A DNA stretch of 64,000 nt from an uncultured Chloroflexota bacterium (GTDB lineage: Bacteria; Chloroflexota; Anaerolineae; Anaerolineales; Villigracilaceae). The notes under the pieces were generated by a model. That model was not told the DNA's origin, did not search any database, and worked only from the letters and a program-made list of their open reading frames with translations. This document shows positions 1 to 64,000 of this stretch, in pieces; within the stretch, counting starts at the first letter, position 1, and each line of letters begins with the position of its first letter. Position numbers and translations under genes: made by a program. The stretch lies in NCBI GenBank assembly GCA_903914955.1, contig CAIWRB010000122.1:1-64000 (forward strand), written 5' to 3'.

Positions 1-560
1 AGTTTTTGGAACAAGTCCATGATCTCGACGCTGGTTTTACTGTCCAACGCGCCAGTCGGTTCATCGGCAAGAAGGATGGCTGGTTCGTTGACCAATGCAC
101 GGGCGATTGCCACGCGCTGCTGCTGTCCGCCGGAAAGTTCATTGGGAGCGTGATGCGTTCGTTTCGATAAACCCACCCGTTCCAACGCTTTCATGGCGCG
201 CTCAGTTCGTTCCCTGCCGGATACGCCTGCGTAGGTCAACGGCAGCATTACATTTTCCAAAGCACTGGTACGAGCCAGCAGATTGAACTGCTGGAACACA
301 AAGCCAATCTTTCGTCCGCGAGTCTCGGCGAGTTTGGCTTCATCCATATTTTCAACGGATAAGCCGTCCAGCATGTATTTTCCGCTGGTCGGCACATCAA
401 GGCATCCGATGATGGACATCAACGTGCTTTTGCCCGAGCCCGATGGTCCCATGATCGCGACCATCTCACCTTTCTCGATGGTGAAGCTGGCGCCATCCAA
501 TGCGCGTACTTCGCTGTCACCCATTTGATATACCTTCATCAGGTCTTCCGTTTGGATCAT
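1..560 (-). CDS. ABC transporter ATP-binding protein, MacB/LolD-like (3' end lies outside the window)
   Basis: Reverse strand reads [48 protein letters not shown] (Walker A), then an [33 protein letters not shown] signature/Walker B. Adjacent to an MFP adaptor gene. Confidence 0.9.
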
Positions 561-561
561 T

Positions 562-1881
562 CTAGTTGCCTCCACTCAGGGGACCCAGTGCATTGGGAGC
601 CTCAACACTACTGGTTTGCACCAACTGAATTCGATCTCCAGCCTGCAAGTCGCCTGCCACAACCACCTGGTCACCCACGATCGAACCGCTGACAACATCA
701 ACTCGCTGCGTTGAGCCATCATTTTGAATCAGCAAAACGAACTCGCCCTGCGCATCATTCTGAATGGCAGTGATCGGTACAGTCAAAGTGGCAGCGGCAT
801 CTTTCACAGTGATGGTCACATTGGCCGTCGTGCCCAAAGGCAGGAAGATATCGCCATCCACCTTATCCAGATCCAAACGAACTTTATATTTCACAAGGCC
901 AGAATTGATCTCACCGACTGGATTGATGGCTGACACTTTCCCTGTGAGTGCGACTCCAGTCACCGCATCCAACGTAACCTCAGCCTGATTGCCCAATTTA
1001 ACATTTGCTATATCTGATTCATCCACCTGCGCCTCAACGTATAGATGATCCATGTCCGCCATGTTGACAGAGAGCTCACCTGTATTGACCACATCCCCAA
1101 CATGCGAGTCCACCGACAACACCTGCCCGGTAAATGGAGCGATGATACTCAATTGATTGACAGTCGCCTGTGCGGCATCCACTGTTGCCTGCGCCGCGAT
1201 CACATTCGATGAAGTGTCACCAGCAAGCAGGCGGTCATATTCACGCTGGGCATCTTCCAGTTTGGCCTTTTTCAACGCGAGGTCATTCTCCGCTTCGATA
1301 ATCCAATCTTTGGGAGGGACGCCTTTGAAGTTTTCAGCGGTGTAATCATACTTCCAGCCATTCCCTGATTTTACAAGTTTGGCAGAGTATGTTGTTTGCG
1401 GAACCTTGTTATCGGTTTGCAAATAGCGCAGGTAATAGACTGCATCATCGTAATCTTCCTGCGCATTCTTCAAGTCAATCACAGCTTGCGCGAGGTTTGT
1501 TCCAGAGGTGAGAAGATCATCCAGATTTTTTTGAGCAGTTACCAGATCCGCTTGAGCCGAGACGATGCTTGCCGAGGTACTAGTCGGATCCAACGTTAAC
1601 AAGATCGAGTCAGCTTTGACAAAATCTCCTGGCTTCACATTCACAGCTTCCACTACGCCGCTTGCCTTCCAATTGAGGCTGGCAAAGGGCTGGGCTTCGA
1701 GAGAACCAGAGGCTTGAATGGTTTCGGCGACATCCAGCGAAGTGACGGTTGCTTCGGTTGCCGCAGCGGTATCACTTGCCTTGGCTGGAGAAAATCCCCA
1801 TACCATTAAAATGGCGGCGACCGCCACAATTCCTACGATAGCCCAATTGCGGATTTTTTTGTTATTCCATAAATTCAACAT
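562..1881 (-). CDS. Efflux RND/MacA-like periplasmic adaptor subunit (HlyD family)
   Basis: 439-aa ORF with N-terminal TM, lipoyl/barrel-sandwich halves and coiled-coil; pairs with the MacB-like ATPase. Confidence 0.88.
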
Positions 1882-1987
1882 TTCATATCTCCTTGTTTAT
1901 TATTCTTTCCCAAAGATACTTTGCGATTGTGCAGAATTTGTGCAGAAAGGCGGGATGGTTGTGGATGGGTACGGTATAATTACGCCC

Positions 1988-2929
1988 ATGCAAACTAACA
2001 TTATTGGTGTCCGATTTACAAAAATAGGCAAAATCTACCACTTCGACTCTTCGACTCTTTCTGATATCAAAAAGGGCGAGCATGTCATTGTGGATACCGT
2101 ACGCGGTAAACATCTCGGTGAAGTTGTCCAGGTTCTGGAAGAGGCTCCTGCCCAACCAGAAGGCGGATGGAAATCAGTGGAGCGACGCGCCAACCCGCGC
2201 GATCTTTTGCTCCAGCAATCATGGCAAGCCAAACAAACCGAAGCCATGATCAACTGCCGCGCGCGCGCCTCCGAACTTCGTCTGCGTGATGTAAAAATTG
2301 TCACAGCCGAATACAACTATGATGGTTCGCGTCTGGCGCTCCTTTTCAGCACAGAGAGCGAAGACAAAGCCGACCTCAAGTCTCTCAAAAAGGATATGAG
2401 CAATCTATATCCGAACACGCATGTTGAGATGCGCCAGATTGGTCCGCGCGATGTGGCAAAATTTCTCGGAGGCATGGGCGCCTGCGGAATCGAAACCCGC
2501 TGTTGCTCAAAATTCCTGACGGATTTTTCTCCCATCTCGATCAAGATGGCGAAGGAACAAGGCATCTCACTCACTCCCAACGAGATCACGGGCATGTGCG
2601 GACGATTGCGCTGCTGCCTCATCTACGAATATGAACAATATGTTGAAGCGCGCAAGACTCTGCCAAAACGAAACAAGCGCGTGGTCACACCCAAAGGTGA
2701 AGGCAAAGTCATCGACCTGATCCCAATGAGCGACAAAGTTGTGGTGCTCATCGAGAGCGGCACAGACCGCCCGCAGCACATGACCTTCTCACGCGAAGAG
2801 ATCGAGCCGTGGGATGAACTCGAAGCCCTGCGCCGAAAAGCCCAGGCGCCCTGCGACCGTCACGAAGGCGGCGGATGCACATGCGGCAAAACATCAAACA
2901 TGAAAAATAACAATGACCGAACAAATTGA
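1988..2929 (+). CDS. ricT: PSP1 domain regulatory iron-sulfur protein (RicT/YaaT family)
   Basis: MQTNIIGVRFTKIGKIYHFD... with GGMGACGIETRCCSKFLTDF and GMCGRLRCCLIYE cysteine motifs. ORF-track start (1718) overextended; ATG at 1988 follows TATAAT at 1975-1980. Confidence 0.88.
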   Translation: MQTNIIGVRFTKIGKIYHFDSSTLSDIKKGEHVIVDTVRGKHLGEVVQVLEEAPAQPEGGWKSVERRANPRDLLLQQSWQAKQTEAMINCRARASELRLRDVKIVTAEYNYDGSRLALLFSTESEDKADLKSLKKDMSNLYPNTHVEMRQIGPRDVAKFLGGMGACGIETRCCSKFLTDFSPISIKMAKEQGISLTPNEITGMCGRLRCCLIYEYEQYVEARKTLPKRNKRVVTPKGEGKVIDLIPMSDKVVVLIESGTDRPQHMTFSREEIEPWDELEALRRKAQAPCDRHEGGGCTCGKTSNMKNNNDRTN

Positions 2930-3641
2930 TCTTTGGGAAACTCCACAAAATATTCTTGTAATTCTGGCTCATCCCGATGACCCAGAATTTTTTTGCGGCG
3001 CCACGCTAGCCCGCTGGGCGCTTGCGGGACATCAGATCACGTATGTTCTGCTGACTTGCGGAGAAAAGGGATTCAATCCCGCCACTCACCCTGAAATGAC
3101 CCCAGATTATTTATGCGCGATCAGACCCGATGAACAAAATAACGCAGCGAAAATCATCGGAGTAAACGCGGTTCATTTTCTAGATCGAGAAGATGGCTAC
3201 GTGATCCCAGACTTAAAATTACGCTGTGACATTGTGCGCGAGATCCGCAGGCACAAGCCTGATATCCTCGTCACCTGCGACCCGCAAACATTGTTCGCGA
3301 CGTATGGTATCAACCACCCCGATCACCGCTACTGCGGACAGGCTGTGCTGGATGCCGTCTTCCCCGCCGCTGGCAACATCGCCTATTTCCCCGAATTGCT
3401 GATGGAAGGCTTTCAGCCGCACATGCCAAAAGAAGTATGGTGTTCGTTAACCAATCAACCCAACACAACCATTGATGTGACCGATACGTGGGATATCAAA
3501 CTCAAAGCCATCCTTGAACATAAAACCCAGGTACAGGATGCAGAAAAACTCATCGAGAGATTCAAATCCCGAAGAACAGAAGACAGCACGGATGAGAATC
3601 CGCGATATGAAGAAAAATTTAGAGTTGTGAAATATAGCTAG
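2913..3641 (+). CDS. PIG-L family (LmbE-like) deacetylase
   Basis: LAHPDDPEFFCGATLARW and later HPDHR motifs typical of the LmbE/PIG-L family. Confidence 0.9.
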   Translation: MTEQIDLWETPQNILVILAHPDDPEFFCGATLARWALAGHQITYVLLTCGEKGFNPATHPEMTPDYLCAIRPDEQNNAAKIIGVNAVHFLDREDGYVIPDLKLRCDIVREIRRHKPDILVTCDPQTLFATYGINHPDHRYCGQAVLDAVFPAAGNIAYFPELLMEGFQPHMPKEVWCSLTNQPNTTIDVTDTWDIKLKAILEHKTQVQDAEKLIERFKSRRTEDSTDENPRYEEKFRVVKYS

Positions 3642-3698
3642 CTAGCATGTTAGAACCATCCCACATATAAACCTTCAAACCAAAAACGGAGTATTTAA

Positions 3699-4889
3699 AT
3701 GACCGATTTCCTGAAAGAAGCTAAATCATTATTCACCTATACCCAATCTATGCGCCGTGACTTTCACATGCACCCGGAACTTGGCTTTCATGAGATTCGC
3801 ACGGGCGGAATCGTAGCAAAAGAATTAGAAGCGTTGGGATTGGAAGTCACCAAAGGCGTTGGCAAAACTGGTGTTGTAGGTTTGCTCGAAGGAGCGAAGC
3901 CTGGCCCGACACTGCTCATCCGCTTTGACATGGATGCACTGCCTATGAGTGAAGATACCGGCGCTGAATATGCGTCACAAACTCAAGGTGTGATGCACGC
4001 CTGCGGGCATGATGGTCACACTGCCATCGGATTAACGGTTGCGAAAATGTTACACACACATCGTGAAGAGTTGGCTGGTACCGTCAAGTTTTGCTTTCAG
4101 CCATCTGAGGAAGGATTCAACGGTGAAGAAGTCGGCGGCGCGGAAATGATGATGCGCGACGGCGTCTTGAGTGGACCGAATGTGGATAAAACGTTATCCC
4201 TGCATTTGTGGAATGAAAAACCACTCGGCTGGGTCAATGTTGCGAAAGGTCCTGTCATGGCAGGCGCGGAACAATTCACCATCAAGCTGACAGGCAAAGG
4301 CGGGCACGGCGCTGCACCTCACACCACCATCGACCCGATCGTGACTGCGGCCCAAATTGTCACAGCATTACAAAGCATTGCATCACGCAACGTGGCACCA
4401 TTACTCGCTGCGGTCATCAGTGTTACGACGCTGCATTCAGGGACAGCTTTCAACATCATCCCACAGGAAGCAGAGTTGACCGGAACCATCCGCACCTTTG
4501 ACCTGTCCGTCCGCAAGATGGTTTTGGAACGCTTTGAGCAGGTTGTACGTGGAATTGCTGAGACTATGGGTTGCAAAGTTGAGATCAATGTTCAGCGCGT
4601 TACACCCGCAGTTATCAACAATGATTCAGTTGCGGCAAAGGTTCAGGAAACTGCCCGGAACCTCTTCCCTGAAACAGAATTGGACACAGCCAACTATCTC
4701 ACCATGGGCGCGGAAGATATGGCCTATATGCAGGAAAAGGTGGAAGGCTGTTATTTCTTCATCGGTTCGAACAACAAAGAAAAACAGCTCGACTACGGTC
4801 ACCATCACCCGAAGTTTGACTTTGACGAGGAAGCATTGGTGCGCGGCTCGGCATTGATGGCGGCGGCAGTGGCGGATATGTTAAAATAA
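3699..4889 (+). CDS. M20 family amidohydrolase (hippurate/N-acyl amino acid hydrolase-like)
   Basis: RRDFHMHPELGFHE, MHACGHDGHTA, GKGGHGAAPH motifs. Confidence 0.93.
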   Translation: MTDFLKEAKSLFTYTQSMRRDFHMHPELGFHEIRTGGIVAKELEALGLEVTKGVGKTGVVGLLEGAKPGPTLLIRFDMDALPMSEDTGAEYASQTQGVMHACGHDGHTAIGLTVAKMLHTHREELAGTVKFCFQPSEEGFNGEEVGGAEMMMRDGVLSGPNVDKTLSLHLWNEKPLGWVNVAKGPVMAGAEQFTIKLTGKGGHGAAPHTTIDPIVTAAQIVTALQSIASRNVAPLLAAVISVTTLHSGTAFNIIPQEAELTGTIRTFDLSVRKMVLERFEQVVRGIAETMGCKVEINVQRVTPAVINNDSVAAKVQETARNLFPETELDTANYLTMGAEDMAYMQEKVEGCYFFIGSNNKEKQLDYGHHHPKFDFDEEALVRGSALMAAAVADMLK

Positions 4890-4912
4890 AAGGATGAAGC
4901 AGAAAGATGAAA

Positions 4913-4939
4913 GAAGCTCGCGGGAGCGGTCTTCTTTTT
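4913..4939 (+). terminator. Probable rho-independent terminator after the M20 amidohydrolase
   Basis: Imperfect hairpin GAAGCTCGCGGGAGCGGTCTTC followed by TTTTTA. Confidence 0.45.
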
Positions 4940-4962
4940 ATATCGTTGGGACGACCCTACGA

Positions 4963-6669
4963 TTAGAGGAAAATAATTGCGACGCCTCTTACCAACAAGG
5001 ATGCAAGCATAGCTACGACCACTGTTAACGCTGAGATAGTCAGCATGGCGCGCGTGCCGAGTTCGCGCCGTAAAATAGACAGGGTGGCAAGGCATGGCAG
5101 ATAGAACATTACGAAGGTTGCGTAAACGATCATCTGCTCCGGAGACAACGCGGATTTAAAGTCTTCTGTGCCGAGAGCTTGACTCAACATCACGAGTGAA
5201 AGCTCCTTGCGGAGAATGCCGAAGATCAGCGGAACTCCCACTTGAAAAGGCAAACCGATCAACCATGTGATTGGTCGCGCCAGCCAATTGAAAATATATG
5301 CCAGATCGAAATAATTTAAAGTTGCCAGCACAGCACTTCCAGCGATCAATATCGGCCAGGCTTCCACGACAAACTCGCGCACACGGAACCAAGATTTCCC
5401 AAACACATTTTTTAGAGTCGGTACACGATAGGTGGGCATTTCCATGATGAGACCCGGACTATTTTCGGGAGTCAATTGCGAGAGTACCTTGCCTGTGATT
5501 GCAATGACCAACAAATTAAAAAGATACAAGGCGAATGCGGCTACTGGGCCAAGATAGAACGCCACCAATCCAAACACAACCGCCAACCGCGCGGCACATG
5601 GGACGAGCACTGCCAGCGCCGCGGCAATATAACGGTCACGCGGTTCCTCCAAAGTGCGGGTGGACATGACAGCCGGCACATTACATCCGTAACCGAGAAT
5701 AAATGGCACAATGGCTTTGCCATGCAAGCCAATGCGGTGCATGAACGCGTCCATAAGAAAAGCCACGCGCGGCAAATAGCCAATATCTTCCAACATGCCG
5801 AGTCCCAGCAAAAATGGAAGAAGATACGGAAGCACGATCGCAACTCCCGCAGCGATACCTTGTAATACACCCAGAATGATCTGCGCTAAAAATGCTCCGC
5901 CTTCGAAGAGAGATAGCGCTCCTTTCATCAACCAATCGAACAGGGCCAGCAAAGGCGGCTCAGTGATTTTTCCAATTCCATAAACTGCCTGAAAAAACAA
6001 ATACAACACGATCAGCATGATCGCATATCCCCACACAGGATGAAGTAATATATTATCAAGACGGTCACGCCAGATGATACGTCTCTCGCCCTGAGTGACA
6101 TATTTTTTGGATATCTCAACTGCAAGCTGATGCCTGTCTTGGGGATTTAGCGCATCAGTCTCTTGACCTTGAGTCTGCTCCCGTTTCCTGTACACTTCCA
6201 GCGCTTTGATAAAAAGCCCCTTTACACCGCGCCCTTTACTGGCAACCAATGGCAGGACAGGCACATGCAATTCACGCGATAATCCATCAGCATCAATGTG
6301 CAGACCCATGCGCGCGGCTTCGTCGATCATATTCAAGGCGAGGATCAAAGGCTTGTTGAGGGCAGCCAACTCCAACGTTAATGAAAGAGCAGCTGACAGT
6401 TGAGTCGCATCCGCCACGTTGATGATCACATCCACGTCACGAGAATTCAAATATCGCGCGGCTTCCAACTCCGCAGGGCTTCCACTTTGTAATGTGTAAG
6501 CGCCAGGCAGATCCACCAACTCGATGACCTCCCCTGCCACACGCACGCGGCTTTCAGTAAATGTGACGGTAGTACCACTGAAATTTCCAGTTTCGGCTTT
6601 ATAGCCTGCAACTTGATTGAACAAGGTACTTTTCCCACAATTGGGCAGACCGATCAAGGCAACTCTCAT
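4963..6669 (-). CDS. feoB: Ferrous iron transport protein B (compact form)
   Basis: GLPNCGKSTLFN G1, VDLPGAYTL G3, NMID G4; C-terminal gate/core membrane region. Confidence 0.94.
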   Translation of the reverse strand: MRVALIGLPNCGKSTLFNQVAGYKAETGNFSGTTVTFTESRVRVAGEVIELVDLPGAYTLQSGSPAELEAARYLNSRDVDVIINVADATQLSAALSLTLELAALNKPLILALNMIDEAARMGLHIDADGLSRELHVPVLPLVASKGRGVKGLFIKALEVYRKREQTQGQETDALNPQDRHQLAVEISKKYVTQGERRIIWRDRLDNILLHPVWGYAIMLIVLYLFFQAVYGIGKITEPPLLALFDWLMKGALSLFEGGAFLAQIILGVLQGIAAGVAIVLPYLLPFLLGLGMLEDIGYLPRVAFLMDAFMHRIGLHGKAIVPFILGYGCNVPAVMSTRTLEEPRDRYIAAALAVLVPCAARLAVVFGLVAFYLGPVAAFALYLFNLLVIAITGKVLSQLTPENSPGLIMEMPTYRVPTLKNVFGKSWFRVREFVVEAWPILIAGSAVLATLNYFDLAYIFNWLARPITWLIGLPFQVGVPLIFGILRKELSLVMLSQALGTEDFKSALSPEQMIVYATFVMFYLPCLATLSILRRELGTRAMLTISALTVVVAMLASLLVRGVAIIFL

Positions 6670-6881
6670 TGCAGTTCCACTAAAATTTTTTCGGCCAGCA
6701 CGCGCCCCAATGCGATCTCGCGCCCATTGACTTCAACTAATAACGGGCCATCCAACGGCGCGACGCGCAGCACACGTACTGTGTCGCCGACATACAAACC
6801 ATATTGATTCAATTTTGCGCGGACTTCGTCGAAGGACGATAATCGCGCATTAGCATTCAAGGGCAGGTCAAGTAATCGCAT
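6666..6881 (-). CDS. feoA: FeoA-domain protein
   Basis: MRLLDLPLNANARLSS...GDTVRVLRVAPLDGPLLVEVNGREIALGRVLAEKILVE; overlaps the feoB start. Start chosen inside the longer track ORF. Confidence 0.82.
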   Translation of the reverse strand: MRLLDLPLNANARLSSFDEVRAKLNQYGLYVGDTVRVLRVAPLDGPLLVEVNGREIALGRVLAEKILVELQ

Positions 6882-6944
6882 GCAGGATTTATAAACGAAC
6901 ATGAATAAATAGCCAAGTGATGAACATCCCCAAGTTGGGATAAA

Positions 6945-7532
6945 ATGGATGTAATGAAAAAGTCCGTTCCCTATATTGTTCTCGCCACTCTCATCGGCAC
7001 GGGCGTGCTGGCACAAAATCTATTAAGTACGCCGCTTTCAACGCCTCCAACTGCTTCTGCTTCGGTGACAGTTCAATCCCCGACAGAAACGCCAACCAGC
7101 GCCCAACCGATTGGTCAGTGCGCTTATATGTGGGCGTATCACAATGCGGATGAGTTAAGCGCAATGATCGAGGAAAAAATTCACGCTCTGGATCCTGCCG
7201 CGAGCGGTAACGCAAGTTTCTACGGCGAGGACTGCGTCTACGCGGATGGACAATCCACCTTTGGCGCGATGGAAACGGATTTTTATGTTCACAAACCCGT
7301 TGACGATCTAACGAACGAAGAAGCATTTGGCAATTGGATGTCACAAGTCTTACAAATAGTTATCGAAATCCCGCGTGAACGAATTCAAGGAAATTATGGA
7401 TTCGTTGAATTCTGGTTTGAGAAATCCGAGGGCGAACAAGAGATCGTCCGCGTACCCATTCAACAATACATGGATGACGCCCATGGGATTACCGGCGCGG
7501 CGTTGTTCCGCATGTTTTATGTTGCACCCTAA
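6945..7532 (+). CDS. Hypothetical secreted/anchored protein
   Basis: N-terminal hydrophobic segment then a Thr/Pro/Ser-rich linker; no family recognised. Confidence 0.6.
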   Translation: MDVMKKSVPYIVLATLIGTGVLAQNLLSTPLSTPPTASASVTVQSPTETPTSAQPIGQCAYMWAYHNADELSAMIEEKIHALDPAASGNASFYGEDCVYADGQSTFGAMETDFYVHKPVDDLTNEEAFGNWMSQVLQIVIEIPRERIQGNYGFVEFWFEKSEGEQEIVRVPIQQYMDDAHGITGAALFRMFYVAP

Positions 7533-7563
7533 TTTTAATTAATCAAAGTTCAAAACAAATATC

Positions 7564-7591
7564 AAAAGCCGCCTATTCTGGTGGCTTTTTT
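7564..7591 (+). terminator. Rho-independent terminator
   Basis: AAAAGCCGCC-TATTCT-GGTGGCTTTTTT. Confidence 0.8.
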
Positions 7592-7595
7592 GTGC

Positions 7596-7624
7596 TTGAC
7601 AATCCAAAATATTTATCATATACT
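7596..7624 (+). promoter_or_regulatory. Sigma70-type promoter of the MarR/GbsR-like regulator
   Basis: TTGACA (7596-7601) - 17 nt - TATACT (7619-7624). Confidence 0.8.
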
Positions 7625-7627
7625 ACG

Positions 7628-7643
7628 TTTAGTAATTACTAAA
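7628..7643. promoter_or_regulatory. Perfect 16-bp palindromic operator candidate
   Basis: TTTAGTAATTACTAAA, immediately 3' of the -10 box and over the expected transcription start. Confidence 0.75.
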
Positions 7644-7662
7644 TATTCTAAAGGAAAAAGTA

Positions 7663-8193
7663 ATGGCCACTCAACTCACCCAACTGAAACAGGATTTCAC
7701 CGAAGGTCTCAGCCAGATCAGCCGCTTCTGGGGCTTTCCCAAAGGCATGGGCGCGATCTTCGCCGTGCTGTATCTTTCCGCCACCCCACTCTCGTTGGAT
7801 GAGGTCGTGCAAGCTACAGGACTAACCAAGGGGGCGATCAGCACCGAAGTCCGCACTCTGGCACGCATGGGGCTTGTACATCGCTCATCTAAACTTGCCG
7901 ACCGCAAAGATTATTACGAAGCCGAGGATGATTTCTATAAGTCCATCCGCTCAATCCTGAAAGAACGCCAGAACAGCGAATTCGATAGCGCGATCCGCTC
8001 GGTGCGTGAAACGCTCGAGAGGCTGGAAGCGGGCACGGTTACAGGTGATGCAGCGGAACTGGACTTCATCTACAAACGCGTGCAGGCTTTGCAGGAATTC
8101 TTCAACGCGATAGATGGACTCACAAAGGCGGTCATCAAGTTGGAGAGTCTCGGAATGACCAATGTTACAAAAATTCTGTCCATTCTGAAGTAA
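7663..8193 (+). CDS. GbsR/MarR-family HTH transcriptional regulator
   Basis: WGFPKGMGAIFAVLYLSATPLSLDEVVQATGLTKGAISTEVRTLARMGLVHR winged helix. Confidence 0.88.
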   Translation: MATQLTQLKQDFTEGLSQISRFWGFPKGMGAIFAVLYLSATPLSLDEVVQATGLTKGAISTEVRTLARMGLVHRSSKLADRKDYYEAEDDFYKSIRSILKERQNSEFDSAIRSVRETLERLEAGTVTGDAAELDFIYKRVQALQEFFNAIDGLTKAVIKLESLGMTNVTKILSILK

Positions 8194-8213
8194 CAACAAA
8201 TGAAGGAGTCAAA

Positions 8214-9116
8214 ATGAAAATCGCAGTCACAGGTGCATTCAGTTATTCAGGAAAATATATTGCAAGCCGTTTGCTCGAGCGCGGCGAGGAAGTATTCACG
8301 CTCACCAATCATCCCAACCGACCTGACCCATTCGGCGGAAAAATAATAGCCGTCCCCTTAGATTTCGACAACAAAACAGAGTTGATCAAAAATTTACGCG
8401 GAGCGGATGTACTGGTCAACACCTATTGGATCCGCTTCGATAAAGGAAATAATACGCAGCCTAAAGCGGTGGAGAACACAAAAATTTTGGTGGATGCCGC
8501 CGCAAAAGCAGGCGTGAAGCGTATCGTCCACATCAGCATCACCAACCCATCGCCCGATTCAAATCTGCCCTACTTCTGGGGAAAAGCCGCCAACGAAAAA
8601 GCAGTCATTGGCTCAGGCATGAGTTACGCTATTTTGCGGCCCACTGTTTTGTTTGGTAAGGAAGATATTCTTATCAACAATATTGCATGGCTGTTGCGCC
8701 GTATGCCACTCTTTGGTTTGCCTGGCGATGGCTCATATAAGTTAAGTCCGGTTTATGTGGATGATCTCGCCCAACTCGCTGTTGATTCAGTTTATAAAAA
8801 AGAAAATTATATTTGGGATGCAGTCGGCCCCAACGAATTGACGTTCAAACAAACAGTGAAGTTGATCGCAAAAACAATTGGCATATCCCGCCCTTTGATA
8901 TCCATGCCGCCACGCGTTGCATTGTTTGCCGCTCAAGTATTGAGCATCTTTGTGAAAGATGTGATGCTCACCCCCGAAGAAATCGATGGATTGATGTCGA
9001 ACCTGCTCATTTCCAAAGAAGCGCCACGCTGCAAGACCAGCTTAAAAGATTGGCTTGAAGAACACAAAAAAACTGTAGGGAAACATTATGCCTCTGAACT
9101 GGCAAGACATTTCTAA
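8214..9116 (+). CDS. NAD(P)-binding atypical SDR / NmrA-like oxidoreductase
   Basis: MKIAVTGAFSYSGKYIASRLLERGEEV Rossmann motif. Confidence 0.87.
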   Translation: MKIAVTGAFSYSGKYIASRLLERGEEVFTLTNHPNRPDPFGGKIIAVPLDFDNKTELIKNLRGADVLVNTYWIRFDKGNNTQPKAVENTKILVDAAAKAGVKRIVHISITNPSPDSNLPYFWGKAANEKAVIGSGMSYAILRPTVLFGKEDILINNIAWLLRRMPLFGLPGDGSYKLSPVYVDDLAQLAVDSVYKKENYIWDAVGPNELTFKQTVKLIAKTIGISRPLISMPPRVALFAAQVLSIFVKDVMLTPEEIDGLMSNLLISKEAPRCKTSLKDWLEEHKKTVGKHYASELARHF

Positions 9117-9149
9117 CATTATTCCCATTCATAAAATAAACTGGGATAA

Positions 9150-9743
9150 TTAATCTATCGCCACCACACCGGCACAACCCGGGCTGTCCATGCATCCATA
9201 ATATTTTTTACCAAAATTTCTGGATGTGCGCTTTATTCGCAGGACCATCATCTTTCCACAGATCGGGCATTGCGGCACAGAATCAGAATCACTAGCCGCG
9301 CGCGTAGATATCGTTTCATCGATCTTCGCTACAGCCAGTTGCAAAAGCAAAACAAGTTCAGCGTGATCATACGACTCGCTGGACCGCACATGTACCAAGG
9401 GCAGCCCGGCATCAATGAACAACCCCGCCATGAATTTGTCATTCTCGCGCGCCTCATTTTTTGAATTCTGACGCAGGATCTCCACGCCAAATGCAGGTGC
9501 AAGTGTTTGCGGATCGCATAACAAAAAGTCGGCATGTTTGCGAAAAAATTTATTGAAAAAATGTACATTCTCGTTTGGTCGCACAATATAAAAGATGTCA
9601 TTTAGAGAAACTTTTGGACAGACCAAAAAGCGATCCTCAACAATGATTTTCAGGGCATGAAAAAGGGCCAATTCTGTAGTTGTCAGAAACGGCTCGCGCA
9701 GTCTATAGGGCAATCGTTGAGTATCAGTTATATTTTCTTTCAT
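9150..9743 (-). CDS. DUF2726-like nuclease-fold protein with C-terminal topoisomerase-type C4 zinc ribbon
   Basis: C-terminal CPICGKMMVLRIKRTSRNFGKKYYGCMDSPGC; central FLLCDPQTLAPAFGVEI segment. Confidence 0.7.
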   Translation of the reverse strand: MKENITDTQRLPYRLREPFLTTTELALFHALKIIVEDRFLVCPKVSLNDIFYIVRPNENVHFFNKFFRKHADFLLCDPQTLAPAFGVEILRQNSKNEARENDKFMAGLFIDAGLPLVHVRSSESYDHAELVLLLQLAVAKIDETISTRAASDSDSVPQCPICGKMMVLRIKRTSRNFGKKYYGCMDSPGCAGVVAID

Positions 9744-9762
9744 ATCGTTACACCTGCATTAA

Positions 9763-10554
9763 TCAAGATACAAATATTTTAGTCGATGAAGAGGCACGCA
9801 TCAACTCCATAACCTCGGGCTTGAGTGCAGCGTTACAGGCGATTCCCTCACCGTGAGTATGACCTTCTTCGCCACTCCACGAACCAAAGTATCCACCCGC
9901 CTCCCGAAAAATGACAGGGTATGGGCCACAATCGTAAACATCCAAACGCGGATCCAAGGCCACTTCAGCGCGGCCAGTCGCCACCAGTAAATATCCATAA
10001 GCATCCGCCCATGTGCGCATCAGAGATTTCTTATTTCTAAAACGATCCACAACATCGGGCATTTTTGCAGAGAGATTTTGAAAATCAGAGCTGACCACAC
10101 AGGCATCTGAAAGTTTATCCACCTGCGAAACCCGCGCCCTGCGGCCATTCCACATACACCCGAGTCCATCCGCGGCGCAAAGCATTTCATCCAAAGGTGG
10201 AAAATACGCCGCTCCCACGCGGACAACGCCTTCAATCTCCAAGCCGATTAACACGCCATACAATGGGACACCTCTGATAAATGATATTGTTCCATCGATC
10301 GGGTCTATGATCCAGCGAAAGGAGCTCCCATTTTTTTCATTTTCTCCAAACTCCTCACCCACCATGGAATGACCGGGATAGGTGCGCTCGATCTCTGCGC
10401 GGATAAACGACTCGGCTTCACGGTCGGCTATGGTGACTGGGTCATTATTTTCCTTCAATTCCACATGAATGTTAGTATTGAAATATCTTAATGTGATTTT
10501 CCCGGCGTTGTATGCGAGGGATGTTGCAAAATCAAGATAGGGTTGGAGGTTCAT
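9763..10554 (-). CDS. Inositol monophosphatase family protein (HisN-like)
   Basis: MVGEEFGENE, WIIDPIDGTISFIRGVPLYGV, DVYDCGPYPVIFREAGG. Confidence 0.9.
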   Translation of the reverse strand: MNLQPYLDFATSLAYNAGKITLRYFNTNIHVELKENNDPVTIADREAESFIRAEIERTYPGHSMVGEEFGENEKNGSSFRWIIDPIDGTISFIRGVPLYGVLIGLEIEGVVRVGAAYFPPLDEMLCAADGLGCMWNGRRARVSQVDKLSDACVVSSDFQNLSAKMPDVVDRFRNKKSLMRTWADAYGYLLVATGRAEVALDPRLDVYDCGPYPVIFREAGGYFGSWSGEEGHTHGEGIACNAALKPEVMELMRASSSTKIFVS

Positions 10555-10558
10555 TGAT

Positions 10559-11497
10559 TCATCCGACTACGAGATTGGTCTTCTTGTTGGCAAGTGAAAT
10601 ACTGGCAATAGCGCCGGAATTAAAAGCGAGAAAGTCAGATTCCACGCCGTCGCTAAAGATAACCCCGTTCTCGGGGATTTCAGAGTGCACCACAAGCGGT
10701 GCACCTTTGGTGATATGTCCGAATACCAGTTTGGCAGAGGAGGTTTTACTTATAAAAGGTTCACGCACTACAAATACAAGTTGTTCCGATTCCCAATCAA
10801 TGCGCGCTGGCGGTGGGTTTTGATCTTTATTCCCAGCAGGTCGAATCCCTACCTGCATCCCATTTGCCATATTGAACATACTGCTCAGCCAGCCTGTTGA
10901 ACCAACGCCCGTGGAAACAATGATTCCGCTGGATGATTGTCTTTCCTGCTGACCATTGATTTCAATAGAATAGCGCGCAGATACGTGGCTCTTTACCCCC
11001 ACAAAAAAATCATTAAAGGCCAATAGGGTTTGCCCATCATTCAATTGGACATTTGCCATGCTTATTTTTCTTGTAGTCATCTGGTTCCTGAGCACTCCCT
11101 TTGCAGCAACGATTGCCTTTTGTACATCAAAAGGCAACAGAATCCCGTCTATGTGAGCGGGGTCCGGATTGACGGCGATCAGAGGTTGTCCGCTTAAATA
11201 TTTGGCAGTGTTGGCCACCAATCCATCGATTCCGATCGTAACAACGATATTCGTTTCGGTAAAAAGGAAATTTGGGAGCAAACCTCTTTCGATCTCTTGA
11301 AGTTTGACCAGCTCCTGCAATTTGGAGCGCAGGCTTGATACGGCCGCATAATAAATATCATGCTCGTGTTGATAAAGATCAAAATCCCCGCCGCCATGCT
11401 CAAGATAGAATTTAGCCTGACCGAGGGTGTTGAACCTTTCGACCAGACCTTCAAGCCGCGTCTTACGCGTGACCAAAACGATTTTCTCAAATTCCAA
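10559..11497 (-). CDS. NAD kinase-like / diacylglycerol kinase-fold protein
   Basis: VVTIGIDGLVANTAKYLSGQPLIAVNPDP and GIIVSTGVGSTGW motifs. Confidence 0.75.
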   Translation of the reverse strand: MEFEKIVLVTRKTRLEGLVERFNTLGQAKFYLEHGGGDFDLYQHEHDIYYAAVSSLRSKLQELVKLQEIERGLLPNFLFTETNIVVTIGIDGLVANTAKYLSGQPLIAVNPDPAHIDGILLPFDVQKAIVAAKGVLRNQMTTRKISMANVQLNDGQTLLAFNDFFVGVKSHVSARYSIEINGQQERQSSSGIIVSTGVGSTGWLSSMFNMANGMQVGIRPAGNKDQNPPPARIDWESEQLVFVVREPFISKTSSAKLVFGHITKGAPLVVHSEIPENGVIFSDGVESDFLAFNSGAIASISLANKKTNLVVG

Positions 11498-11504
11498 AAC
11501 GAGC

Positions 11505-12536
11505 CTACTTATCTGCCGTTTGTTTTTTTTCTTCCATGAGCAATTGCATTAACTCAGGTGAGATGTTTAAATTGCCAATCTTGGATGCATTCTGGGCCAG
11601 TTCTTTCATGGCCAAGCTGACCATTAAGCGGGGGTCTGTTGTTTGAACAGCAAGCATTTGCAACACATACGGATCAATCCCCTTGAAAGTACGAAGTGAA
11701 GCTTCCATTGCATAAGCCTGGCTGTCTGCTTCAACGCGCGCATTTTCTGTGCGGACAGATACCAACTGTTTCCGTTCTGTTTCCAGCGCGATCTGTCCTG
11801 AAAGCTGTGCCTGACGAACTTCCTGCTGTTTCTTTTCCACGACCAGATCGGCTTCCACTTTAGTCTCACGGATCTGACGTTTTTTCTCTTCAATGGTGAT
11901 CTCGGTGCTTAGTTCATTTTCCTTGATGCGCCGTTCCTGTTCCACCGATGCATTTCTGCGATCATAAATGGCCTGATCTGCGCGGCGCATGAATTCTTCA
12001 CGCGCTTCGGATTCGAGAGCTCGGGCCACTTCCGGTACGGGGCGAATGGCCTGGATCGCAAGCGCCATCACCTCAACCCCAAGAGATTTGAGTGATTCAC
12101 TTCCACGCATTTTCTCCAGAACTATGGAAGCCACAGCTTCAGATGCCTTGATCACATCCCGCAAGGAGAGTCTTTGAACTTCTGCGCGCACCATTACTTG
12201 CAGCAGGTTAATCAATCTCTGGGAAAGTTTTTGCGGGTCTTCAGAAAGGTACCGGGTCGGTAAATTGTCCACGGTGTAATTAAGCAGGGACGCGACCAGC
12301 TCAGGGTTGAATATCCGGTAGGTCAATTCGCCTTGAACTGTCAGGGGTTGGTAATCCTGACTTAATTCGTTGAAGATGAAAGGCACATCGGCGCTGTTTA
12401 CAGGCACAACCACAATGGAAGATGTTGGCTTATAGTAGAAAAAAGACAGGCCTGTTCCTGCGCGTCTTTTCTTTCCGCCTGCGAAGTGGATCACGTAATG
12501 GGTAGGATTGGCCTTTATATATTGAATTCCTAACAT
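11505..12536 (-). CDS. SPFH/Band 7 domain protein
   Basis: Central SPFH domain followed by a charged coiled coil (EITIEEKKRQIRETKVEADLVVEKKQQEVRQ). Start set at MLGIQYIKANPTH. Confidence 0.85.
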   Translation of the reverse strand: MLGIQYIKANPTHYVIHFAGGKKRRAGTGLSFFYYKPTSSIVVVPVNSADVPFIFNELSQDYQPLTVQGELTYRIFNPELVASLLNYTVDNLPTRYLSEDPQKLSQRLINLLQVMVRAEVQRLSLRDVIKASEAVASIVLEKMRGSESLKSLGVEVMALAIQAIRPVPEVARALESEAREEFMRRADQAIYDRRNASVEQERRIKENELSTEITIEEKKRQIRETKVEADLVVEKKQQEVRQAQLSGQIALETERKQLVSVRTENARVEADSQAYAMEASLRTFKGIDPYVLQMLAVQTTDPRLMVSLAMKELAQNASKIGNLNISPELMQLLMEEKKQTADK

Positions 12537-12580
12537 ACTGACTACCTCCTTGAGTTGGGTGATTTTACCAAAGTTAAGCA

Positions 12581-13846
12581 TCAACGGATCAAAGTTTCAA
12601 GTAATTTCAATTCATCCTCGAATGAATGTACTTTACCGTCCAGCCAAGCAGCGCGCAGTTGGGGCAAGATCTCTCCAAAACGCGGACCAGGTGGAAGACC
12701 GCGCGCTTTTAGATCATCACCAGTACTCTTTGCTTTTACGTGCCTCCACTTCACAATAAATTCCTTCAAGGCTGGTTCATTAGTAATGAGCCAAAGTGCA
12801 TAAATCACAGATAAAGGAATCTTCTCGAGGTGAAATGTCCAAGCGCTAGGTTTGAAGTCTTTGCATGGGATCAAATCGTTTTTCAATTGAGCCGCAGCAA
12901 GAGTTGCGTTGCTCAAATCAGAAGTGAAATCAAGCCGCTTGGAAAGAGCATTAACTATTTCGACTGGAGAATCGAATAACCAGAGTAGGTAGCCAAGCAA
13001 GACTCGATCCACAGAAATGGGGAACTCCGCGGGCGGAATGGAATTCTGCAATGCCAAATACTTCTCGTTGATTTTCGGCATATTTGGGTCGAACCTATTG
13101 AAGACACCCAGGTCGCTCAAACGCAACAACATTTTCAGAGAATTTTCCTCTGCGAAGATCAAATCAATTTCATGACGGATGCGTTGGCCGCTTAGTGTGT
13201 TTAGGACTGCAAAACATTCAGAGTTGATGAGGTGTAAAGTTGAAGGATCAAGAAAAAATCCATACCTCTGTTCGTAGCGAATGGCGCGGAATATCCTGGT
13301 GGGGTCATCCATAAAAGATCGTGGATGCAGAATGCGGATGATCTTCTTTTCGAGGTCAGCCTGTCCGTTTAGCGGATCGAGTAATTCGCCGAAATGCTCA
13401 CCGTCCAAGCGAACAGCCATTGCGTTAATAGTGAAGTCTCGGCGAAGCAGGTCATCACCAATCGTGGATGGTTTTATGGTCGGCAGTGCGCCTGGGCTGA
13501 GATAGGTTTCGTTGCGGGTGGTGATTAAATCTAAGGATGCTGACTGAACACTTTGCGCAAAGGTTAAAGGGAGGTGCCAGATGGCGGTGCGGAATTTAGT
13601 GTGTGGAGTTAATTTACCTCCATATTTCTTGACAAGCGATTCGCCGAATTGGATCGCATCACCTTCGACAATGATATCGAGATCGTTGACTGGTTTGCCC
13701 AGCAAAATGTCACGCACGAAGCCACCGACAAGATAACAGGGCATGTTCATAGACGCGGCTTGGCCGGCAATGCTCGAGAGAAGAGTCTGCTTTTCAGGTG
13801 GAATCAGGTTCGGGTCACGCATGAGGCGAATCAAGTCCTTTTGCAT
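12581..13846 (-). CDS. cca: CCA tRNA nucleotidyltransferase / poly(A) polymerase family
   Basis: YLVGGFVRDILLGKPVNDLDIIVEGD and RRDFTINAMAVRLDG. Start set at MQKDLIRLMRDPN. Confidence 0.88.
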   Translation of the reverse strand: MQKDLIRLMRDPNLIPPEKQTLLSSIAGQAASMNMPCYLVGGFVRDILLGKPVNDLDIIVEGDAIQFGESLVKKYGGKLTPHTKFRTAIWHLPLTFAQSVQSASLDLITTRNETYLSPGALPTIKPSTIGDDLLRRDFTINAMAVRLDGEHFGELLDPLNGQADLEKKIIRILHPRSFMDDPTRIFRAIRYEQRYGFFLDPSTLHLINSECFAVLNTLSGQRIRHEIDLIFAEENSLKMLLRLSDLGVFNRFDPNMPKINEKYLALQNSIPPAEFPISVDRVLLGYLLWLFDSPVEIVNALSKRLDFTSDLSNATLAAAQLKNDLIPCKDFKPSAWTFHLEKIPLSVIYALWLITNEPALKEFIVKWRHVKAKSTGDDLKARGLPPGPRFGEILPQLRAAWLDGKVHSFEDELKLLETLIR

Positions 13847-13869
13847 AAAATCAATTTTACCCTTATAAT
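13841..13869 (+). promoter_or_regulatory. Consensus promoter of the proS-operon leader
   Basis: TTGCAT (13841-13846) - 17 nt - TATAAT (13864-13869), 7 nt before ATG 13877. Confidence 0.75.
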
Positions 13870-13876
13870 CGCGGAC

Positions 13877-13933
13877 ATGTTGATGAACCCGAACCCGTCG
13901 CCTCAAATATGGATAACTACCAAGTCTGGCTAG
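13877..13933 (+). CDS. Candidate leaderless 18-aa leader peptide MLMNPNPSPQIWITTKSG
   Basis: ATG at the expected transcription start; three Pro codons at positions 5, 7, 9; ends 18 nt before a terminator stem. Confidence 0.5.
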   Translation: MLMNPNPSPQIWITTKSG

Positions 13934-13951
13934 GTTCGATTCAGTGCGTTC

Positions 13952-13986
13952 AAACGGCTCCCAGATTTGGTGAGCCGTTTTTTTTT
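13952..13986 (+). terminator. Intrinsic terminator / attenuator
   Basis: AAACGGCTC-CCAGATTTGGT-GAGCCGTTT followed by a T-run; located between promoter and LOG gene on the + strand. Confidence 0.85.
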
Positions 13987-14002
13987 AGACAATGGATACT
14001 CG

Positions 14003-14542
14003 ATGAACATAACAGTATTTGGCGGAGCACAACCCAAAGAAGGTTCAGCGGCATATGAAGAAGCCCGCGAGCTTGGCTCGCTTCTCGCTCAGCGTGGACA
14101 TGCCGTATTAACTGGCGGGTACATGGGAACCATGGAAGCAGTCTCGCGCGGAGCATCCGAGGCAGGTGGCCATGTCATCGGCGTGACCTGCATTGATATA
14201 GAAGAATGGCGCGGCACATCACCCAATCAATGGGTCAAAGAGGAAAGACGTAAGAAGTCGCTGATCGAAAGATTGCAAGCTTTGATCGAAGGTTGTGACG
14301 CGGCACTTGCCCTGCCTGGCGGCGGCGGCACATTGGCGGAAATTTCGTTGATGTGGAATCTGATGATCGTGGAATCTTTTCCCCGCAGGCCGCTGATACT
14401 GATCGGGAGTGGCTGGCGTTCCACATTCGATCAGTTCTTCCATGAGTTTGAGAATTATATGCCCACACACCAACGAGAGTTGTTATACTTTGCGGAAGAT
14501 GTGAATAAGGCAGTTGAAAAGTTGGAAAGCTGGAAAGTTTGA
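14003..14542 (+). CDS. LOG/TIGR00725-like SLOG-family protein
   Basis: MNITVFGGAQPKEGSAAYEEARELGSLLAQRGHAVLTGGYMGTMEAVSRGASEAGGHVIGV; PGGGGTLAEI. Confidence 0.88.
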   Translation: MNITVFGGAQPKEGSAAYEEARELGSLLAQRGHAVLTGGYMGTMEAVSRGASEAGGHVIGVTCIDIEEWRGTSPNQWVKEERRKKSLIERLQALIEGCDAALALPGGGGTLAEISLMWNLMIVESFPRRPLILIGSGWRSTFDQFFHEFENYMPTHQRELLYFAEDVNKAVEKLESWKV

Positions 14543-14596
14543 AGGTTGTAAACCTGCAAACCTGAAACCTGTAAACCTGAAAGCGAAGAGGAAAAA

Positions 14597-16036
14597 ATGG
14601 CAGAAGATAAATTAACAAAGCGTGCTGATGATTTTTCAGAATGGTACAACCAACTTGTTCTAAAAGCCGACCTGGCTGATTACGCCCCAGTGCGCGGCTG
14701 TATGGTCGTCAAGCCGTATGGCTGGGCGTTATGGGAAAATATCACGGCTGTGCTGGATAAGGAATTCAAAGCGACAGGACATGTCAACGCGGCTTTCCCG
14801 ACACTCATTCCCATGTCATTCTTTGAAAAAGAAAAAGAACACGTGGAAGGTTTTGCGCCTGAGTTGGCAGTCGTCACACATGGCGGCGGACAGGAACTCG
14901 AAGAACCTTTGGTAGTGCGTCCTACATCCGAAACCATCATTGGTTATATGTACTCCAAATGGGTTAAGTCTTGGCGTGACCTGCCCATCTTGATCGTTCA
15001 ATGGGGCTCTGTACTGCGTTGGGAGCTTCGCACCAAACTTTTCCTGCGCACCGCCGAGTTTTATTGGCACGAAGGTCATACTGCTCACGCCAGCATCGAA
15101 GAAGCCAAAGAGGAAATGTACCGCATCCTCGATATTTATGAACGTTTCTGTCTCGAAGAAGCCGCGATCCCTGTCATCAAAGGCACGAAGAGCGACACTG
15201 AAAAATTTGCGGGCGCACAGATCACAACTTCCATTGAAGCCATGATGTGGGACAAACGCGCCCTGCAATCGGGCACATCACATTACTTCGGGCAGAATTT
15301 CGCAAAGGCATTTGAAATTCAATATCTCGACAACAACAACACCCTGCAATTTTGCGAAACAACCTCCTGGGCGATTTCATCCCGCATCATTGGTGCGCTC
15401 ATTATGGTTCATAGTGACGACCAGGGCCTCGTATTACCTCCCCGCCTCGCGCCTATTCAAGCTGTGATTGTGCCCATCTTCAAAACTCCCGAAGAAAAAA
15501 TCAAGGTGATGGAAGTTGCCGAGCGCATTTTCAAGGAACTCAAAGCCGCCGGCATCCGCATCAAAATGGATGACCGCGATAACGTCAGCAGTGGATTCAA
15601 ATTCAACGATTGGGAAATGCGCGGCGTACCCGTTCGCATTGAAGTGGGGCCCAAGGATGTGGAAAAGGAATCAGTTGCTCTTGCCCGCCGTGACCGACCC
15701 GGCCGGGAAGGAAAATCCTTCGTCCCGCAAGCAGATCTGAACATAACTGTCAGCGGATTGCTGGTCGAGATTCAGGATTCACTCCTCAAGCGCGCTACTG
15801 AATATCGCGATGCTAACATCCATCATCCCAAAGATTACGAAGAGTTGAAGAAAGTGATTCAGGATGGCTGGGCTTTCTCGTATTGGTGCGAATCACGCGA
15901 GTGTGAAACCAAAGTCAAAGAAGACTGCAAAGCCACCACCCGCAATATTCCTTTCGACCAACCCGATGAAGAAGGCATCTGTATCGTGTGCGGGAAACCT
16001 TCCAAGCGAAAAGTATATTTCGCGAGAGCATACTAA
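14597..16036 (+). CDS. proS: Prolyl-tRNA synthetase (short, archaeal/eukaryote-like type)
   Basis: Class II motifs, RPTSETIIGYMYSKW, FLRTAEFYWHEGHTAH; C-terminal zinc-binding region ending KVYFARAY. Confidence 0.95.
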   Translation: MAEDKLTKRADDFSEWYNQLVLKADLADYAPVRGCMVVKPYGWALWENITAVLDKEFKATGHVNAAFPTLIPMSFFEKEKEHVEGFAPELAVVTHGGGQELEEPLVVRPTSETIIGYMYSKWVKSWRDLPILIVQWGSVLRWELRTKLFLRTAEFYWHEGHTAHASIEEAKEEMYRILDIYERFCLEEAAIPVIKGTKSDTEKFAGAQITTSIEAMMWDKRALQSGTSHYFGQNFAKAFEIQYLDNNNTLQFCETTSWAISSRIIGALIMVHSDDQGLVLPPRLAPIQAVIVPIFKTPEEKIKVMEVAERIFKELKAAGIRIKMDDRDNVSSGFKFNDWEMRGVPVRIEVGPKDVEKESVALARRDRPGREGKSFVPQADLNITVSGLLVEIQDSLLKRATEYRDANIHHPKDYEELKKVIQDGWAFSYWCESRECETKVKEDCKATTRNIPFDQPDEEGICIVCGKPSKRKVYFARAY

Positions 16037-16047
16037 TTTTTTTGTAA

Positions 16048-16067
16048 GAGCACGACATGTCGTGCTC
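16048..16067. repeat. Perfect 20-bp palindrome (possible terminator or dispersed palindromic element)
   Basis: GAGCACGACATGTCGTGCTC, flanked by GTA(A)...(C)TAC. Confidence 0.7.
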
Positions 16068-16082
16068 CTACACATGATAACC

Positions 16083-17495
16083 ATGCCCGCTATAGATCTA
16101 GCACGCCTACGTAAACAAGCCAATCGTTTGGCAGATTTTTTCTTTCTGCCGGACGAGTTCATGAAGCATTTACGCGAGTTGCTGGAGTCTTATGTTAATC
16201 ACACCTTGCGGAAAGTGGAAAACGTAGCCCCCGATTCAAATTTAAAAACCTACCGCACACCGCCCGCAGTCCTCACACAAATTGAGAATGAACTTCGCGC
16301 AGCAACGGAAGCGAACCCGGAGTTTGCGATTGAACTTGCAGATATATTATGGGAAGAAGGTGCTCTCGAAACACGTCTGCTCGCTGCTTATTTGCTTGGG
16401 CGAATCCCCCCCAAGGAAGAACACCTGCTCCCACGTCTCACGATCTGGAGTCAGCAAATCCGCGACCAGCGTGTTCGCTCAGCCTTGCTATCAACAAGTC
16501 TGGCGCGTATGCGAAATGAAAAACCTGATCAATTTCTTAACCTCATCCGCGAGTATTTGCATCCGGCGCGTACGCGTACCTGGTCAAACGGACTTCAGGC
16601 CCTCCTCCCAATGATCGCGGATCTATCTTATACAAACCTTCCCCCGATCCTTGATATTGTAGAACCCATCATAGAAGAAGCACCTGCCATTTTACAAAAT
16701 GAATTGGCAGCCTTGATCGTGGCTTTGTATCGCGCCTCCACAAGCGAAACAATATTCATGCTCAAACACGTGCTCAGCAATACAGAAAACCCAATGACCG
16801 TGGTGACCATGCGCCGCATTGTCGCTTCATTTCCACCTCCGCTTCAAGCAGAATTACGCGAACTCCTGCGCCCACAATCAACCTCAACAACCGTGCCAGT
16901 AGAACAGGAAGAAGAAATCATAGATGATTTTATTCTTGAACCAGTCAAGCCGATCATGCTTGAGTCGAATGTAGAAGTTCGCCAACGTAAAAAGCGCGCG
17001 CCTCGCAAACCGAAATTAGACAATTCAAGAATCATCTACCTGCACGGACTCGAAAGCACCAGCCAAAGCGGCAAGGCGCGTCAATTCGCAGAAAAATTCC
17101 CAGGTATGATCACGCCCGATTTTATCGGCTCATTTGAAGAACGCATGCAACAACTGAAGCCGATCCTCGGCAGAAAGAAAAACTGGACGATCATCGGATC
17201 CTCGTTTGGCGGGCTGATGGGCGCGGCATTTACGCTCGATCATCCGACTCAGGTGCGGAAGTTGATCCTGCTCGCGCCAGCTCTCACGCTCGAACCATTC
17301 GCTTCGCGCTTGCTGACACCTGTCTCTGTCCCAACCATCATTGTTCACGGCACAGCGGATGATGTCGTTCCGCTTGAACCTGTGCGTGAGATCGCAAAAA
17401 AAGCTTTCACCTATTTAACCTACCGCGTCGTAGATGATGGACATCGTTTACAAAAAGCATTTGAAGAAATAAATTGGGAAGAAATATTGGCCTAA
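16083..17495 (+). CDS. Helical/HEAT-like N-terminus fused to a YqiA-like alpha/beta hydrolase
   Basis: C-terminal RIIYLHGLESTSQSGKA, IIGSSFGGLMGAAF, VHGTADDVVP, DDGHRL catalytic motifs. Start chosen at MPAIDLARLRK. Confidence 0.75.
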   Translation: MPAIDLARLRKQANRLADFFFLPDEFMKHLRELLESYVNHTLRKVENVAPDSNLKTYRTPPAVLTQIENELRAATEANPEFAIELADILWEEGALETRLLAAYLLGRIPPKEEHLLPRLTIWSQQIRDQRVRSALLSTSLARMRNEKPDQFLNLIREYLHPARTRTWSNGLQALLPMIADLSYTNLPPILDIVEPIIEEAPAILQNELAALIVALYRASTSETIFMLKHVLSNTENPMTVVTMRRIVASFPPPLQAELRELLRPQSTSTTVPVEQEEEIIDDFILEPVKPIMLESNVEVRQRKKRAPRKPKLDNSRIIYLHGLESTSQSGKARQFAEKFPGMITPDFIGSFEERMQQLKPILGRKKNWTIIGSSFGGLMGAAFTLDHPTQVRKLILLAPALTLEPFASRLLTPVSVPTIIVHGTADDVVPLEPVREIAKKAFTYLTYRVVDDGHRLQKAFEEINWEEILA

Positions 17496-17520
17496 CCGCT
17501 GCACTCCAAATGGAGGAATC

Positions 17521-18801
17521 ATGAACCATCAAATCTACTGGCATACAACTGTAAAAATGCCCGACGACTCAATCTTGACACCCGTCCCCGAAAAAGTGGA
17601 TGTTGCGATCATAGGCGGAGGATACACAGGCCTGAGCGCCGCGCTGACTCTGGCGAAGCGCGGCGTGAAAGTAGTTGTGCTGGAAGCAGAAACCATTGGC
17701 TGGGGCGCAAGTTCCCGCAACGGCGGCATGACGTTGACCGGGCTCAAAGTCTCCATGCAAACAGTCATCAATAATTATGGGCGGGAATTGGCAAAAGAAT
17801 TATTCCAATGCTCCATTTATTCTGTGGATACGGTTGAACAGATCATAAAAGAAGAAAATATAAACTGTGGGTTTTCGCGCACAGGCCACCTACTGGCGGC
17901 GAACAAGCCGAAGCATTATGAAGCGCTCAAACATGAAGTTGATTTCATGGCGAAGGAATTTAATCATACAGTCCATCTTGTATCACCAAAAGATCTACAA
18001 AGTGAATTAGGCTCGAAAGTTTTTCACGGCGCTTTGGTGGATGATGTCAGCGCGGGGTTGAACCCTGCTCAATTTGTAGCAGGACTCGCTGGCGCGGCTG
18101 AAAGAGCAGGGGCGATTCTCTGCGCGCGAGCGCGTGTCAACAAGATCGAGCGGAGTCAGAACCGATTTGTCATAAAGACAGAGCGAGGCACGGTCACAGC
18201 AGAATCTGTTTTCGTAGCTACATCTGGTTACACAGGAAACGTCACAAAGAAATTGCAGAAAAAAATTATTCCGATCGGGTCGTTCATTATTGCGACGGAA
18301 AAATTATCTGACGAACTCGCGCACGAGCTCAGCCCAAAGAATAGAATGATCTTTGATTACAAACATTATTTGAATTATTTCAGGTTGTGGGATAACCGTA
18401 TGATCTTTGGCGGGCGCGCGGCTTTCTTTCCTGAAAACGAAAAAACAATTTCACAAAGTGGTGAAATCTTACGGAAAGAAATGTGTCAGGTATATCCGCA
18501 ACTGAAAGATATTAAAGTGGATTTTGTCTGGGGCGGTACACTTGATTTTGCATTTGACATGATGACGCACGTCGGCGAATTGGATGGCATTCATTACGCG
18601 CTTGGGTACGCCGGGCATGGCGTGGCAATGGGAACTCATCTGGGCAGGACCGTTGCCGAAGCCATGTTGAAGGGAAATATAAAAGAACATCCATTTGCGA
18701 AATTCAATTTTCCAAATGCGCCTTTGGGGTTGTATGATGGCCGTCCGTGGTTTTTACCGTTCGCATGGATATGGCATAAGTTTTTAGATTGGGTGGAATA
18801 A
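17521..18801 (+). CDS. FAD-dependent oxidoreductase (DAO family, PuuB/OrdL-like)
   Basis: VDVAIIGGGYTGLSAALTLAKRGVKVVVLEAETIGWGASSRNGG. Confidence 0.92.
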   Translation: MNHQIYWHTTVKMPDDSILTPVPEKVDVAIIGGGYTGLSAALTLAKRGVKVVVLEAETIGWGASSRNGGMTLTGLKVSMQTVINNYGRELAKELFQCSIYSVDTVEQIIKEENINCGFSRTGHLLAANKPKHYEALKHEVDFMAKEFNHTVHLVSPKDLQSELGSKVFHGALVDDVSAGLNPAQFVAGLAGAAERAGAILCARARVNKIERSQNRFVIKTERGTVTAESVFVATSGYTGNVTKKLQKKIIPIGSFIIATEKLSDELAHELSPKNRMIFDYKHYLNYFRLWDNRMIFGGRAAFFPENEKTISQSGEILRKEMCQVYPQLKDIKVDFVWGGTLDFAFDMMTHVGELDGIHYALGYAGHGVAMGTHLGRTVAEAMLKGNIKEHPFAKFNFPNAPLGLYDGRPWFLPFAWIWHKFLDWVE

Positions 18802-18931
18802 ATTTTGAGCCAAGATCAGTCGCGTTAAATAAAAAAGCATCACACCGAAGTTGGGATGTAAAGCGTTCGGATTCCGTGGAAAATTCGATTAAAATAGCCG
18901 CTACTATTCTTACCAAATCCAGGAGGCACTC

Positions 18932-20839
18932 ATGGCAAAGACCGGCAAGCCGAAAGAAATGGAAGGTGAAGTATATTATCCATCAGAGCAGGTGATCGCG
19001 CAGGCGCGCTTGAAAGATTGGGACGCGCTCGCCGAAAAAGCGGGCAAAGACCTGGAAGGCTTTTGGGCTGGTGAAGCGAATGAACTTGAATGGTATAAGA
19101 AATGGGATAAGGTTCTGGATGATTCCAATAAACCTTTTTACAAATGGTTCGTTGGCGCAAAGACGAACATCATTCACAACGCCATTGACCGTCATCTCAA
19201 AACACACCGCAAGAATCAACTCGCGCTGATCTGGGAATCAGAAGACGGCAAGACCGAACGTACATTCTCTTACTTCGCCATGAACCGCGAAGTTTCACGC
19301 ATGGCAAACATCATCAAAGCCATGGGTGTTCAAAAAGGCGAGCGCGTAACTATTTATATGGGACGTGTTCCCGAAATCGTTTTTGCCATGATGGCGTGCG
19401 CAAAGATCGGCGCAATTCACTCGGTTGTATTCGGCGGCTTTTCAGTTGATTCACTGCAGGGACGTATTGATGACAGCAACTCAAAACTCGTCATCACCTG
19501 CGATGGCTCCTATCAGAACGGCAAAGTTGTTGAACTAAAAGCTATCGTGGACGAATCGATCAAGCGTTGTCCGTCAGTTGAAAACGTGATCGTTGTCAAA
19601 CGCGTCGGTAATCCTGTCATCATGGAATCCGGACGCGACCATTGGTATCAAGATCTGTGCGCGCTTCCAATTGCAAATGGCAAATGCGTCACCGAAGTAA
19701 TGGATGCGGAAGATCCACTTTTCATTCTTTACACATCCGGATCCACTGGCAAGCCCAAAGCCATCCTGCACACGCATGGTGGCTACATGGTCGGCACCTA
19801 TTCAACACTCAAGTACGTTTTCGATGTCAACGATGAAGATCGTTGGTGGTGCACCGCCGACCCAGGCTGGATCACGGGCCACTCATATCTCGTGTACGGC
19901 CCAATGATCAACGGTGTGACCACATTCATGTTCGAAGGCGGCCCATCGTATCCGTATCCAAATCGCTGGTGGCAATGCATTGAGCGCTATGGAATCACCA
20001 TCTTCTATACCGCACCCACTGCCATTCGTGGTCTCATGCGATTTGGAGAATCCTGGCCGAACAAACACGATCTTTCATCCCTGAGGCTGCTCGGTACAGT
20101 CGGCGAGCCGATCAACCCTGAAGCATGGAAGTGGTATCACCGTGTCATTGGCAAGGAGACGAAACCGATCATCGATACCTGGTGGCAGACTGAGACTGGG
20201 TCATTCATGATCACGCCGACGCCTGTCGTGCCGCTCAAGCCCGGATCGGGAACGCGTCCATTCTTTGGGCAGGAAGCTGAAATCGTGGACGAAGAAGGGA
20301 ATCCAGTCCCGGATAACACGGAAGGCTATCTCACCTTGAAAAATCCATGGCCTGCCATGTTACGCACAATCTACGGCGATGATGAGCGCTATGTAAAACA
20401 ATATTGGTCGAAATTTCCAGGACGCTACACAACCGGGGATTCAGCCAAGCGTGACTCAGACGGCTATTATTGGATCATCGGCCGCGTGGACGATGTCATC
20501 AAAGTCTCTGGTCATCGCCTCGGCACCGCAGAAGTTGAGTCTGCGCTGGTTAGTCACCCCGCAGTGGCAGAAGCTGCCGCAATTGGTTTACCGCATGACG
20601 TTAAGGGACAGGCGATCCATACCTTCGTGATGCTACGCACAGGATTTTCCCCCTCAGCTGAGTTGGCGGAAGAATTACGGCAGCATGTATCCACTCACAT
20701 GGGACCGATCGCCCGTCCTGAGGATGTTAAGTTTGTGGATAAACTTCCCAAAACCCGCTCCGGTAAGATCATGCGCCGCGTGTTGAAAGCCAGAGCGCAG
20801 GGATTACCCGAGGGAGACATTAGTACGTTGGAAGAATAG
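18932..20839 (+). CDS. acsA: Acetyl-CoA synthetase
   Basis: LFILYTSGSTGKPKAILHTHGGYMVG, WWCTADPGWITGHSY, KLPKTRSGKIMRRVLK. Confidence 0.95.
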   Translation: MAKTGKPKEMEGEVYYPSEQVIAQARLKDWDALAEKAGKDLEGFWAGEANELEWYKKWDKVLDDSNKPFYKWFVGAKTNIIHNAIDRHLKTHRKNQLALIWESEDGKTERTFSYFAMNREVSRMANIIKAMGVQKGERVTIYMGRVPEIVFAMMACAKIGAIHSVVFGGFSVDSLQGRIDDSNSKLVITCDGSYQNGKVVELKAIVDESIKRCPSVENVIVVKRVGNPVIMESGRDHWYQDLCALPIANGKCVTEVMDAEDPLFILYTSGSTGKPKAILHTHGGYMVGTYSTLKYVFDVNDEDRWWCTADPGWITGHSYLVYGPMINGVTTFMFEGGPSYPYPNRWWQCIERYGITIFYTAPTAIRGLMRFGESWPNKHDLSSLRLLGTVGEPINPEAWKWYHRVIGKETKPIIDTWWQTETGSFMITPTPVVPLKPGSGTRPFFGQEAEIVDEEGNPVPDNTEGYLTLKNPWPAMLRTIYGDDERYVKQYWSKFPGRYTTGDSAKRDSDGYYWIIGRVDDVIKVSGHRLGTAEVESALVSHPAVAEAAAIGLPHDVKGQAIHTFVMLRTGFSPSAELAEELRQHVSTHMGPIARPEDVKFVDKLPKTRSGKIMRRVLKARAQGLPEGDISTLEE

Positions 20840-20857
20840 AAGTTAGTAAAAAGTGAG

Positions 20858-20901
20858 AAACGAAAGGACACCAGGATTTTCATCCTGGTGTCCTTTCGTT
20901 T
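20858..20901. terminator. Bidirectional terminator between convergent genes
   Basis: AAACGAAAGGACACCAGGA-TTTTCA-TCCTGGTGTCCTTTCGTTT, 19-bp perfect stem. Confidence 0.93.
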
Positions 20902-20903
20902 TA

Positions 20904-22559
20904 TCATTCATCCGAGCTGTTGCGGAAATTTGCACGGAGTAGTGAAATGCTTACCGCGGGCAGATTCCCTGTACCCGGATAAATCAAATAACGCGGCGAC
21001 CAGGCTGGATGAAATTTCTCCTTGAAGGAATGCAAACCTTTGAAATTATAAAAACGATTCACATTTTCATAGATGAAACGCATTGTGCGTTCGAGCGCCG
21101 GGTCTTTTGGATTCTCTCCAATTCCTGAAAATGTGCTCAAGCCAAGATTGAACGAAGCAATGCCTTTCTCTTTTGCCCACAAAAAAAGAGACACGAACAG
21201 AAAATCCATGATGCCTTTCTCGGAAAAACTGCGGTGACGCATCAGATCGACCGCCATTTCATTGGCTTGAAACTCGGTCACAATATTGGCAAAGGCATCG
21301 ATAAAGCCTTCGCCATCACGTACGAGCAGAATAGGACAGGAGTTGAGATATTCATCATCAAACCAACCGAGGGAGAAACCCATCTCCTTCACCCCACGAG
21401 TGTTCAACCAATCATCACTGATCGCGTGTAATTCACGCAACATACGCGCCGAATGTGGCGGCTCCTGCACCGTAACCTTGTATTCATTACGAAGCATTTT
21501 ATTGTAGGCATTACGAACAGGTTTATTCTCACTGCCTTCCATTGTGAATTTGGAAAGGTCAACGCTCGCTTCCTGACCGAGGGGGAGCGAATCAAAACCA
21601 AGCTCTTTATACACTTCAAGGAAATCAGGCATCACCTGATAAAAAGCCGTTATCCAATCATTACGAGCAGCGAAATTTTTAAATGCTGTGATGGCTGACG
21701 CGGTATCTTGAGTACTGCCAATTGGATCACCAAGAACCAAAGCCACTCGATTCTCAACAACATAGGATATCACCGAACCGCCGGGACTAAAGAAATACAG
21801 TTTATCATCCAAAAGCGTGTAACGCGCCAGCGATGATCTACCATAGGCACGTACAATTTCCCAGGCTCGAGTCTGTTCATCTGTCGAGGGAAGAAAGCGT
21901 GCTAACACCGGGCGCAAGAGCATAAAGAGCGCATACGTTCCAGAAACTGCACCGACCACATAGATCGAATCTGCAAAGTATTTTCCGAAACCGGTGATCG
22001 GTTGTAAGCCGGGGTCATAGAATGCTACGAACATGATAACGGTCTGCCGGATGGCATCCCAAAAACCGAAATTGACCTGGAAGTGCTTATCCAGTAAGAA
22101 GAAGCCCAACACTCCATACGCAAGTGTAAAGCTCAAAGAGGCAAGAACAGCTAAAAGTCCAGAACGAACCGATGGAGCGTCAGAGCGCGCTTGAAAATGT
22201 TTGCGGGTGATAATCAGCGGGATGAGCGTCAGCGCAGCCAGGGTCGCTTCTTCATAATCCAACCCTTTGAGGAGGTGCGTGGGAATGGAAATGCTGAGAA
22301 TGGTCACGGTCAGAATCCAGCCGATGCGTTTACGACGCCAAAGGCTGAGCGCAAGAAGCAAAAGCGCGAAGCCTGCCAGCGCCGAGGTGAGATGCCCTCC
22401 ATGGCTAACGCCTAATGGAGAATATTGCTCCAGCAGTTTCAACCTGTTTTTTAAAGTAGGTGTGACCGCCGACATTACATTGATAATGCCCATGGCGGCG
22501 GTCAGCAGGGAGATCGATTTGACGACAGTGATCTCGGAAAAAATAAATTTGGATTTCAT
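20904..22559 (-). CDS. Phosphatidylglycerol lysyltransferase-domain protein (MprF C-terminal/DUF2156-like)
   Basis: N-terminal TMs; GDPIGS, VRNAYNKMLRNEYKV, FNLGLSTFSGIGE, YNFKGLHSFKEKFHPAWSPRYLIYPG. Confidence 0.85.
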   Translation of the reverse strand: MKSKFIFSEITVVKSISLLTAAMGIINVMSAVTPTLKNRLKLLEQYSPLGVSHGGHLTSALAGFALLLLALSLWRRKRIGWILTVTILSISIPTHLLKGLDYEEATLAALTLIPLIITRKHFQARSDAPSVRSGLLAVLASLSFTLAYGVLGFFLLDKHFQVNFGFWDAIRQTVIMFVAFYDPGLQPITGFGKYFADSIYVVGAVSGTYALFMLLRPVLARFLPSTDEQTRAWEIVRAYGRSSLARYTLLDDKLYFFSPGGSVISYVVENRVALVLGDPIGSTQDTASAITAFKNFAARNDWITAFYQVMPDFLEVYKELGFDSLPLGQEASVDLSKFTMEGSENKPVRNAYNKMLRNEYKVTVQEPPHSARMLRELHAISDDWLNTRGVKEMGFSLGWFDDEYLNSCPILLVRDGEGFIDAFANIVTEFQANEMAVDLMRHRSFSEKGIMDFLFVSLFLWAKEKGIASFNLGLSTFSGIGENPKDPALERTMRFIYENVNRFYNFKGLHSFKEKFHPAWSPRYLIYPGTGNLPAVSISLLRANFRNSSDE

Positions 22560-22666
22560 AGGAAGGTCACATTCTCTTTTTCAGCTTTAAATTGATATGC
22601 GCCCCTACCAGAGCGACGATGTAGGCGGGTTTTCAACCTGACAATTTTTTTTCAAATACAGTCAGG

Positions 22667-24214
22667 CTAAATTCCTCCGCGCTCTTTCATTACCGCGCGA
22701 ATTTCTTTTTCGAGTTTGTCGGCTTCCACTTCTAATTCAGTAAGTTCTGCCAGCATCTTATCACCAGCGGATTTGTCTTCGAGGGAGTTGATGTTGATGC
22801 GGACATTGTAGCCAGCAGCTGTGAGTGCGGCTCTTGCCATGGCGAAGCCAGACATAGAGTCACTTATGGCGTTAAGGTTGGCGTGTTGCACGCATTTCAC
22901 GGCAAGTTCCATCACTTTGATCGCACTTTTGGATACATGCAGCGGAATATGCGCAGCGTTGAGCGTCGCATTGACAATGGCGTTATTACGCGTATCTTTT
23001 TGGTCTTCCGTTTCTTTTGGTAATTTGAAGGTTGCCATCAAAACTTCGAATGAGGCAGCGTCATCATCCACAGCCTGAGTGAGTTCGGCGCGGAGATTTT
23101 CAGATACGGCTCGGATGGCTTGCATTTCGGCTTCAATCCCGGCATATTTCTTTTTGCCGATGGTGAGTCCCGCGACCATGGCAACGAGTCCTGCGCCCAT
23201 GGCACCCGCGTAAGCCCCGGCAGAACCTCCGCCTGGAGTTGGTGTCGGGGAGGCTAATTCATCTATGAAAGAAGCAGGCTTGGAAGAAGAAAAATCGTGG
23301 GAGGCGGATGATGTCTGCGGTCCACTGTCGAACAATCGTGATTCCAATATCTGTTGTTTGTCAAACTGATCCAGTTGCGTATACCAGACCGCCGCATCCA
23401 CCAAAGCTTCCTGCGGAATCAATCCGACGAGTTCGCTGTGATGAATGCCGACGCCATAACGCTGGGCTTCGCGGCGAATAATTTCAACCACGCGCGCAAT
23501 GGGAGTCTCGCGGAAGTTGGTAAGATTCATCGAAACTTGCGCGCGCCCATCCACGAGCAATCCAAGCCCCTTCACATAACGCAGTCCGCCCGATGACTGA
23601 CGAACGACTTTGGCAATTTTTTTCGCGATGCCGACATCATCAGTGGTGAGATAAACATTGAATGCGATCAGTGGATTGCGCGCACCGATAACAGTGGCTC
23701 CCGCCGTGCCGAGTTTTGCGGGACCGAAATCAGGTTTACGATTCGGGTCAGATTCAATTTCAGATTTCAAGCCTTCGTATTGACCTCGGCGGATATTTTC
23801 AAGATTGGCACGTTCGGGGCGAGTTGCCGCCGCTTCATACAAATAGACGGGAAGGCTGAGCTCGCTTCCGACACGCTGACCCAACCTTTGGGCAATGGCG
23901 ATGCATTCTTCCATGGTGACATCAGACAGCGGAACAAAAGGACAAACATCCGTCGCGCCCATGCGCGGATGCGCGCCAGTGTGTACGTTGAGATCAATTA
24001 ATTCAGATGCAGTTTTGATGGCACGGAAGGCAGCTTCTTCCACACCTGCGGGCGTGCCCACAAATGTGACCACCGTGCGGTTGTGATCGAGATCGGAGGA
24101 ACGGTCGAGAAGTTTTACTTCGCTGACCGATTGGATGGCGGCGACGATCTGGTCAATGACTTCGGGTCGGCGCGCGTCGGAAAAATTGGGGATACATTCA
24201 ATAAGTTGGGTCAT
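22667..24214 (-). CDS. Bifunctional glutamate formimidoyltransferase / formimidotetrahydrofolate cyclodeaminase
   Basis: N-terminal MTQLIECIPNFSDARRPEVIDQI (FTCD N); C-terminal SFIDELASPTPTPGGGSAGAYAGAMGAGLVAMVAGLT (cyclodeaminase). Confidence 0.92.
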   Translation of the reverse strand: MTQLIECIPNFSDARRPEVIDQIVAAIQSVSEVKLLDRSSDLDHNRTVVTFVGTPAGVEEAAFRAIKTASELIDLNVHTGAHPRMGATDVCPFVPLSDVTMEECIAIAQRLGQRVGSELSLPVYLYEAAATRPERANLENIRRGQYEGLKSEIESDPNRKPDFGPAKLGTAGATVIGARNPLIAFNVYLTTDDVGIAKKIAKVVRQSSGGLRYVKGLGLLVDGRAQVSMNLTNFRETPIARVVEIIRREAQRYGVGIHHSELVGLIPQEALVDAAVWYTQLDQFDKQQILESRLFDSGPQTSSASHDFSSSKPASFIDELASPTPTPGGGSAGAYAGAMGAGLVAMVAGLTIGKKKYAGIEAEMQAIRAVSENLRAELTQAVDDDAASFEVLMATFKLPKETEDQKDTRNNAIVNATLNAAHIPLHVSKSAIKVMELAVKCVQHANLNAISDSMSGFAMARAALTAAGYNVRININSLEDKSAGDKMLAELTELEVEADKLEKEIRAVMKERGGI

Positions 24215-24304
24215 GGGAAGCTCGATTTACGATTTTGGATTTGCGATTGCAAAGTAATTATAAGGGATGAAATGGATTTGTTTGATTTCAAAGTGGCTAT
24301 CGAT

Positions 24305-24334
24305 AAAATCTCTTGTCGGTGTCAGGAGATTTTT
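24305..24334 (-). terminator. Probable terminator downstream of the SDR gene
   Basis: AAAATCTC-TTGTCGGTGTCAG-GAGATTTT hairpin with T-tracts. Confidence 0.5.
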
Positions 24335-24428
24335 GTTTGTGGGGTTGAGGTGGTCAAGGGTTTTATTCAACAGCTAAGCGAATGGGAATTGATGTGTCTG
24401 CATTTTTAGATCCGAAAATATTTGCTTG

Positions 24429-25358
24429 CTAAAAGTGGTATACCACCCTTGTCAACTCTTCAGAAATAGTCCACAGTCGTTTCGCCATTGCTTCATCATA
24501 AGATTTGTTGTTTGACATCACCTTGTCAGGATAGCCGCGCATTCCTCTCATACCAGTCGGCCCAATATAATCACAGCCATTTACTTGAGGAGCAACAGCT
24601 GCGAATAGAATGGGCAATGCACCCATTTCCTGTGATTGGGCAATTAATATATTGGCCGCTTTCATCATCCATTTGGAAATTACAGACCCGTCCAAACCCG
24701 GGCCAGCCGCCTGTAAATTCGTCGCAGCATATCCAGGATGACATCCTACGCTAATAACATTGATAGCCGAAGTGGCAAAACGACGATGTAATTCATACGC
24801 AAACAGCAAATTCGCAAGTTTGCTTTGTGCGTACGCACCCCAACGGTCATAGCTTTTTTTCCATTGCAAATCATCAAAATGAATATCTCCGGAGGCATGG
24901 AAAGTACTGCTCACTGTCACAACCCGCGCATTGGGAGTCGCTTTCAAAGCAGGCAGGAGCAGACCGGTCAACGCAAAGTGACCGAGATGATTGGTGCCAA
25001 ACTGCATCTCAAATCCGTCAGTAGTTCGAAGTTCGGGTAGTGCCATAACTCCTGCGTTGTTGATCAGAACATCGAGCCGATCATGGTTCGCAAGAAAAGC
25101 GTTCGAAAAACTGTTTACACTTTTCAAATCAGCAAGATTCAGTTCCATAACCTTAACTTCCGCTGCGGGATAACGTTGGCGTATGATTTTCGCAGCCTGC
25201 TCGCCCTTGTCCAAACTACGCGCGGCCAAGATTACGTGGGCATTCCTACCAGCCATTGCTAGAGCTGCCTCGTATCCAATCCCACTGTTTCCACCGGTCA
25301 CGACCACCACCCTGCCTTTTTGATCCAGAATATCCTTTTGGTTCCATTGACTAGCCAT
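24429..25358 (-). CDS. SDR-family oxidoreductase (retinol dehydrogenase-like)
   Basis: VVVVTGGNSGIGYEAALAMAGRNAHVILAAR, NNAGVM, YAQSKLANLLF. Confidence 0.92.
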   Translation of the reverse strand: MASQWNQKDILDQKGRVVVVTGGNSGIGYEAALAMAGRNAHVILAARSLDKGEQAAKIIRQRYPAAEVKVMELNLADLKSVNSFSNAFLANHDRLDVLINNAGVMALPELRTTDGFEMQFGTNHLGHFALTGLLLPALKATPNARVVTVSSTFHASGDIHFDDLQWKKSYDRWGAYAQSKLANLLFAYELHRRFATSAINVISVGCHPGYAATNLQAAGPGLDGSVISKWMMKAANILIAQSQEMGALPILFAAVAPQVNGCDYIGPTGMRGMRGYPDKVMSNNKSYDEAMAKRLWTISEELTRVVYHF

Positions 25359-25527
25359 GAAATATCTCCATTTTATTTTATTGACTGACAGATTATAACG
25401 GAATATCTCCGATGGCCTTCTACCAGACAGTATTTATAATGATTTATACGTGGAAATGAAAATTTGACCAAAGGACTTTATAATTGCGAAAATATTATTT
25501 CTCAACTAAACTTGATTGGAGATCAGT

Positions 25528-25857
25528 ATGGAAATGAAAAACATCCCTTTTGGTACAACCGATTGGGCAAAAATCGTCCCTACAGAACACAAAGGTAAAA
25601 CGGGAATGGCAACATGGCGAACCCAACAATTTGATAATATCCGCGTGCGCATGGTGGAATATAGCGCTGGCTATCTTGCCGACCATTGGTGTTCAAAGGG
25701 TCATATCCTGTTATGCATCGAAGGGGAATTACATACAGAGCTCGCAGATGGCAGAGAATTTATCTTAACTCCAGGAATGAGTTACCAAGTCGCTGACTCT
25801 GCTGAACCTCATCGCTCAGACACCAAAACCGGCGCAAAACTTTTTATTATTGATTAA
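25528..25857 (+). CDS. Small cupin-fold protein (DHCW-motif cupin-like)
   Basis: GYLADHWCSKGHILLCIEGELHTELADGREFILTPGMSYQVADSAEPHRS; GGAG upstream of ATG 25528. Confidence 0.82.
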   Translation: MEMKNIPFGTTDWAKIVPTEHKGKTGMATWRTQQFDNIRVRMVEYSAGYLADHWCSKGHILLCIEGELHTELADGREFILTPGMSYQVADSAEPHRSDTKTGAKLFIID

Positions 25858-25878
25858 AAATAGGGTCAAGAGCTTCCC

Positions 25879-26388
25879 ATGAAAATTCTTGAAACGGAAC
25901 GACTAGCTCTTCGACATCTCTCCGCTGGCGACGCTGAGTTTCTCATTGAATTGCTGAACGATCCAGCTTTTATTCAAAATATCGGGGATAGGGGAGTCCG
26001 CACAACAGCGGATGCCCATGCTTACATCCAAAACGGACCCGCAGCCAGTTACGCAAAAAATGGTTTTGGCCTCAGCCTTGTCATTCTCAAAGAAACTGGC
26101 GAATCAATTGGGGTTTGCGGATTGATCAAACGAGATGCGTTGGAAGATGTGGATATTGGGTATGCATTCCTGCCGCGGTATCGGTCAATGGGATACGCGG
26201 TCGAGTCTACTTTGGCTGTAAAAAAATACGCAACGGATGTGATTGGATTAGAACGCTTGGTTGCCATCGTCGACCCTAACAACTTCAGTTCGATCCGCGT
26301 GCTGGAGAAGATCGGGTTCACATTTGAGAAAATGGTCAGGCACTCAGAAGATGATATCGACCTCAAATTGTTCGCCACTACCCTATAG
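25879..26388 (+). CDS. GNAT family N-acetyltransferase (RimJ/RimL-like)
   Basis: ILETERLALRHLSAGDAEFLIELLNDPAF..., YAFLPRYRSMGYAVES, GLERLVAIVDPNNFSSIRVLEKIGF. Confidence 0.92.
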   Translation: MKILETERLALRHLSAGDAEFLIELLNDPAFIQNIGDRGVRTTADAHAYIQNGPAASYAKNGFGLSLVILKETGESIGVCGLIKRDALEDVDIGYAFLPRYRSMGYAVESTLAVKKYATDVIGLERLVAIVDPNNFSSIRVLEKIGFTFEKMVRHSEDDIDLKLFATTL

Positions 26389-26719
26389 GTCAATCACTTA
26401 GCAAATTCCATAAACATATTCAAGAACTCGTATTTTATGGAAACCCAAGGAATCTTTCGCCTATTCCACCAATGGTGCAGGATTACTTGAGCAGAGGGTT
26501 GAACACCACCTACGCTGATTATTCAATTGGAACAAATGGTGGATTATCTTGAAAATCAACTAGAGATCAATAATGAGGGCTAAGATCGCTGAAGTCGCTG
26601 TGACAGGGCAAAGTAGATTTGATGAAGTTGAACGCGCTTTTGTGGGCAAGCGTAATCTAGTGAATATGATCATTTCCTCTGTTTTGGCTGGCAGACATAT
26701 TTTATTGAAGGATTACCCC

Positions 26720-28538
26720 TGACTCCACTGCAAAAAGGGTAACACAAAGTCGGAAAAATTTAATATAATCAGCGCATGTTTAGAAAAAACACCAAACACC
26801 AACAGCCCGCATTAATTAGCGCAGCCAGTGAACTACCAGAGAAACAACGCAAACGTCTGGAGAACTCCTGGGCAGGGACCTTCTACAAAGAATTCTTCAG
26901 CCGCATTGACGAACAATCCTTTGCGGTGTTGTATTCAGAAAAAGACTCACGCCCGAATGTGCCTGTGAATGTGCTGGTCGGACTGGAAGCGCTGAAAGCA
27001 GGCTTCGGCTGGAGCGATCAAGAGTTATACGAGAACTATTGCTACAACCTGCAAGTGCGCTACGCCTTGGGCTACGACCGACTGGGCGATGGTGATTTTG
27101 AGATCCGTTCCCTTTACTACTTTCGAGAACGTCTGAGCAAATACAATGCAGAGGAAAGCATAAATTTGCTGGAAAAAGCCTTCGAGCAAATCACAGATGC
27201 CCAGATCGTGGATTTGAAAGTTCGAACCGGAATGCAAAGAATGGACTCGACCCAGATCGCCAGCAACATTGTCTCAGCCAGCCGCCTGCGACTGTTGGTG
27301 GAAGCCGTGCAGCGGGTAGAACGGATATTGAATGAGGCAGATCAGGCACGGCTGAGCGAAACCTTTGCGCCCTACATTATAGACAGTGCCGGACATTATA
27401 TCTACCGCGTCAAAGGCAAAGAAGCGCAACAGGAACATCTGCAGCAGATCGGACAAACCATTCACGTGCTGTTGCAGGATTTGAAAAGCGACTACGCTGC
27501 CGAACTTGCATATCAGATCTTGGAGCGAATTTTCGCTGAAACCTTCAATCCGCTGGCATCGTCCCCGCAGGGGGAAACTAGACCACGCGCCAAAGAAAAC
27601 TCCGAGATCACCTCTTCCTGTCTGCAGTCAGTGGATGATCTTGAAGCAACCTATCACACTAAAGGGACCGGGCATTACAAAGGCTACGTGGCCAACATCA
27701 CCGAAACCTGCGATCCTGAAAATGAGATTCAGTTAATCACCAAAGTACAAGTTGCACCCAACAATGTGGATGATGGACAACTGTTGGCAGAAGCCCTGCC
27801 CAATTTGAAAGAACGCACCGAGATCGAAACTATGATCACCGACGGCGGCTACGGCAGTGAAGTTAGTGACGATGCCCTACAAGAACATGAGGTCACCCTC
27901 ATTCAAACCGCAATTAGAGGGGCGCAACCCAGCGCTGACAAATTCAGTCTCTCCGACTTTGTCATTGAACAAAATGAAAAAGGCGACCCCAACTTGCTGA
28001 CCTGTCCACAGGGACATTCGGTTCCCGTGCTTCCCGGCCGCACGACTGGCTGGCAAGTTCGCTTCAATCCTGAGCTTTGTTCCAAATGTCCGTTCCAACT
28101 GGATGGACATTGTCGCACCCAACCTCAAAAGCGCGACCTGCGCTATCTGCTGACTTTCACCACACATGAAATGCGCGCCGCTCAACGGCGCAAAAATTAT
28201 CTGGCACATCAAGATCACAGTAACAACCTACGTTCTGCTGTGGAAGCCACCGTGCGCTCGGTGAAACATCCATTTCCTGCAGGCAAGCTGCCGGTACGTG
28301 GGCAGTTCAGAGTGACATGTATGGCGATCGCATCTGCTGCCACAACCAACGTGCGGAGGATTAGACGCTACTTGACTGCAAAAATGAAGCAAGCAGAAGC
28401 AGCAAAAAACCTCCAAAGCGAAGCTGGGCCTGCCGCCGTGGTTTCTTTTTTTGTCATTTCGGTGCGCTGGCTACGCTCCCGGTTGGCTTTCAGCCCAAGT
28501 TTCGATTATTAAAGAACGGCTTCTTGCACTGGAGTCAC
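26720..28538 (+). mobile_element. IS1182-like insertion sequence
   Basis: Terminal repeats TGACTCCACTGCAAAAAG (26720-26737) and CTTCTTGCACTGGAGTCA (28521-28538), 16/18 match inverted; flanked on both sides by CCCC (apparent 4-bp duplication). Confidence 0.87.
26776..28512 (+). CDS. IS1182-family transposase
   Basis: 578 aa; N-terminal VNVLVGLEALKAGFGWSDQELYENYCYNLQVRYALG, central TGHYKGYVANITETCD and ITDGGYGSEVSDD, C-terminal Cys-rich region. Confidence 0.9.
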   Translation: MFRKNTKHQQPALISAASELPEKQRKRLENSWAGTFYKEFFSRIDEQSFAVLYSEKDSRPNVPVNVLVGLEALKAGFGWSDQELYENYCYNLQVRYALGYDRLGDGDFEIRSLYYFRERLSKYNAEESINLLEKAFEQITDAQIVDLKVRTGMQRMDSTQIASNIVSASRLRLLVEAVQRVERILNEADQARLSETFAPYIIDSAGHYIYRVKGKEAQQEHLQQIGQTIHVLLQDLKSDYAAELAYQILERIFAETFNPLASSPQGETRPRAKENSEITSSCLQSVDDLEATYHTKGTGHYKGYVANITETCDPENEIQLITKVQVAPNNVDDGQLLAEALPNLKERTEIETMITDGGYGSEVSDDALQEHEVTLIQTAIRGAQPSADKFSLSDFVIEQNEKGDPNLLTCPQGHSVPVLPGRTTGWQVRFNPELCSKCPFQLDGHCRTQPQKRDLRYLLTFTTHEMRAAQRRKNYLAHQDHSNNLRSAVEATVRSVKHPFPAGKLPVRGQFRVTCMAIASAATTNVRRIRRYLTAKMKQAEAAKNLQSEAGPAAVVSFFVISVRWLRSRLAFSPSFDY

Positions 28539-28633
28539 CCCTGCCTTGGGAAAACATTCCAGGCTCGATCTTTATTACGGCAAGGGCCGATCTTCGCCAA
28601 CTCGTGCTGGCAGATGATATCGACGTTTGACGA

Positions 28634-29143
28634 TCAATCAAAATAAATATTCAGATCCGAACAGTCGAAGCGATAACCGCAATTGGGACAAGTCACTTTG
28701 CAATTCATTTCATGCATGCTCGATCCACAGCGATCACAAGTCCACACTTTTTTCTCGCTCCATAATATTGGTTGAAATATAGATGTGTCGAATTGAGCGA
28801 TATTTTTCGCTCCCAATGTTTTCAAATTGTTAATCACATTCTCCGCGTCATTTCTTAATTTTTCCACTTGAATTCCCCGACAAATTTCAGGCCAGTCTTT
28901 CAGCCATTTTGTGCTGCGCTCGTATACCTTGACCGCACCGTTATAATTTCCGCGCGTGATGTGCAAGTAGGCGACTGCCACTTGTAAAATTCCTTGATAC
29001 AAGTTTCTTATTTTGCTCGTTTCCTTGCGCCACGCATCTTCCAATTCTTCGTGGGCTTTAAAGAATTTTAGCTCGTTAAATAACTTCAATCCCTCAACTG
29101 CTTTTGGATGTAGTGTGCCATTACAAATAAATTCATCCTTCAT
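28634..29143 (-). CDS. DUF309-family protein with C-terminal zinc ribbon
   Basis: GLKLFNELKFFKAHEELEDAWRKE...YQGILQVAVAYLHITRGNY; C-terminal CDRCGSS...CPNCGYRFDC. Confidence 0.85.
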   Translation of the reverse strand: MKDEFICNGTLHPKAVEGLKLFNELKFFKAHEELEDAWRKETSKIRNLYQGILQVAVAYLHITRGNYNGAVKVYERSTKWLKDWPEICRGIQVEKLRNDAENVINNLKTLGAKNIAQFDTSIFQPILWSEKKVWTCDRCGSSMHEMNCKVTCPNCGYRFDCSDLNIYFD

Positions 29144-29221
29144 CGTTCATCCTTTTAATGCGGCAGTATAACATGTGGATAATTTCAAGAGTACAATTTA
29201 GCATATGCAAAGGACACCACT

Positions 29222-29710
29222 GTGACCAGCACCGCACTCTCGATCAGTATCATTTTTGGGACAGGTTTTCTCGCGCACGGCTACAACCTCGCAGGCTTTT
29301 ATGTTTTTGCGCGCTGGTTTGGTTTATTAGGAGTATTATGGTTAATTGCCCAATACAACCGCTGGAACTGGTTTTCGGCAGTCGCTTTGATCATAAACAT
29401 CCTCGCCTCCGGACTTGGAATATGGATGGGGTTTCATGCCGGCTGGTTGATCGCTGGCTCAATCTTTAGCCTGGTCGCATGGGACCTATCCGAATTCCAC
29501 CGCCGAACTCGCACGATGCTAAAAGATGGTCTTCGCAGAATGGAGCGGCTTCATATTGCGCGGCTTAGTTTCCTCGCTTTAGCTGGGCTTGTATTCGCCA
29601 CTCTGCTGCTGCTCTTGCGCGGACAATTCACAAGTGATTGGGGCTTGCTACTTATCCTAATGATCGTTGCTTCCCTCATCCAATTTATAGCTGGGTTGAG
29701 AACTTCTTAA
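29222..29710 (+). CDS. Small integral membrane protein, unknown
   Basis: 162 aa with several hydrophobic segments. Confidence 0.55.
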   Translation: MTSTALSISIIFGTGFLAHGYNLAGFYVFARWFGLLGVLWLIAQYNRWNWFSAVALIINILASGLGIWMGFHAGWLIAGSIFSLVAWDLSEFHRRTRTMLKDGLRRMERLHIARLSFLALAGLVFATLLLLLRGQFTSDWGLLLILMIVASLIQFIAGLRTS

Positions 29711-29717
29711 TGAATAA

Positions 29718-29749
29718 AGACTTCGAATGTCAAAACACTTCCGAGGTCT
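29718..29749 (+). terminator. Hairpin, possible terminator
   Basis: AGACTTCG ... CGAGGTCT inverted repeat (one G-U). Confidence 0.4.
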
Positions 29750-29787
29750 GGTTCAATTCAAAATAAAAAATCCAAGTGAGGCTTTCC

Positions 29788-31140
29788 ATGTTTGATCTCC
29801 CCGACAACGAAATTCTATCCCTTTCCCAAGAACATGTCTTCTGGACGTGGTCTGCGCAAGCCAAAGTTAATCCCATTGCTGTAAAGCATGCCAAAGGCGT
29901 GTACTTCTGGGATGTTGATGATAAACGCTATCTTGATTTCAACTCTATGACGATGTGTGTCAACATAGGCCACGGAAATGAACGCGTCATCAAAGCCATG
30001 CAAGATCAGGCCGCAGAATTGCCTTATGCCGCGCCTGGCATGACAACGAAAATCCGCGCGCTGGCTAGCAAAGCTGTGGCGGATGTCACACCGCAGGGAG
30101 CATTGAGCAAAGTACTGTTCACGCTCGGCGGTGCGGACGCGAACGAGAATGCCATCAAGTTGGCGCGCGGCTATACAAAGCGGCACAAGATTTTAGCGCG
30201 CTATCGCTCATATCATGGCGCGAGTGCAGGCGCAATGGCCGCCACCGGTGATCCGCGGCGCGTGGGTTGGGAGCCGAACTTGATGACAGGTGTGGTGCAT
30301 TTCCTCGACCCGTATCGTTATCGCTCAACCTTTCATCGCATGAATCCAAATATTTCAGAAGCGGATTTTGCCCTTGATTACGTCAATCATTTGGAAGAGA
30401 TCATTTTATATGAAGGTCCCGAATCCATTGCAGGCATCATTATGGAATCAGTGACGGGTACGAATGGCATCATCATCCCTCCGCAGGGATACATGCAAGG
30501 CGTGCGAGCGCTGTGTGATAAATACGGCATCGTCATGATCGCGGATGAAGTCATGAGCGGTTTTGGCCGCACAGGCAAATGGTTTGCAATTGAGCATTGG
30601 GATGTTGTACCAGATATTATGACGATGGCAAAGGGACTCACATCCGCGTATGCGCCGCTGGGTGCGGTTGCGATGAAGCCTGAGATTGCCACGGCTTTCA
30701 ATGAGCATCCCTTTGAAAGCGGGCTGACTTATACCTCACATCCCATATCTCTGGCGGCGGCTGTGGCAAACATCAACGTCATCAGGGACGATAAACTCGT
30801 CGAGCACGCGGCAGGCATGGGCGTAGTCTTAAGGCGCATGTTATCCGATCTCGGTGAGGCACATCCATCCATTGGTGAAGTCCGCAATATCGGTTTATTC
30901 GGAATCATCGAATTGGTCAAAAATAGAAATACAAAAGAGCCGATAGCTCCCTGGAACGGGTCTGCGCCTGAGATGGTTGCGCTGCGAAAATATTGCGCGG
31001 ATCATGGATTATTTTTATACACTCATTGGCATACCGTATTGATCATCCCGCCGTTGATCATTGATGAAGAACAGTTGAAAGAAGGCATGGATGTTTTGGA
31101 TAAGGCTTTGGAAATCACGGATAAATCTGTGATGATATAA
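29788..31140 (+). CDS. Class III aminotransferase (omega-amino acid/taurine-pyruvate type)
   Basis: GADANENAIKLARGYTKRHKILARYRSYHGASAGAMAATGD; VMIADEVMSGFGRTGKWFA; MAKGLTSAYAPLGA. Confidence 0.93.
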   Translation: MFDLPDNEILSLSQEHVFWTWSAQAKVNPIAVKHAKGVYFWDVDDKRYLDFNSMTMCVNIGHGNERVIKAMQDQAAELPYAAPGMTTKIRALASKAVADVTPQGALSKVLFTLGGADANENAIKLARGYTKRHKILARYRSYHGASAGAMAATGDPRRVGWEPNLMTGVVHFLDPYRYRSTFHRMNPNISEADFALDYVNHLEEIILYEGPESIAGIIMESVTGTNGIIIPPQGYMQGVRALCDKYGIVMIADEVMSGFGRTGKWFAIEHWDVVPDIMTMAKGLTSAYAPLGAVAMKPEIATAFNEHPFESGLTYTSHPISLAAAVANINVIRDDKLVEHAAGMGVVLRRMLSDLGEAHPSIGEVRNIGLFGIIELVKNRNTKEPIAPWNGSAPEMVALRKYCADHGLFLYTHWHTVLIIPPLIIDEEQLKEGMDVLDKALEITDKSVMI

Positions 31141-31186
31141 ATCTATTTATCCGGGATCATCTACAAGTCAAGATAAGTGTTTTTAT

Positions 31187-32808
31187 TATTACAGCGCAAG
31201 GTTGCGAGTGAAAAGCTCAAGTTGAGCGATTTTTTTCTTGCGGTGTGAACGGTAAGCGACGAAGTTGCGTTTTTGGTAATAGCGCACTCGCTCCATAGCT
31301 GATTGAATGTCCGAAATAAATGAAGGCAAAACGCTGCAAAGCAAAATGCGAACTTGATAAATGGTAAGCGCAGGAGCCTGTTCTTGAAATTGAATTCTCA
31401 AACGCACCAGGAAATGATGAGCCAGAGAAACCAGGAGCATATGATGATGCCATCCAATCCAACTGCGCATCTCATAATGGTCCATCCCGACTTCACCTTT
31501 GCTTTCTTCGAAGATGGATTCAATCGGCCACCTCATTCCGCAAACTCTGACCAGCTCTGCCAGGGGAATATGGATAGGAGCATTGCTAAAAAAGTATTTG
31601 ATCTCCGAAGGATCGTCCAGATTGCGGCGAATGATCAACCAGAGTTCACCAGCGGGCAAGCCTGCGCGCGATTCAGTCACGCGCAGAAATGCGAAATCAC
31701 AAACAATAGGTCCCTTGCTGCCTTCTTTGATCACCGCTCGGGTCCAATCTTGCTTTTGTATCTTCTTCACCAAATCCTTGACCTGGATGGGATGCTTCCT
31801 CGCATCGCTCAATCGCAATTGAGTGGGATGATGTCCGTGACCGCTCCATTGGGGAATATGAACCTTGGGCGCACTACACCAGATCAGGCTGTTGTCCTTG
31901 ATGGCAGTGAAATACCACTTTCCCGTAGCAGCGATACCGTCCCGAAAGGCGGAACTATCTCCATACAAAGCATCTGCCGCCACCCAGGAAAATGGCAAAT
32001 TGCCTCGTTGGATGGCACTTTTCAACAATTCCAGCCCGATTCCCGGCTTCGTTTTGAAATCCAGATCTTCCGGTACCCCGCAGGCTTGCCTTTGCTCGGC
32101 ATGTCCTTCTTCAAGCCACTTTTCTGGCATGAACAACCTGCCTTCGATCAAACTATATCCTTTGCGACTGGCGTATCCCAAATACACTCCGACTTGCCCG
32201 TTCGCGATCTTTCCCACCGACCCACAATATTGAGCCGCCACCCCGACCGATGCTGTGCCTTGTTTGACCGAGCTCGATTCATCAATCAACATGACCCCGT
32301 CCTCTTCCCCCAAACTCTCCCCGATCAATTCTTGATGGGTCGCGATCACTGGCTCCGTCTCCCATTGGCTTTGCCCAACAAAGTATTGCAGACTGCGTAC
32401 TTTCTCTTTCTGTCCCAGCGCCATCTGTTCTACATTCTTACGCGTCGTATTACCCAGCAAGCCATGCAGATAGCTCAGGCTTTTCTGGATTTGCTCCACT
32501 CGTTGAAAGGCAGACTTGAACAGCTTCATGTATTTTTTCGTTTCACTCAAGAACAACTTGACATCTTTCGTCGACAGATTGCACTCGGGGGCCGGGCATG
32601 TTTCAACTTGAACTCCACTAAGCTGCCTCTCGGTTTTCCTGATCAACTCCTTGGTTTGACTCGACAACTTTTCTCGTCTGGTTTCGGTTACAATTTCTTT
32701 CGGCATGGTTTTCTTCCTCTCCTTTTCACTCGCTGGTGATTGGAGAAAGATACCATGCTTTTTTCTCAGATTACCCTGTTTTTACACTCGCAACCTTGCG
32801 CTGTAATA
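31187..32808 (-). mobile_element. IS701-like insertion sequence
   Basis: Perfect 24-bp inverted ends TATTACAGCGCAAGGTTGCGAGTG (31187-31210) / CACTCGCAACCTTGCGCTGTAATA (32785-32808); TTAT on both outer flanks (31183-31186, 32809-32812). Confidence 0.92.
31189..32706 (-). CDS. IS701-family transposase
   Basis: VMLIDESSSVKQGTASVGVAAQYCGSVGKIANGQVGVYLGYASRKGYSLIEGRLFMPEKW; WPIESIFEESKGEVGMDHYEMRSW. Confidence 0.93.
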   Translation of the reverse strand: MPKEIVTETRREKLSSQTKELIRKTERQLSGVQVETCPAPECNLSTKDVKLFLSETKKYMKLFKSAFQRVEQIQKSLSYLHGLLGNTTRKNVEQMALGQKEKVRSLQYFVGQSQWETEPVIATHQELIGESLGEEDGVMLIDESSSVKQGTASVGVAAQYCGSVGKIANGQVGVYLGYASRKGYSLIEGRLFMPEKWLEEGHAEQRQACGVPEDLDFKTKPGIGLELLKSAIQRGNLPFSWVAADALYGDSSAFRDGIAATGKWYFTAIKDNSLIWCSAPKVHIPQWSGHGHHPTQLRLSDARKHPIQVKDLVKKIQKQDWTRAVIKEGSKGPIVCDFAFLRVTESRAGLPAGELWLIIRRNLDDPSEIKYFFSNAPIHIPLAELVRVCGMRWPIESIFEESKGEVGMDHYEMRSWIGWHHHMLLVSLAHHFLVRLRIQFQEQAPALTIYQVRILLCSVLPSFISDIQSAMERVRYYQKRNFVAYRSHRKKKIAQLELFTRNLAL

Positions 32809-32846
32809 TTATATTCGCCTACGTTTTGCTGATTTCGATGATTGGG

Positions 32847-34883
32847 CTACTTGACCTGCGTTGACTCAGGGAAAGGGTCCCGCCGCCCGCTGGGCAATAA
32901 CAGCATATCGGCCATGTAATAGGCATATTCATAAGCGGTCGTTGCACCACCCTCCCCAACGATCGGCTCGATGAGTTCATTCCCATTCGCGTCAACCCCG
33001 GAGATGATACGATCTGATAAAACCTTTATTTCAGCGATGAGCGGTTCCATGTCTGAGTCAAAAGGCATTGCCTGTAATTGCAACGTCTTAGTGAGCAGGT
33101 GCTCAGACCAACCTTTCATATTTTCCAAACAAAGCACCACATTTCCGCTTTGCGTTTTAATATTCTCTGTTGCATCAATGGCTTGTGCAGCTAGCTTTAC
33201 GTGTGAAATTGTCTGCGAAATATATCCATGTTCGTTTGTGCCTGGTTCGCCATTCAGAAGCAAACCATATCCGTCTGTGGGGTCGCTTACACTTCCGTCT
33301 GTATTCCAGTCGAGATATTGACCGGTGCTCTCATCTCCCACTACCAGGTTAATGATCTCTTCAATTTTTGCACGAAAAAGTCCCTGATCACCATTTGAAA
33401 ACGAGTCCTGCAAATCGCCAACGGTTGAATACAACCAGTCTGACGAATCCCATAATCCTTGAATGAGCGCAGTCTCATCGGGAGTCGTCGGAAATGACAC
33501 AAGAACATGCCGCACATGGATCAAGGCAAGCGGAGGAAACACAGAGGATGCAATGATGTCACCCGAGGTTTCATTTGGAATTGGACTATTATCCGATTCG
33601 ACTGTAACTTCGATCTGGTCAAACAGCGACAGGATATTTTCCTGGTTCAGGTTTGTGTAAATCAACTGTCCTTGAGCAGTCTCATCCATTACAACTGAGC
33701 CAATGTCAAGACGGTCTTCACCACCTCGTGCGAGAACCCAAACATCGAAATGAGTCCCAGCTTCCGGCGCAGAAAGACCAGTCAGAGTGATCGTCACTTT
33801 ATCCATCAGCCCATTTTGATCTGAATACACAACCCGGCCAACCGCCTGATTTTCATCCGCCACGGGAGAAATCAAGAAACGGGGGATGGCTAATACCAAG
33901 CCGATTAGCAGAAGTGCGACGGCGCCTACCCAACCCCAATTGAAGGAACGCGCTGCTTTTGATTTTTGAGAAACTGCGCGGGCCTTTTTCATCAGTTCCA
34001 AGGTTTTAGAAGAAACTGTTTGCCCACCGATCACCGCTGAAAGTTCCTCTGCCATTTCTATGGCGCTGTCATACCGAAGATCAGGATCCTTGGCGATGGC
34101 GCGGTCGATGATGGTTTGCAGATCCACTGAAATGCCGAGGATCGGCGGCGGCGGCTCGTTGATATGTTTCATTAACACGCCAAAAGAAGATTCGGCTTCG
34201 AAGGGAACCACACCTGCCAGCATTTCATATAAAATTACACCGAGCGAGTAGAGATCAGATTTGCGGTCAACTTTATCACCGCGAGCCTGTTCGGGACTCA
34301 TATAAGCTGGTGTACCGGAGACTGTCCCTGTTGATGTTTGGATAGATGAGTCAAGAATGCGTACCAACCCAAAATCGGTCAGGATGGGTTCTACATCGGC
34401 AGGTAAAAGCTGGTCAGGGTCGACTGGTCCGCTTGCTGAACGTAAGAGCACATTGGCAGGTTTTATATCACGATGGACAATTTGTTGGGCGTGAGCGTAA
34501 TCTATGGCCGAGGCAAGCGCTGAGATGATCTTCACGATCATTTCCTGCGGAAGTTTTTTACCACGGCTCTGAAGAGTCTTTAAGAAATTTGCAAGAGTCG
34601 CACCTGGAACATATTCCATAATGAGGCAGGGCTGCCCTTCCACCAGATCATAGTCAAACATTTGAATAATATTGGGATGACGCAGACTTGCTACCACGCG
34701 CGCTTCACGTTCAAAGCGCATCCGTGTATCAGGATCATGGTCGACCTGATCGCGCATGATCTTTACTGCCACTTTGCGGTTAAGTGATTTATGCTCGCCG
34801 AGATAAATTTCCGCCATGCCCCCGCGCGCAATAAATTCGCCTATCTGGACATTTCCAATTATTTTTCCATTCCAGTTGGACAT
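32847..34883 (-). CDS. Transmembrane Ser/Thr protein kinase (PknB-like) with RskA-like extracellular region
   Basis: FIARGGMAEIYLGEHKSLNRKVAVKIM, IVHRDIKPANVLL, LTDFGLVR, GTPAYMSPEQ; TM near GAVALLLIGLVLAIP; THFDVWVLARGGEDRLDIGSV. Confidence 0.92.
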   Translation of the reverse strand: MSNWNGKIIGNVQIGEFIARGGMAEIYLGEHKSLNRKVAVKIMRDQVDHDPDTRMRFEREARVVASLRHPNIIQMFDYDLVEGQPCLIMEYVPGATLANFLKTLQSRGKKLPQEMIVKIISALASAIDYAHAQQIVHRDIKPANVLLRSASGPVDPDQLLPADVEPILTDFGLVRILDSSIQTSTGTVSGTPAYMSPEQARGDKVDRKSDLYSLGVILYEMLAGVVPFEAESSFGVLMKHINEPPPPILGISVDLQTIIDRAIAKDPDLRYDSAIEMAEELSAVIGGQTVSSKTLELMKKARAVSQKSKAARSFNWGWVGAVALLLIGLVLAIPRFLISPVADENQAVGRVVYSDQNGLMDKVTITLTGLSAPEAGTHFDVWVLARGGEDRLDIGSVVMDETAQGQLIYTNLNQENILSLFDQIEVTVESDNSPIPNETSGDIIASSVFPPLALIHVRHVLVSFPTTPDETALIQGLWDSSDWLYSTVGDLQDSFSNGDQGLFRAKIEEIINLVVGDESTGQYLDWNTDGSVSDPTDGYGLLLNGEPGTNEHGYISQTISHVKLAAQAIDATENIKTQSGNVVLCLENMKGWSEHLLTKTLQLQAMPFDSDMEPLIAEIKVLSDRIISGVDANGNELIEPIVGEGGATTAYEYAYYMADMLLLPSGRRDPFPESTQVK

Positions 34884-34888
34884 GCCGC

Positions 34889-34908
34889 ATTATACCCGAT
34901 AGTATAAT
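34889..34908. promoter_or_regulatory. Symmetrical divergent promoter core (pknB-like / cinA-like)
   Basis: ATTATAC-CCGATA-GTATAAT: a TATAAT -10 box on each strand inside one 20-bp inverted repeat. Confidence 0.65.
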
Positions 34909-34932
34909 TGCTCAAATTACAAGGAGACCCTT

Positions 34933-35418
34933 ATGAAAATTGTTCTCGAAGAAGTTTTGCAGGAATCCATGCGTTTACTAACCCTGAAACTTGCCACTGC
35001 TGAATCCTGCACAGGCGGTCTGGTCTCGCATCGCATCACAAACATATCTGGTTCATCAGAATATTTTCCCGGGGGTGTCGTAGCTTATTCGTACGAAGCC
35101 AAAGTCAACTTACTTGGTGTATCATGGGATACACTTAATTCATACGGTGCGGTGAGTCAGGAGACCGTCCTTGAAATGGCGCGCGGGGCACAAAAAAAAT
35201 TTAGCGCGGATATTGGATTATCTGTCAGCGGGATCGCGGGACCAACTGGCTCCATGCCCGGTAAACCGATCGGCACGACCTGGCTGGGACTCTCCACGAA
35301 AACTGGTGAATGGGCAAGACACTTCATCTGGGATGGTGATCGTGAACAAAACAAACAAGATTCAGCTGAGGCCGCGCTGCAATTTGTAATAGATTATCTG
35401 GAAGGAAAACTCTTATGA
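34933..35418 (+). CDS. pncC: CinA C-terminal domain protein (nicotinamide-nucleotide amidohydrolase, PncC-like)
   Basis: LATAESCTGGLVSHRITNISGSSEYFPGGVVAYSYEAKVNLLGV; SVSGIAGPTGS. Confidence 0.92.
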   Translation: MKIVLEEVLQESMRLLTLKLATAESCTGGLVSHRITNISGSSEYFPGGVVAYSYEAKVNLLGVSWDTLNSYGAVSQETVLEMARGAQKKFSADIGLSVSGIAGPTGSMPGKPIGTTWLGLSTKTGEWARHFIWDGDREQNKQDSAEAALQFVIDYLEGKLL

Positions 35419-36119
35419 AGACGGTTGTGCTTATTTCTGCAGGTGCTGAATGGCGCGTGGTAAAAGAACTTTATTCCAACCTTGAGATTCAGCAATCTCC
35501 ATTTGGCGAATTTGCCGAATTGAAGCTTTCAAATTTCACCTTTCAAATTTTTCATGGCGGCTGGGGAAAGATCTCTGCAGCCGCGTCCACACAATATGTG
35601 ATCGATAACTTCAAACCGGATTTACTGGTCAACCTTGGAACATGCGGCGGCTTTGAAGGGTTGATCGAACGTGGAACAATTATTCTGGTTGAAAGAACCA
35701 TCGTCTATGACATCATCGAACAGATGACAGATGCAAATGAAGCCATTGAGCATTATTCAACAAAACTGGATCTGACTTTTTTACCACGCATCCTGCCCAC
35801 TCCTGTGCTGCGCGGATTATTGGTTTCCGCTGACCGAGACATAGTACTTGAAGATATTTCTTCATTGATCAAGAAATATCATGCAGTCGCAGCGGATTGG
35901 GAATCAGGAGCAATCGCCTGGATTTCTCAAAAAAACGGAGTCAAATGTTTGATCCTGCGTGGAGTCAGTGATCTGGTGAATCCAGAAACTGGCGAAGCCT
36001 ACGGAAATTATGATCTATTCAGCCAGCGCACAAAGGAAATTATGAGAAAGCTGTTTGAACAATTACCTGACTGGCGGGATGCGATCGAAAAAGTAAGCCA
36101 AGGCTACCGCGGATATTGA
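35415..36119 (+). CDS. Nucleoside phosphorylase/MTA-SAH nucleosidase superfamily protein
   Basis: FKPDLLVNLGTCGGFEGLIERGTIILVERTIVYD; AADWESGAIAWISQKNGVKCLILRGVSDLV. Confidence 0.87.
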   Translation: MKTVVLISAGAEWRVVKELYSNLEIQQSPFGEFAELKLSNFTFQIFHGGWGKISAAASTQYVIDNFKPDLLVNLGTCGGFEGLIERGTIILVERTIVYDIIEQMTDANEAIEHYSTKLDLTFLPRILPTPVLRGLLVSADRDIVLEDISSLIKKYHAVAADWESGAIAWISQKNGVKCLILRGVSDLVNPETGEAYGNYDLFSQRTKEIMRKLFEQLPDWRDAIEKVSQGYRGY

Positions 36120-36217
36120 GCCTAAGACAAAAACCTTTTTAGACAAAGATGAAATAGTTTTCTAAAATTTAGCCGCAAAATTTTTCATCAATAATCTGTG
36201 GTATTTCTCAAAACAAA

Positions 36218-37483
36218 ATGACATCACTTCGTAGTTTTCTCACCCAACGTTTCCCCGCATTGAGCTCGCGCGATTTCGCCATCTTCTGGGCGGGACATTT
36301 GCTTTCATTAATCGGCTCATCGATGCAAAACACTGCGCTGCCACTCATGGCTTATCGCATTAGCGGACGGCCATTCGATCTGGGGCTGATCGGCTTCGCA
36401 GTGACCTTACCAACTTTTTTTCTAGCCCTGCCTGGTGGAGTGCTCATCGAACATTTGGATAAACGTAAAGCCATCATCTTCCTGCAAACCATAATGATGC
36501 TGGATACCTTTGCGTTGGCATTTCTTACATTAAGCGGAATTATCCAGATATGGCAAATCGTGATCACATCATTGATCCTTGGCATAGCGACCGCGTTCGA
36601 GATCACAGCACGTCAAGCCATGTTGATTGAGTTGGTTGGACGTGAGTCTCTGCCAAATGCCATTGCTTTACAATCGACCGCGTTTAATATCTCGCGAGTG
36701 TTGGGGCCGGCGCTTGTTGCATCGACCCTGCTGTTGATCCCAAAGAATGGAGAAGGTTGGATATTCCTTATAAACGGCATCAGCTTTATAGCAATTATCA
36801 TCGGTTTGTTTTTTGTGCATGCGCATTACAAAGCGCCCATCACACCGCGAACCCGTCCCATGCTCGAAGAATTTCGCGAAGGCGCACAATATCTTTTCAA
36901 AAATTCATCCATTGGCTTGCTTATCATTATCGCAGCAACGCTTGGCATCTTTGCATTTCCGATCATTCAACAACTGCCCGTAATTTCAACCGAAATATTA
37001 AGACAATCCACCGACACGAAAAGTATTATAGATCTGCGGAATAGTATGCTTTACACCGCCCAAGGTGTTGGTGCTTTGATAGCAGCCTTCTCAATCGCGA
37101 TGAACAATACCTCCCGCTGGCGAGGACACCGCCTTATTTTGGGAGAGGCCGTTTTTATTCTTGGAATAATTTCCATTCCCTTCTCACATACACTAGCATT
37201 CACATTAATCGTGATCACATTAATGGGATGGGGCTCAGTAACGCAGCTCGCCACCATGAATACTCTCATCCAATTACAAGTACCGGATACGTTGCGCGGA
37301 CGTGTGTTCAGCATCTACATCTGGGCTTTACAAGGAGTAGCTCCCATCGGTAGTCTCTTGATCGGATGGATGACGCAGGAATTCAGCCTCTCCACGACAG
37401 CGCTCGTAAGCGGGCTGGTTTCGCTTGTAATTATTGGCGGAATACAGTTATTTCGACCCGCTGTTCGCCAAATAGCGGGTTAA
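36218..37483 (+). CDS. MFS transporter
   Basis: LSSRDFAIFWAGHLLSLIGSSMQNTALPLMAYRISG; about 12 hydrophobic segments. Confidence 0.92.
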   Translation: MTSLRSFLTQRFPALSSRDFAIFWAGHLLSLIGSSMQNTALPLMAYRISGRPFDLGLIGFAVTLPTFFLALPGGVLIEHLDKRKAIIFLQTIMMLDTFALAFLTLSGIIQIWQIVITSLILGIATAFEITARQAMLIELVGRESLPNAIALQSTAFNISRVLGPALVASTLLLIPKNGEGWIFLINGISFIAIIIGLFFVHAHYKAPITPRTRPMLEEFREGAQYLFKNSSIGLLIIIAATLGIFAFPIIQQLPVISTEILRQSTDTKSIIDLRNSMLYTAQGVGALIAAFSIAMNNTSRWRGHRLILGEAVFILGIISIPFSHTLAFTLIVITLMGWGSVTQLATMNTLIQLQVPDTLRGRVFSIYIWALQGVAPIGSLLIGWMTQEFSLSTTALVSGLVSLVIIGGIQLFRPAVRQIAG

Positions 37484-37534
37484 CGCAGGATTAGTGTTTG
37501 GCGCGCGGCTTGACGGTGATTTTTTTCCCATGAT

Positions 37535-38767
37535 ATGATGAACAACATGCAAAACGATTTTAAAGAAGATTCACCAAATTCTGATGAATTAAACAAACAA
37601 AAGAGAAAAAAGGGGGCATCCAGCACCTCACACGGTAAACCTAGTTTTTTCTCACGCTGGATGAACAACCTTGCGCAAATGGGGCTGGGCGAGTCTCTTC
37701 TGCGGGTCGGAACTAATTTATTTTCCATTCTCGCAATCGGGCTCATCATCTTTCTGGTGCAGGCTTTTTATCGGCAGACGTCAAACCAACTTTCAGAAAA
37801 CAATGGGCAGGCTTCAGTTCCAGCCCCGACCGCTGTTATAGTGGCGAATCCGATCGCTGCGTTGGATATTCCGATTATTTCTGGCATCGCCCGCGGCGCA
37901 CAGATCCATACGAATATTCCTTCGCGGCCGCGTGATGACATCACAAAATATGAAGTGCAAAAGGGTGATACCATAAATGGAATTGCAGACAAATATGGAC
38001 TACAGCCAAAAACGATCTTTGCCGCTAATTACGCCATTCTTCAAGATAACCCTGACTATCTTTTCCCTGGCCAGGAGTTACAGATATTGCCTGTAGATGG
38101 TGTCATCTGGGAGTGGGTGGGTGGAATTTCCTTCGGTTCATGGGCGGATTATTTTCAAGTAAAACCCGAGGATATTATCAACTATCCCGCCAATAATTTG
38201 GATATAAAATCTGTTGGGGATCCGCAATTGGCAAATATCCCAGTTGGTAAATGGCTTGTAATTCCGGGCGGGAAATATGAATATCACATGGCAGGTTTGA
38301 TACCTTTAGGGATCACCCGCACAAATCCGGCTTCTGCCCAGGTCGGTGGAGCAGGTTTTTGCCCTCCGGTTAGCGGTGGAGCTGTGGGCATTGGAATATT
38401 TATTTTCCCAACTGACAAGCATGTTCTTTCTGGATATGATTATTCCGAAAAAACAAACCATCGTGGAATCGACCTGGCAGGCAACCTCGGTGACAATATC
38501 TACGCCACTGATGGTGGTGTAATTGTGTATGCCGGCTGGAACGATTATGGCTACGGCAATATGGTGATGATCGATCATGGAACAGGATTCCAATCTTTAT
38601 ATGGGCATATGAGTCAACTCTTCGTAAGTTGCGGGCAAAGCGTGTCTCAAGGAGCTGTGATTGGAGCAGTTGGAAGCACAGGTCATTCTAGCGGTCCACA
38701 TCTACACTTTGAAGTTCGAACCATGTCAACGGTAATCAATCCCTGGAATGTGCTGCCCGCGCCGTGA
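37535..38767 (+). CDS. LysM domain M23-family metallopeptidase
   Basis: YEVQKGDTINGIADKYGLQPKTIFAAN (LysM); HRGIDLAGNLGDNIYATDGGVIVYAGWNDYGYGNMVMIDHGTGFQSLYGHMSQL...SSGPHLHFEVR (M23). Confidence 0.94.
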   Translation: MMNNMQNDFKEDSPNSDELNKQKRKKGASSTSHGKPSFFSRWMNNLAQMGLGESLLRVGTNLFSILAIGLIIFLVQAFYRQTSNQLSENNGQASVPAPTAVIVANPIAALDIPIISGIARGAQIHTNIPSRPRDDITKYEVQKGDTINGIADKYGLQPKTIFAANYAILQDNPDYLFPGQELQILPVDGVIWEWVGGISFGSWADYFQVKPEDIINYPANNLDIKSVGDPQLANIPVGKWLVIPGGKYEYHMAGLIPLGITRTNPASAQVGGAGFCPPVSGGAVGIGIFIFPTDKHVLSGYDYSEKTNHRGIDLAGNLGDNIYATDGGVIVYAGWNDYGYGNMVMIDHGTGFQSLYGHMSQLFVSCGQSVSQGAVIGAVGSTGHSSGPHLHFEVRTMSTVINPWNVLPAP

Positions 38768-38771
38768 TTCC

Positions 38772-38800
38772 TTGCCAAAGCAGAAAGCCTATACTATAAT
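38772..38800 (+). promoter_or_regulatory. tRNA promoter
   Basis: TTGCCA (38772-38777) - 17 nt - TATAAT (38795-38800). Confidence 0.8.
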
Positions 38801-38815
38801 CTCTGTCGCTTCACC

Positions 38816-38860
38816 GGGCGCGTAGCTCAGTTGGTTAAAGTGCGTGTAACACACAGACGA
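38816..38860 (+). pseudogene. Truncated tRNA: 5' acceptor strand, D arm and degenerate anticodon arm only
   Basis: GGGCGCGTAGCTCAGTTGGTTAAAGTGCGTGTAACACACAGACGA with no variable loop, T arm or 3' acceptor strand before the next tRNA begins at 38861. Confidence 0.65.
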
Positions 38861-38934
38861 GGTCTCATAGTTCAGTTGGTTAGAACATTCGGTTCACATC
38901 CGAAAGGTCACTGGTTCGAGCCCAGTTGAGACCA
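38861..38934 (+). tRNA. tRNA-Val (anticodon CAC)
   Basis: Acceptor GGTCTCA/TGAGACC; anticodon stem TTCGG/CCGAA with loop TTCACAT (CAC); T arm CTGGTTCGAGCCCAG; CCA not encoded. Confidence 0.93.
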
Positions 38935-38951
38935 CAAAACAGAAAAAAAAC

Positions 38952-38995
38952 TAAAACCAAATCCCCTTAAATTTATTTAGGGAATTTGGTTTTTA
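38952..38995 (+). terminator. Terminator after tRNA-Val
   Basis: AAAACCAAATCCCCTTAAAT..ATTTAGGGAATTTGGTTTTT hairpin. Confidence 0.8.
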
Positions 38996-39044
38996 AAATC
39001 CAAAAATAGTTAACTTGACAATTAGCCTAGATAATGGGCACCTA

Positions 39045-39155
39045 ATGAGAAAATGTATTCGTTGTTTACAATCGAAAGATGAAACAGATTTTAATATCAG
39101 GAATCAGGAGAAGGGATTGCTTCAGTCAGTATGTATTGACTGCCAAAAAAAATGA
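39045..39155 (+). pseudogene. HNH-endonuclease-type N-terminal zinc-ribbon remnant
   Basis: MRKCIRCLQSKDETDFNIRNQEKGLLQSVCIDCQKK* (CxxC...CxxC). An A8 run (39145-39152) precedes the stop; a -1 slip continues as NDSRDRYTNNPEYIIVRGQFQIHF*. Confidence 0.55.
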
Positions 39156-39316
39156 CAGTAGGGATCGTTATACAAATAATCCGGAATATATAATTGTACG
39201 TGGACAGTTTCAAATCCATTTTTGAGCGGCATTCATAAATATATTTCTGAGAGTAATTATTAATGAAAACCACGTCAGAGTTATCGTGCCATATTGGGCG
39301 CTGAAGAGCTTTGTTA

Positions 39317-40966
39317 TTAGACTTCCCGCTCCTCATCCTCTCTCGCCGCCTCACCGCGCTCCATCTTGCGCTTCAAATTCTCAGGCCACGCGGATACATC
39401 CTCAGAAGGCAGGAACGTCAGGCTCGCGCCGCTCTGATTCAAAATATCGCGCGTGCGGCAATTGAGCACCGCCTTGGCCGCGTCGATTCCAGATTGGGTT
39501 ACGCCCGCCACACCGTGGCTAAGCGTGCTCGCTCCGCACATAAACAAGCCCTCGAACTCGGTGCGCGACGAAAATGCCCACGGTCCCACCTGTTGCGGCG
39601 ATTTCTCGATGCCGTATAAATTTCCGCGCGTGGCGTTGAGATAATGTTCGTTCGTCAGCGGAGTGCCGAGGCTGTAAAACACAATGTGCTTGCTCAAGCC
39701 AGGCACGTGCTTCTCCAATCCGCGCACCATGCGCCACGCCAGGTCTTCCTTCATCGCGTCGTAGTCTGCGGGGCGCGAACCGTATTTTGAATTTGCCCAT
39801 TTCTCAAACGCCTCATAGCCCACGAACGCGAACGACTCGCAGGTGTGATGTCCGCTGTGCATCTTCGATGGGTCTTTCAACGTGGTCGCGGTCAGAAACA
39901 TGCCAGGCGGAGTTTCATCACGCAGCAACGCATCGGTGAGACCGTCGGAATAAATTTTGTCAATGTTTTCGTTTTCATAAAACCAGAAGTTGCCCGAGTC
40001 GAGTCCTGCCGCGCGCAGATCCATGTCTGTGGCGAAGAACAGGCTGATACATGAAGTTGAATATCGGACAGAATCAACTTTCCGCTTAAGTTTGGGCGAA
40101 AGATTCTCCCGTCCGATCAACTGACCGAACGTCACTTCAGGATCCGCATTGGAGATGACAACACTCGAGCGGATTTCCTCGCCACTGTCCAACTCCACGC
40201 CGATAACTTTTTTCCCTTCGACGAGAATCCGCTTCACTCTACACTGAAGTCTGATATCACCTCCCGAGCGTTTCAACGCCCTGACGAATGCGCGCGGCAA
40301 CGCGAACGCCCCGCCCAGCGGATAGAAGCCGCCGTTGAAGTAGTGATGTGTAATGCCAGCATGCACGAAGGCCGAAACCTTCGAAGGCGGCAATCCGTGA
40401 TCGCCCGCCTGCGCCGCCAGCACGCCGCGCAAAACAGGGTCGCTGATGTGCGCGTTGATCAAGTCTGCGCCTGTAGCGCGAATCCATTTAAGAATATTCG
40501 GCGCGCTCATCGCCGCTTTCAACGGATCTTTCAACCTGCCAATGTTCGCAAGCGATTCCATCATATTGGTGGTATCGGCGAAGAAGGAATCAATGCCCTT
40601 GGCCTCCTGCGGAAAATAACTCTTCAAGCGCTCAATTAAATTTTCCCTGCCTTTGGGAAAGTCCACGCGCTTATCACCGATCACCACATGATCGTAACCA
40701 TCAGGGTTAAGTTCACAGAAAGTTAGATCACCTGCAACACCAAGTCCCTCATAAATACTTCGCAAATGTCCGCCCTCATGCAAATCACCGATGTAATGCA
40801 CACCGGGACTGAAACGATAGCCTTCCAATGTGAACGAATGCGTCCAGCCGCCGGGTCTATCGTGCTGTTCAAGTACGATCACTTTTTTTCCAGCCTGTGC
40901 GAGTGCCACCGCAGCGGCGAGTCCGCCCGCGCCTGAGCCAATGATGATTGCGTCGTAAGATGTCAT
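39317..40966 (-). CDS. Phytoene desaturase/carotenoid isomerase-like FAD oxidoreductase
   Basis: YDAIIIGSGAGGLAAAVALAQAGKKVIVLEQHDRPGGWTHSF; C-terminal FMCGASTLSHGVAGVTQSGIDAA. Confidence 0.88.
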   Translation of the reverse strand: MTSYDAIIIGSGAGGLAAAVALAQAGKKVIVLEQHDRPGGWTHSFTLEGYRFSPGVHYIGDLHEGGHLRSIYEGLGVAGDLTFCELNPDGYDHVVIGDKRVDFPKGRENLIERLKSYFPQEAKGIDSFFADTTNMMESLANIGRLKDPLKAAMSAPNILKWIRATGADLINAHISDPVLRGVLAAQAGDHGLPPSKVSAFVHAGITHHYFNGGFYPLGGAFALPRAFVRALKRSGGDIRLQCRVKRILVEGKKVIGVELDSGEEIRSSVVISNADPEVTFGQLIGRENLSPKLKRKVDSVRYSTSCISLFFATDMDLRAAGLDSGNFWFYENENIDKIYSDGLTDALLRDETPPGMFLTATTLKDPSKMHSGHHTCESFAFVGYEAFEKWANSKYGSRPADYDAMKEDLAWRMVRGLEKHVPGLSKHIVFYSLGTPLTNEHYLNATRGNLYGIEKSPQQVGPWAFSSRTEFEGLFMCGASTLSHGVAGVTQSGIDAAKAVLNCRTRDILNQSGASLTFLPSEDVSAWPENLKRKMERGEAAREDEEREV

Positions 40967-41109
40967 TTTTCCTCCAATGATTTCGGCGGGAGGTAGTTCC
41001 TGCCTCGGTTCGTGGAATTCGACAAAAGTCGAATCAATCGTCTAGCCCAAAGGGCTTTCATGTACTGAGGAAGGACTTTAGTCTGCACCGTACCCGCGCC
41101 TATGTTTCC

Positions 41110-41589
41110 CTAACTCGTCTTCTCCCCCAAATCTATTTTTCTCGCCAAATAATTTTCATAATCAGGCACGAGCCGATCATATTCCCCATCCATCAACGGA
41201 GAGGAGATCATAAAATCTGCCGAAGCGCGATTGTTGGCAATAGGGATATTCCACACAACAGCTAGTCGTAAGAGTGCTTTTACATCGGGATCGTGCGGCT
41301 GTGGTTCCAGCGGATCCCAGAAGAAGATCAGGAAATCTATCTTGCCTTCCACGATCTTGGCGCCGATCTGCTGGTCGCCGCCGAGTGGTCCACTTTTGAG
41401 TTTAGTGATCTTGAAACCAAGTTCTTTCTCCAGAATTTTCCCGGTTGTGCCTGTTGCAAATATGTGGTGATGAGCAAGCAGGTCGCGGTTGAATTTTGCC
41501 CATTCCACCATATCGCGCTTTTTATTATCATGCGCCACAAGCGCGATCTTCTTGTCATGTTCCATGGGGAATTTTTTATGAGCTGTCAT
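41110..41589 (-). CDS. mgsA: Methylglyoxal synthase
   Basis: [94 protein letters not shown]. Confidence 0.95.
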
Positions 41590-41632
41590 TTTAATTATTC
41601 CTATTTATATATTAAGTCGTTGGATATCAGCG

Positions 41633-42367
41633 CTATTTTCTCAGCGCTCCCAAAGCCGCGCCAACGATGCCAGCTTCATTCAACAGTTGTGCGGGAACAA
41701 CATGCGTCTCAATGGTGAGATAAGGCAAAAATTTTTCAGACTCTTTGCTAATGCCGCCGCCGATGATAAACAGGTTCGGCCAGAAAAGCCTTTCCATTGT
41801 CTCTAAATATTTATTCAACCGTTTGGCATATTTCTTCCATGAAAGGTCTTCGCGCTGACGGGCTGCATCGGAGGTGCGAAACTCTGCGTCTTCGCCTTTT
41901 ATTTCAAGATGACCAAACTCGGTGTTGGGGAGCAACTGTCCGCGGTGAAAAATCGCTGAACCAATGCCTGTTCCAAGTGTAAGCAGAATGACTGTGCCAG
42001 GTTGTCCACGCCCTGCGCCGAAGGTCATTTCAGCGAGTCCGGCCGCATCTGCGTCGTTGATCATAATACAGTCACAACCTGTGATTTTGCTAAAGAGTGC
42101 GTCCGCATTCGTGCCAACCCATTTCTCCGAGACATTGGCCGCCATCAAAGCCACTCCGCCTTTAATAGGTGCGGGAAAACCAATCCCTATTGGGCCATTC
42201 CAGCTAAAAGATTGCGCAATCTGATTTACTACTTCAGCAATTGGTTGAGGTTCCCCATTTTTCGGCGTCTTGATACGAACCCGCTCCGCAAGAAGCTGGC
42301 CTGTTTCAGTGTCTACGGGTGCGCCTTTGATACCTGATCCGCCTACGTCGATTCCGAGAATTTGCAT
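41633..42367 (-). CDS. ppgK: ROK-family polyphosphate glucokinase-like protein
   Basis: [67 protein letters not shown]. Confidence 0.88.
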
Positions 42368-42618
42368 GTTTTGTTCCTAAGTTTGGATTTTGTAACCAGG
42401 GGATATAACCACAATTACCTGATTGGAAAAACATTTTTTGGTAATCATTTATCTGCATGGATTATAGCACCTAGATAATTGCCTGTCGGTCCGTGAGGAA
42501 TCTTTGAAAATCAAACGAGAAAGTCAAATATTTGAAAAAAAACGATCTAAATCTGGATTAGCAGTTTTGGGTGGAATTATCCATTTCGCTTAAATAATCG
42601 GACAGAGCTAGTCTATTT

Positions 42619-42634
42619 TGTAACTTAAGTTACA
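42619..42634. promoter_or_regulatory. Perfect 16-bp palindrome upstream of the oxidase operon
   Basis: TGTAACTTAAGTTACA. Confidence 0.65.
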
Positions 42635-42728
42635 GCTTAATTCTTGAGGAAATGCTATTATCCTAAACTAGATAATGATTGTGAAATTACGCACGTTACA
42701 TTATTCAACCAAATTGAGGAGAAATGTC

Positions 42729-42890
42729 ATGGCTAAAAAAGAAGAAACTGAATCGAATGAGTCTCAGCCTAGGGGACAGAAAATTTTTGACAATATCTGG
42801 CTATTATTTATCCTTTCGTTATTGATCAGTACCTTGATCTATAACGTGTGGGGCATCGTCGATCTTATGAGAGTCCCGCTTGCTCCATAA
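42729..42890 (+). CDS. Small single-TM protein, candidate ba3-oxidase accessory subunit (IIa-like)
   Basis: MAKKEETESNESQPRGQKIFDNIWLLFILSLLISTLIYNVWGIVDLMRVPLAP; immediately precedes the subunit II gene. Confidence 0.65.
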   Translation: MAKKEETESNESQPRGQKIFDNIWLLFILSLLISTLIYNVWGIVDLMRVPLAP

Positions 42891-42906
42891 GCGGTGAGGA
42901 GAAAAT

Positions 42907-43431
42907 ATGTTAGCACCTGAAAAAAATTGGTGGAAGCCGATGGGTCGCATCGAAAAGACCTGGCTGACTGTTGCATTTGTGTGGTGTATCTTCCTGACAT
43001 TGATGATGCCTCTATGGTATTTCAATGGCAAGCAGAATGTGCCCACAGAAACATATCGCACAACGCCCGCAGATTACGGAGCAAAAGTCAACGCTTTTGT
43101 GGAGCAGTATACAGTTGGGAAAGATGACGCGACCGGGTTACCGATTGTATCCGCACCTCCCGGCAGTGACATTTACCTGCGTGCCAGCACCTGGCAATGG
43201 TATCCGATCCTGCAATTGGAAAAAGGAAAGGAGTACCGCCTGCACCTTTCGTCGATGGATTACAACCACGGCTTCTCGCTTCAACCCGTGAATATCAACT
43301 TGCAAGTTTTGCCTGGTTACGATTACGTGGCGACAATTACTCCCACCAGCTCAGGCGAATTCACCATCGTTTGCAATGAATATTGTTTTGTCGGTCATCA
43401 TACGATGGTTGGCAAAATGATCGTTAAATAG
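42907..43431 (+). CDS. ba3-type cytochrome c oxidase subunit II
   Basis: Single TM, cupredoxin fold, CuA motif CNEYCFVGHHTMVGKM. Confidence 0.9.
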   Translation: MLAPEKNWWKPMGRIEKTWLTVAFVWCIFLTLMMPLWYFNGKQNVPTETYRTTPADYGAKVNAFVEQYTVGKDDATGLPIVSAPPGSDIYLRASTWQWYPILQLEKGKEYRLHLSSMDYNHGFSLQPVNINLQVLPGYDYVATITPTSSGEFTIVCNEYCFVGHHTMVGKMIVK

Positions 43432-43441
43432 AGGAATGAAG

Positions 43442-45169
43442 ATGGCTACACTTGCACCTACAACCCCCTGGACTAAAGACGCAAAGGACGATTATCGCAA
43501 CTGTCCTGTAACCACCCTGAAAGTTGACATGCACACCGAACGGCTCATCATCGCCAATGCAGTCATGGCTGTGGTCTGCCTCACACTTGGTGGTATTGCC
43601 GCATTGTTAATCGCGCTTACCCGCTGGCAGGCCGTTCATTTACTTGGCGCGGCCTGGTTCTATCGTCTGCTCACATTGCATGGCATTGACATGCTCATCG
43701 CGTGGATCGTATTCTTCGAGATGGCTGGCTTGCACTTCGGCTCAACCGTGCTTCTCAATGCGCGCCACGCCGCACCAAAGCTTGCCTGGCTGGGCTTTGG
43801 CATGATGACAGTTGGCGGATTGATGGCAAATGCAGTTGTGCTGATTGATCCAAATTCCAGCGTAATGTTTTCGGCTTACGTTCCGCTAAAAGCGCATCCG
43901 CTATTCTATCTCAGCTACATTTTGTTTGCAGTTGGCGCGTTGATCACGGTCATCACTTTCTTCATCAACATCGTGGTTGCGAAACGTGAAAATCGATTCC
44001 AAGGCTCTTTGCCTCTGGTAGTCTTTGGCTTGATGACTGCCGCAATTCTTGCAACTTACACATTGTTGGAAGGCGCAGCCGCAATTGTGCCCGCCTTCTT
44101 ATGGTCGCTGGGCATTCTGAAAACCTATGACCCTGGAATTTACCGCAACTTCTTTTGGGGTTTCGGACATCCCGCGCAGCAAGTCAATCTCGCAGCGATG
44201 GTTTCCATCTGGTATGCGCTCGCGCAGATGACCGTCGGCATTCGCCCGGTCAACGAGAAGTTCTCACGCCTCGCGTTCATCCTGTATCTGTTCTTTATTA
44301 ATCTTGGTTCGGCGCATCACCTGCTGGTTGACCCTGGACTCTCCTTCGCGTGGAAGGCAGTCAATACTTCGTATGCGATGTATCTGGCTGTCCTCGGCTC
44401 GATGATGCACGCCTTCTCCATTCCTGCCGCATTGGAAATCGCTTTGCGTTCCAGAGGATACAGGAAAGGTTTATTTGGCTGGCTTCGAAATGCGCCCTGG
44501 GCCGAACCTGGTTTTAGTTCGCTCGTCTTATCCATGTTCCTATTTGGCTGGATCGGCGGCGTAACCGGTGTGACCATCGGTACTGAGCAGATCAACATGC
44601 TTGTGCATAACACTCTCCGCCTGCCCGGTCACTTCCATGCGACGGTAGTGAGCGGTACAACGCTCGCATTCATGGGCTTCACCTATTATGTCATTCCACT
44701 CATCTTCCGCAAGGAACTGAAACTTAAGAGCTGGGCAAAATGGCAGCCGTATATATTCGGCTTCGGAATGTTATTGACCTCATTGGGCATGATCACCAGT
44801 GGTTTGCAGGGTGTTGCCCGCCGCAATTGGGATATCACCTTCGCAGGTGTTGTACCTGGCACAGTTGAGATCACGCTCGCCATCTTCGGAATCGGCGCGC
44901 TCCTGGCAGTGGTTGGCGGCATTATGTATGTCACGATAGTGTTGGTTTCAATCCTGACGGGCCCGCGTTTGGAAGCCAGCAACTTACTACTTCTCACTGG
45001 CACGCACAATCCGATCATTGAATCCACCAAGATAACCGACGAGCAAATGGAAGATAAACAGAATCAACCGAAAGGCTCGCTGGTACTTGTCTTTGCCTTC
45101 CTGGTCTGGTTTGCCATTTACTACCTAAGCAACTGGTGGCTGCTCGGACGCACCTGGTTCATTCGATAA
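43442..45169 (+). CDS. ba3-type heme-copper oxidase subunit I
   Basis: LHGIDMLIAWIVFFEMAGLHFG, FFWGFGHPAQQVNLA, HHLLVDPG, LPGHFHATVVSG. Confidence 0.93.
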   Translation: MATLAPTTPWTKDAKDDYRNCPVTTLKVDMHTERLIIANAVMAVVCLTLGGIAALLIALTRWQAVHLLGAAWFYRLLTLHGIDMLIAWIVFFEMAGLHFGSTVLLNARHAAPKLAWLGFGMMTVGGLMANAVVLIDPNSSVMFSAYVPLKAHPLFYLSYILFAVGALITVITFFINIVVAKRENRFQGSLPLVVFGLMTAAILATYTLLEGAAAIVPAFLWSLGILKTYDPGIYRNFFWGFGHPAQQVNLAAMVSIWYALAQMTVGIRPVNEKFSRLAFILYLFFINLGSAHHLLVDPGLSFAWKAVNTSYAMYLAVLGSMMHAFSIPAALEIALRSRGYRKGLFGWLRNAPWAEPGFSSLVLSMFLFGWIGGVTGVTIGTEQINMLVHNTLRLPGHFHATVVSGTTLAFMGFTYYVIPLIFRKELKLKSWAKWQPYIFGFGMLLTSLGMITSGLQGVARRNWDITFAGVVPGTVEITLAIFGIGALLAVVGGIMYVTIVLVSILTGPRLEASNLLLLTGTHNPIIESTKITDEQMEDKQNQPKGSLVLVFAFLVWFAIYYLSNWWLLGRTWFIR

Positions 45170-45182
45170 TTTTTGTTTATGG

Positions 45183-45217
45183 AATCTTCGGAGGTCTTTC
45201 AAAGGCCTCCGAAGATT
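45183..45217 (+). terminator. Hairpin/terminator after oxidase subunit I
   Basis: AATCTTCGGAGG-TCTTTCAAAGG-CCTCCGAAGATT. Confidence 0.7.
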
Positions 45218-45234
45218 TACTTTTAAGGTATTTG

Positions 45235-45900
45235 ATGATCGCGCCTCTTTTTCTCGGCCTACTTGGAAGCCTCGGTCACTGTGTGGGGATGTGCAGCGCA
45301 GTGATTTTAATTTTCGATCGACAGCCTATTTTTCAAAATAAGTTCGCATGGTTCTTCGCGCACGCTGGCCGTGTGACAACGTACTCACTACTTGGTTTGC
45401 TCGCCGGCGCACTGGGCCAAACACTTTGGTCATTTGATAAACTCCAGGCAATTCTTTCGATTCTTTTTGCGGTCATCGCTTTTTATATGGCCTCCGCTTT
45501 TATTGGATTAACTCCCTCGCCTGAAATTTTATTTTCAGGATCGATCCAACGTTGGGGCAAAGCCATGCGTGGATTTAAATCCGATTCACTCTCCGCTTCA
45601 TATCTGCTCGGCCTGCTTTGGGGACTTCTTCCCTGCGGCCTGGTACTGACCGCGCTCGTCATGGCGATGGCTTCGACAAATATTGTCCAAGGCGCGTTGA
45701 CCATGTTCATCTTCGGCCTCGCGACTATTCCCAGCCTATTCATGGTCCGCTGGCTTGCAAATAAAATGAACTCGCGTTTTTGGCCGCGCAGTTTCGCGTC
45801 ATTAGTCATGATGTTCTTCGGTTTCCAATTCGCCATGCGCGGATTCGCTTCGCTTGGCTGGGTTGACCATCTCATGCTTGGTTCGGTAATGTTCTGGTAA
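45235..45900 (+). CDS. Sulfite exporter TauE/SafE (UreH/CcoS-associated) family membrane protein
   Basis: MIAPLFLGLLGSLGHCVGMCSAVILIF; SYLLGLLWGLLPCGLVLTALVMA. Confidence 0.88.
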   Translation: MIAPLFLGLLGSLGHCVGMCSAVILIFDRQPIFQNKFAWFFAHAGRVTTYSLLGLLAGALGQTLWSFDKLQAILSILFAVIAFYMASAFIGLTPSPEILFSGSIQRWGKAMRGFKSDSLSASYLLGLLWGLLPCGLVLTALVMAMASTNIVQGALTMFIFGLATIPSLFMVRWLANKMNSRFWPRSFASLVMMFFGFQFAMRGFASLGWVDHLMLGSVMFW

Positions 45901-45905
45901 ATAAA

Positions 45906-48284
45906 ATGATTCTCGCAACATCTGCTCCCGTCAAATCAAAAACCCTCGTCACATGTTCATTGTGCGAATTGACTACGTATCACCCGCTTACCAATAAACA
46001 AGGGGATGTATTCTGCTGTCCATCGTGCCGTGAGGTTGCGGCGTTGTTGGCTGAGGCGCCAGCACTGCCAATTAAACAGGAGCAGGCTAAAGACGCGGAA
46101 GGAAGCGCAGAGATCATCCTCACCTTGGGCGGCATGTGGTGTTCATCCTGCGCGTGGCTGGTCAGTGAACAGCTGCGCCGCACACCTGGCGTGGTCAGCG
46201 CTGATGTTAGTTTCATCCAAAAGCAGGCAAATCTAACTTATGACGCGTCGCTGTTGGATGCGCGAAAAATTAAGAAGCGCGTGCGCGCGTTAGGCTATCA
46301 GGCGGCGCTGCCAAACGAAAAACCTCATGATGAAGAAGAATCTTTTTACACGCGCTTGTTGATCGGCGGCGTGATGGTTTTACATGACATGATCGTTGGC
46401 GCGGGCATCTACGGTCGTGAACTGCTCGGCTGGGCAACTCCCGAAACTGCCTGGCTGGTACATTTTTTTCAACTGATGATGCTGGTCACAAGCCTGCCAG
46501 TTTTGATATTACTCGGCTTGCCCATTCTGCGCGCGGGACTCGCCAGCCTGTTACGATTGCAGCCCAACATTCATACACTGATCGCGATCGGCACATTCTC
46601 GGCGTTCGCTTTATCCGTCCGCAATTTTATCTCTGGTTCTGGCGGATTGTATTTCGATACCGCCACGATGCTCATCTTTTTGGTTTCGATAGGACACTGG
46701 CTGGAGATGCAGGCGCATAAATCCAGCAGTAAAGCTGTGGCACGTTTACTTGAACAGATTCCTGATAAGGCAATTATCGTAACTGGAAAACGTGATAGAT
46801 CCGTACCAGTAAGCGAATTGAAACCTGGTCAACGCGTGCGCGTGCGTCCTGGCGAGCGCTTTCCTGTGGATGGCTTGATCGCGATCGGCGAAGGTGACGT
46901 GGATGAATCTTTGCTGACAGGCGAGCCGCGCCCTGTGACCCATCGCGAAGGGCAGACGGTCAAAGCGGGGACGATCAGCCTGGACGGAAGTTTTGAAGTG
47001 ATCACAACTGCTGTAGGCGATTCGACCGCAGCGGGACAAATTGGGCGACTGCTGCATGAAGCCCTGTGGAATCGTTCTCCCATTGAACGGCTCGCCGACA
47101 AATTGTCCGCGTGGATGACTCCGATCGCGCTGGCGCTGGCGACGATTGCCTTCTTAATTTGGAATTATTTTTCAGGTTTTGAAGCTGGCCTACTGGTCGC
47201 GCTTTCTGTTTTGTTGATCGCGTGTCCGTGTGCGTTGGGGCTGGCAACTCCGCTTACGCTTTGGCTGGCATTGGGACGTGCGGCTGAGTCAGGTGTGATC
47301 TTGCGCAGTACTGCCGCGCTCGAAAGACTGGCCAGCGTGAAGAAAGTATTCTTCGATAAAACAGGCACACTGACAAAATTGCCAATGCAAGTTGGAGGGA
47401 TTTATTTAGTCCCCGCTCCTTTTGGGAAAGGGGTAGAAGTGAAGGAAAGAGAGTTCCTTCAAATAGTTGCTTCAATAGAAAACGCATCTGAACATCCGAT
47501 GGCAAAAGCGATTGTCGACTGTGCGCGTGCGAAAAAAATAAAATTATCCAAGCCAACAGAATTCAAAGCTTTGCCAGGCATGGGCGTGACCGCAAAACTT
47601 GATGGAAAGATAATTGTCATCGGCAGCGCACGCTTTATGTCTGCTCGAGGGTTGACTCTCCCTGTCAGATTAAAGAAGCAGGCTGAGGTATGGAAAGATT
47701 CGGGACAGGTTGTCGTCTATGCCGGTTGGGGTGGAAAAACCATCGGTCTGATCGGCTTGGGAGAAACCATCCGCTGTGAAGTAAGTGAAGTGATGACGCA
47801 ATTGCAATCACGCGGACTTGCTCTTGGTGTGCTAACAGGTGATGAAAAACAAGCAGGCGCGCGCTGGCAAAAGATACTTGGCATTCCCGTCCACGCGTCG
47901 CTCAGCCCTGATGAGAAGATGTCTTATTTGCTTGAAGACGCCGCGATGATCGGCGATGGCATCAACGACGGTCCCGCGCTCGCCGCTGCGACTGTGGGGC
48001 TTGCCATGAATCACGGCACCGATGTAGCTCGCACTGCTTCTGATATTGTGCTCATGCGCGAAGATCTAAGTGTGATTCCCTGGCTCGTGGATCTTTCGCG
48101 TGAAACGATGAAACGGGTACGCCAAAATCTTGGCTGGGCGTTTATTTATAATTTGATCGGAATTGGACTCGCGATGGCCGGCTTGATGCAGCCTGTCTTC
48201 GCCGCGCTGGCGATGGTGCTGAGCAGTGTTTTTGTCACAGCCAACGCAATGAAAATGAATAAGTTTCCGTTGTTGAAAGAATAA
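45906..48284 (+). CDS. Copper-translocating P-type ATPase, CcoI/FixI-like
   Basis: N-terminal CSLCELTTYHPL...CCPSCREV, GGMWCSSCAWLVSEQL, CPCALGLATPL, DKTGTLTK, GDGINDGPAL. Confidence 0.94.
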   Translation: MILATSAPVKSKTLVTCSLCELTTYHPLTNKQGDVFCCPSCREVAALLAEAPALPIKQEQAKDAEGSAEIILTLGGMWCSSCAWLVSEQLRRTPGVVSADVSFIQKQANLTYDASLLDARKIKKRVRALGYQAALPNEKPHDEEESFYTRLLIGGVMVLHDMIVGAGIYGRELLGWATPETAWLVHFFQLMMLVTSLPVLILLGLPILRAGLASLLRLQPNIHTLIAIGTFSAFALSVRNFISGSGGLYFDTATMLIFLVSIGHWLEMQAHKSSSKAVARLLEQIPDKAIIVTGKRDRSVPVSELKPGQRVRVRPGERFPVDGLIAIGEGDVDESLLTGEPRPVTHREGQTVKAGTISLDGSFEVITTAVGDSTAAGQIGRLLHEALWNRSPIERLADKLSAWMTPIALALATIAFLIWNYFSGFEAGLLVALSVLLIACPCALGLATPLTLWLALGRAAESGVILRSTAALERLASVKKVFFDKTGTLTKLPMQVGGIYLVPAPFGKGVEVKEREFLQIVASIENASEHPMAKAIVDCARAKKIKLSKPTEFKALPGMGVTAKLDGKIIVIGSARFMSARGLTLPVRLKKQAEVWKDSGQVVVYAGWGGKTIGLIGLGETIRCEVSEVMTQLQSRGLALGVLTGDEKQAGARWQKILGIPVHASLSPDEKMSYLLEDAAMIGDGINDGPALAAATVGLAMNHGTDVARTASDIVLMREDLSVIPWLVDLSRETMKRVRQNLGWAFIYNLIGIGLAMAGLMQPVFAALAMVLSSVFVTANAMKMNKFPLLKE

Positions 48285-48355
48285 TAATATGTCGTCGCTA
48301 AGGAAAAGAACGCTCTTGGCAACAAGATCAAGCCTGAAACCTGGAACCCAGATAC

Positions 48356-50416
48356 ATGACCCCTAACCCCTACACAAAGCGTCGTTTTTTAAGAAGCCTC
48401 GAAAAACTCTGGGCTTCCCTTGAAGGAATTACAAACCGATTCACAAGATCGGACTTCAATCCTTTCTATCATCTTGGCACACTGACTATTTTTATGCTGA
48501 TCGTGCTGATCGCAACCGGCACCTATCTCACCCTCATTTACCGCCCTGGCTTGGATGTCGCCTACGCCACCGTCAATAAAATCGATTCAAATTGGTTTGG
48601 CTCGCTCATGCGCAGCGTGCATCGTTACGCATCCGACGGCATGATCGTGCTCATTGTTTTACATTTGCTCAAAGTATTGGTCAGTGACCGTTTTTGGGGT
48701 CAGCGCTGGCTGGCTTGGACCAGCGGTTGGATCATGCTCGCCATGGTCTGGCTGACAGGCACAATGGGCTACTGGCTCATCTGGGATCAGCGCGGGCAAT
48801 GGATGACCGAGTATATGATGCAAGCGCTCGCAGGCACATCAGGGCTAACCTATGTTGCGCCCGATCTTGCCTCGCGTACTTTTTCAAACTTCGTCATCAT
48901 TCTCTTCCTGCATGTTTTTCTGCCGTTGATCGGTTTCCTCGGCATCTACATTCATGGCTTGCGGCTCTCCCGCGCGCGCTGGTGGTCGCCTCGCTGGGTC
49001 AGCATGCAAGCCCTTGTTGGCCTCGTTGTACTTTCAATCATCAAGCCCACCCTATCTTCCGCGCCAGCCGATCTATCGCACCTCATTCAATCTGCTCCAA
49101 TGGACGCGCTTTATCTTGGCTTTCTGCCATTAATGGATCTATGGGGCAATGTGATTTTCTGGGGACTTGCGATTCTCGTCGGCGGCAGTTTATTCCTGCT
49201 CCCCTGGCTCGCTTCAGGTCGTGACGATGGACCTGCCATTGTTACCGACCCAAAGTGTACTGGCTGTAACATTTGCTACGCCGAATGCCCATTTGACGCG
49301 ATCCGCATGGTCGATCGAAATGATACTTCGGGATATCATAAGTTGGCGGTCATCGACAATGCTCAATGTACAGCCTGCGGAATTTGCATAGGCGCGTGTC
49401 CAACAAACGCGATTGATCTGAAAGGCGGCTATAACGGAGAGGCTGTCTTTGGTGCTGTGAAAGGCGCGCTTCATCGCGAGAATAATGATGGTCACCCCGT
49501 TACGATTTTATTTGCAAGCCAGCATGACGAAGCGTTGGGCGGATTGCCCGCAAAGTTAACTGTCAGCGAAAATAATATTCCAGTATCAGTAACAGGCTGG
49601 GGGTCAGAAGAATCGGTACGAGTGGTCACAGCTGTGCTGCCCTCCATTAGCGCGATCAACATCGAATGGATCAAGTCTCTGCATTCCGAAGGAGCGCGCG
49701 ATATCATCCTGCTTTCAGCCCCATATGATGACGGTGTTTATCGCGAAGACGCGCATTGGATCTTAAATCGTTTACATTCGCGCCCTGCGCTGGTAACAAA
49801 GGGATTGCATTGGCTTGAAACAACACCCGGTGATTCTAAAACCGTCGCAAATTTTCTGGATGACTTGCATCGCGATGAAACACAGGCAAAAAAGAGAGCG
49901 CCTGTTTTACCGACCGTGAAGGATCGCAATAAACTTTTTCCATCCATTGTCAGCGCATTGATCGGAACGATCATATTATTTTCAATTTTTGCGGTTGCCA
50001 TTCCACTTGATATTCCTGCGGGCATGTCCAAAGCAGACGGGGCGGCTATGCGTATCGCGCTTGATCTAAAAGGAAAAATTTCCGCCGCCGCAATTCCCCC
50101 AGGCGTGACCCTGCCAGAAGGTGCGGATGCGGAAAAAATATTTGGCGGAGAACACTTCCCCGCCCTTCTGCGAGTGACTGTTGATGGGAAGCAAGTTTTT
50201 GAAAAAACCTATCAGCCTTCGGGAGTCAGCGGCAATGGACGCATCTCAGCGCTGGAATTCCTGCCGCTCACAGCCGGTTCACACCAAATTGAAATTCTAT
50301 TAAAAGATGACGGAAATGATTTCCGTACAGTTTTTTCAGATGAAGTTGTATTTGATGTGTCTCAGGTAATCGTATTTCATTACTCCGATAAGAGTAACAC
50401 GATTGAAGTAAGGTAA
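48356..50416 (+). CDS. Cytochrome b N-terminal domain / 2x[4Fe-4S] ferredoxin / C-terminal extension fusion
   Basis: Two His pairs (HRYASDGMIVLIVLH; HVFLPLIGFLGIYIH), then CTGCNICYAECP and CTACGICIGACP clusters, then about 300 aa with one more TM (SIVSALIGTIILFSIFAVAIPL). Confidence 0.88.
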   Translation: MTPNPYTKRRFLRSLEKLWASLEGITNRFTRSDFNPFYHLGTLTIFMLIVLIATGTYLTLIYRPGLDVAYATVNKIDSNWFGSLMRSVHRYASDGMIVLIVLHLLKVLVSDRFWGQRWLAWTSGWIMLAMVWLTGTMGYWLIWDQRGQWMTEYMMQALAGTSGLTYVAPDLASRTFSNFVIILFLHVFLPLIGFLGIYIHGLRLSRARWWSPRWVSMQALVGLVVLSIIKPTLSSAPADLSHLIQSAPMDALYLGFLPLMDLWGNVIFWGLAILVGGSLFLLPWLASGRDDGPAIVTDPKCTGCNICYAECPFDAIRMVDRNDTSGYHKLAVIDNAQCTACGICIGACPTNAIDLKGGYNGEAVFGAVKGALHRENNDGHPVTILFASQHDEALGGLPAKLTVSENNIPVSVTGWGSEESVRVVTAVLPSISAINIEWIKSLHSEGARDIILLSAPYDDGVYREDAHWILNRLHSRPALVTKGLHWLETTPGDSKTVANFLDDLHRDETQAKKRAPVLPTVKDRNKLFPSIVSALIGTIILFSIFAVAIPLDIPAGMSKADGAAMRIALDLKGKISAAAIPPGVTLPEGADAEKIFGGEHFPALLRVTVDGKQVFEKTYQPSGVSGNGRISALEFLPLTAGSHQIEILLKDDGNDFRTVFSDEVVFDVSQVIVFHYSDKSNTIEVR

Positions 50417-50423
50417 ATTTTTG

Positions 50424-50473
50424 ACAAACAAAAAGAACGTGAAGCTTTTTTGCTTCACGTTCTTTTTGTTTGT
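50424..50473. terminator. Bidirectional terminator
   Basis: ACAAACAAAAAGAACGTGAAGC-TTTTTT-GCTTCACGTTCTTTTTGTTTGT, 22-bp perfect stem between convergent genes. Confidence 0.93.
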
Positions 50474-50964
50474 TACTTTTTTTGTTTGGGCTTTGTTCGA
50501 TATGCAATGAAGAAGCCGGTCAACAAAACAACCAACACCGCAAAGGGAATCCACGTCAGCCGTGTATCTTCTGCAAGAGCGGAGAGAAATGGTTCTTTTA
50601 TGGCTGGGTTGGCAATATACCATTTGCCGCCATCTTCAGAAAAACCATTGACGATGCCGTCATAATACACAAAGCCTGTGTACGGATAGTAATGCAATTG
50701 GTCATACGGAACGCCTTTACTGCCCTCTGCCACCATTCGCACAACCTGAAACCCCGCACCAGGTTCGGCAGGCTCGGCAACGCTGCCTTTTGAGAAATCA
50801 GCGAATGTAAAATAATCCTGTGTAAGAACAGGATTGGACACATTGACATCGCCTGTAATGCCGGGGCCTTTGATCACGATATAATCAAATTTACCTTTGG
50901 CAAAGGCAAAGGTAGCAGGGATAAAAAGAGCTAAAACTAAAAAGAAGAAGAGTGTCTTTTTCAT
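50473..50964 (-). CDS. Hypothetical exported protein with C-terminal TM
   Basis: N-terminal signal MKKTLFFFLVLALFIPATFAFA and C-terminal WIPFAVLVVLLTGFFIAYRTKPKQKK. Confidence 0.65.
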   Translation of the reverse strand: MKKTLFFFLVLALFIPATFAFAKGKFDYIVIKGPGITGDVNVSNPVLTQDYFTFADFSKGSVAEPAEPGAGFQVVRMVAEGSKGVPYDQLHYYPYTGFVYYDGIVNGFSEDGGKWYIANPAIKEPFLSALAEDTRLTWIPFAVLVVLLTGFFIAYRTKPKQKK

Positions 50965-51165
50965 ATTTCTCCAATCAAATATTTAATAGATGCGCTTGTA
51001 TATTGTTAGATAAATTCTAACCTGTTTTTCAAGAGCCAATGGATGAGTTTATGCGCAAGGTGCCATATATATGGGATAAAGGAATGGATTACAAAACTAT
51101 CAAAAAGTCTCATAGTTTCATAAGAATTCTAATTCCCACTCAATTATCTTTTATAATCAACAATC

Positions 51166-51804
51166 ATGACCTCACGAACCAACGAAGCCTGGCTTGCTGA
51201 CCTGAGAGATTCGGGCATAACACACGCAGATGCGTTAAATGATCTGCGTGATATCATCCAAAAAGGCTTACCATTTGCCCTTACCCGCTGGCTCTCATCA
51301 GACGATCCGCTTTTTCAACCGCTAGTGGAAGAAGTAACACAAGAAACCCTTTTGCGTGTGCTGGATCAACTCGACTCATTCGAAGGCCGAAGTCTCTTCA
51401 CCACCTGGGTACACAAGATCGCTATACGCCTCGCTCTTACAGAGCTACGCCGCAAACGTTGGAGGGATGCCTCTCTCGATGAGTTGACTGAAAACGAAGA
51501 CGCTCCACCGCCCCCCGGCCTGCTCGCTGATGCTCAGGCCTCCCCTGAAACTTCAGCAGAACGCGCAGATATGCTCGTCCACGTACGCCGCATTCTGGAG
51601 GAAGAGCTAACTCCAAAACAACGCGAAGCGCTGGTTCTGCTTGGCTTGCAGGATATGCCGATGGAAGAAGCTGCGAAACGCATGAAAACGAATCGCAACG
51701 CATTATATAAACTTCTACACGACGCCCGGTTGCGTTTGAAAAGACGCCTCGCCCTTGAGGATCTCACTCCGCAAGACCTATTAATGGCCTTTGAGCACAA
51801 GTAA
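51166..51804 (+). CDS. ECF-like RNA polymerase sigma factor
   Basis: Region 2 VTQETLLRVLDQLDSFEGRSLFTTWVHKIAIRLALTELRRKRW; region 4 LTPKQREALVLLGLQDMPMEEAAKRMKTNRNALYKLLHDARLRLKRRL. Confidence 0.92.
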   Translation: MTSRTNEAWLADLRDSGITHADALNDLRDIIQKGLPFALTRWLSSDDPLFQPLVEEVTQETLLRVLDQLDSFEGRSLFTTWVHKIAIRLALTELRRKRWRDASLDELTENEDAPPPPGLLADAQASPETSAERADMLVHVRRILEEELTPKQREALVLLGLQDMPMEEAAKRMKTNRNALYKLLHDARLRLKRRLALEDLTPQDLLMAFEHK

Positions 51805-51837
51805 GATTAATGTTTGATTAATCGTCAACTTATTAGT

Positions 51838-52125
51838 ATGACCATCAAAAAAAACAGCCAAGATACTGAAAACATGAGCAAAAACCAGGAACAATTGACA
51901 GATAATATTGTCCTAAAGTTTCTCCAGGTTCTTGAAAAAGTGCGCTCCGAGGAAATGTCCTGCAGTGACATGTATGCTCGTTTGGACGAATTCGTTGAGC
52001 AAGAAGTCAAGTCAAGTGACGCCGAGATGATCTTGCCTCTCATCCAGGAACATTTGGACCTGTGTCCCGAATGCTGTGACGAATACGAAGCTCTTTTGGC
52101 AGTTTTGGAAAATACAAAGGAATAA
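51838..52125 (+). CDS. Small zinc-binding anti-sigma-like protein (HxxxCxxC)
   Basis: SCSDMYARLDEFVEQEV...EHLDLCPECCDEYEALLAVLE; directly downstream of the sigma factor. Start ambiguous (51838 or 51874). Confidence 0.7.
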   Translation: MTIKKNSQDTENMSKNQEQLTDNIVLKFLQVLEKVRSEEMSCSDMYARLDEFVEQEVKSSDAEMILPLIQEHLDLCPECCDEYEALLAVLENTKE

Positions 52126-52148
52126 AGAAAAATAGGCCGAACTGCAGA

Positions 52149-52196
52149 AGTACGCTGATTCTCTCTTTTATTAAAGCGAGAATTAGCGTACTTTTT
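52149..52196 (+). terminator. Terminator after the sigma/anti-sigma pair
   Basis: AGTACGCTGATTCTC-TCTTTTATTAAAGC-GAGAATTAGCGTACTTTTT. Confidence 0.85.
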
Positions 52197-52240
52197 CTCT
52201 GTTAGAAAGACACCCCAAATAAGTACGGCCTGGTAATCAA

Positions 52241-52747
52241 CTATTCGTGAAATAGCTTTTCCCCCGCTCGCACCTCCACCATCAAACGATTCTCAGACGG
52301 GGTGATCGGACAGGACCACATCTCGTTATAAGCACAATATGGGTTATAAGCAATATTGAAATCCACAAGAAAACGACCATCAGGCAAAGGCACAGGTTCA
52401 AGATAACGCCCCGCAGGATATGTTACTTTACCAGCAAGCGAATCAACAAATGGCAGGAAGAAACCATGCTGTCCCTGATAGATGGTCAATTGCACCTTCA
52501 GGCCATCCACCGTAAAGCTGAATTTACCAAACTTCTCATAGATTTGAATGCTTCCCGTTGAAGTATGCATCTCAAAGCTGTGTTTGACCGGAAATTCATC
52601 AACCTGTACTTCAAGCCGCAGGGCATCGTTCTCAGGGTAATAATTCAAGCCATGAAAATCCTTCCTTTGTTCCTGGGTCAACGGACTTTGCGGATGACTG
52701 CCAAAGAACTCATCCTTTTCCGTACGAAAGGCCTCCAAATCATTCAT
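52241..52747 (-). CDS. DUF1684-family protein
   Basis: EAFRTEKDEFFGSHPQSPLTQEQRKDFHGLNYYPENDALRL; PAGRYLEPVPLPDGRFLVDFNIAYNPYCAYNEMWSCPITPSENRL. Confidence 0.88.
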   Translation of the reverse strand: MNDLEAFRTEKDEFFGSHPQSPLTQEQRKDFHGLNYYPENDALRLEVQVDEFPVKHSFEMHTSTGSIQIYEKFGKFSFTVDGLKVQLTIYQGQHGFFLPFVDSLAGKVTYPAGRYLEPVPLPDGRFLVDFNIAYNPYCAYNEMWSCPITPSENRLMVEVRAGEKLFHE

Positions 52748-52919
52748 TGTTCCTCCAATCATTGATGAACAATAGACTGTGAAGGCATCCGAATTCTTAC
52801 GAAATCTATAACTTCCCATCAGCCCCTTGCCAATTCATCTGGTTTATGCTATTTTTAGCACCGAGAAAAAAATACGGAGGCACAAAAAACGGCCATGATC
52901 ATAGAGGACAAACCGTATG

Positions 52920-52946
52920 TTGAGCAATTTGTGGAAAGGGCATAAT
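52920..52946 (+). promoter_or_regulatory. Promoter-like element TTGAGCAATT-N8-GGG-CATAAT upstream of thpR
   Basis: Same layout as the pknB-like promoter at 34889-34915 (minus strand); CATAAT ends 8 nt before the ATG. Confidence 0.5.
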
Positions 52947-52954
52947 CATATCGC

Positions 52955-53548
52955 ATGAGTCAGTTGCGCGCATTCATCGCCATCGAAATCCCTCTCAATA
53001 TTCAAGACGCAATCCAAAGGAAAACCGCCCGTCTGCGCCAAACTCTTGGAAGTGATCTTGTCCGCTGGGCTCCCGCCCAAAATATGCATTTGACTATAAA
53101 ATTCCTTGGAGAAATCGCCGCCTCACATGTAGATTTTCTAAAACAGATGCTCGCCCGTGAAGCGGATTCACACATTCAGTTTGATCTACAATTCGGAGGC
53201 CTCGGATCATACCCAACCTCGCGCCGACCACACATTCTATGGGTAGGCCTCCACGCTCCAGCAGAATTGGCCTCCCTTCAGAAAAGCATTGAAGCAGGCA
53301 CATCCCGCTTAGGGTATGAACAGGAAGAACTTGTATTTTCCCCGCATCTAACCATAGGCCGCGTTCGACAGAACGTCAGCCCCGCAGATCTGGCAAAGAT
53401 TCGCACTGCCATGGACAATATTCAACTTGGCAATATTGGTACAGCAAGAGTAGACTCTGTACACCTGATCAAAAGCGATCTTCAACCCAACGGACCAGTT
53501 TACACAAAATTATTTTCTGCTCCACTATCCAAACAAAAAAAGAGGTGA
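52955..53548 (+). CDS. thpR: RNA 2',3'-cyclic phosphodiesterase
   Basis: RAFIAIEIPLNIQDAI, HLTIKFLGEI and HLTIGRVR (two HxT motifs). Confidence 0.93.
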   Translation: MSQLRAFIAIEIPLNIQDAIQRKTARLRQTLGSDLVRWAPAQNMHLTIKFLGEIAASHVDFLKQMLAREADSHIQFDLQFGGLGSYPTSRRPHILWVGLHAPAELASLQKSIEAGTSRLGYEQEELVFSPHLTIGRVRQNVSPADLAKIRTAMDNIQLGNIGTARVDSVHLIKSDLQPNGPVYTKLFSAPLSKQKKR

Positions 53549-53560
53549 AATCTGAACGCA

Positions 53561-53896
53561 TTGGAACTTGCTCGTGAAATCGTAAACTCCCTTGAAGATA
53601 AAAAGGGGGAAGATATTGTGCTATTGGACTTAAAAGAAATTGTTTCTTTTACTGATTATTTTATTATCTGCACGGGGACCAGTGACCGCATGGTAGACGC
53701 GCTGGCTAACGCCTCAATTGAAGATATACGCGCCAATCATAAAAAGAAGGGAAAAAAACAAGGATTCGCCCGTGACGGCTGGGTGATCGTGGATTTTGGC
53801 GACGTGGTCTTACATCTCTTTTCACCCGACCAGCGGGAATTTTATAACCTCGAAGAATTATGGGAAGATGGGAAAGTATTGTTGAGAGTGCAATAA
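53561..53896 (+). CDS. rsfS: Ribosome silencing factor RsfS
   Basis: KKGEDIVLLDLKEIVSFTDYFIICTGTSDRMVDALAN...DGWVIVDFGDVVLHLFSPDQREFYNLEELWED; TTG start. Confidence 0.94.
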   Translation: MELAREIVNSLEDKKGEDIVLLDLKEIVSFTDYFIICTGTSDRMVDALANASIEDIRANHKKKGKKQGFARDGWVIVDFGDVVLHLFSPDQREFYNLEELWEDGKVLLRVQ

Positions 53897-53910
53897 ACAG
53901 ATCTACAAAT

Positions 53911-53950
53911 AAAAACATCCCACGCATTTTATATGCATGGGATGTTTTTA
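53911..53950. terminator. Bidirectional terminator
   Basis: AAAAACATCCCACGCA-TTTTATA-TGCATGGGATGTTTTTA. Confidence 0.88.
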
Positions 53951-53988
53951 TTTTCCAATCGGATTGGAGATCAAATTTCAATTCCGGG

Positions 53989-54441
53989 CTACTTCTCAAA
54001 CACCCATTGGTCTACAGCACGACTCCAATCCACGAGTTCTTCAACTTTGAACCAGAGAGCCACTTCACGTTCACCAGTTTCGGGTTTATCTGAAGCGTGT
54101 ATCAGATTGCGGCCCACTTCAAGCGCAAAGTCATGTCGAATTGTGCCTGGCGCAGATTCAACTGGCTTGGTCGAGCCAACCGTCTGACGGACTGCAGCAA
54201 CTGCATTCGGGCCTTCCCATACCATCGCCATGACAGGCGCGGATGTGATATACCCAATCAAGCCATCATAAAATGGCTTGCCTTTATGCTCAGCATAATG
54301 AGTCTCAGCCAATCCTTGGCTGACACGAACAAATTTCCCGGCTACGAGTCGAAGTCCACGGTGTTCAAATCGGGAGATTACTTCGCCAATGAGCCCACGT
54401 TGCACACCATCGGGTTTTACAAGTACGAGCGTTCTTTCCAC
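53989..54441 (-). CDS. ndk: Nucleoside diphosphate kinase
   Basis: MERTLVLVKPDGVQRGLIGEVISRFEHRGLRLVAGKF; GPNAVAAVRQTVGSTKP; NLIHASDKPETGEREVALWF. Confidence 0.96.
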   Translation of the reverse strand: MERTLVLVKPDGVQRGLIGEVISRFEHRGLRLVAGKFVRVSQGLAETHYAEHKGKPFYDGLIGYITSAPVMAMVWEGPNAVAAVRQTVGSTKPVESAPGTIRHDFALEVGRNLIHASDKPETGEREVALWFKVEELVDWSRAVDQWVFEK

Positions 54442-54495
54442 AGAAAATCCTCCAGAATAAAATATGTAAGCCGGACCTAGAAATCCGCTTACTCT

Positions 54496-57400
54496 CTAAC
54501 GAATTAATTCTTCGGCCTTGTTATAGGCTTCGAGCGCTTCTTTTAAGCGGTTGGCGCGCATATAGGCGTCACCCAGTGTTTGCCAGATTCCAACTTCAAC
54601 CGGATAGCGGTATATTGACTCGCTTAAGTCACGGATGGCGTCTTCGAGATGCTTGCCTTTTTTGATTAGCTTCCCATAATGTTTCAAGGCTGTTGGAATA
54701 TCTCCGCGATCTAATTCACCCTTAGCCTGGATCAAAATATCTGAGGTATTCTGCGCTTCAGCTTGTGGTTGCCGCACAGATGGATTGGGTTTCTTCTTTG
54801 CTGAGATCGACGCAACCGCCACAGCAGGTTTGATAATACCGGCAGAGGGTTGTACTTTATTTAAATGTCCCACCGCAGATTCCTCCACTGGATGCCAATC
54901 AGAAGACGTGATGCGAACAGGAGGGCTCAGAGTTTCACCTGTTTCAAATTTCTCTCTATGCATCCAAGGCGGAGTATCGTCATCTTCCATCTCAACTTCT
55001 GCAACTTGACCAGACTCTTGTTGCGCGCCTATCAGCCAATCGGGAAGATCAGCCGCTTCGCTAACAGGAGCAGGCTCTTCGGTCGATAAGGATGCGACTG
55101 TGTCAAGCTCCTGCTCAATGGATTTCTTCCACAGATCTTCTTCCAGATCCTCTTCCGGTTTGGCGTCAACATCGCTCAACCAATCTGGTAGATCCGATTT
55201 CGCCGCCACCGACTCCTGCTCTATTGGTCGATCCAGGGTAATGGGGCGGGGTATTGCATTAGATACGATGGAATTGGGAGTTGGCATTGGCTCAAACGGA
55301 AGCCCGGGTTCGTCATCCAAACCATTCAACCAACTCGAGAGATCTTGATTCGATAACCCTTGATCATCTGCAATCTTGTTCGTGGAAGACTCTTCTTCAA
55401 TGCCGCTTAGCCAATTAGGGAGATCAGAATTTTGCGCGGCGGGTAATTCCTCGGCAAATTTGATCTGTTCACCTGAACCGCTCGGCTGGGCGCCTTTGAT
55501 CCAATCAGGAATTTCCTTTGAATCATCTATGGCGGGTGTATTGAATTCATTTTGCTTTTCTTTTTCATTGAGGTCGCGCAGCCACATCCCGGTTGCGTCT
55601 GTTGCAGGGATGCCTGCAGATGTGTTTTCAAAATCTACGAAGTACTGTTCGCCAATATTTAGGGCGTTATCCCCTTTGGCTGGCTTAGCTACTTGCTGAT
55701 TAGACCGTTCTGCTTCTTCGATCTGAGCTTTAGAAATGGATTCTGTTTCACCAATTGCTTGAGCCTGTTGCACCCATTCAGGCGGGATATCACTGCGCTT
55801 GTTCGGGTCGGAGACCATTTCCTCAGGCTTAGCGCCATGCTTGGCAGCAAGTGATTCAAGCCATGCTACAGCATCATCCTGTTCCTGGGTGCTCGCACCT
55901 AAGTTTTCAACAGAAGGCTTTTCATAGGTTTGTGAGTTGGTGCCCTGCTGTTGCTGTACCCATTCTGGAAGAGTTTCACTTTGAGAGATTGGATCGCTGT
56001 CCATTTCTTCAGGTTTATCGCCGTTTTTTGTAGCCAGCGATTCAAGCCATGCTATCGTGTCATCCTGTTCCTGGGCAACTACACCCAAATCTCCAACGGG
56101 GGGTTGAGTTTGGGCAAGCTGATCCAAACTGTTCAGCCAAGCTGGTACTTCATTTGATTTTGCAGAAATTGACGAATCATCCAACCCTTTTAGCCACTCA
56201 GGACCATTGTTGGGCTGTGCGGCTGCTAGGGGCTCGGCGACTTTTGAATCACCAAGGTTACTTAGCCAGTCGGGAATTTCACCTGGTTGTACAGATTCAG
56301 ATGCTTGCACTCCGCCAAGTCCGCCTAGCCAATCGGGAAGGTCGCCGGCTTGTGTTGCCATTGACTCGGGGGTTGTTTTTTCCTCATCAAGCCCGCTGAG
56401 CCAAGCGGAAACTTTATCAGGCTGGTCAGATATTGGCTTGATGGTTTTCTCATCGCTAAGTCCAGTCAGCCAATCAGGAGTGTCACCCGCCTGCACAGAA
56501 TCGGTGGTTGGTTCGCTGCCAAGCCCGTTTAACCAATCGGGAGTATCCAATGATTGAATTTGAGCGGACTGCAAAGGTTCAGTAATTGGAGCCTGACTCT
56601 TGAGCCAGTCAGGTAGATCAGCTGAGACAACTCCTGAGTCGCTGGCTGATTCCTGGTCAAACATGGAGGTGGGCTGTTCCGGAGTGTTAGACTCTGCCCA
56701 GCCGGCTGAACGTAAAAAATCTGGGATTTCATCCTCCGACCCGGAAACAGAAGCGGGCTTTAGTTGAAATTGATTCGTTCCGTCAGAAACTCCGCCAGAT
56801 TTTAACCAATCTGGCTGGTCATCAGATGAAGAACTAGATGCGGCGAGTTCGATTCCAAGAGAGGAGCCCCAATCCTGACCGATGGGCACTTCATTGCCGG
56901 TATATTCCAAATGTTCCAAATTAACAGCTGCATCAGCGACTTCATTGGATTGAAATATGGAGCCTTTGGTAAATGAAGCATAAGGATCCAGCTCAATAAC
57001 TCGGGCACGATAGACTTGAGTATTTTCAGCGGCGCCGGCAGTGGATGGGATAAGTTCAACCATGATCCGATTTGCGTCTAAACAATATGGATATTGTTTA
57101 AGTAACTGTCCACACATATCTGAAGCTGCTGATTTTTGGCCGCTGCGAAAATAAGCGCGCGCGAGCAAGATTTGCATATCGCCGCGGTTCGGGTCACCCG
57201 CAAGCACTGCGCGAACCTCCGCGACTGCTTGTGGATACAATTCACCCTGTACATACATATGCGCCAGCGCGCCGCGTGTCATACGGATCTTGGGCGGTTC
57301 CATGCCATCACGACGGCCATAGAGTCTTTGCAATTCACTTTGGATTGCGGCGTTGGATGGCTGAGACTCAAATGCGCGCTCCATGTGCCAGATGGCATCA

Positions 57401-57672
57401 TCGAACTTATTTTGCTCATCACTGATAATACTCATCCCCACATGAGCAACAAAATCCTCAGGCACAGTCATCAGCACGCGGCTAAAAATATCCACCGCTT
57501 CTGTGTAGCGTTTTGCCTCAAGGTGTGCTTTGCCAAGCAGGCGATAGGTTTCCAGGTGTTTTGGGAAAGTTTTTAAAATATGGTGGCAGTGTGCGATAGC
57601 CTCTTCTGTATTTCCCTGGTCAACGAGGCTTTCAATTTCACGATTGTAAATTCTTAATGAGACTTTTGCCAT
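54496..57672 (-). CDS. Large TPR protein with a central array of degenerate P-D/E-W-L motifs
   Basis: N- and C-terminal TPR helices; acidic low-complexity middle with about 20 copies of (L/I/T)P(D/E)WLxGL-like motifs. Confidence 0.85.
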   Translation of the reverse strand: MAKVSLRIYNREIESLVDQGNTEEAIAHCHHILKTFPKHLETYRLLGKAHLEAKRYTEAVDIFSRVLMTVPEDFVAHVGMSIISDEQNKFDDAIWHMERAFESQPSNAAIQSELQRLYGRRDGMEPPKIRMTRGALAHMYVQGELYPQAVAEVRAVLAGDPNRGDMQILLARAYFRSGQKSAASDMCGQLLKQYPYCLDANRIMVELIPSTAGAAENTQVYRARVIELDPYASFTKGSIFQSNEVADAAVNLEHLEYTGNEVPIGQDWGSSLGIELAASSSSSDDQPDWLKSGGVSDGTNQFQLKPASVSGSEDEIPDFLRSAGWAESNTPEQPTSMFDQESASDSGVVSADLPDWLKSQAPITEPLQSAQIQSLDTPDWLNGLGSEPTTDSVQAGDTPDWLTGLSDEKTIKPISDQPDKVSAWLSGLDEEKTTPESMATQAGDLPDWLGGLGGVQASESVQPGEIPDWLSNLGDSKVAEPLAAAQPNNGPEWLKGLDDSSISAKSNEVPAWLNSLDQLAQTQPPVGDLGVVAQEQDDTIAWLESLATKNGDKPEEMDSDPISQSETLPEWVQQQQGTNSQTYEKPSVENLGASTQEQDDAVAWLESLAAKHGAKPEEMVSDPNKRSDIPPEWVQQAQAIGETESISKAQIEEAERSNQQVAKPAKGDNALNIGEQYFVDFENTSAGIPATDATGMWLRDLNEKEKQNEFNTPAIDDSKEIPDWIKGAQPSGSGEQIKFAEELPAAQNSDLPNWLSGIEEESSTNKIADDQGLSNQDLSSWLNGLDDEPGLPFEPMPTPNSIVSNAIPRPITLDRPIEQESVAAKSDLPDWLSDVDAKPEEDLEEDLWKKSIEQELDTVASLSTEEPAPVSEAADLPDWLIGAQQESGQVAEVEMEDDDTPPWMHREKFETGETLSPPVRITSSDWHPVEESAVGHLNKVQPSAGIIKPAVAVASISAKKKPNPSVRQPQAEAQNTSDILIQAKGELDRGDIPTALKHYGKLIKKGKHLEDAIRDLSESIYRYPVEVGIWQTLGDAYMRANRLKEALEAYNKAEELIR

Positions 57673-57734
57673 TGCCTTTTTCCTGAAGTTAAGTATGCCC
57701 GATTCTTAAAAATTTTGCAATCCTACTCACTATT

Positions 57735-59030
57735 TTACTCGTAAAACAGGGGGAGTGGCGATACAAATTCATCACTAACTTTATGGGCAGCTAACACAGC
57801 TTTGCGCGCTTCTTCGAATTTTGCGTCATTATTAGCATGGATCTCGAACAACGGCTCGCCCGCTTCAACTTTATCGCCCACTTTTTTGTGGATGATAAAA
57901 CCAACCGCGTGATCGACAGGATCGCCTTTCTTAGTACGACCTGCTCCAAGCTCCACAGCCGCCTCGCCTACGATCCTGGCATGGACCTGTGAAATAAATC
58001 CGCTTCGAGGGGCATTCACTACATCCACATATTTTGCGCGCTTAAAACTGGAGGTATCATCCACATACGAAACATCTCCGCCCTGCGCCTGAACCAGCAC
58101 TCGGAATTTCTCAAGCGCACTTCCATCAACTATGCATTTTTCAGCCAGCGCGCGACCTTCACTCAAATCCTTTGCGCGCTGCCCGATGACTAGTATATGC
58201 GCGGTAACATGTAAACAATGTTCGTAATAATCTGCGGGAGCAAGCCCACTCAAGAGTTCGATCGCTTCGATCATTTCGAGCGAATTGCCAACCGCGTTCC
58301 CCAAAGGCTGATTCATGTCTGAAAGCAAGGCGACAGTTTTTCGCCCCGCCAATTGACCGATATCCACCATCAAGTTGGCGAGTTGACGCGCTTCATCAAG
58401 TGTTTCCATGAATGCGCCAAGGCCGACTTTCACATCCAAAACAATTGCGGTTGCCCCGGCTGCGATCTTCTTGCACATGATGGAAGATGCGATCAACGGT
58501 ATGGAAGGCACTGTGCCCGTCACATCACGAAGCGCATACATTTTTCCGTCTGCAGGCGCGAGGTCCAAGGATTGACCGGTGAGAACAATGCCTTTTTCTT
58601 TTAATTGTTGTTTGAATTCATCGGTGGTCAGGTTGACACGATAGCCGGGAATGGATTCCAGTTTATCCAATGTGCCACCACTGAAGCCAAGTCCACGGCC
58701 CGACATTTTGCCGACGGGCAATCCACAGGCTGCGACCATAGGCATGACCGAAAGGCTGGTTTTATCGCCGACTCCGCCAGAGGAATGTTTATCAACGACA
58801 ACATCAACGATCTTGGATAGATCAAGTACTTGTCCTGAATGCGCCATGGCCAGCGTAAGGTCTTTGGTCTCATGAGAAGTCATGCCGTTCAGCAGGACAG
58901 CCATTGCAAAAGCAGAAGCCTGATAATCGGGAATATCCCCATTTGTAAAACCATTTATTAAGAACTCGATCTCCTGTGAGGTCAATTCCTGTCTATCGCG
59001 TTTCTTGATGATGATATCCACGGCGCGCAT
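57735..59030 (-). CDS. Pyrimidine-nucleoside (thymidine) phosphorylase
   Basis: MRAVDIIIKKRDRQELTSQEIEFLINGF; VDKHSSGGVGDKTSL; KMSGRGLGFSGGTLDKLESIPGY. Confidence 0.95.
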   Translation of the reverse strand: MRAVDIIIKKRDRQELTSQEIEFLINGFTNGDIPDYQASAFAMAVLLNGMTSHETKDLTLAMAHSGQVLDLSKIVDVVVDKHSSGGVGDKTSLSVMPMVAACGLPVGKMSGRGLGFSGGTLDKLESIPGYRVNLTTDEFKQQLKEKGIVLTGQSLDLAPADGKMYALRDVTGTVPSIPLIASSIMCKKIAAGATAIVLDVKVGLGAFMETLDEARQLANLMVDIGQLAGRKTVALLSDMNQPLGNAVGNSLEMIEAIELLSGLAPADYYEHCLHVTAHILVIGQRAKDLSEGRALAEKCIVDGSALEKFRVLVQAQGGDVSYVDDTSSFKRAKYVDVVNAPRSGFISQVHARIVGEAAVELGAGRTKKGDPVDHAVGFIIHKKVGDKVEAGEPLFEIHANNDAKFEEARKAVLAAHKVSDEFVSPLPLFYE

Positions 59031-59165
59031 GTAAAATCTCCTTGTACGAATTCTATTTTATCGCAAAGTGAAGGAAAGGATGAATACTTTGTGAGGAGGA
59101 TGAAGATTGAAAGCGGAAGGCAGATAAAAAAAGACCTCAAATATTTTTCATTTGGGGTCTTTCGT

Positions 59166-60203
59166 CTATATCTTAACCAGTTTCTGTCCATCTTTGCCAT
59201 CTTGAACTATCCATCCCAACTTGGCGATCTGGCCGCGCAATCTATCTGATTCGGCAAAATCTTTTCGGGCGCGGGCATCTTTTCGTTGCTCGAGCAATTT
59301 CAAGGCTTTGTCAGGAGGCGTTTCTTCATCAATTGCTTTCGAGGCATTGAGAACCATTTCCCATACTTCGGGGCGGATCCCTTTTTCGATCGGGTCCGAC
59401 AGGTTGAAATTTCCCAATTTATTCAGTGAAAACTTTGCGCCCGCAGGATACATTTCCATGCTGGTATTCTTGACAATTGACACGGAACTAACTCCATGCA
59501 CATCACAAGTGCCATTTTCAAAATCCATGATGATGCCTGAATGTTCGTCGAGACCAACGAGAATATTTTCAGGAGGCAGTAATTTGAGCCACTGATCAAA
59601 GCGTTCGATGCCCACAAAACAACGGCTGGTATCGAGGTCGGTGCCGCCTTCGGCGTTATTCCAATGCGGGACAAATGACAGATCCATACCGAGGTCTGAA
59701 AAGAAATTCAAACCTTCTTTTGCATGCACATCCTCGCCTACTTTGTAAATTTCATAAACAGGCAAGACCCACGCGCCAACAGAGATCGTCGCAGCGGATG
59801 AAAATATTAATGTAGCGCCGAGCCTGTGACGCGCACGGATAATATCCCAGGCGAGCGAGCCGTGTAGTTGACGTGCCAAATATGTGGGGCTACCCGGTCC
59901 CATGAAAATAATATTGGCGCGTAATAAAGGTTTTAAGATTTCAATATTATTGGGGCTGAATTCTGTCCCCTGTTTGCGCGCAGGAATCAGGTCTATGGTC
60001 GGTTTGTAATTTTGCAAACGAGTCTTAAGGAAATCTCCAACGCGAGCCGCGACAATCGAGGCATTTAACTCAAAACCGGCTGGCGTTTCCAGTACGGAAA
60101 CATGTAAAGGTTCAGGAATGAGGCGGGCTAGTGATTCAAAAATGCGGCCTCCTGCGAGGGAAGTCTCACCAGAACCAAGAAAAGCAATGCGTCCAAAAGT
60201 CAT
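59166..60203 (-). CDS. Peptidase S51-like/class I GATase-like protein fused to a CysRS C-terminal-like helical motif
   Basis: FLGSGETSLAGGRIFESLAR..., IIFMGPGSPTYLARQL, TLIFSSAATISVGA; C-terminal LEQRKDARARKDFAESDRLRGQIAKLGWIVQDGKDGQKLVKI. Confidence 0.8.
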   Translation of the reverse strand: MTFGRIAFLGSGETSLAGGRIFESLARLIPEPLHVSVLETPAGFELNASIVAARVGDFLKTRLQNYKPTIDLIPARKQGTEFSPNNIEILKPLLRANIIFMGPGSPTYLARQLHGSLAWDIIRARHRLGATLIFSSAATISVGAWVLPVYEIYKVGEDVHAKEGLNFFSDLGMDLSFVPHWNNAEGGTDLDTSRCFVGIERFDQWLKLLPPENILVGLDEHSGIIMDFENGTCDVHGVSSVSIVKNTSMEMYPAGAKFSLNKLGNFNLSDPIEKGIRPEVWEMVLNASKAIDEETPPDKALKLLEQRKDARARKDFAESDRLRGQIAKLGWIVQDGKDGQKLVKI

Positions 60204-60204
60204 T

Positions 60205-60690
60205 CTACTTTGATGACGCGTTGAGTTGGTCTATTACGTTGAGAAATATTTCATTATCTGGAATATCAGACATGGAGGAACCAAAGTGAACGTAGCGCAT
60301 GTGTCCATTGATATCAAGGACGGTATTTAACGGCATGCGGCCTAATTTAAATAAATTCACTTCCTGACGGTACAACTTTGAAACTTGATGGTCAGGATCG
60401 GGCAAACCAATATATGGAATATTTTCATTTTCCCAATAGTGTTGAAAGGTCTGCATATTGTCAGGGCCAACAGCAATAATTGTTACACCGCGTGCTGTGA
60501 ACTCTGCATAGTTATCTCTCATGCGCGCCAACTGCGCGCGGCAGTAAGGTCACAGAAAGCCGCGTAGGAAGGTAAGTACAACAGGCTTGCCTCCGCGAAA
60601 GCTGGAAAGACGCACAGGATTTTCATTTATATCCTTGAGTTCAAAATCAGGGGCAAGTTGACCGGGGGAAATGAGGTTCGTAAGAGTCAT
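60205..60690 (-). CDS. Peroxiredoxin-like AhpC/TSA protein with in-frame TGA (candidate selenocysteine) at codon 47, motif UPYC
   Basis: MTLTNLISPGQLAPDFELKDINENPVRLSSFRGGKPVVLTFLRGFL-U-PYCRAQLARMRDNYAEFTARGVTIIAVGPDN...; TGA at 60550-60552 in frame with ATG 60688-60690 and the downstream ORF. Confidence 0.78.
60523..60539 (-). promoter_or_regulatory. Candidate bacterial SECIS hairpin
   Basis: mRNA GCGCGC-AGUUG-GCGCGC beginning 10 nt after the in-frame UGA. Confidence 0.55.
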
Positions 60691-60717
60691 GAATTCATTA
60701 TACTTTCTGTTAGCGTT

Positions 60718-61449
60718 TTATTTTACAAAAGAAGCTAAAAACGAAACAACCGACGAGACTACCTGTGCCTGTTGATCGGCACGTGAAATCGTTGCGGCAT
60801 TATCACCAGGTTGGGGACCGTAATCTCCAAACTGCGCGTGATTTCCGCCATCAATGACAACGTATTTTGCATCCGCAGTGAGTAAAGATTTTGTCTCATC
60901 AAATTTAGCCATACCAGCCATATCATTAGTTCCATAAATGGATAGCATTTTCAAGTCGCTGTTCTTGAGTGAATCATCTGCAGGATAAGATGCCCAAAAG
61001 ACAATTCCTTCCACTTGGGGATGACCTTTTGCAAACAAAGCCGAAGCCACCCCACCGAGGGAATGTCCACCGATTATCCAATGTTGGATCTCAGGATGTT
61101 TTTCGAAGACAGGATTTGCGGCGTTGATATCAAAGAACGCTAGATTCAATCTCACAGGAACTAATACAACCAAATATCCCTGCTCTGCAATCGCCCGTAA
61201 AGGCGCGGCATACGAGCGGTAATCTACGCGGCCACCGGGATAGAAGATGAAGGCGGTTGAAGGTTGCAGGTTGGAAGGATTGAAAGTTATAAAGTCATGT
61301 GTGGTTACCGTTACTTGAGAATCTGATTTGAGAGCGGCGAGTGCTTCAGGCGCGGGACCAAGAGGAGTCTCAGCCCAAACAACGAATCCGATGCTGATTA
61401 AGACTAAAATAATTACAAGCCCAAGAGCGAATCGTTTTAATATTTTCAT
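60718..61449 (-). CDS. Alpha/beta hydrolase family protein (membrane anchored)
   Basis: MKILKRFALGLVIILVLISIGFVVWAE anchor; FYPGGRVDYRSYAAPLRAIAEQGYLVVLV; IIGGHSLGGVASALFA. Confidence 0.85.
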   Translation of the reverse strand: MKILKRFALGLVIILVLISIGFVVWAETPLGPAPEALAALKSDSQVTVTTHDFITFNPSNLQPSTAFIFYPGGRVDYRSYAAPLRAIAEQGYLVVLVPVRLNLAFFDINAANPVFEKHPEIQHWIIGGHSLGGVASALFAKGHPQVEGIVFWASYPADDSLKNSDLKMLSIYGTNDMAGMAKFDETKSLLTADAKYVVIDGGNHAQFGDYGPQPGDNAATISRADQQAQVVSSVVSFLASFVK

Positions 61450-62120
61450 AAGAGTGATTTTGCCTTTTTCCAAATTTGGTCAAACATTTCGATGGTTAAT
61501 TTTCCTGTTAGTGTATTTTGCTGGCTGGGGTGATACGAGCAAATTAAGGATGATTGATGAATTATCAAGGATGAAGGCGGAAGATCATAAACTGCGCTGT
61601 GTGAAAATTTTAGATTGCGAAGCGCAAGTACTTTGAGGATTCTATCGAACGCAATCTTACCTAAACATACGATCACTTTTGGCTGAATAATCTGAATTTC
61701 TAATTCTAAATACGGCTGGCAATTATTTAATTCCTGCGGATTTGGCTTATTATCCGGCGGCGCGCATCGGCCTGACGCGGTGATATACATATCCGTAAGA
61801 AGAAGACCATCGTCTCTGGACTCCGCCTCAGGCTGATTCGCAAACCCAGCACGCTGCAACGCTGGGAAAAGAAATCCACCCGAAGCATCCCCTGTAAATT
61901 GACGTCCCGTGCGGTTCGAGCCATGCGCGCCGGGGGCGAGTCCCACAACCAATACATGCGCCTGCGAGTCACCAAATCCTGGGACAGGTTTCCCCCAATA
62001 TTCCTCATCCTTATACGCTTTGCGCTTTACACGCGCAATCTCTTCACGCCATTCCACAAGGCGCGGACATTTACGGCATTGGATGATTTCAGCGTTTAAT
62101 TTTTCGAGTTGGGATTGCAT
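61446..62120 (-). CDS. Uracil-DNA glycosylase (family 4/5-like, UdgB type)
   Basis: CRKCPRLVEWREEIA, VLVVGLAPGAHGSNRTGRQFTGDASGGFLFPAL, ICSYHPSQQNT. Confidence 0.9.
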   Translation of the reverse strand: MQSQLEKLNAEIIQCRKCPRLVEWREEIARVKRKAYKDEEYWGKPVPGFGDSQAHVLVVGLAPGAHGSNRTGRQFTGDASGGFLFPALQRAGFANQPEAESRDDGLLLTDMYITASGRCAPPDNKPNPQELNNCQPYLELEIQIIQPKVIVCLGKIAFDRILKVLALRNLKFSHSAVYDLPPSSLIIHQSSLICSYHPSQQNTLTGKLTIEMFDQIWKKAKSLL

Positions 62121-62170
62121 AGTTCTATGTTAGCACGTTTACAAGTTTGTTTGTTTGAATGTTCAACCCT

Positions 62171-63193
62171 TTAAACAATCAGCATTGCATCGCCAAAGGA
62201 ATAAAAACGATAACCTTCTTTGATGGCTGTTTCATACGCAGACAGAATCTTTTCACGTCCTGCAAACGCGCTGACCAGCATGATGAGGGTAGATTTTGGC
62301 AAATGGAAATTCGTGATCATCGCATCCACAACTTTGAATTGATAGCCGGGCAGGATGAAAATGGATGTTGGGCCGGTAAACGCGGCAACCTGTGATCGGT
62401 TATCAGTGTTCAGTGTAGCAGCCGATTCCAATGTTCTCACTGAAGTGGTTCCGACGGCAATCACCCGCCCGCCAGTTTTTTTGGTTTGATTAATTAATTC
62501 CGCAGTTTCTTGAGGGAGTTCACACCACTCGGTATGGATTTTGTGTTCTTCAGGGTCATCTTCTGTGACGGGGGCGAATGTATCCAAGCCAACGTGCAAA
62601 GTGGCATAAGCAACGTTCACACCTTTTGCTATTAATTCGTCTAATAATTGTGGTGTGAAATGTAATCCCGCCGTTGGCGCAGCGGCAGAACCAACATCAC
62701 GCGAGTATACGGTTTGGTAGCGTTCGGGGTCATTTAGCTTTTCATGAATATATGGCGGGAGTGGAATATTACCTACTTTGGAAAAATATGGTTCTATGGC
62801 TTCGGAGAATTTTATTAATCGTTCTGAGCCTTCCAATATTTCCTTAATTTCTGCAACGGGGCCATTTTCAACTTTTACCAATTTCCCTAGATTCAGGCCT
62901 TTTCCACCGACCAAGGCTTCCCAAGTCAACTCGTCACGGCGGCGGAGAAGGAGCAGCTCTACGCGGCCGCCTGTTTCTTTTTTGGCGAATATTCTGGCAG
63001 GGATGACGCGAGTCCTGTTGAGGATGAGTAAATCTCCAGCGCGCAGAAACAGGCTGAGGTCACGAAAGATGCGATGCTCTACATCGTCTGAATCACGATG
63101 CAGGATAAACAGTCGGGAAGAATCTCGCGGTTCGGCAGGAGTCTGCGCGATGGAAGATTCAGGGAGGTGATAGTCGAAGTCGGAAGTTTTCAT
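62171..63193 (-). CDS. queA: S-adenosylmethionine:tRNA ribosyltransferase-isomerase
   Basis: MKTSDFDYHLPESSIAQTPAEPRDSSRLFIL; VGSAAAPTAGLHFT; TNFHLPKSTLIMLVSAFAG. Confidence 0.96.
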   Translation of the reverse strand: MKTSDFDYHLPESSIAQTPAEPRDSSRLFILHRDSDDVEHRIFRDLSLFLRAGDLLILNRTRVIPARIFAKKETGGRVELLLLRRRDELTWEALVGGKGLNLGKLVKVENGPVAEIKEILEGSERLIKFSEAIEPYFSKVGNIPLPPYIHEKLNDPERYQTVYSRDVGSAAAPTAGLHFTPQLLDELIAKGVNVAYATLHVGLDTFAPVTEDDPEEHKIHTEWCELPQETAELINQTKKTGGRVIAVGTTSVRTLESAATLNTDNRSQVAAFTGPTSIFILPGYQFKVVDAMITNFHLPKSTLIMLVSAFAGREKILSAYETAIKEGYRFYSFGDAMLIV

Positions 63194-63259
63194 CTTTTGG
63201 TTCCATCATAATGGATTAGAATCAAAAACGGAAGCCGAACAACCTTACACGGAGGCAAT

Positions 63260-64000
63260 ATGAAACTCAGTTTTCACGGAGCAGCGCAAACGGTAACTGG
63301 CTCGATGCATTTGGTGGAAGTAAATGGTTCACGATTGTTGTTGGACTGTGGCTTGTTTCAGGGGCGGCGCAAGGAATCCATTTTACGAAATCGGACTTTC
63401 CCTTTTGATGTTACAAAAATTGACGCTGTCATATTATCACATGCTCACATTGATCACTCTGGTAATTTGCCGAATTTAGTGAAGCAAGGCTTTAACGGTC
63501 CGATCTTTGCCACGCATGCCACCGCGAATTTAACCGATCTGATGGTGCGAGATTCAGGTCACATTCAAGAGAAGCAGGCAGAAAGCACAAGTTATCATAA
63601 TGCAAAGCGCGGTGAGCCTGCGGTTGATCCGCTTTATACAGAAAAAGATGCAGAGCGGGTCAAGCCTTTGCTAAAAAGCTATAATTATGAAGAGCCTTTT
63701 GAGGCGGCGAAAGGCGTGGCGGTGACATTTTATGACGCGGGTCATATCCTAGGTTCTGCTTCTATTTCTTTGCGCCTTGAAGAGAAACAACAAAAAAAAC
63801 ATTTGTGGTTTTCAGGCGATATCGGCAGGCGCGGTATGCCAATCTTACGCGACCCCGTTCTTCCAGAAGAGGCGGACATGTTATTGATGGAATCAACCTA
63901 CGGGGATAAACCACATAACGATCCTGAAAAAGCTTATGTTGAGATGCGCGCCATAATTCTGCGCACATTGAAACGCAATGGCAAAGTGATCATCCCTTCG
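63260..64000 (+). CDS. MBL-fold beta-CASP RNA exonuclease-like protein (runs off window end)
   Basis: MKLSFHGAAQTVTGSMHLVEVNGSRLLLDCGLFQGRR...VILSHAHIDHSGNLPNLVKQGFNGPIFAT; open to base 64000, absent from the ORF track. Confidence 0.9.
   Translation, partial: MKLSFHGAAQTVTGSMHLVEVNGSRLLLDCGLFQGRRKESILRNRTFPFDVTKIDAVILSHAHIDHSGNLPNLVKQGFNGPIFATHATANLTDLMVRDSGHIQEKQAESTSYHNAKRGEPAVDPLYTEKDAERVKPLLKSYNYEEPFEAAKGVAVTFYDAGHILGSASISLRLEEKQQKKHLWFSGDIGRRGMPILRDPVLPEEADMLLMESTYGDKPHNDPEKAYVEMRAIILRTLKRNGKVIIPS

Follow-up and report, generated by a model that had tools for sequence, protein, structure and literature searches.

A probable proline-sensing attenuator before proS in Villigracilaceae and related leaders in other Chloroflexota

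A short proline-containing open reading frame (ORF) followed by a terminator stands upstream of the prolyl-tRNA synthetase gene proS in an uncultured Chloroflexota bacterium (Villigracilaceae), and raises the question of whether expression of the synthetase depends on translation of this leader. The stretch analysed, referred to as the window, is 64,000 nt long (contig CAIWRB010000122.1). Attenuators located before aminoacyl-tRNA synthetase genes are known for pheST, and for trpS and leuS in Streptomyces (PMC1262725); attenuation of operons for amino acids and aminoacyl-tRNAs was surveyed by Lopatovskaya et al. 2010, as cited in PMC4833913. Together with the trp, his, leu, ilv and thr attenuators, they have in common with the window leader a short leader peptide with cognate codons, an intrinsic terminator and an alternative helix, and pheST, trpS and leuS also share with it a synthetase as target. 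We conclude that the window leader is very probably a ribosome-mediated transcription attenuator of proS which senses a shortage of charged tRNA-Pro, and that it is the proline member of an apparently undescribed Chloroflexota attenuator family.

The leader in the window

The leader occupies 108 nt, includes a promoter, an 18-codon ORF, an alternative helix and an intrinsic terminator, and precedes LOG and proS (Table 1). The preliminary description had reported a promoter, a small ORF with three Pro codons, a terminator, a LOG-like gene at 14003 and proS at 14597, and all are found at these positions. The proposed pairing of 13918-13929 with 13961-13972 also holds at all 12 positions, two of them G-U. 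The 3′ strand does overlap the terminator, as had been suggested, but the helix captures the 11-nt loop (13961-13971) and the first base of the 3′ arm rather than an arm of the stem.

Table 1. Features of the proS leader region, in window coordinates
Feature	Coordinates	Strand	Basis
Promoter TTGCAT-17-TATAAT (TTGCAT 13841-13846, TATAAT 13864-13869; 7 nt to ATG)	13841..13869	+	
Leader ORF MLMNPNPSPQIWITTKSG, 18 codons, stop TAG 13931-13933	13877..13933	+	Frame and Pro-x-Pro kept in relatives
Sensing Pro codons CCG, CCG, CCT (13889, 13895, 13901)	13889..13903	+	Pro enrichment of leader residues
Pro-codon strand of weaker helix, partner 13933-13938	13890..13895	+	Comparative pairing
Post-stop GGUUCG, partner of 13890-13895	13933..13938	+	Comparative pairing
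Antiterminator 5′ strand UACCAAGUCUGG, core GUCUGG, ends at leader stop	13918..13929	+	Pairing and swap tests
Terminator 5′ arm AAACGGCUC	13952..13960	+	Sequence reading and conservation
Antiterminator 3′ strand CCAGAUUUGGUG (terminator loop and first base of 3′ arm)	13961..13972	+	Pairing and swap tests
Terminator 3′ arm GAGCCGUUU and U-run (arm 13972-13980, U-run to 13986)	13972..13986	+	Sequence reading, folding
LOG/SLOG-superfamily gene, first after leader	14003..14542	+	PF18306, PF03641; below LOG equivalog cut-off
proS, prolyl-tRNA synthetase, conserved target	14597..16036	+	TIGR00408 proline--tRNA ligase, above cut-off

Taken alone, this anatomy is weak evidence. In a promoter scan, matches were no commoner than in shuffled sequences (2 vs 3.7), a terminator scan missed the window terminator with its 11-nt loop, and the fold z-score was only -1.96. 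Rfam gave no match up to E 1 within 12500-15500, T-box included, and the window leader does not show the stem I specifier and T-box antiterminator of a T-box riboswitch. Further Rfam searches for a known leader returned nothing beyond one CRISPR repeat elsewhere. We accept the leader as real because it is conserved in relatives, and not from single-sequence signals. There is one leader of the proS type in the window, and the one convincing leaderless leader with terminator in 1.2 Mb of a relative (G048) is also that of proS.

A minus-strand gene for a CCA/A-adding tRNA nucleotidyltransferase (about 12581-13846) has its start codon within the -35 box TTGCAT. The divergent promoters overlap (13841-13883), an arrangement also present in many relatives, and the nucleotidyltransferase gene is itself apparently leaderless, behind TAAAAT. 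The ProRS of the window is of the archaeal/eukaryote-like TIGR00408 type, which should be halofuginone-sensitive.

Conservation and linkage to proS

LOG homologues were identified in 55/57 genomes of the genus, some of them distant paralogues, and 80 named loci with LOG homologues, mostly from Anaerolineales, were collected. A nearly invariant leader was found upstream of LOG homologues. A covariance model built from 62 leaders (R1) gave a strong match in 136 of the 152 genomes of the bacterial family; 24 of its 26 genera are represented, and of the 88 good genomes 85 match. When 400 genomes of the phylum were scanned, a full strong match was obtained in all 25 members of the family and in 0/375 other Chloroflexota.

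The leader is nearly always present in a single copy per genome. Exceptions are G448 and G491, whose extra copies look like repeated contig ends, and G031, where a tandem second copy accompanied by a truncated MazG fragment (L201 4844-4951, minus strand) is decayed, its -10 box, core and terminator-stem pairing having all been lost together. This copy illustrates how the element looks once selection is lifted.

The usual gene order is leader, MazG-like gene (PF12643), LOG and proS. LOG had been given as the gene next after the leader, which is correct for the window, but in relatives the MazG-like gene usually comes first and was lost in the lineage of the window. Between leader and LOG, two other loci (L045 and L060) carry remnants resembling the 3′ end of the MazG-like gene, which suggests a recent loss, as in the window. 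Where both MazG and LOG are absent, in three genomes of two genera (G037/L117, G046/L121 and G524/L216), the leader lies directly before proS, and in two genomes with no leader peptide (G446, G503), LOG or MazG is the first gene. Together these two patterns indicate that the leader follows proS.

Exactly 18 codons are found in 87 of the 118 distinct leader ORFs, and 109 end in Ser-Gly-stop (the 110th, L088, had its start misassigned by the script), with all three stop codons in use. Proline accounts for 17.8-18.9% of leader residues vs 4.5% in the genes of the window (CCG 197, CCT 109, CCA 50, CCC 25). At least two prolines occur in all 79 distinct ORFs of one set, Pro-x-Pro is present in 114/118 leaders, and the distance from proline to stop is kept, mostly at 30 nt. 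The Ser codon is TCT in 77/79 leaders, its third base being free at the protein level. In L202 (MIGNTQNPSPAIC) and L203 (MNPNPSPYPGS) the stop and helix have been rebuilt, with Pro-x-Pro retained. Two leaders (L094 and L249) have an early stop. A frame test of CCN codons was not decisive, one other frame being almost as CCN-rich because the Pro codons are usually preceded by C. From the conservation of its frame, the leader ORF is probably translated.

Among the 117 distinct leaders in which a -10 box was recognised, 109 have TATAAT placed 6-7 nt upstream of the ATG, so that the mRNA is likely to be leaderless or nearly so; the -35 box is not conserved in all. The leaderless start proposed in the preliminary description holds for the proS version in this bacterial family, but not for every attenuator member elsewhere.

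Each of the six pairs of GUCUGG:CCAGAC forms in at least 96% of the cells compared, and the full 12-bp antiterminator helix is paired in 86% of cells vs at most 50% in slid versions. Double changes in this helix number 18 cells, a value reached by 6 of 500 shuffles; formal covariation is modest, the core being nearly constant, and the controls leave relatedness uncorrected. When loops were swapped between leaders, each leader's own loop tended to pair better than those of others (z -6.7, again with kinship uncorrected), and the divergent L134, L202 and L203 rank 0-2.5 of 119. Both strands of the helix have been replaced in these three (L202, CCGGUUCC:GGAACCGG; L203, CCGG/AGGG with CCCU/CCGG); the alternative helix is compensated even where it has been replaced in full. 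The terminator is in turn compensated in L088 (CGACUC/GAGUCG). The comparison of relatives which had been proposed as a check came out in favour of the preliminary description: the small ORF keeps its frame and its Pro codons, and both the terminator and the alternative helix are conserved.

A further helix, 13890-13895:13933-13938, between Pro codons and post-stop bases, is weaker than the others: 74.6% of its cells are paired, and double changes occur at 3 of its pairs. It was considered as main protector and rejected, since it is present but only about 75% paired. The post-stop GGUUC could also pair with the 3′ arm of the terminator.

Proposed operation of the proS leader

The proposed attenuator builds on the observed sequence parts, their conservation and compensation, the gene linkage and the match between codons and genes; stalling, kinetics and the direction and strength of the response, as we infer them, would be as follows. 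Transcription would start at or beside the leader AUG and a ribosome would initiate at once. With ample Pro-tRNA, it would reach the stop and cover GUCUGG, and the terminator would form before the operon. With little Pro-tRNA, it would wait at the Pro codons, some 30 nt before the stop, and the free GUCUGG would pair with CCAGAC as the latter leaves the polymerase, before the 3′ arm of the terminator exists. The antiterminated RNA polymerase would then continue into (MazG)-LOG-proS.

The same anatomy might instead sense general Pro-linked stalling or destabilisation (EF-P activity, low Mg2+, nascent Pro-x-Pro), as for Salmonella mgtL/mgtP. Pro-x-Pro-x-Pro near the N-terminus resembles MgtL. 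Proline limitation stalls mgtL and low EF-P stalls mgtP (PMC5021804). We consider this improbable: the usual EF-P target, PP, occurs in only 8/118 leaders, the regulated target is proS, and the Lys and Arg codons found in sister leaders before lysine and arginine genes (see below) are explained only by codon sensing.

With a ribosome footprint assumed to extend to about 14 nt past the first base of the A-site codon, the front edge of a ribosome at the last Pro codon lies 0-9 nt short of the antiterminator strand in every leader examined, and the antiterminator is predicted to form (median probability 0.99) in a transcript not yet extended into the 3′ arm. When the ribosome has instead reached the stop, it covers the antiterminator strand, and the terminator is then predicted to form in all leaders. 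At equilibrium, the terminator still dominates in 88% of leaders even with a ribosome stalled at proline, and the switch must therefore be kinetic. The attenuator logic of the preliminary description is supported by the comparative results, and by cognate codons in sister leaders, but equilibrium folding alone predicts no antitermination. Capture of the loop, as against exclusion of the stem, is the weakest step of the mechanism; since the helix occupies the loop, a pseudoknot with an intact terminator stem is conceivable.

Without a ribosome, the antiterminator is predicted during transcription in about 70% of leaders, so that absent translation may also give readthrough. The leader could on this ground be a general translation sensor, responding to scarce ribosomes or a poor leaderless start, with proline of little importance; with such a sensor there would be no selection for Pro codons in 24 genera or for cognate codons in other families, and we hold it to be less probable still. 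Binding of a ligand or protein to the leader RNA, with the ORF secondary and GGCUC/GAGCC as a possible binding site, is the least probable reading, for while the stem is more conserved in primary sequence than a terminator needs, Rfam gives no match even at E 1, the leaders keep their frame, Pro content and Pro-to-stop spacing, and the stems differ in other members of the attenuator family. The arms GGCUC/GAGCC (window 13952-13980) are nearly invariant among the proS leaders.

As a putative sensor of Pro-tRNA, the window leader is unlike classical attenuators in its concern with proline and proS, in its leaderless start, and in that the alternative helix takes the terminator loop and not the terminator 5′ arm. 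The uORF attenuators of mycobacterial ilvB1 and Corynebacterium ilvB-II (PMC13236596, PMC10272879) resemble it in a conserved uORF with sensing codons and attenuation before the operon, in their case a biosynthetic one; they differ in their branched-chain codons and phylum, and no core shared with other pathways is reported for them in the literature examined. The polycysteine short ORFs of mycobacteria (Canestrari 2020, as cited in PMC13236596) are likewise leaderless and contain cognate codons, but are described in the citing text as translation attenuation, whereas the window leader has an intrinsic terminator after its ORF. Salmonella mgtL/mgtP also have Pro codons in a short leader, but their targets are a Mg2+ transporter and virulence genes, and mgtL is Rho-dependent (PMC5021804); the window leader has an intrinsic hairpin and U-run. 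T-box leaders of Firmicutes synthetase genes also sense tRNA charging, but bind the tRNA directly. No proS or proline attenuator and no Chloroflexota attenuator family were found in the literature searched or in Rfam, nor did the papers examined describe the core at the leader stop, and priority is uncertain.

Leaders with other codons in Chloroflexota

At least seven other Chloroflexota families also have the core GUCUGG-N-stop (Ser-Gly-stop), pairing with a CCAGAC of the terminator. Weak R1 matches in another bacterial family corresponded to a Lys-rich leader with the same core before an aconitase-family gene. More leaders were found with the pattern GTCTGG-N-TAGG...CCAGAC, and a second model (R2), built from 15 sequences, recovered about 30 members outside its training set, each inspected singly. 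The core was fixed in the first pattern, a reversed control of which matches about as often, and counts alone prove nothing; the wider family is accepted because of its anatomy, the cognate codons and the blind recoveries of R2. Rejected were the pattern TCTGGNTAGGNNNGCTT, most of whose new matches fall inside genes and have no terminator, first-pattern matches devoid of leader anatomy (L289, L290, L296-L298, L300-L303, L334, L338, L341), and weak R2 matches (L398-L400, L402, L403, L406-L408).

In representatives, the genes that follow the leader were confirmed as argG, argC and the homocitrate synthase gene lysS (above equivalog cut-offs), as hacA (above a subfamily cut-off) and, by Pfam, as LysE-type; the remaining genes were assigned by sequence motif. 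The last 22 leader residues include on average 3.95 Lys before lysS (20 leaders, 2 families) and 3.67 before hacA (6 leaders), 4.8 Arg before argG (5 leaders, 2 families) and 4.67 before argC (3 leaders, 2 families). The sensing codons thus match the downstream gene, Lys with lysS and hacA, Arg with argG and argC, and Pro with proS, and their occurrence elsewhere in the phylum lends independent support to codon sensing. The C-termini are alike (KKPDxxSG, RRQPAxxSG, APDDVSG), shortly before GUCUGG many members carry CCGGAC or CCAGAC, which could form a first segment, and the window leader belongs here by the pairing of GUCUGG at its stop with CCAGAC in its terminator.

Separate origins are usually assumed for attenuators of different amino acids. 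A core common to leaders of different specificity distinguishes the Chloroflexota leaders from the classical ones, and we lean towards a single homologous family in which the core at the stop codon was kept and the sensing codons exchanged, an ancestral switch being re-aimed at genes for proline, lysine, arginine and perhaps glutamine. In this reading, the antiterminator of the family can work through capture of the terminator loop. If true, this would show how attenuators spread, and predicts that a codon swap changes the amino acid sensed. From the leader family one may also expect regulation in a phylum for which few genetic tools exist, and perhaps read the specificity of unassigned transporters there.

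Leaders before LysE-type genes contain mostly Gln (3.4), with one Lys-rich exception. Gln-rich (QRQQ) members of the attenuator family preceding LysE-type transporter genes are L386, L377, L380, L383, L339 and L342, from three families (f35, f48 and f78). A Pro-rich leader-like ORF, MPMRLPSPPEPEKPDRRSG, carrying the core motif, lies before a metallophosphoesterase gene (G243/L288, about 1556, minus strand), with a hairpin without U-run.
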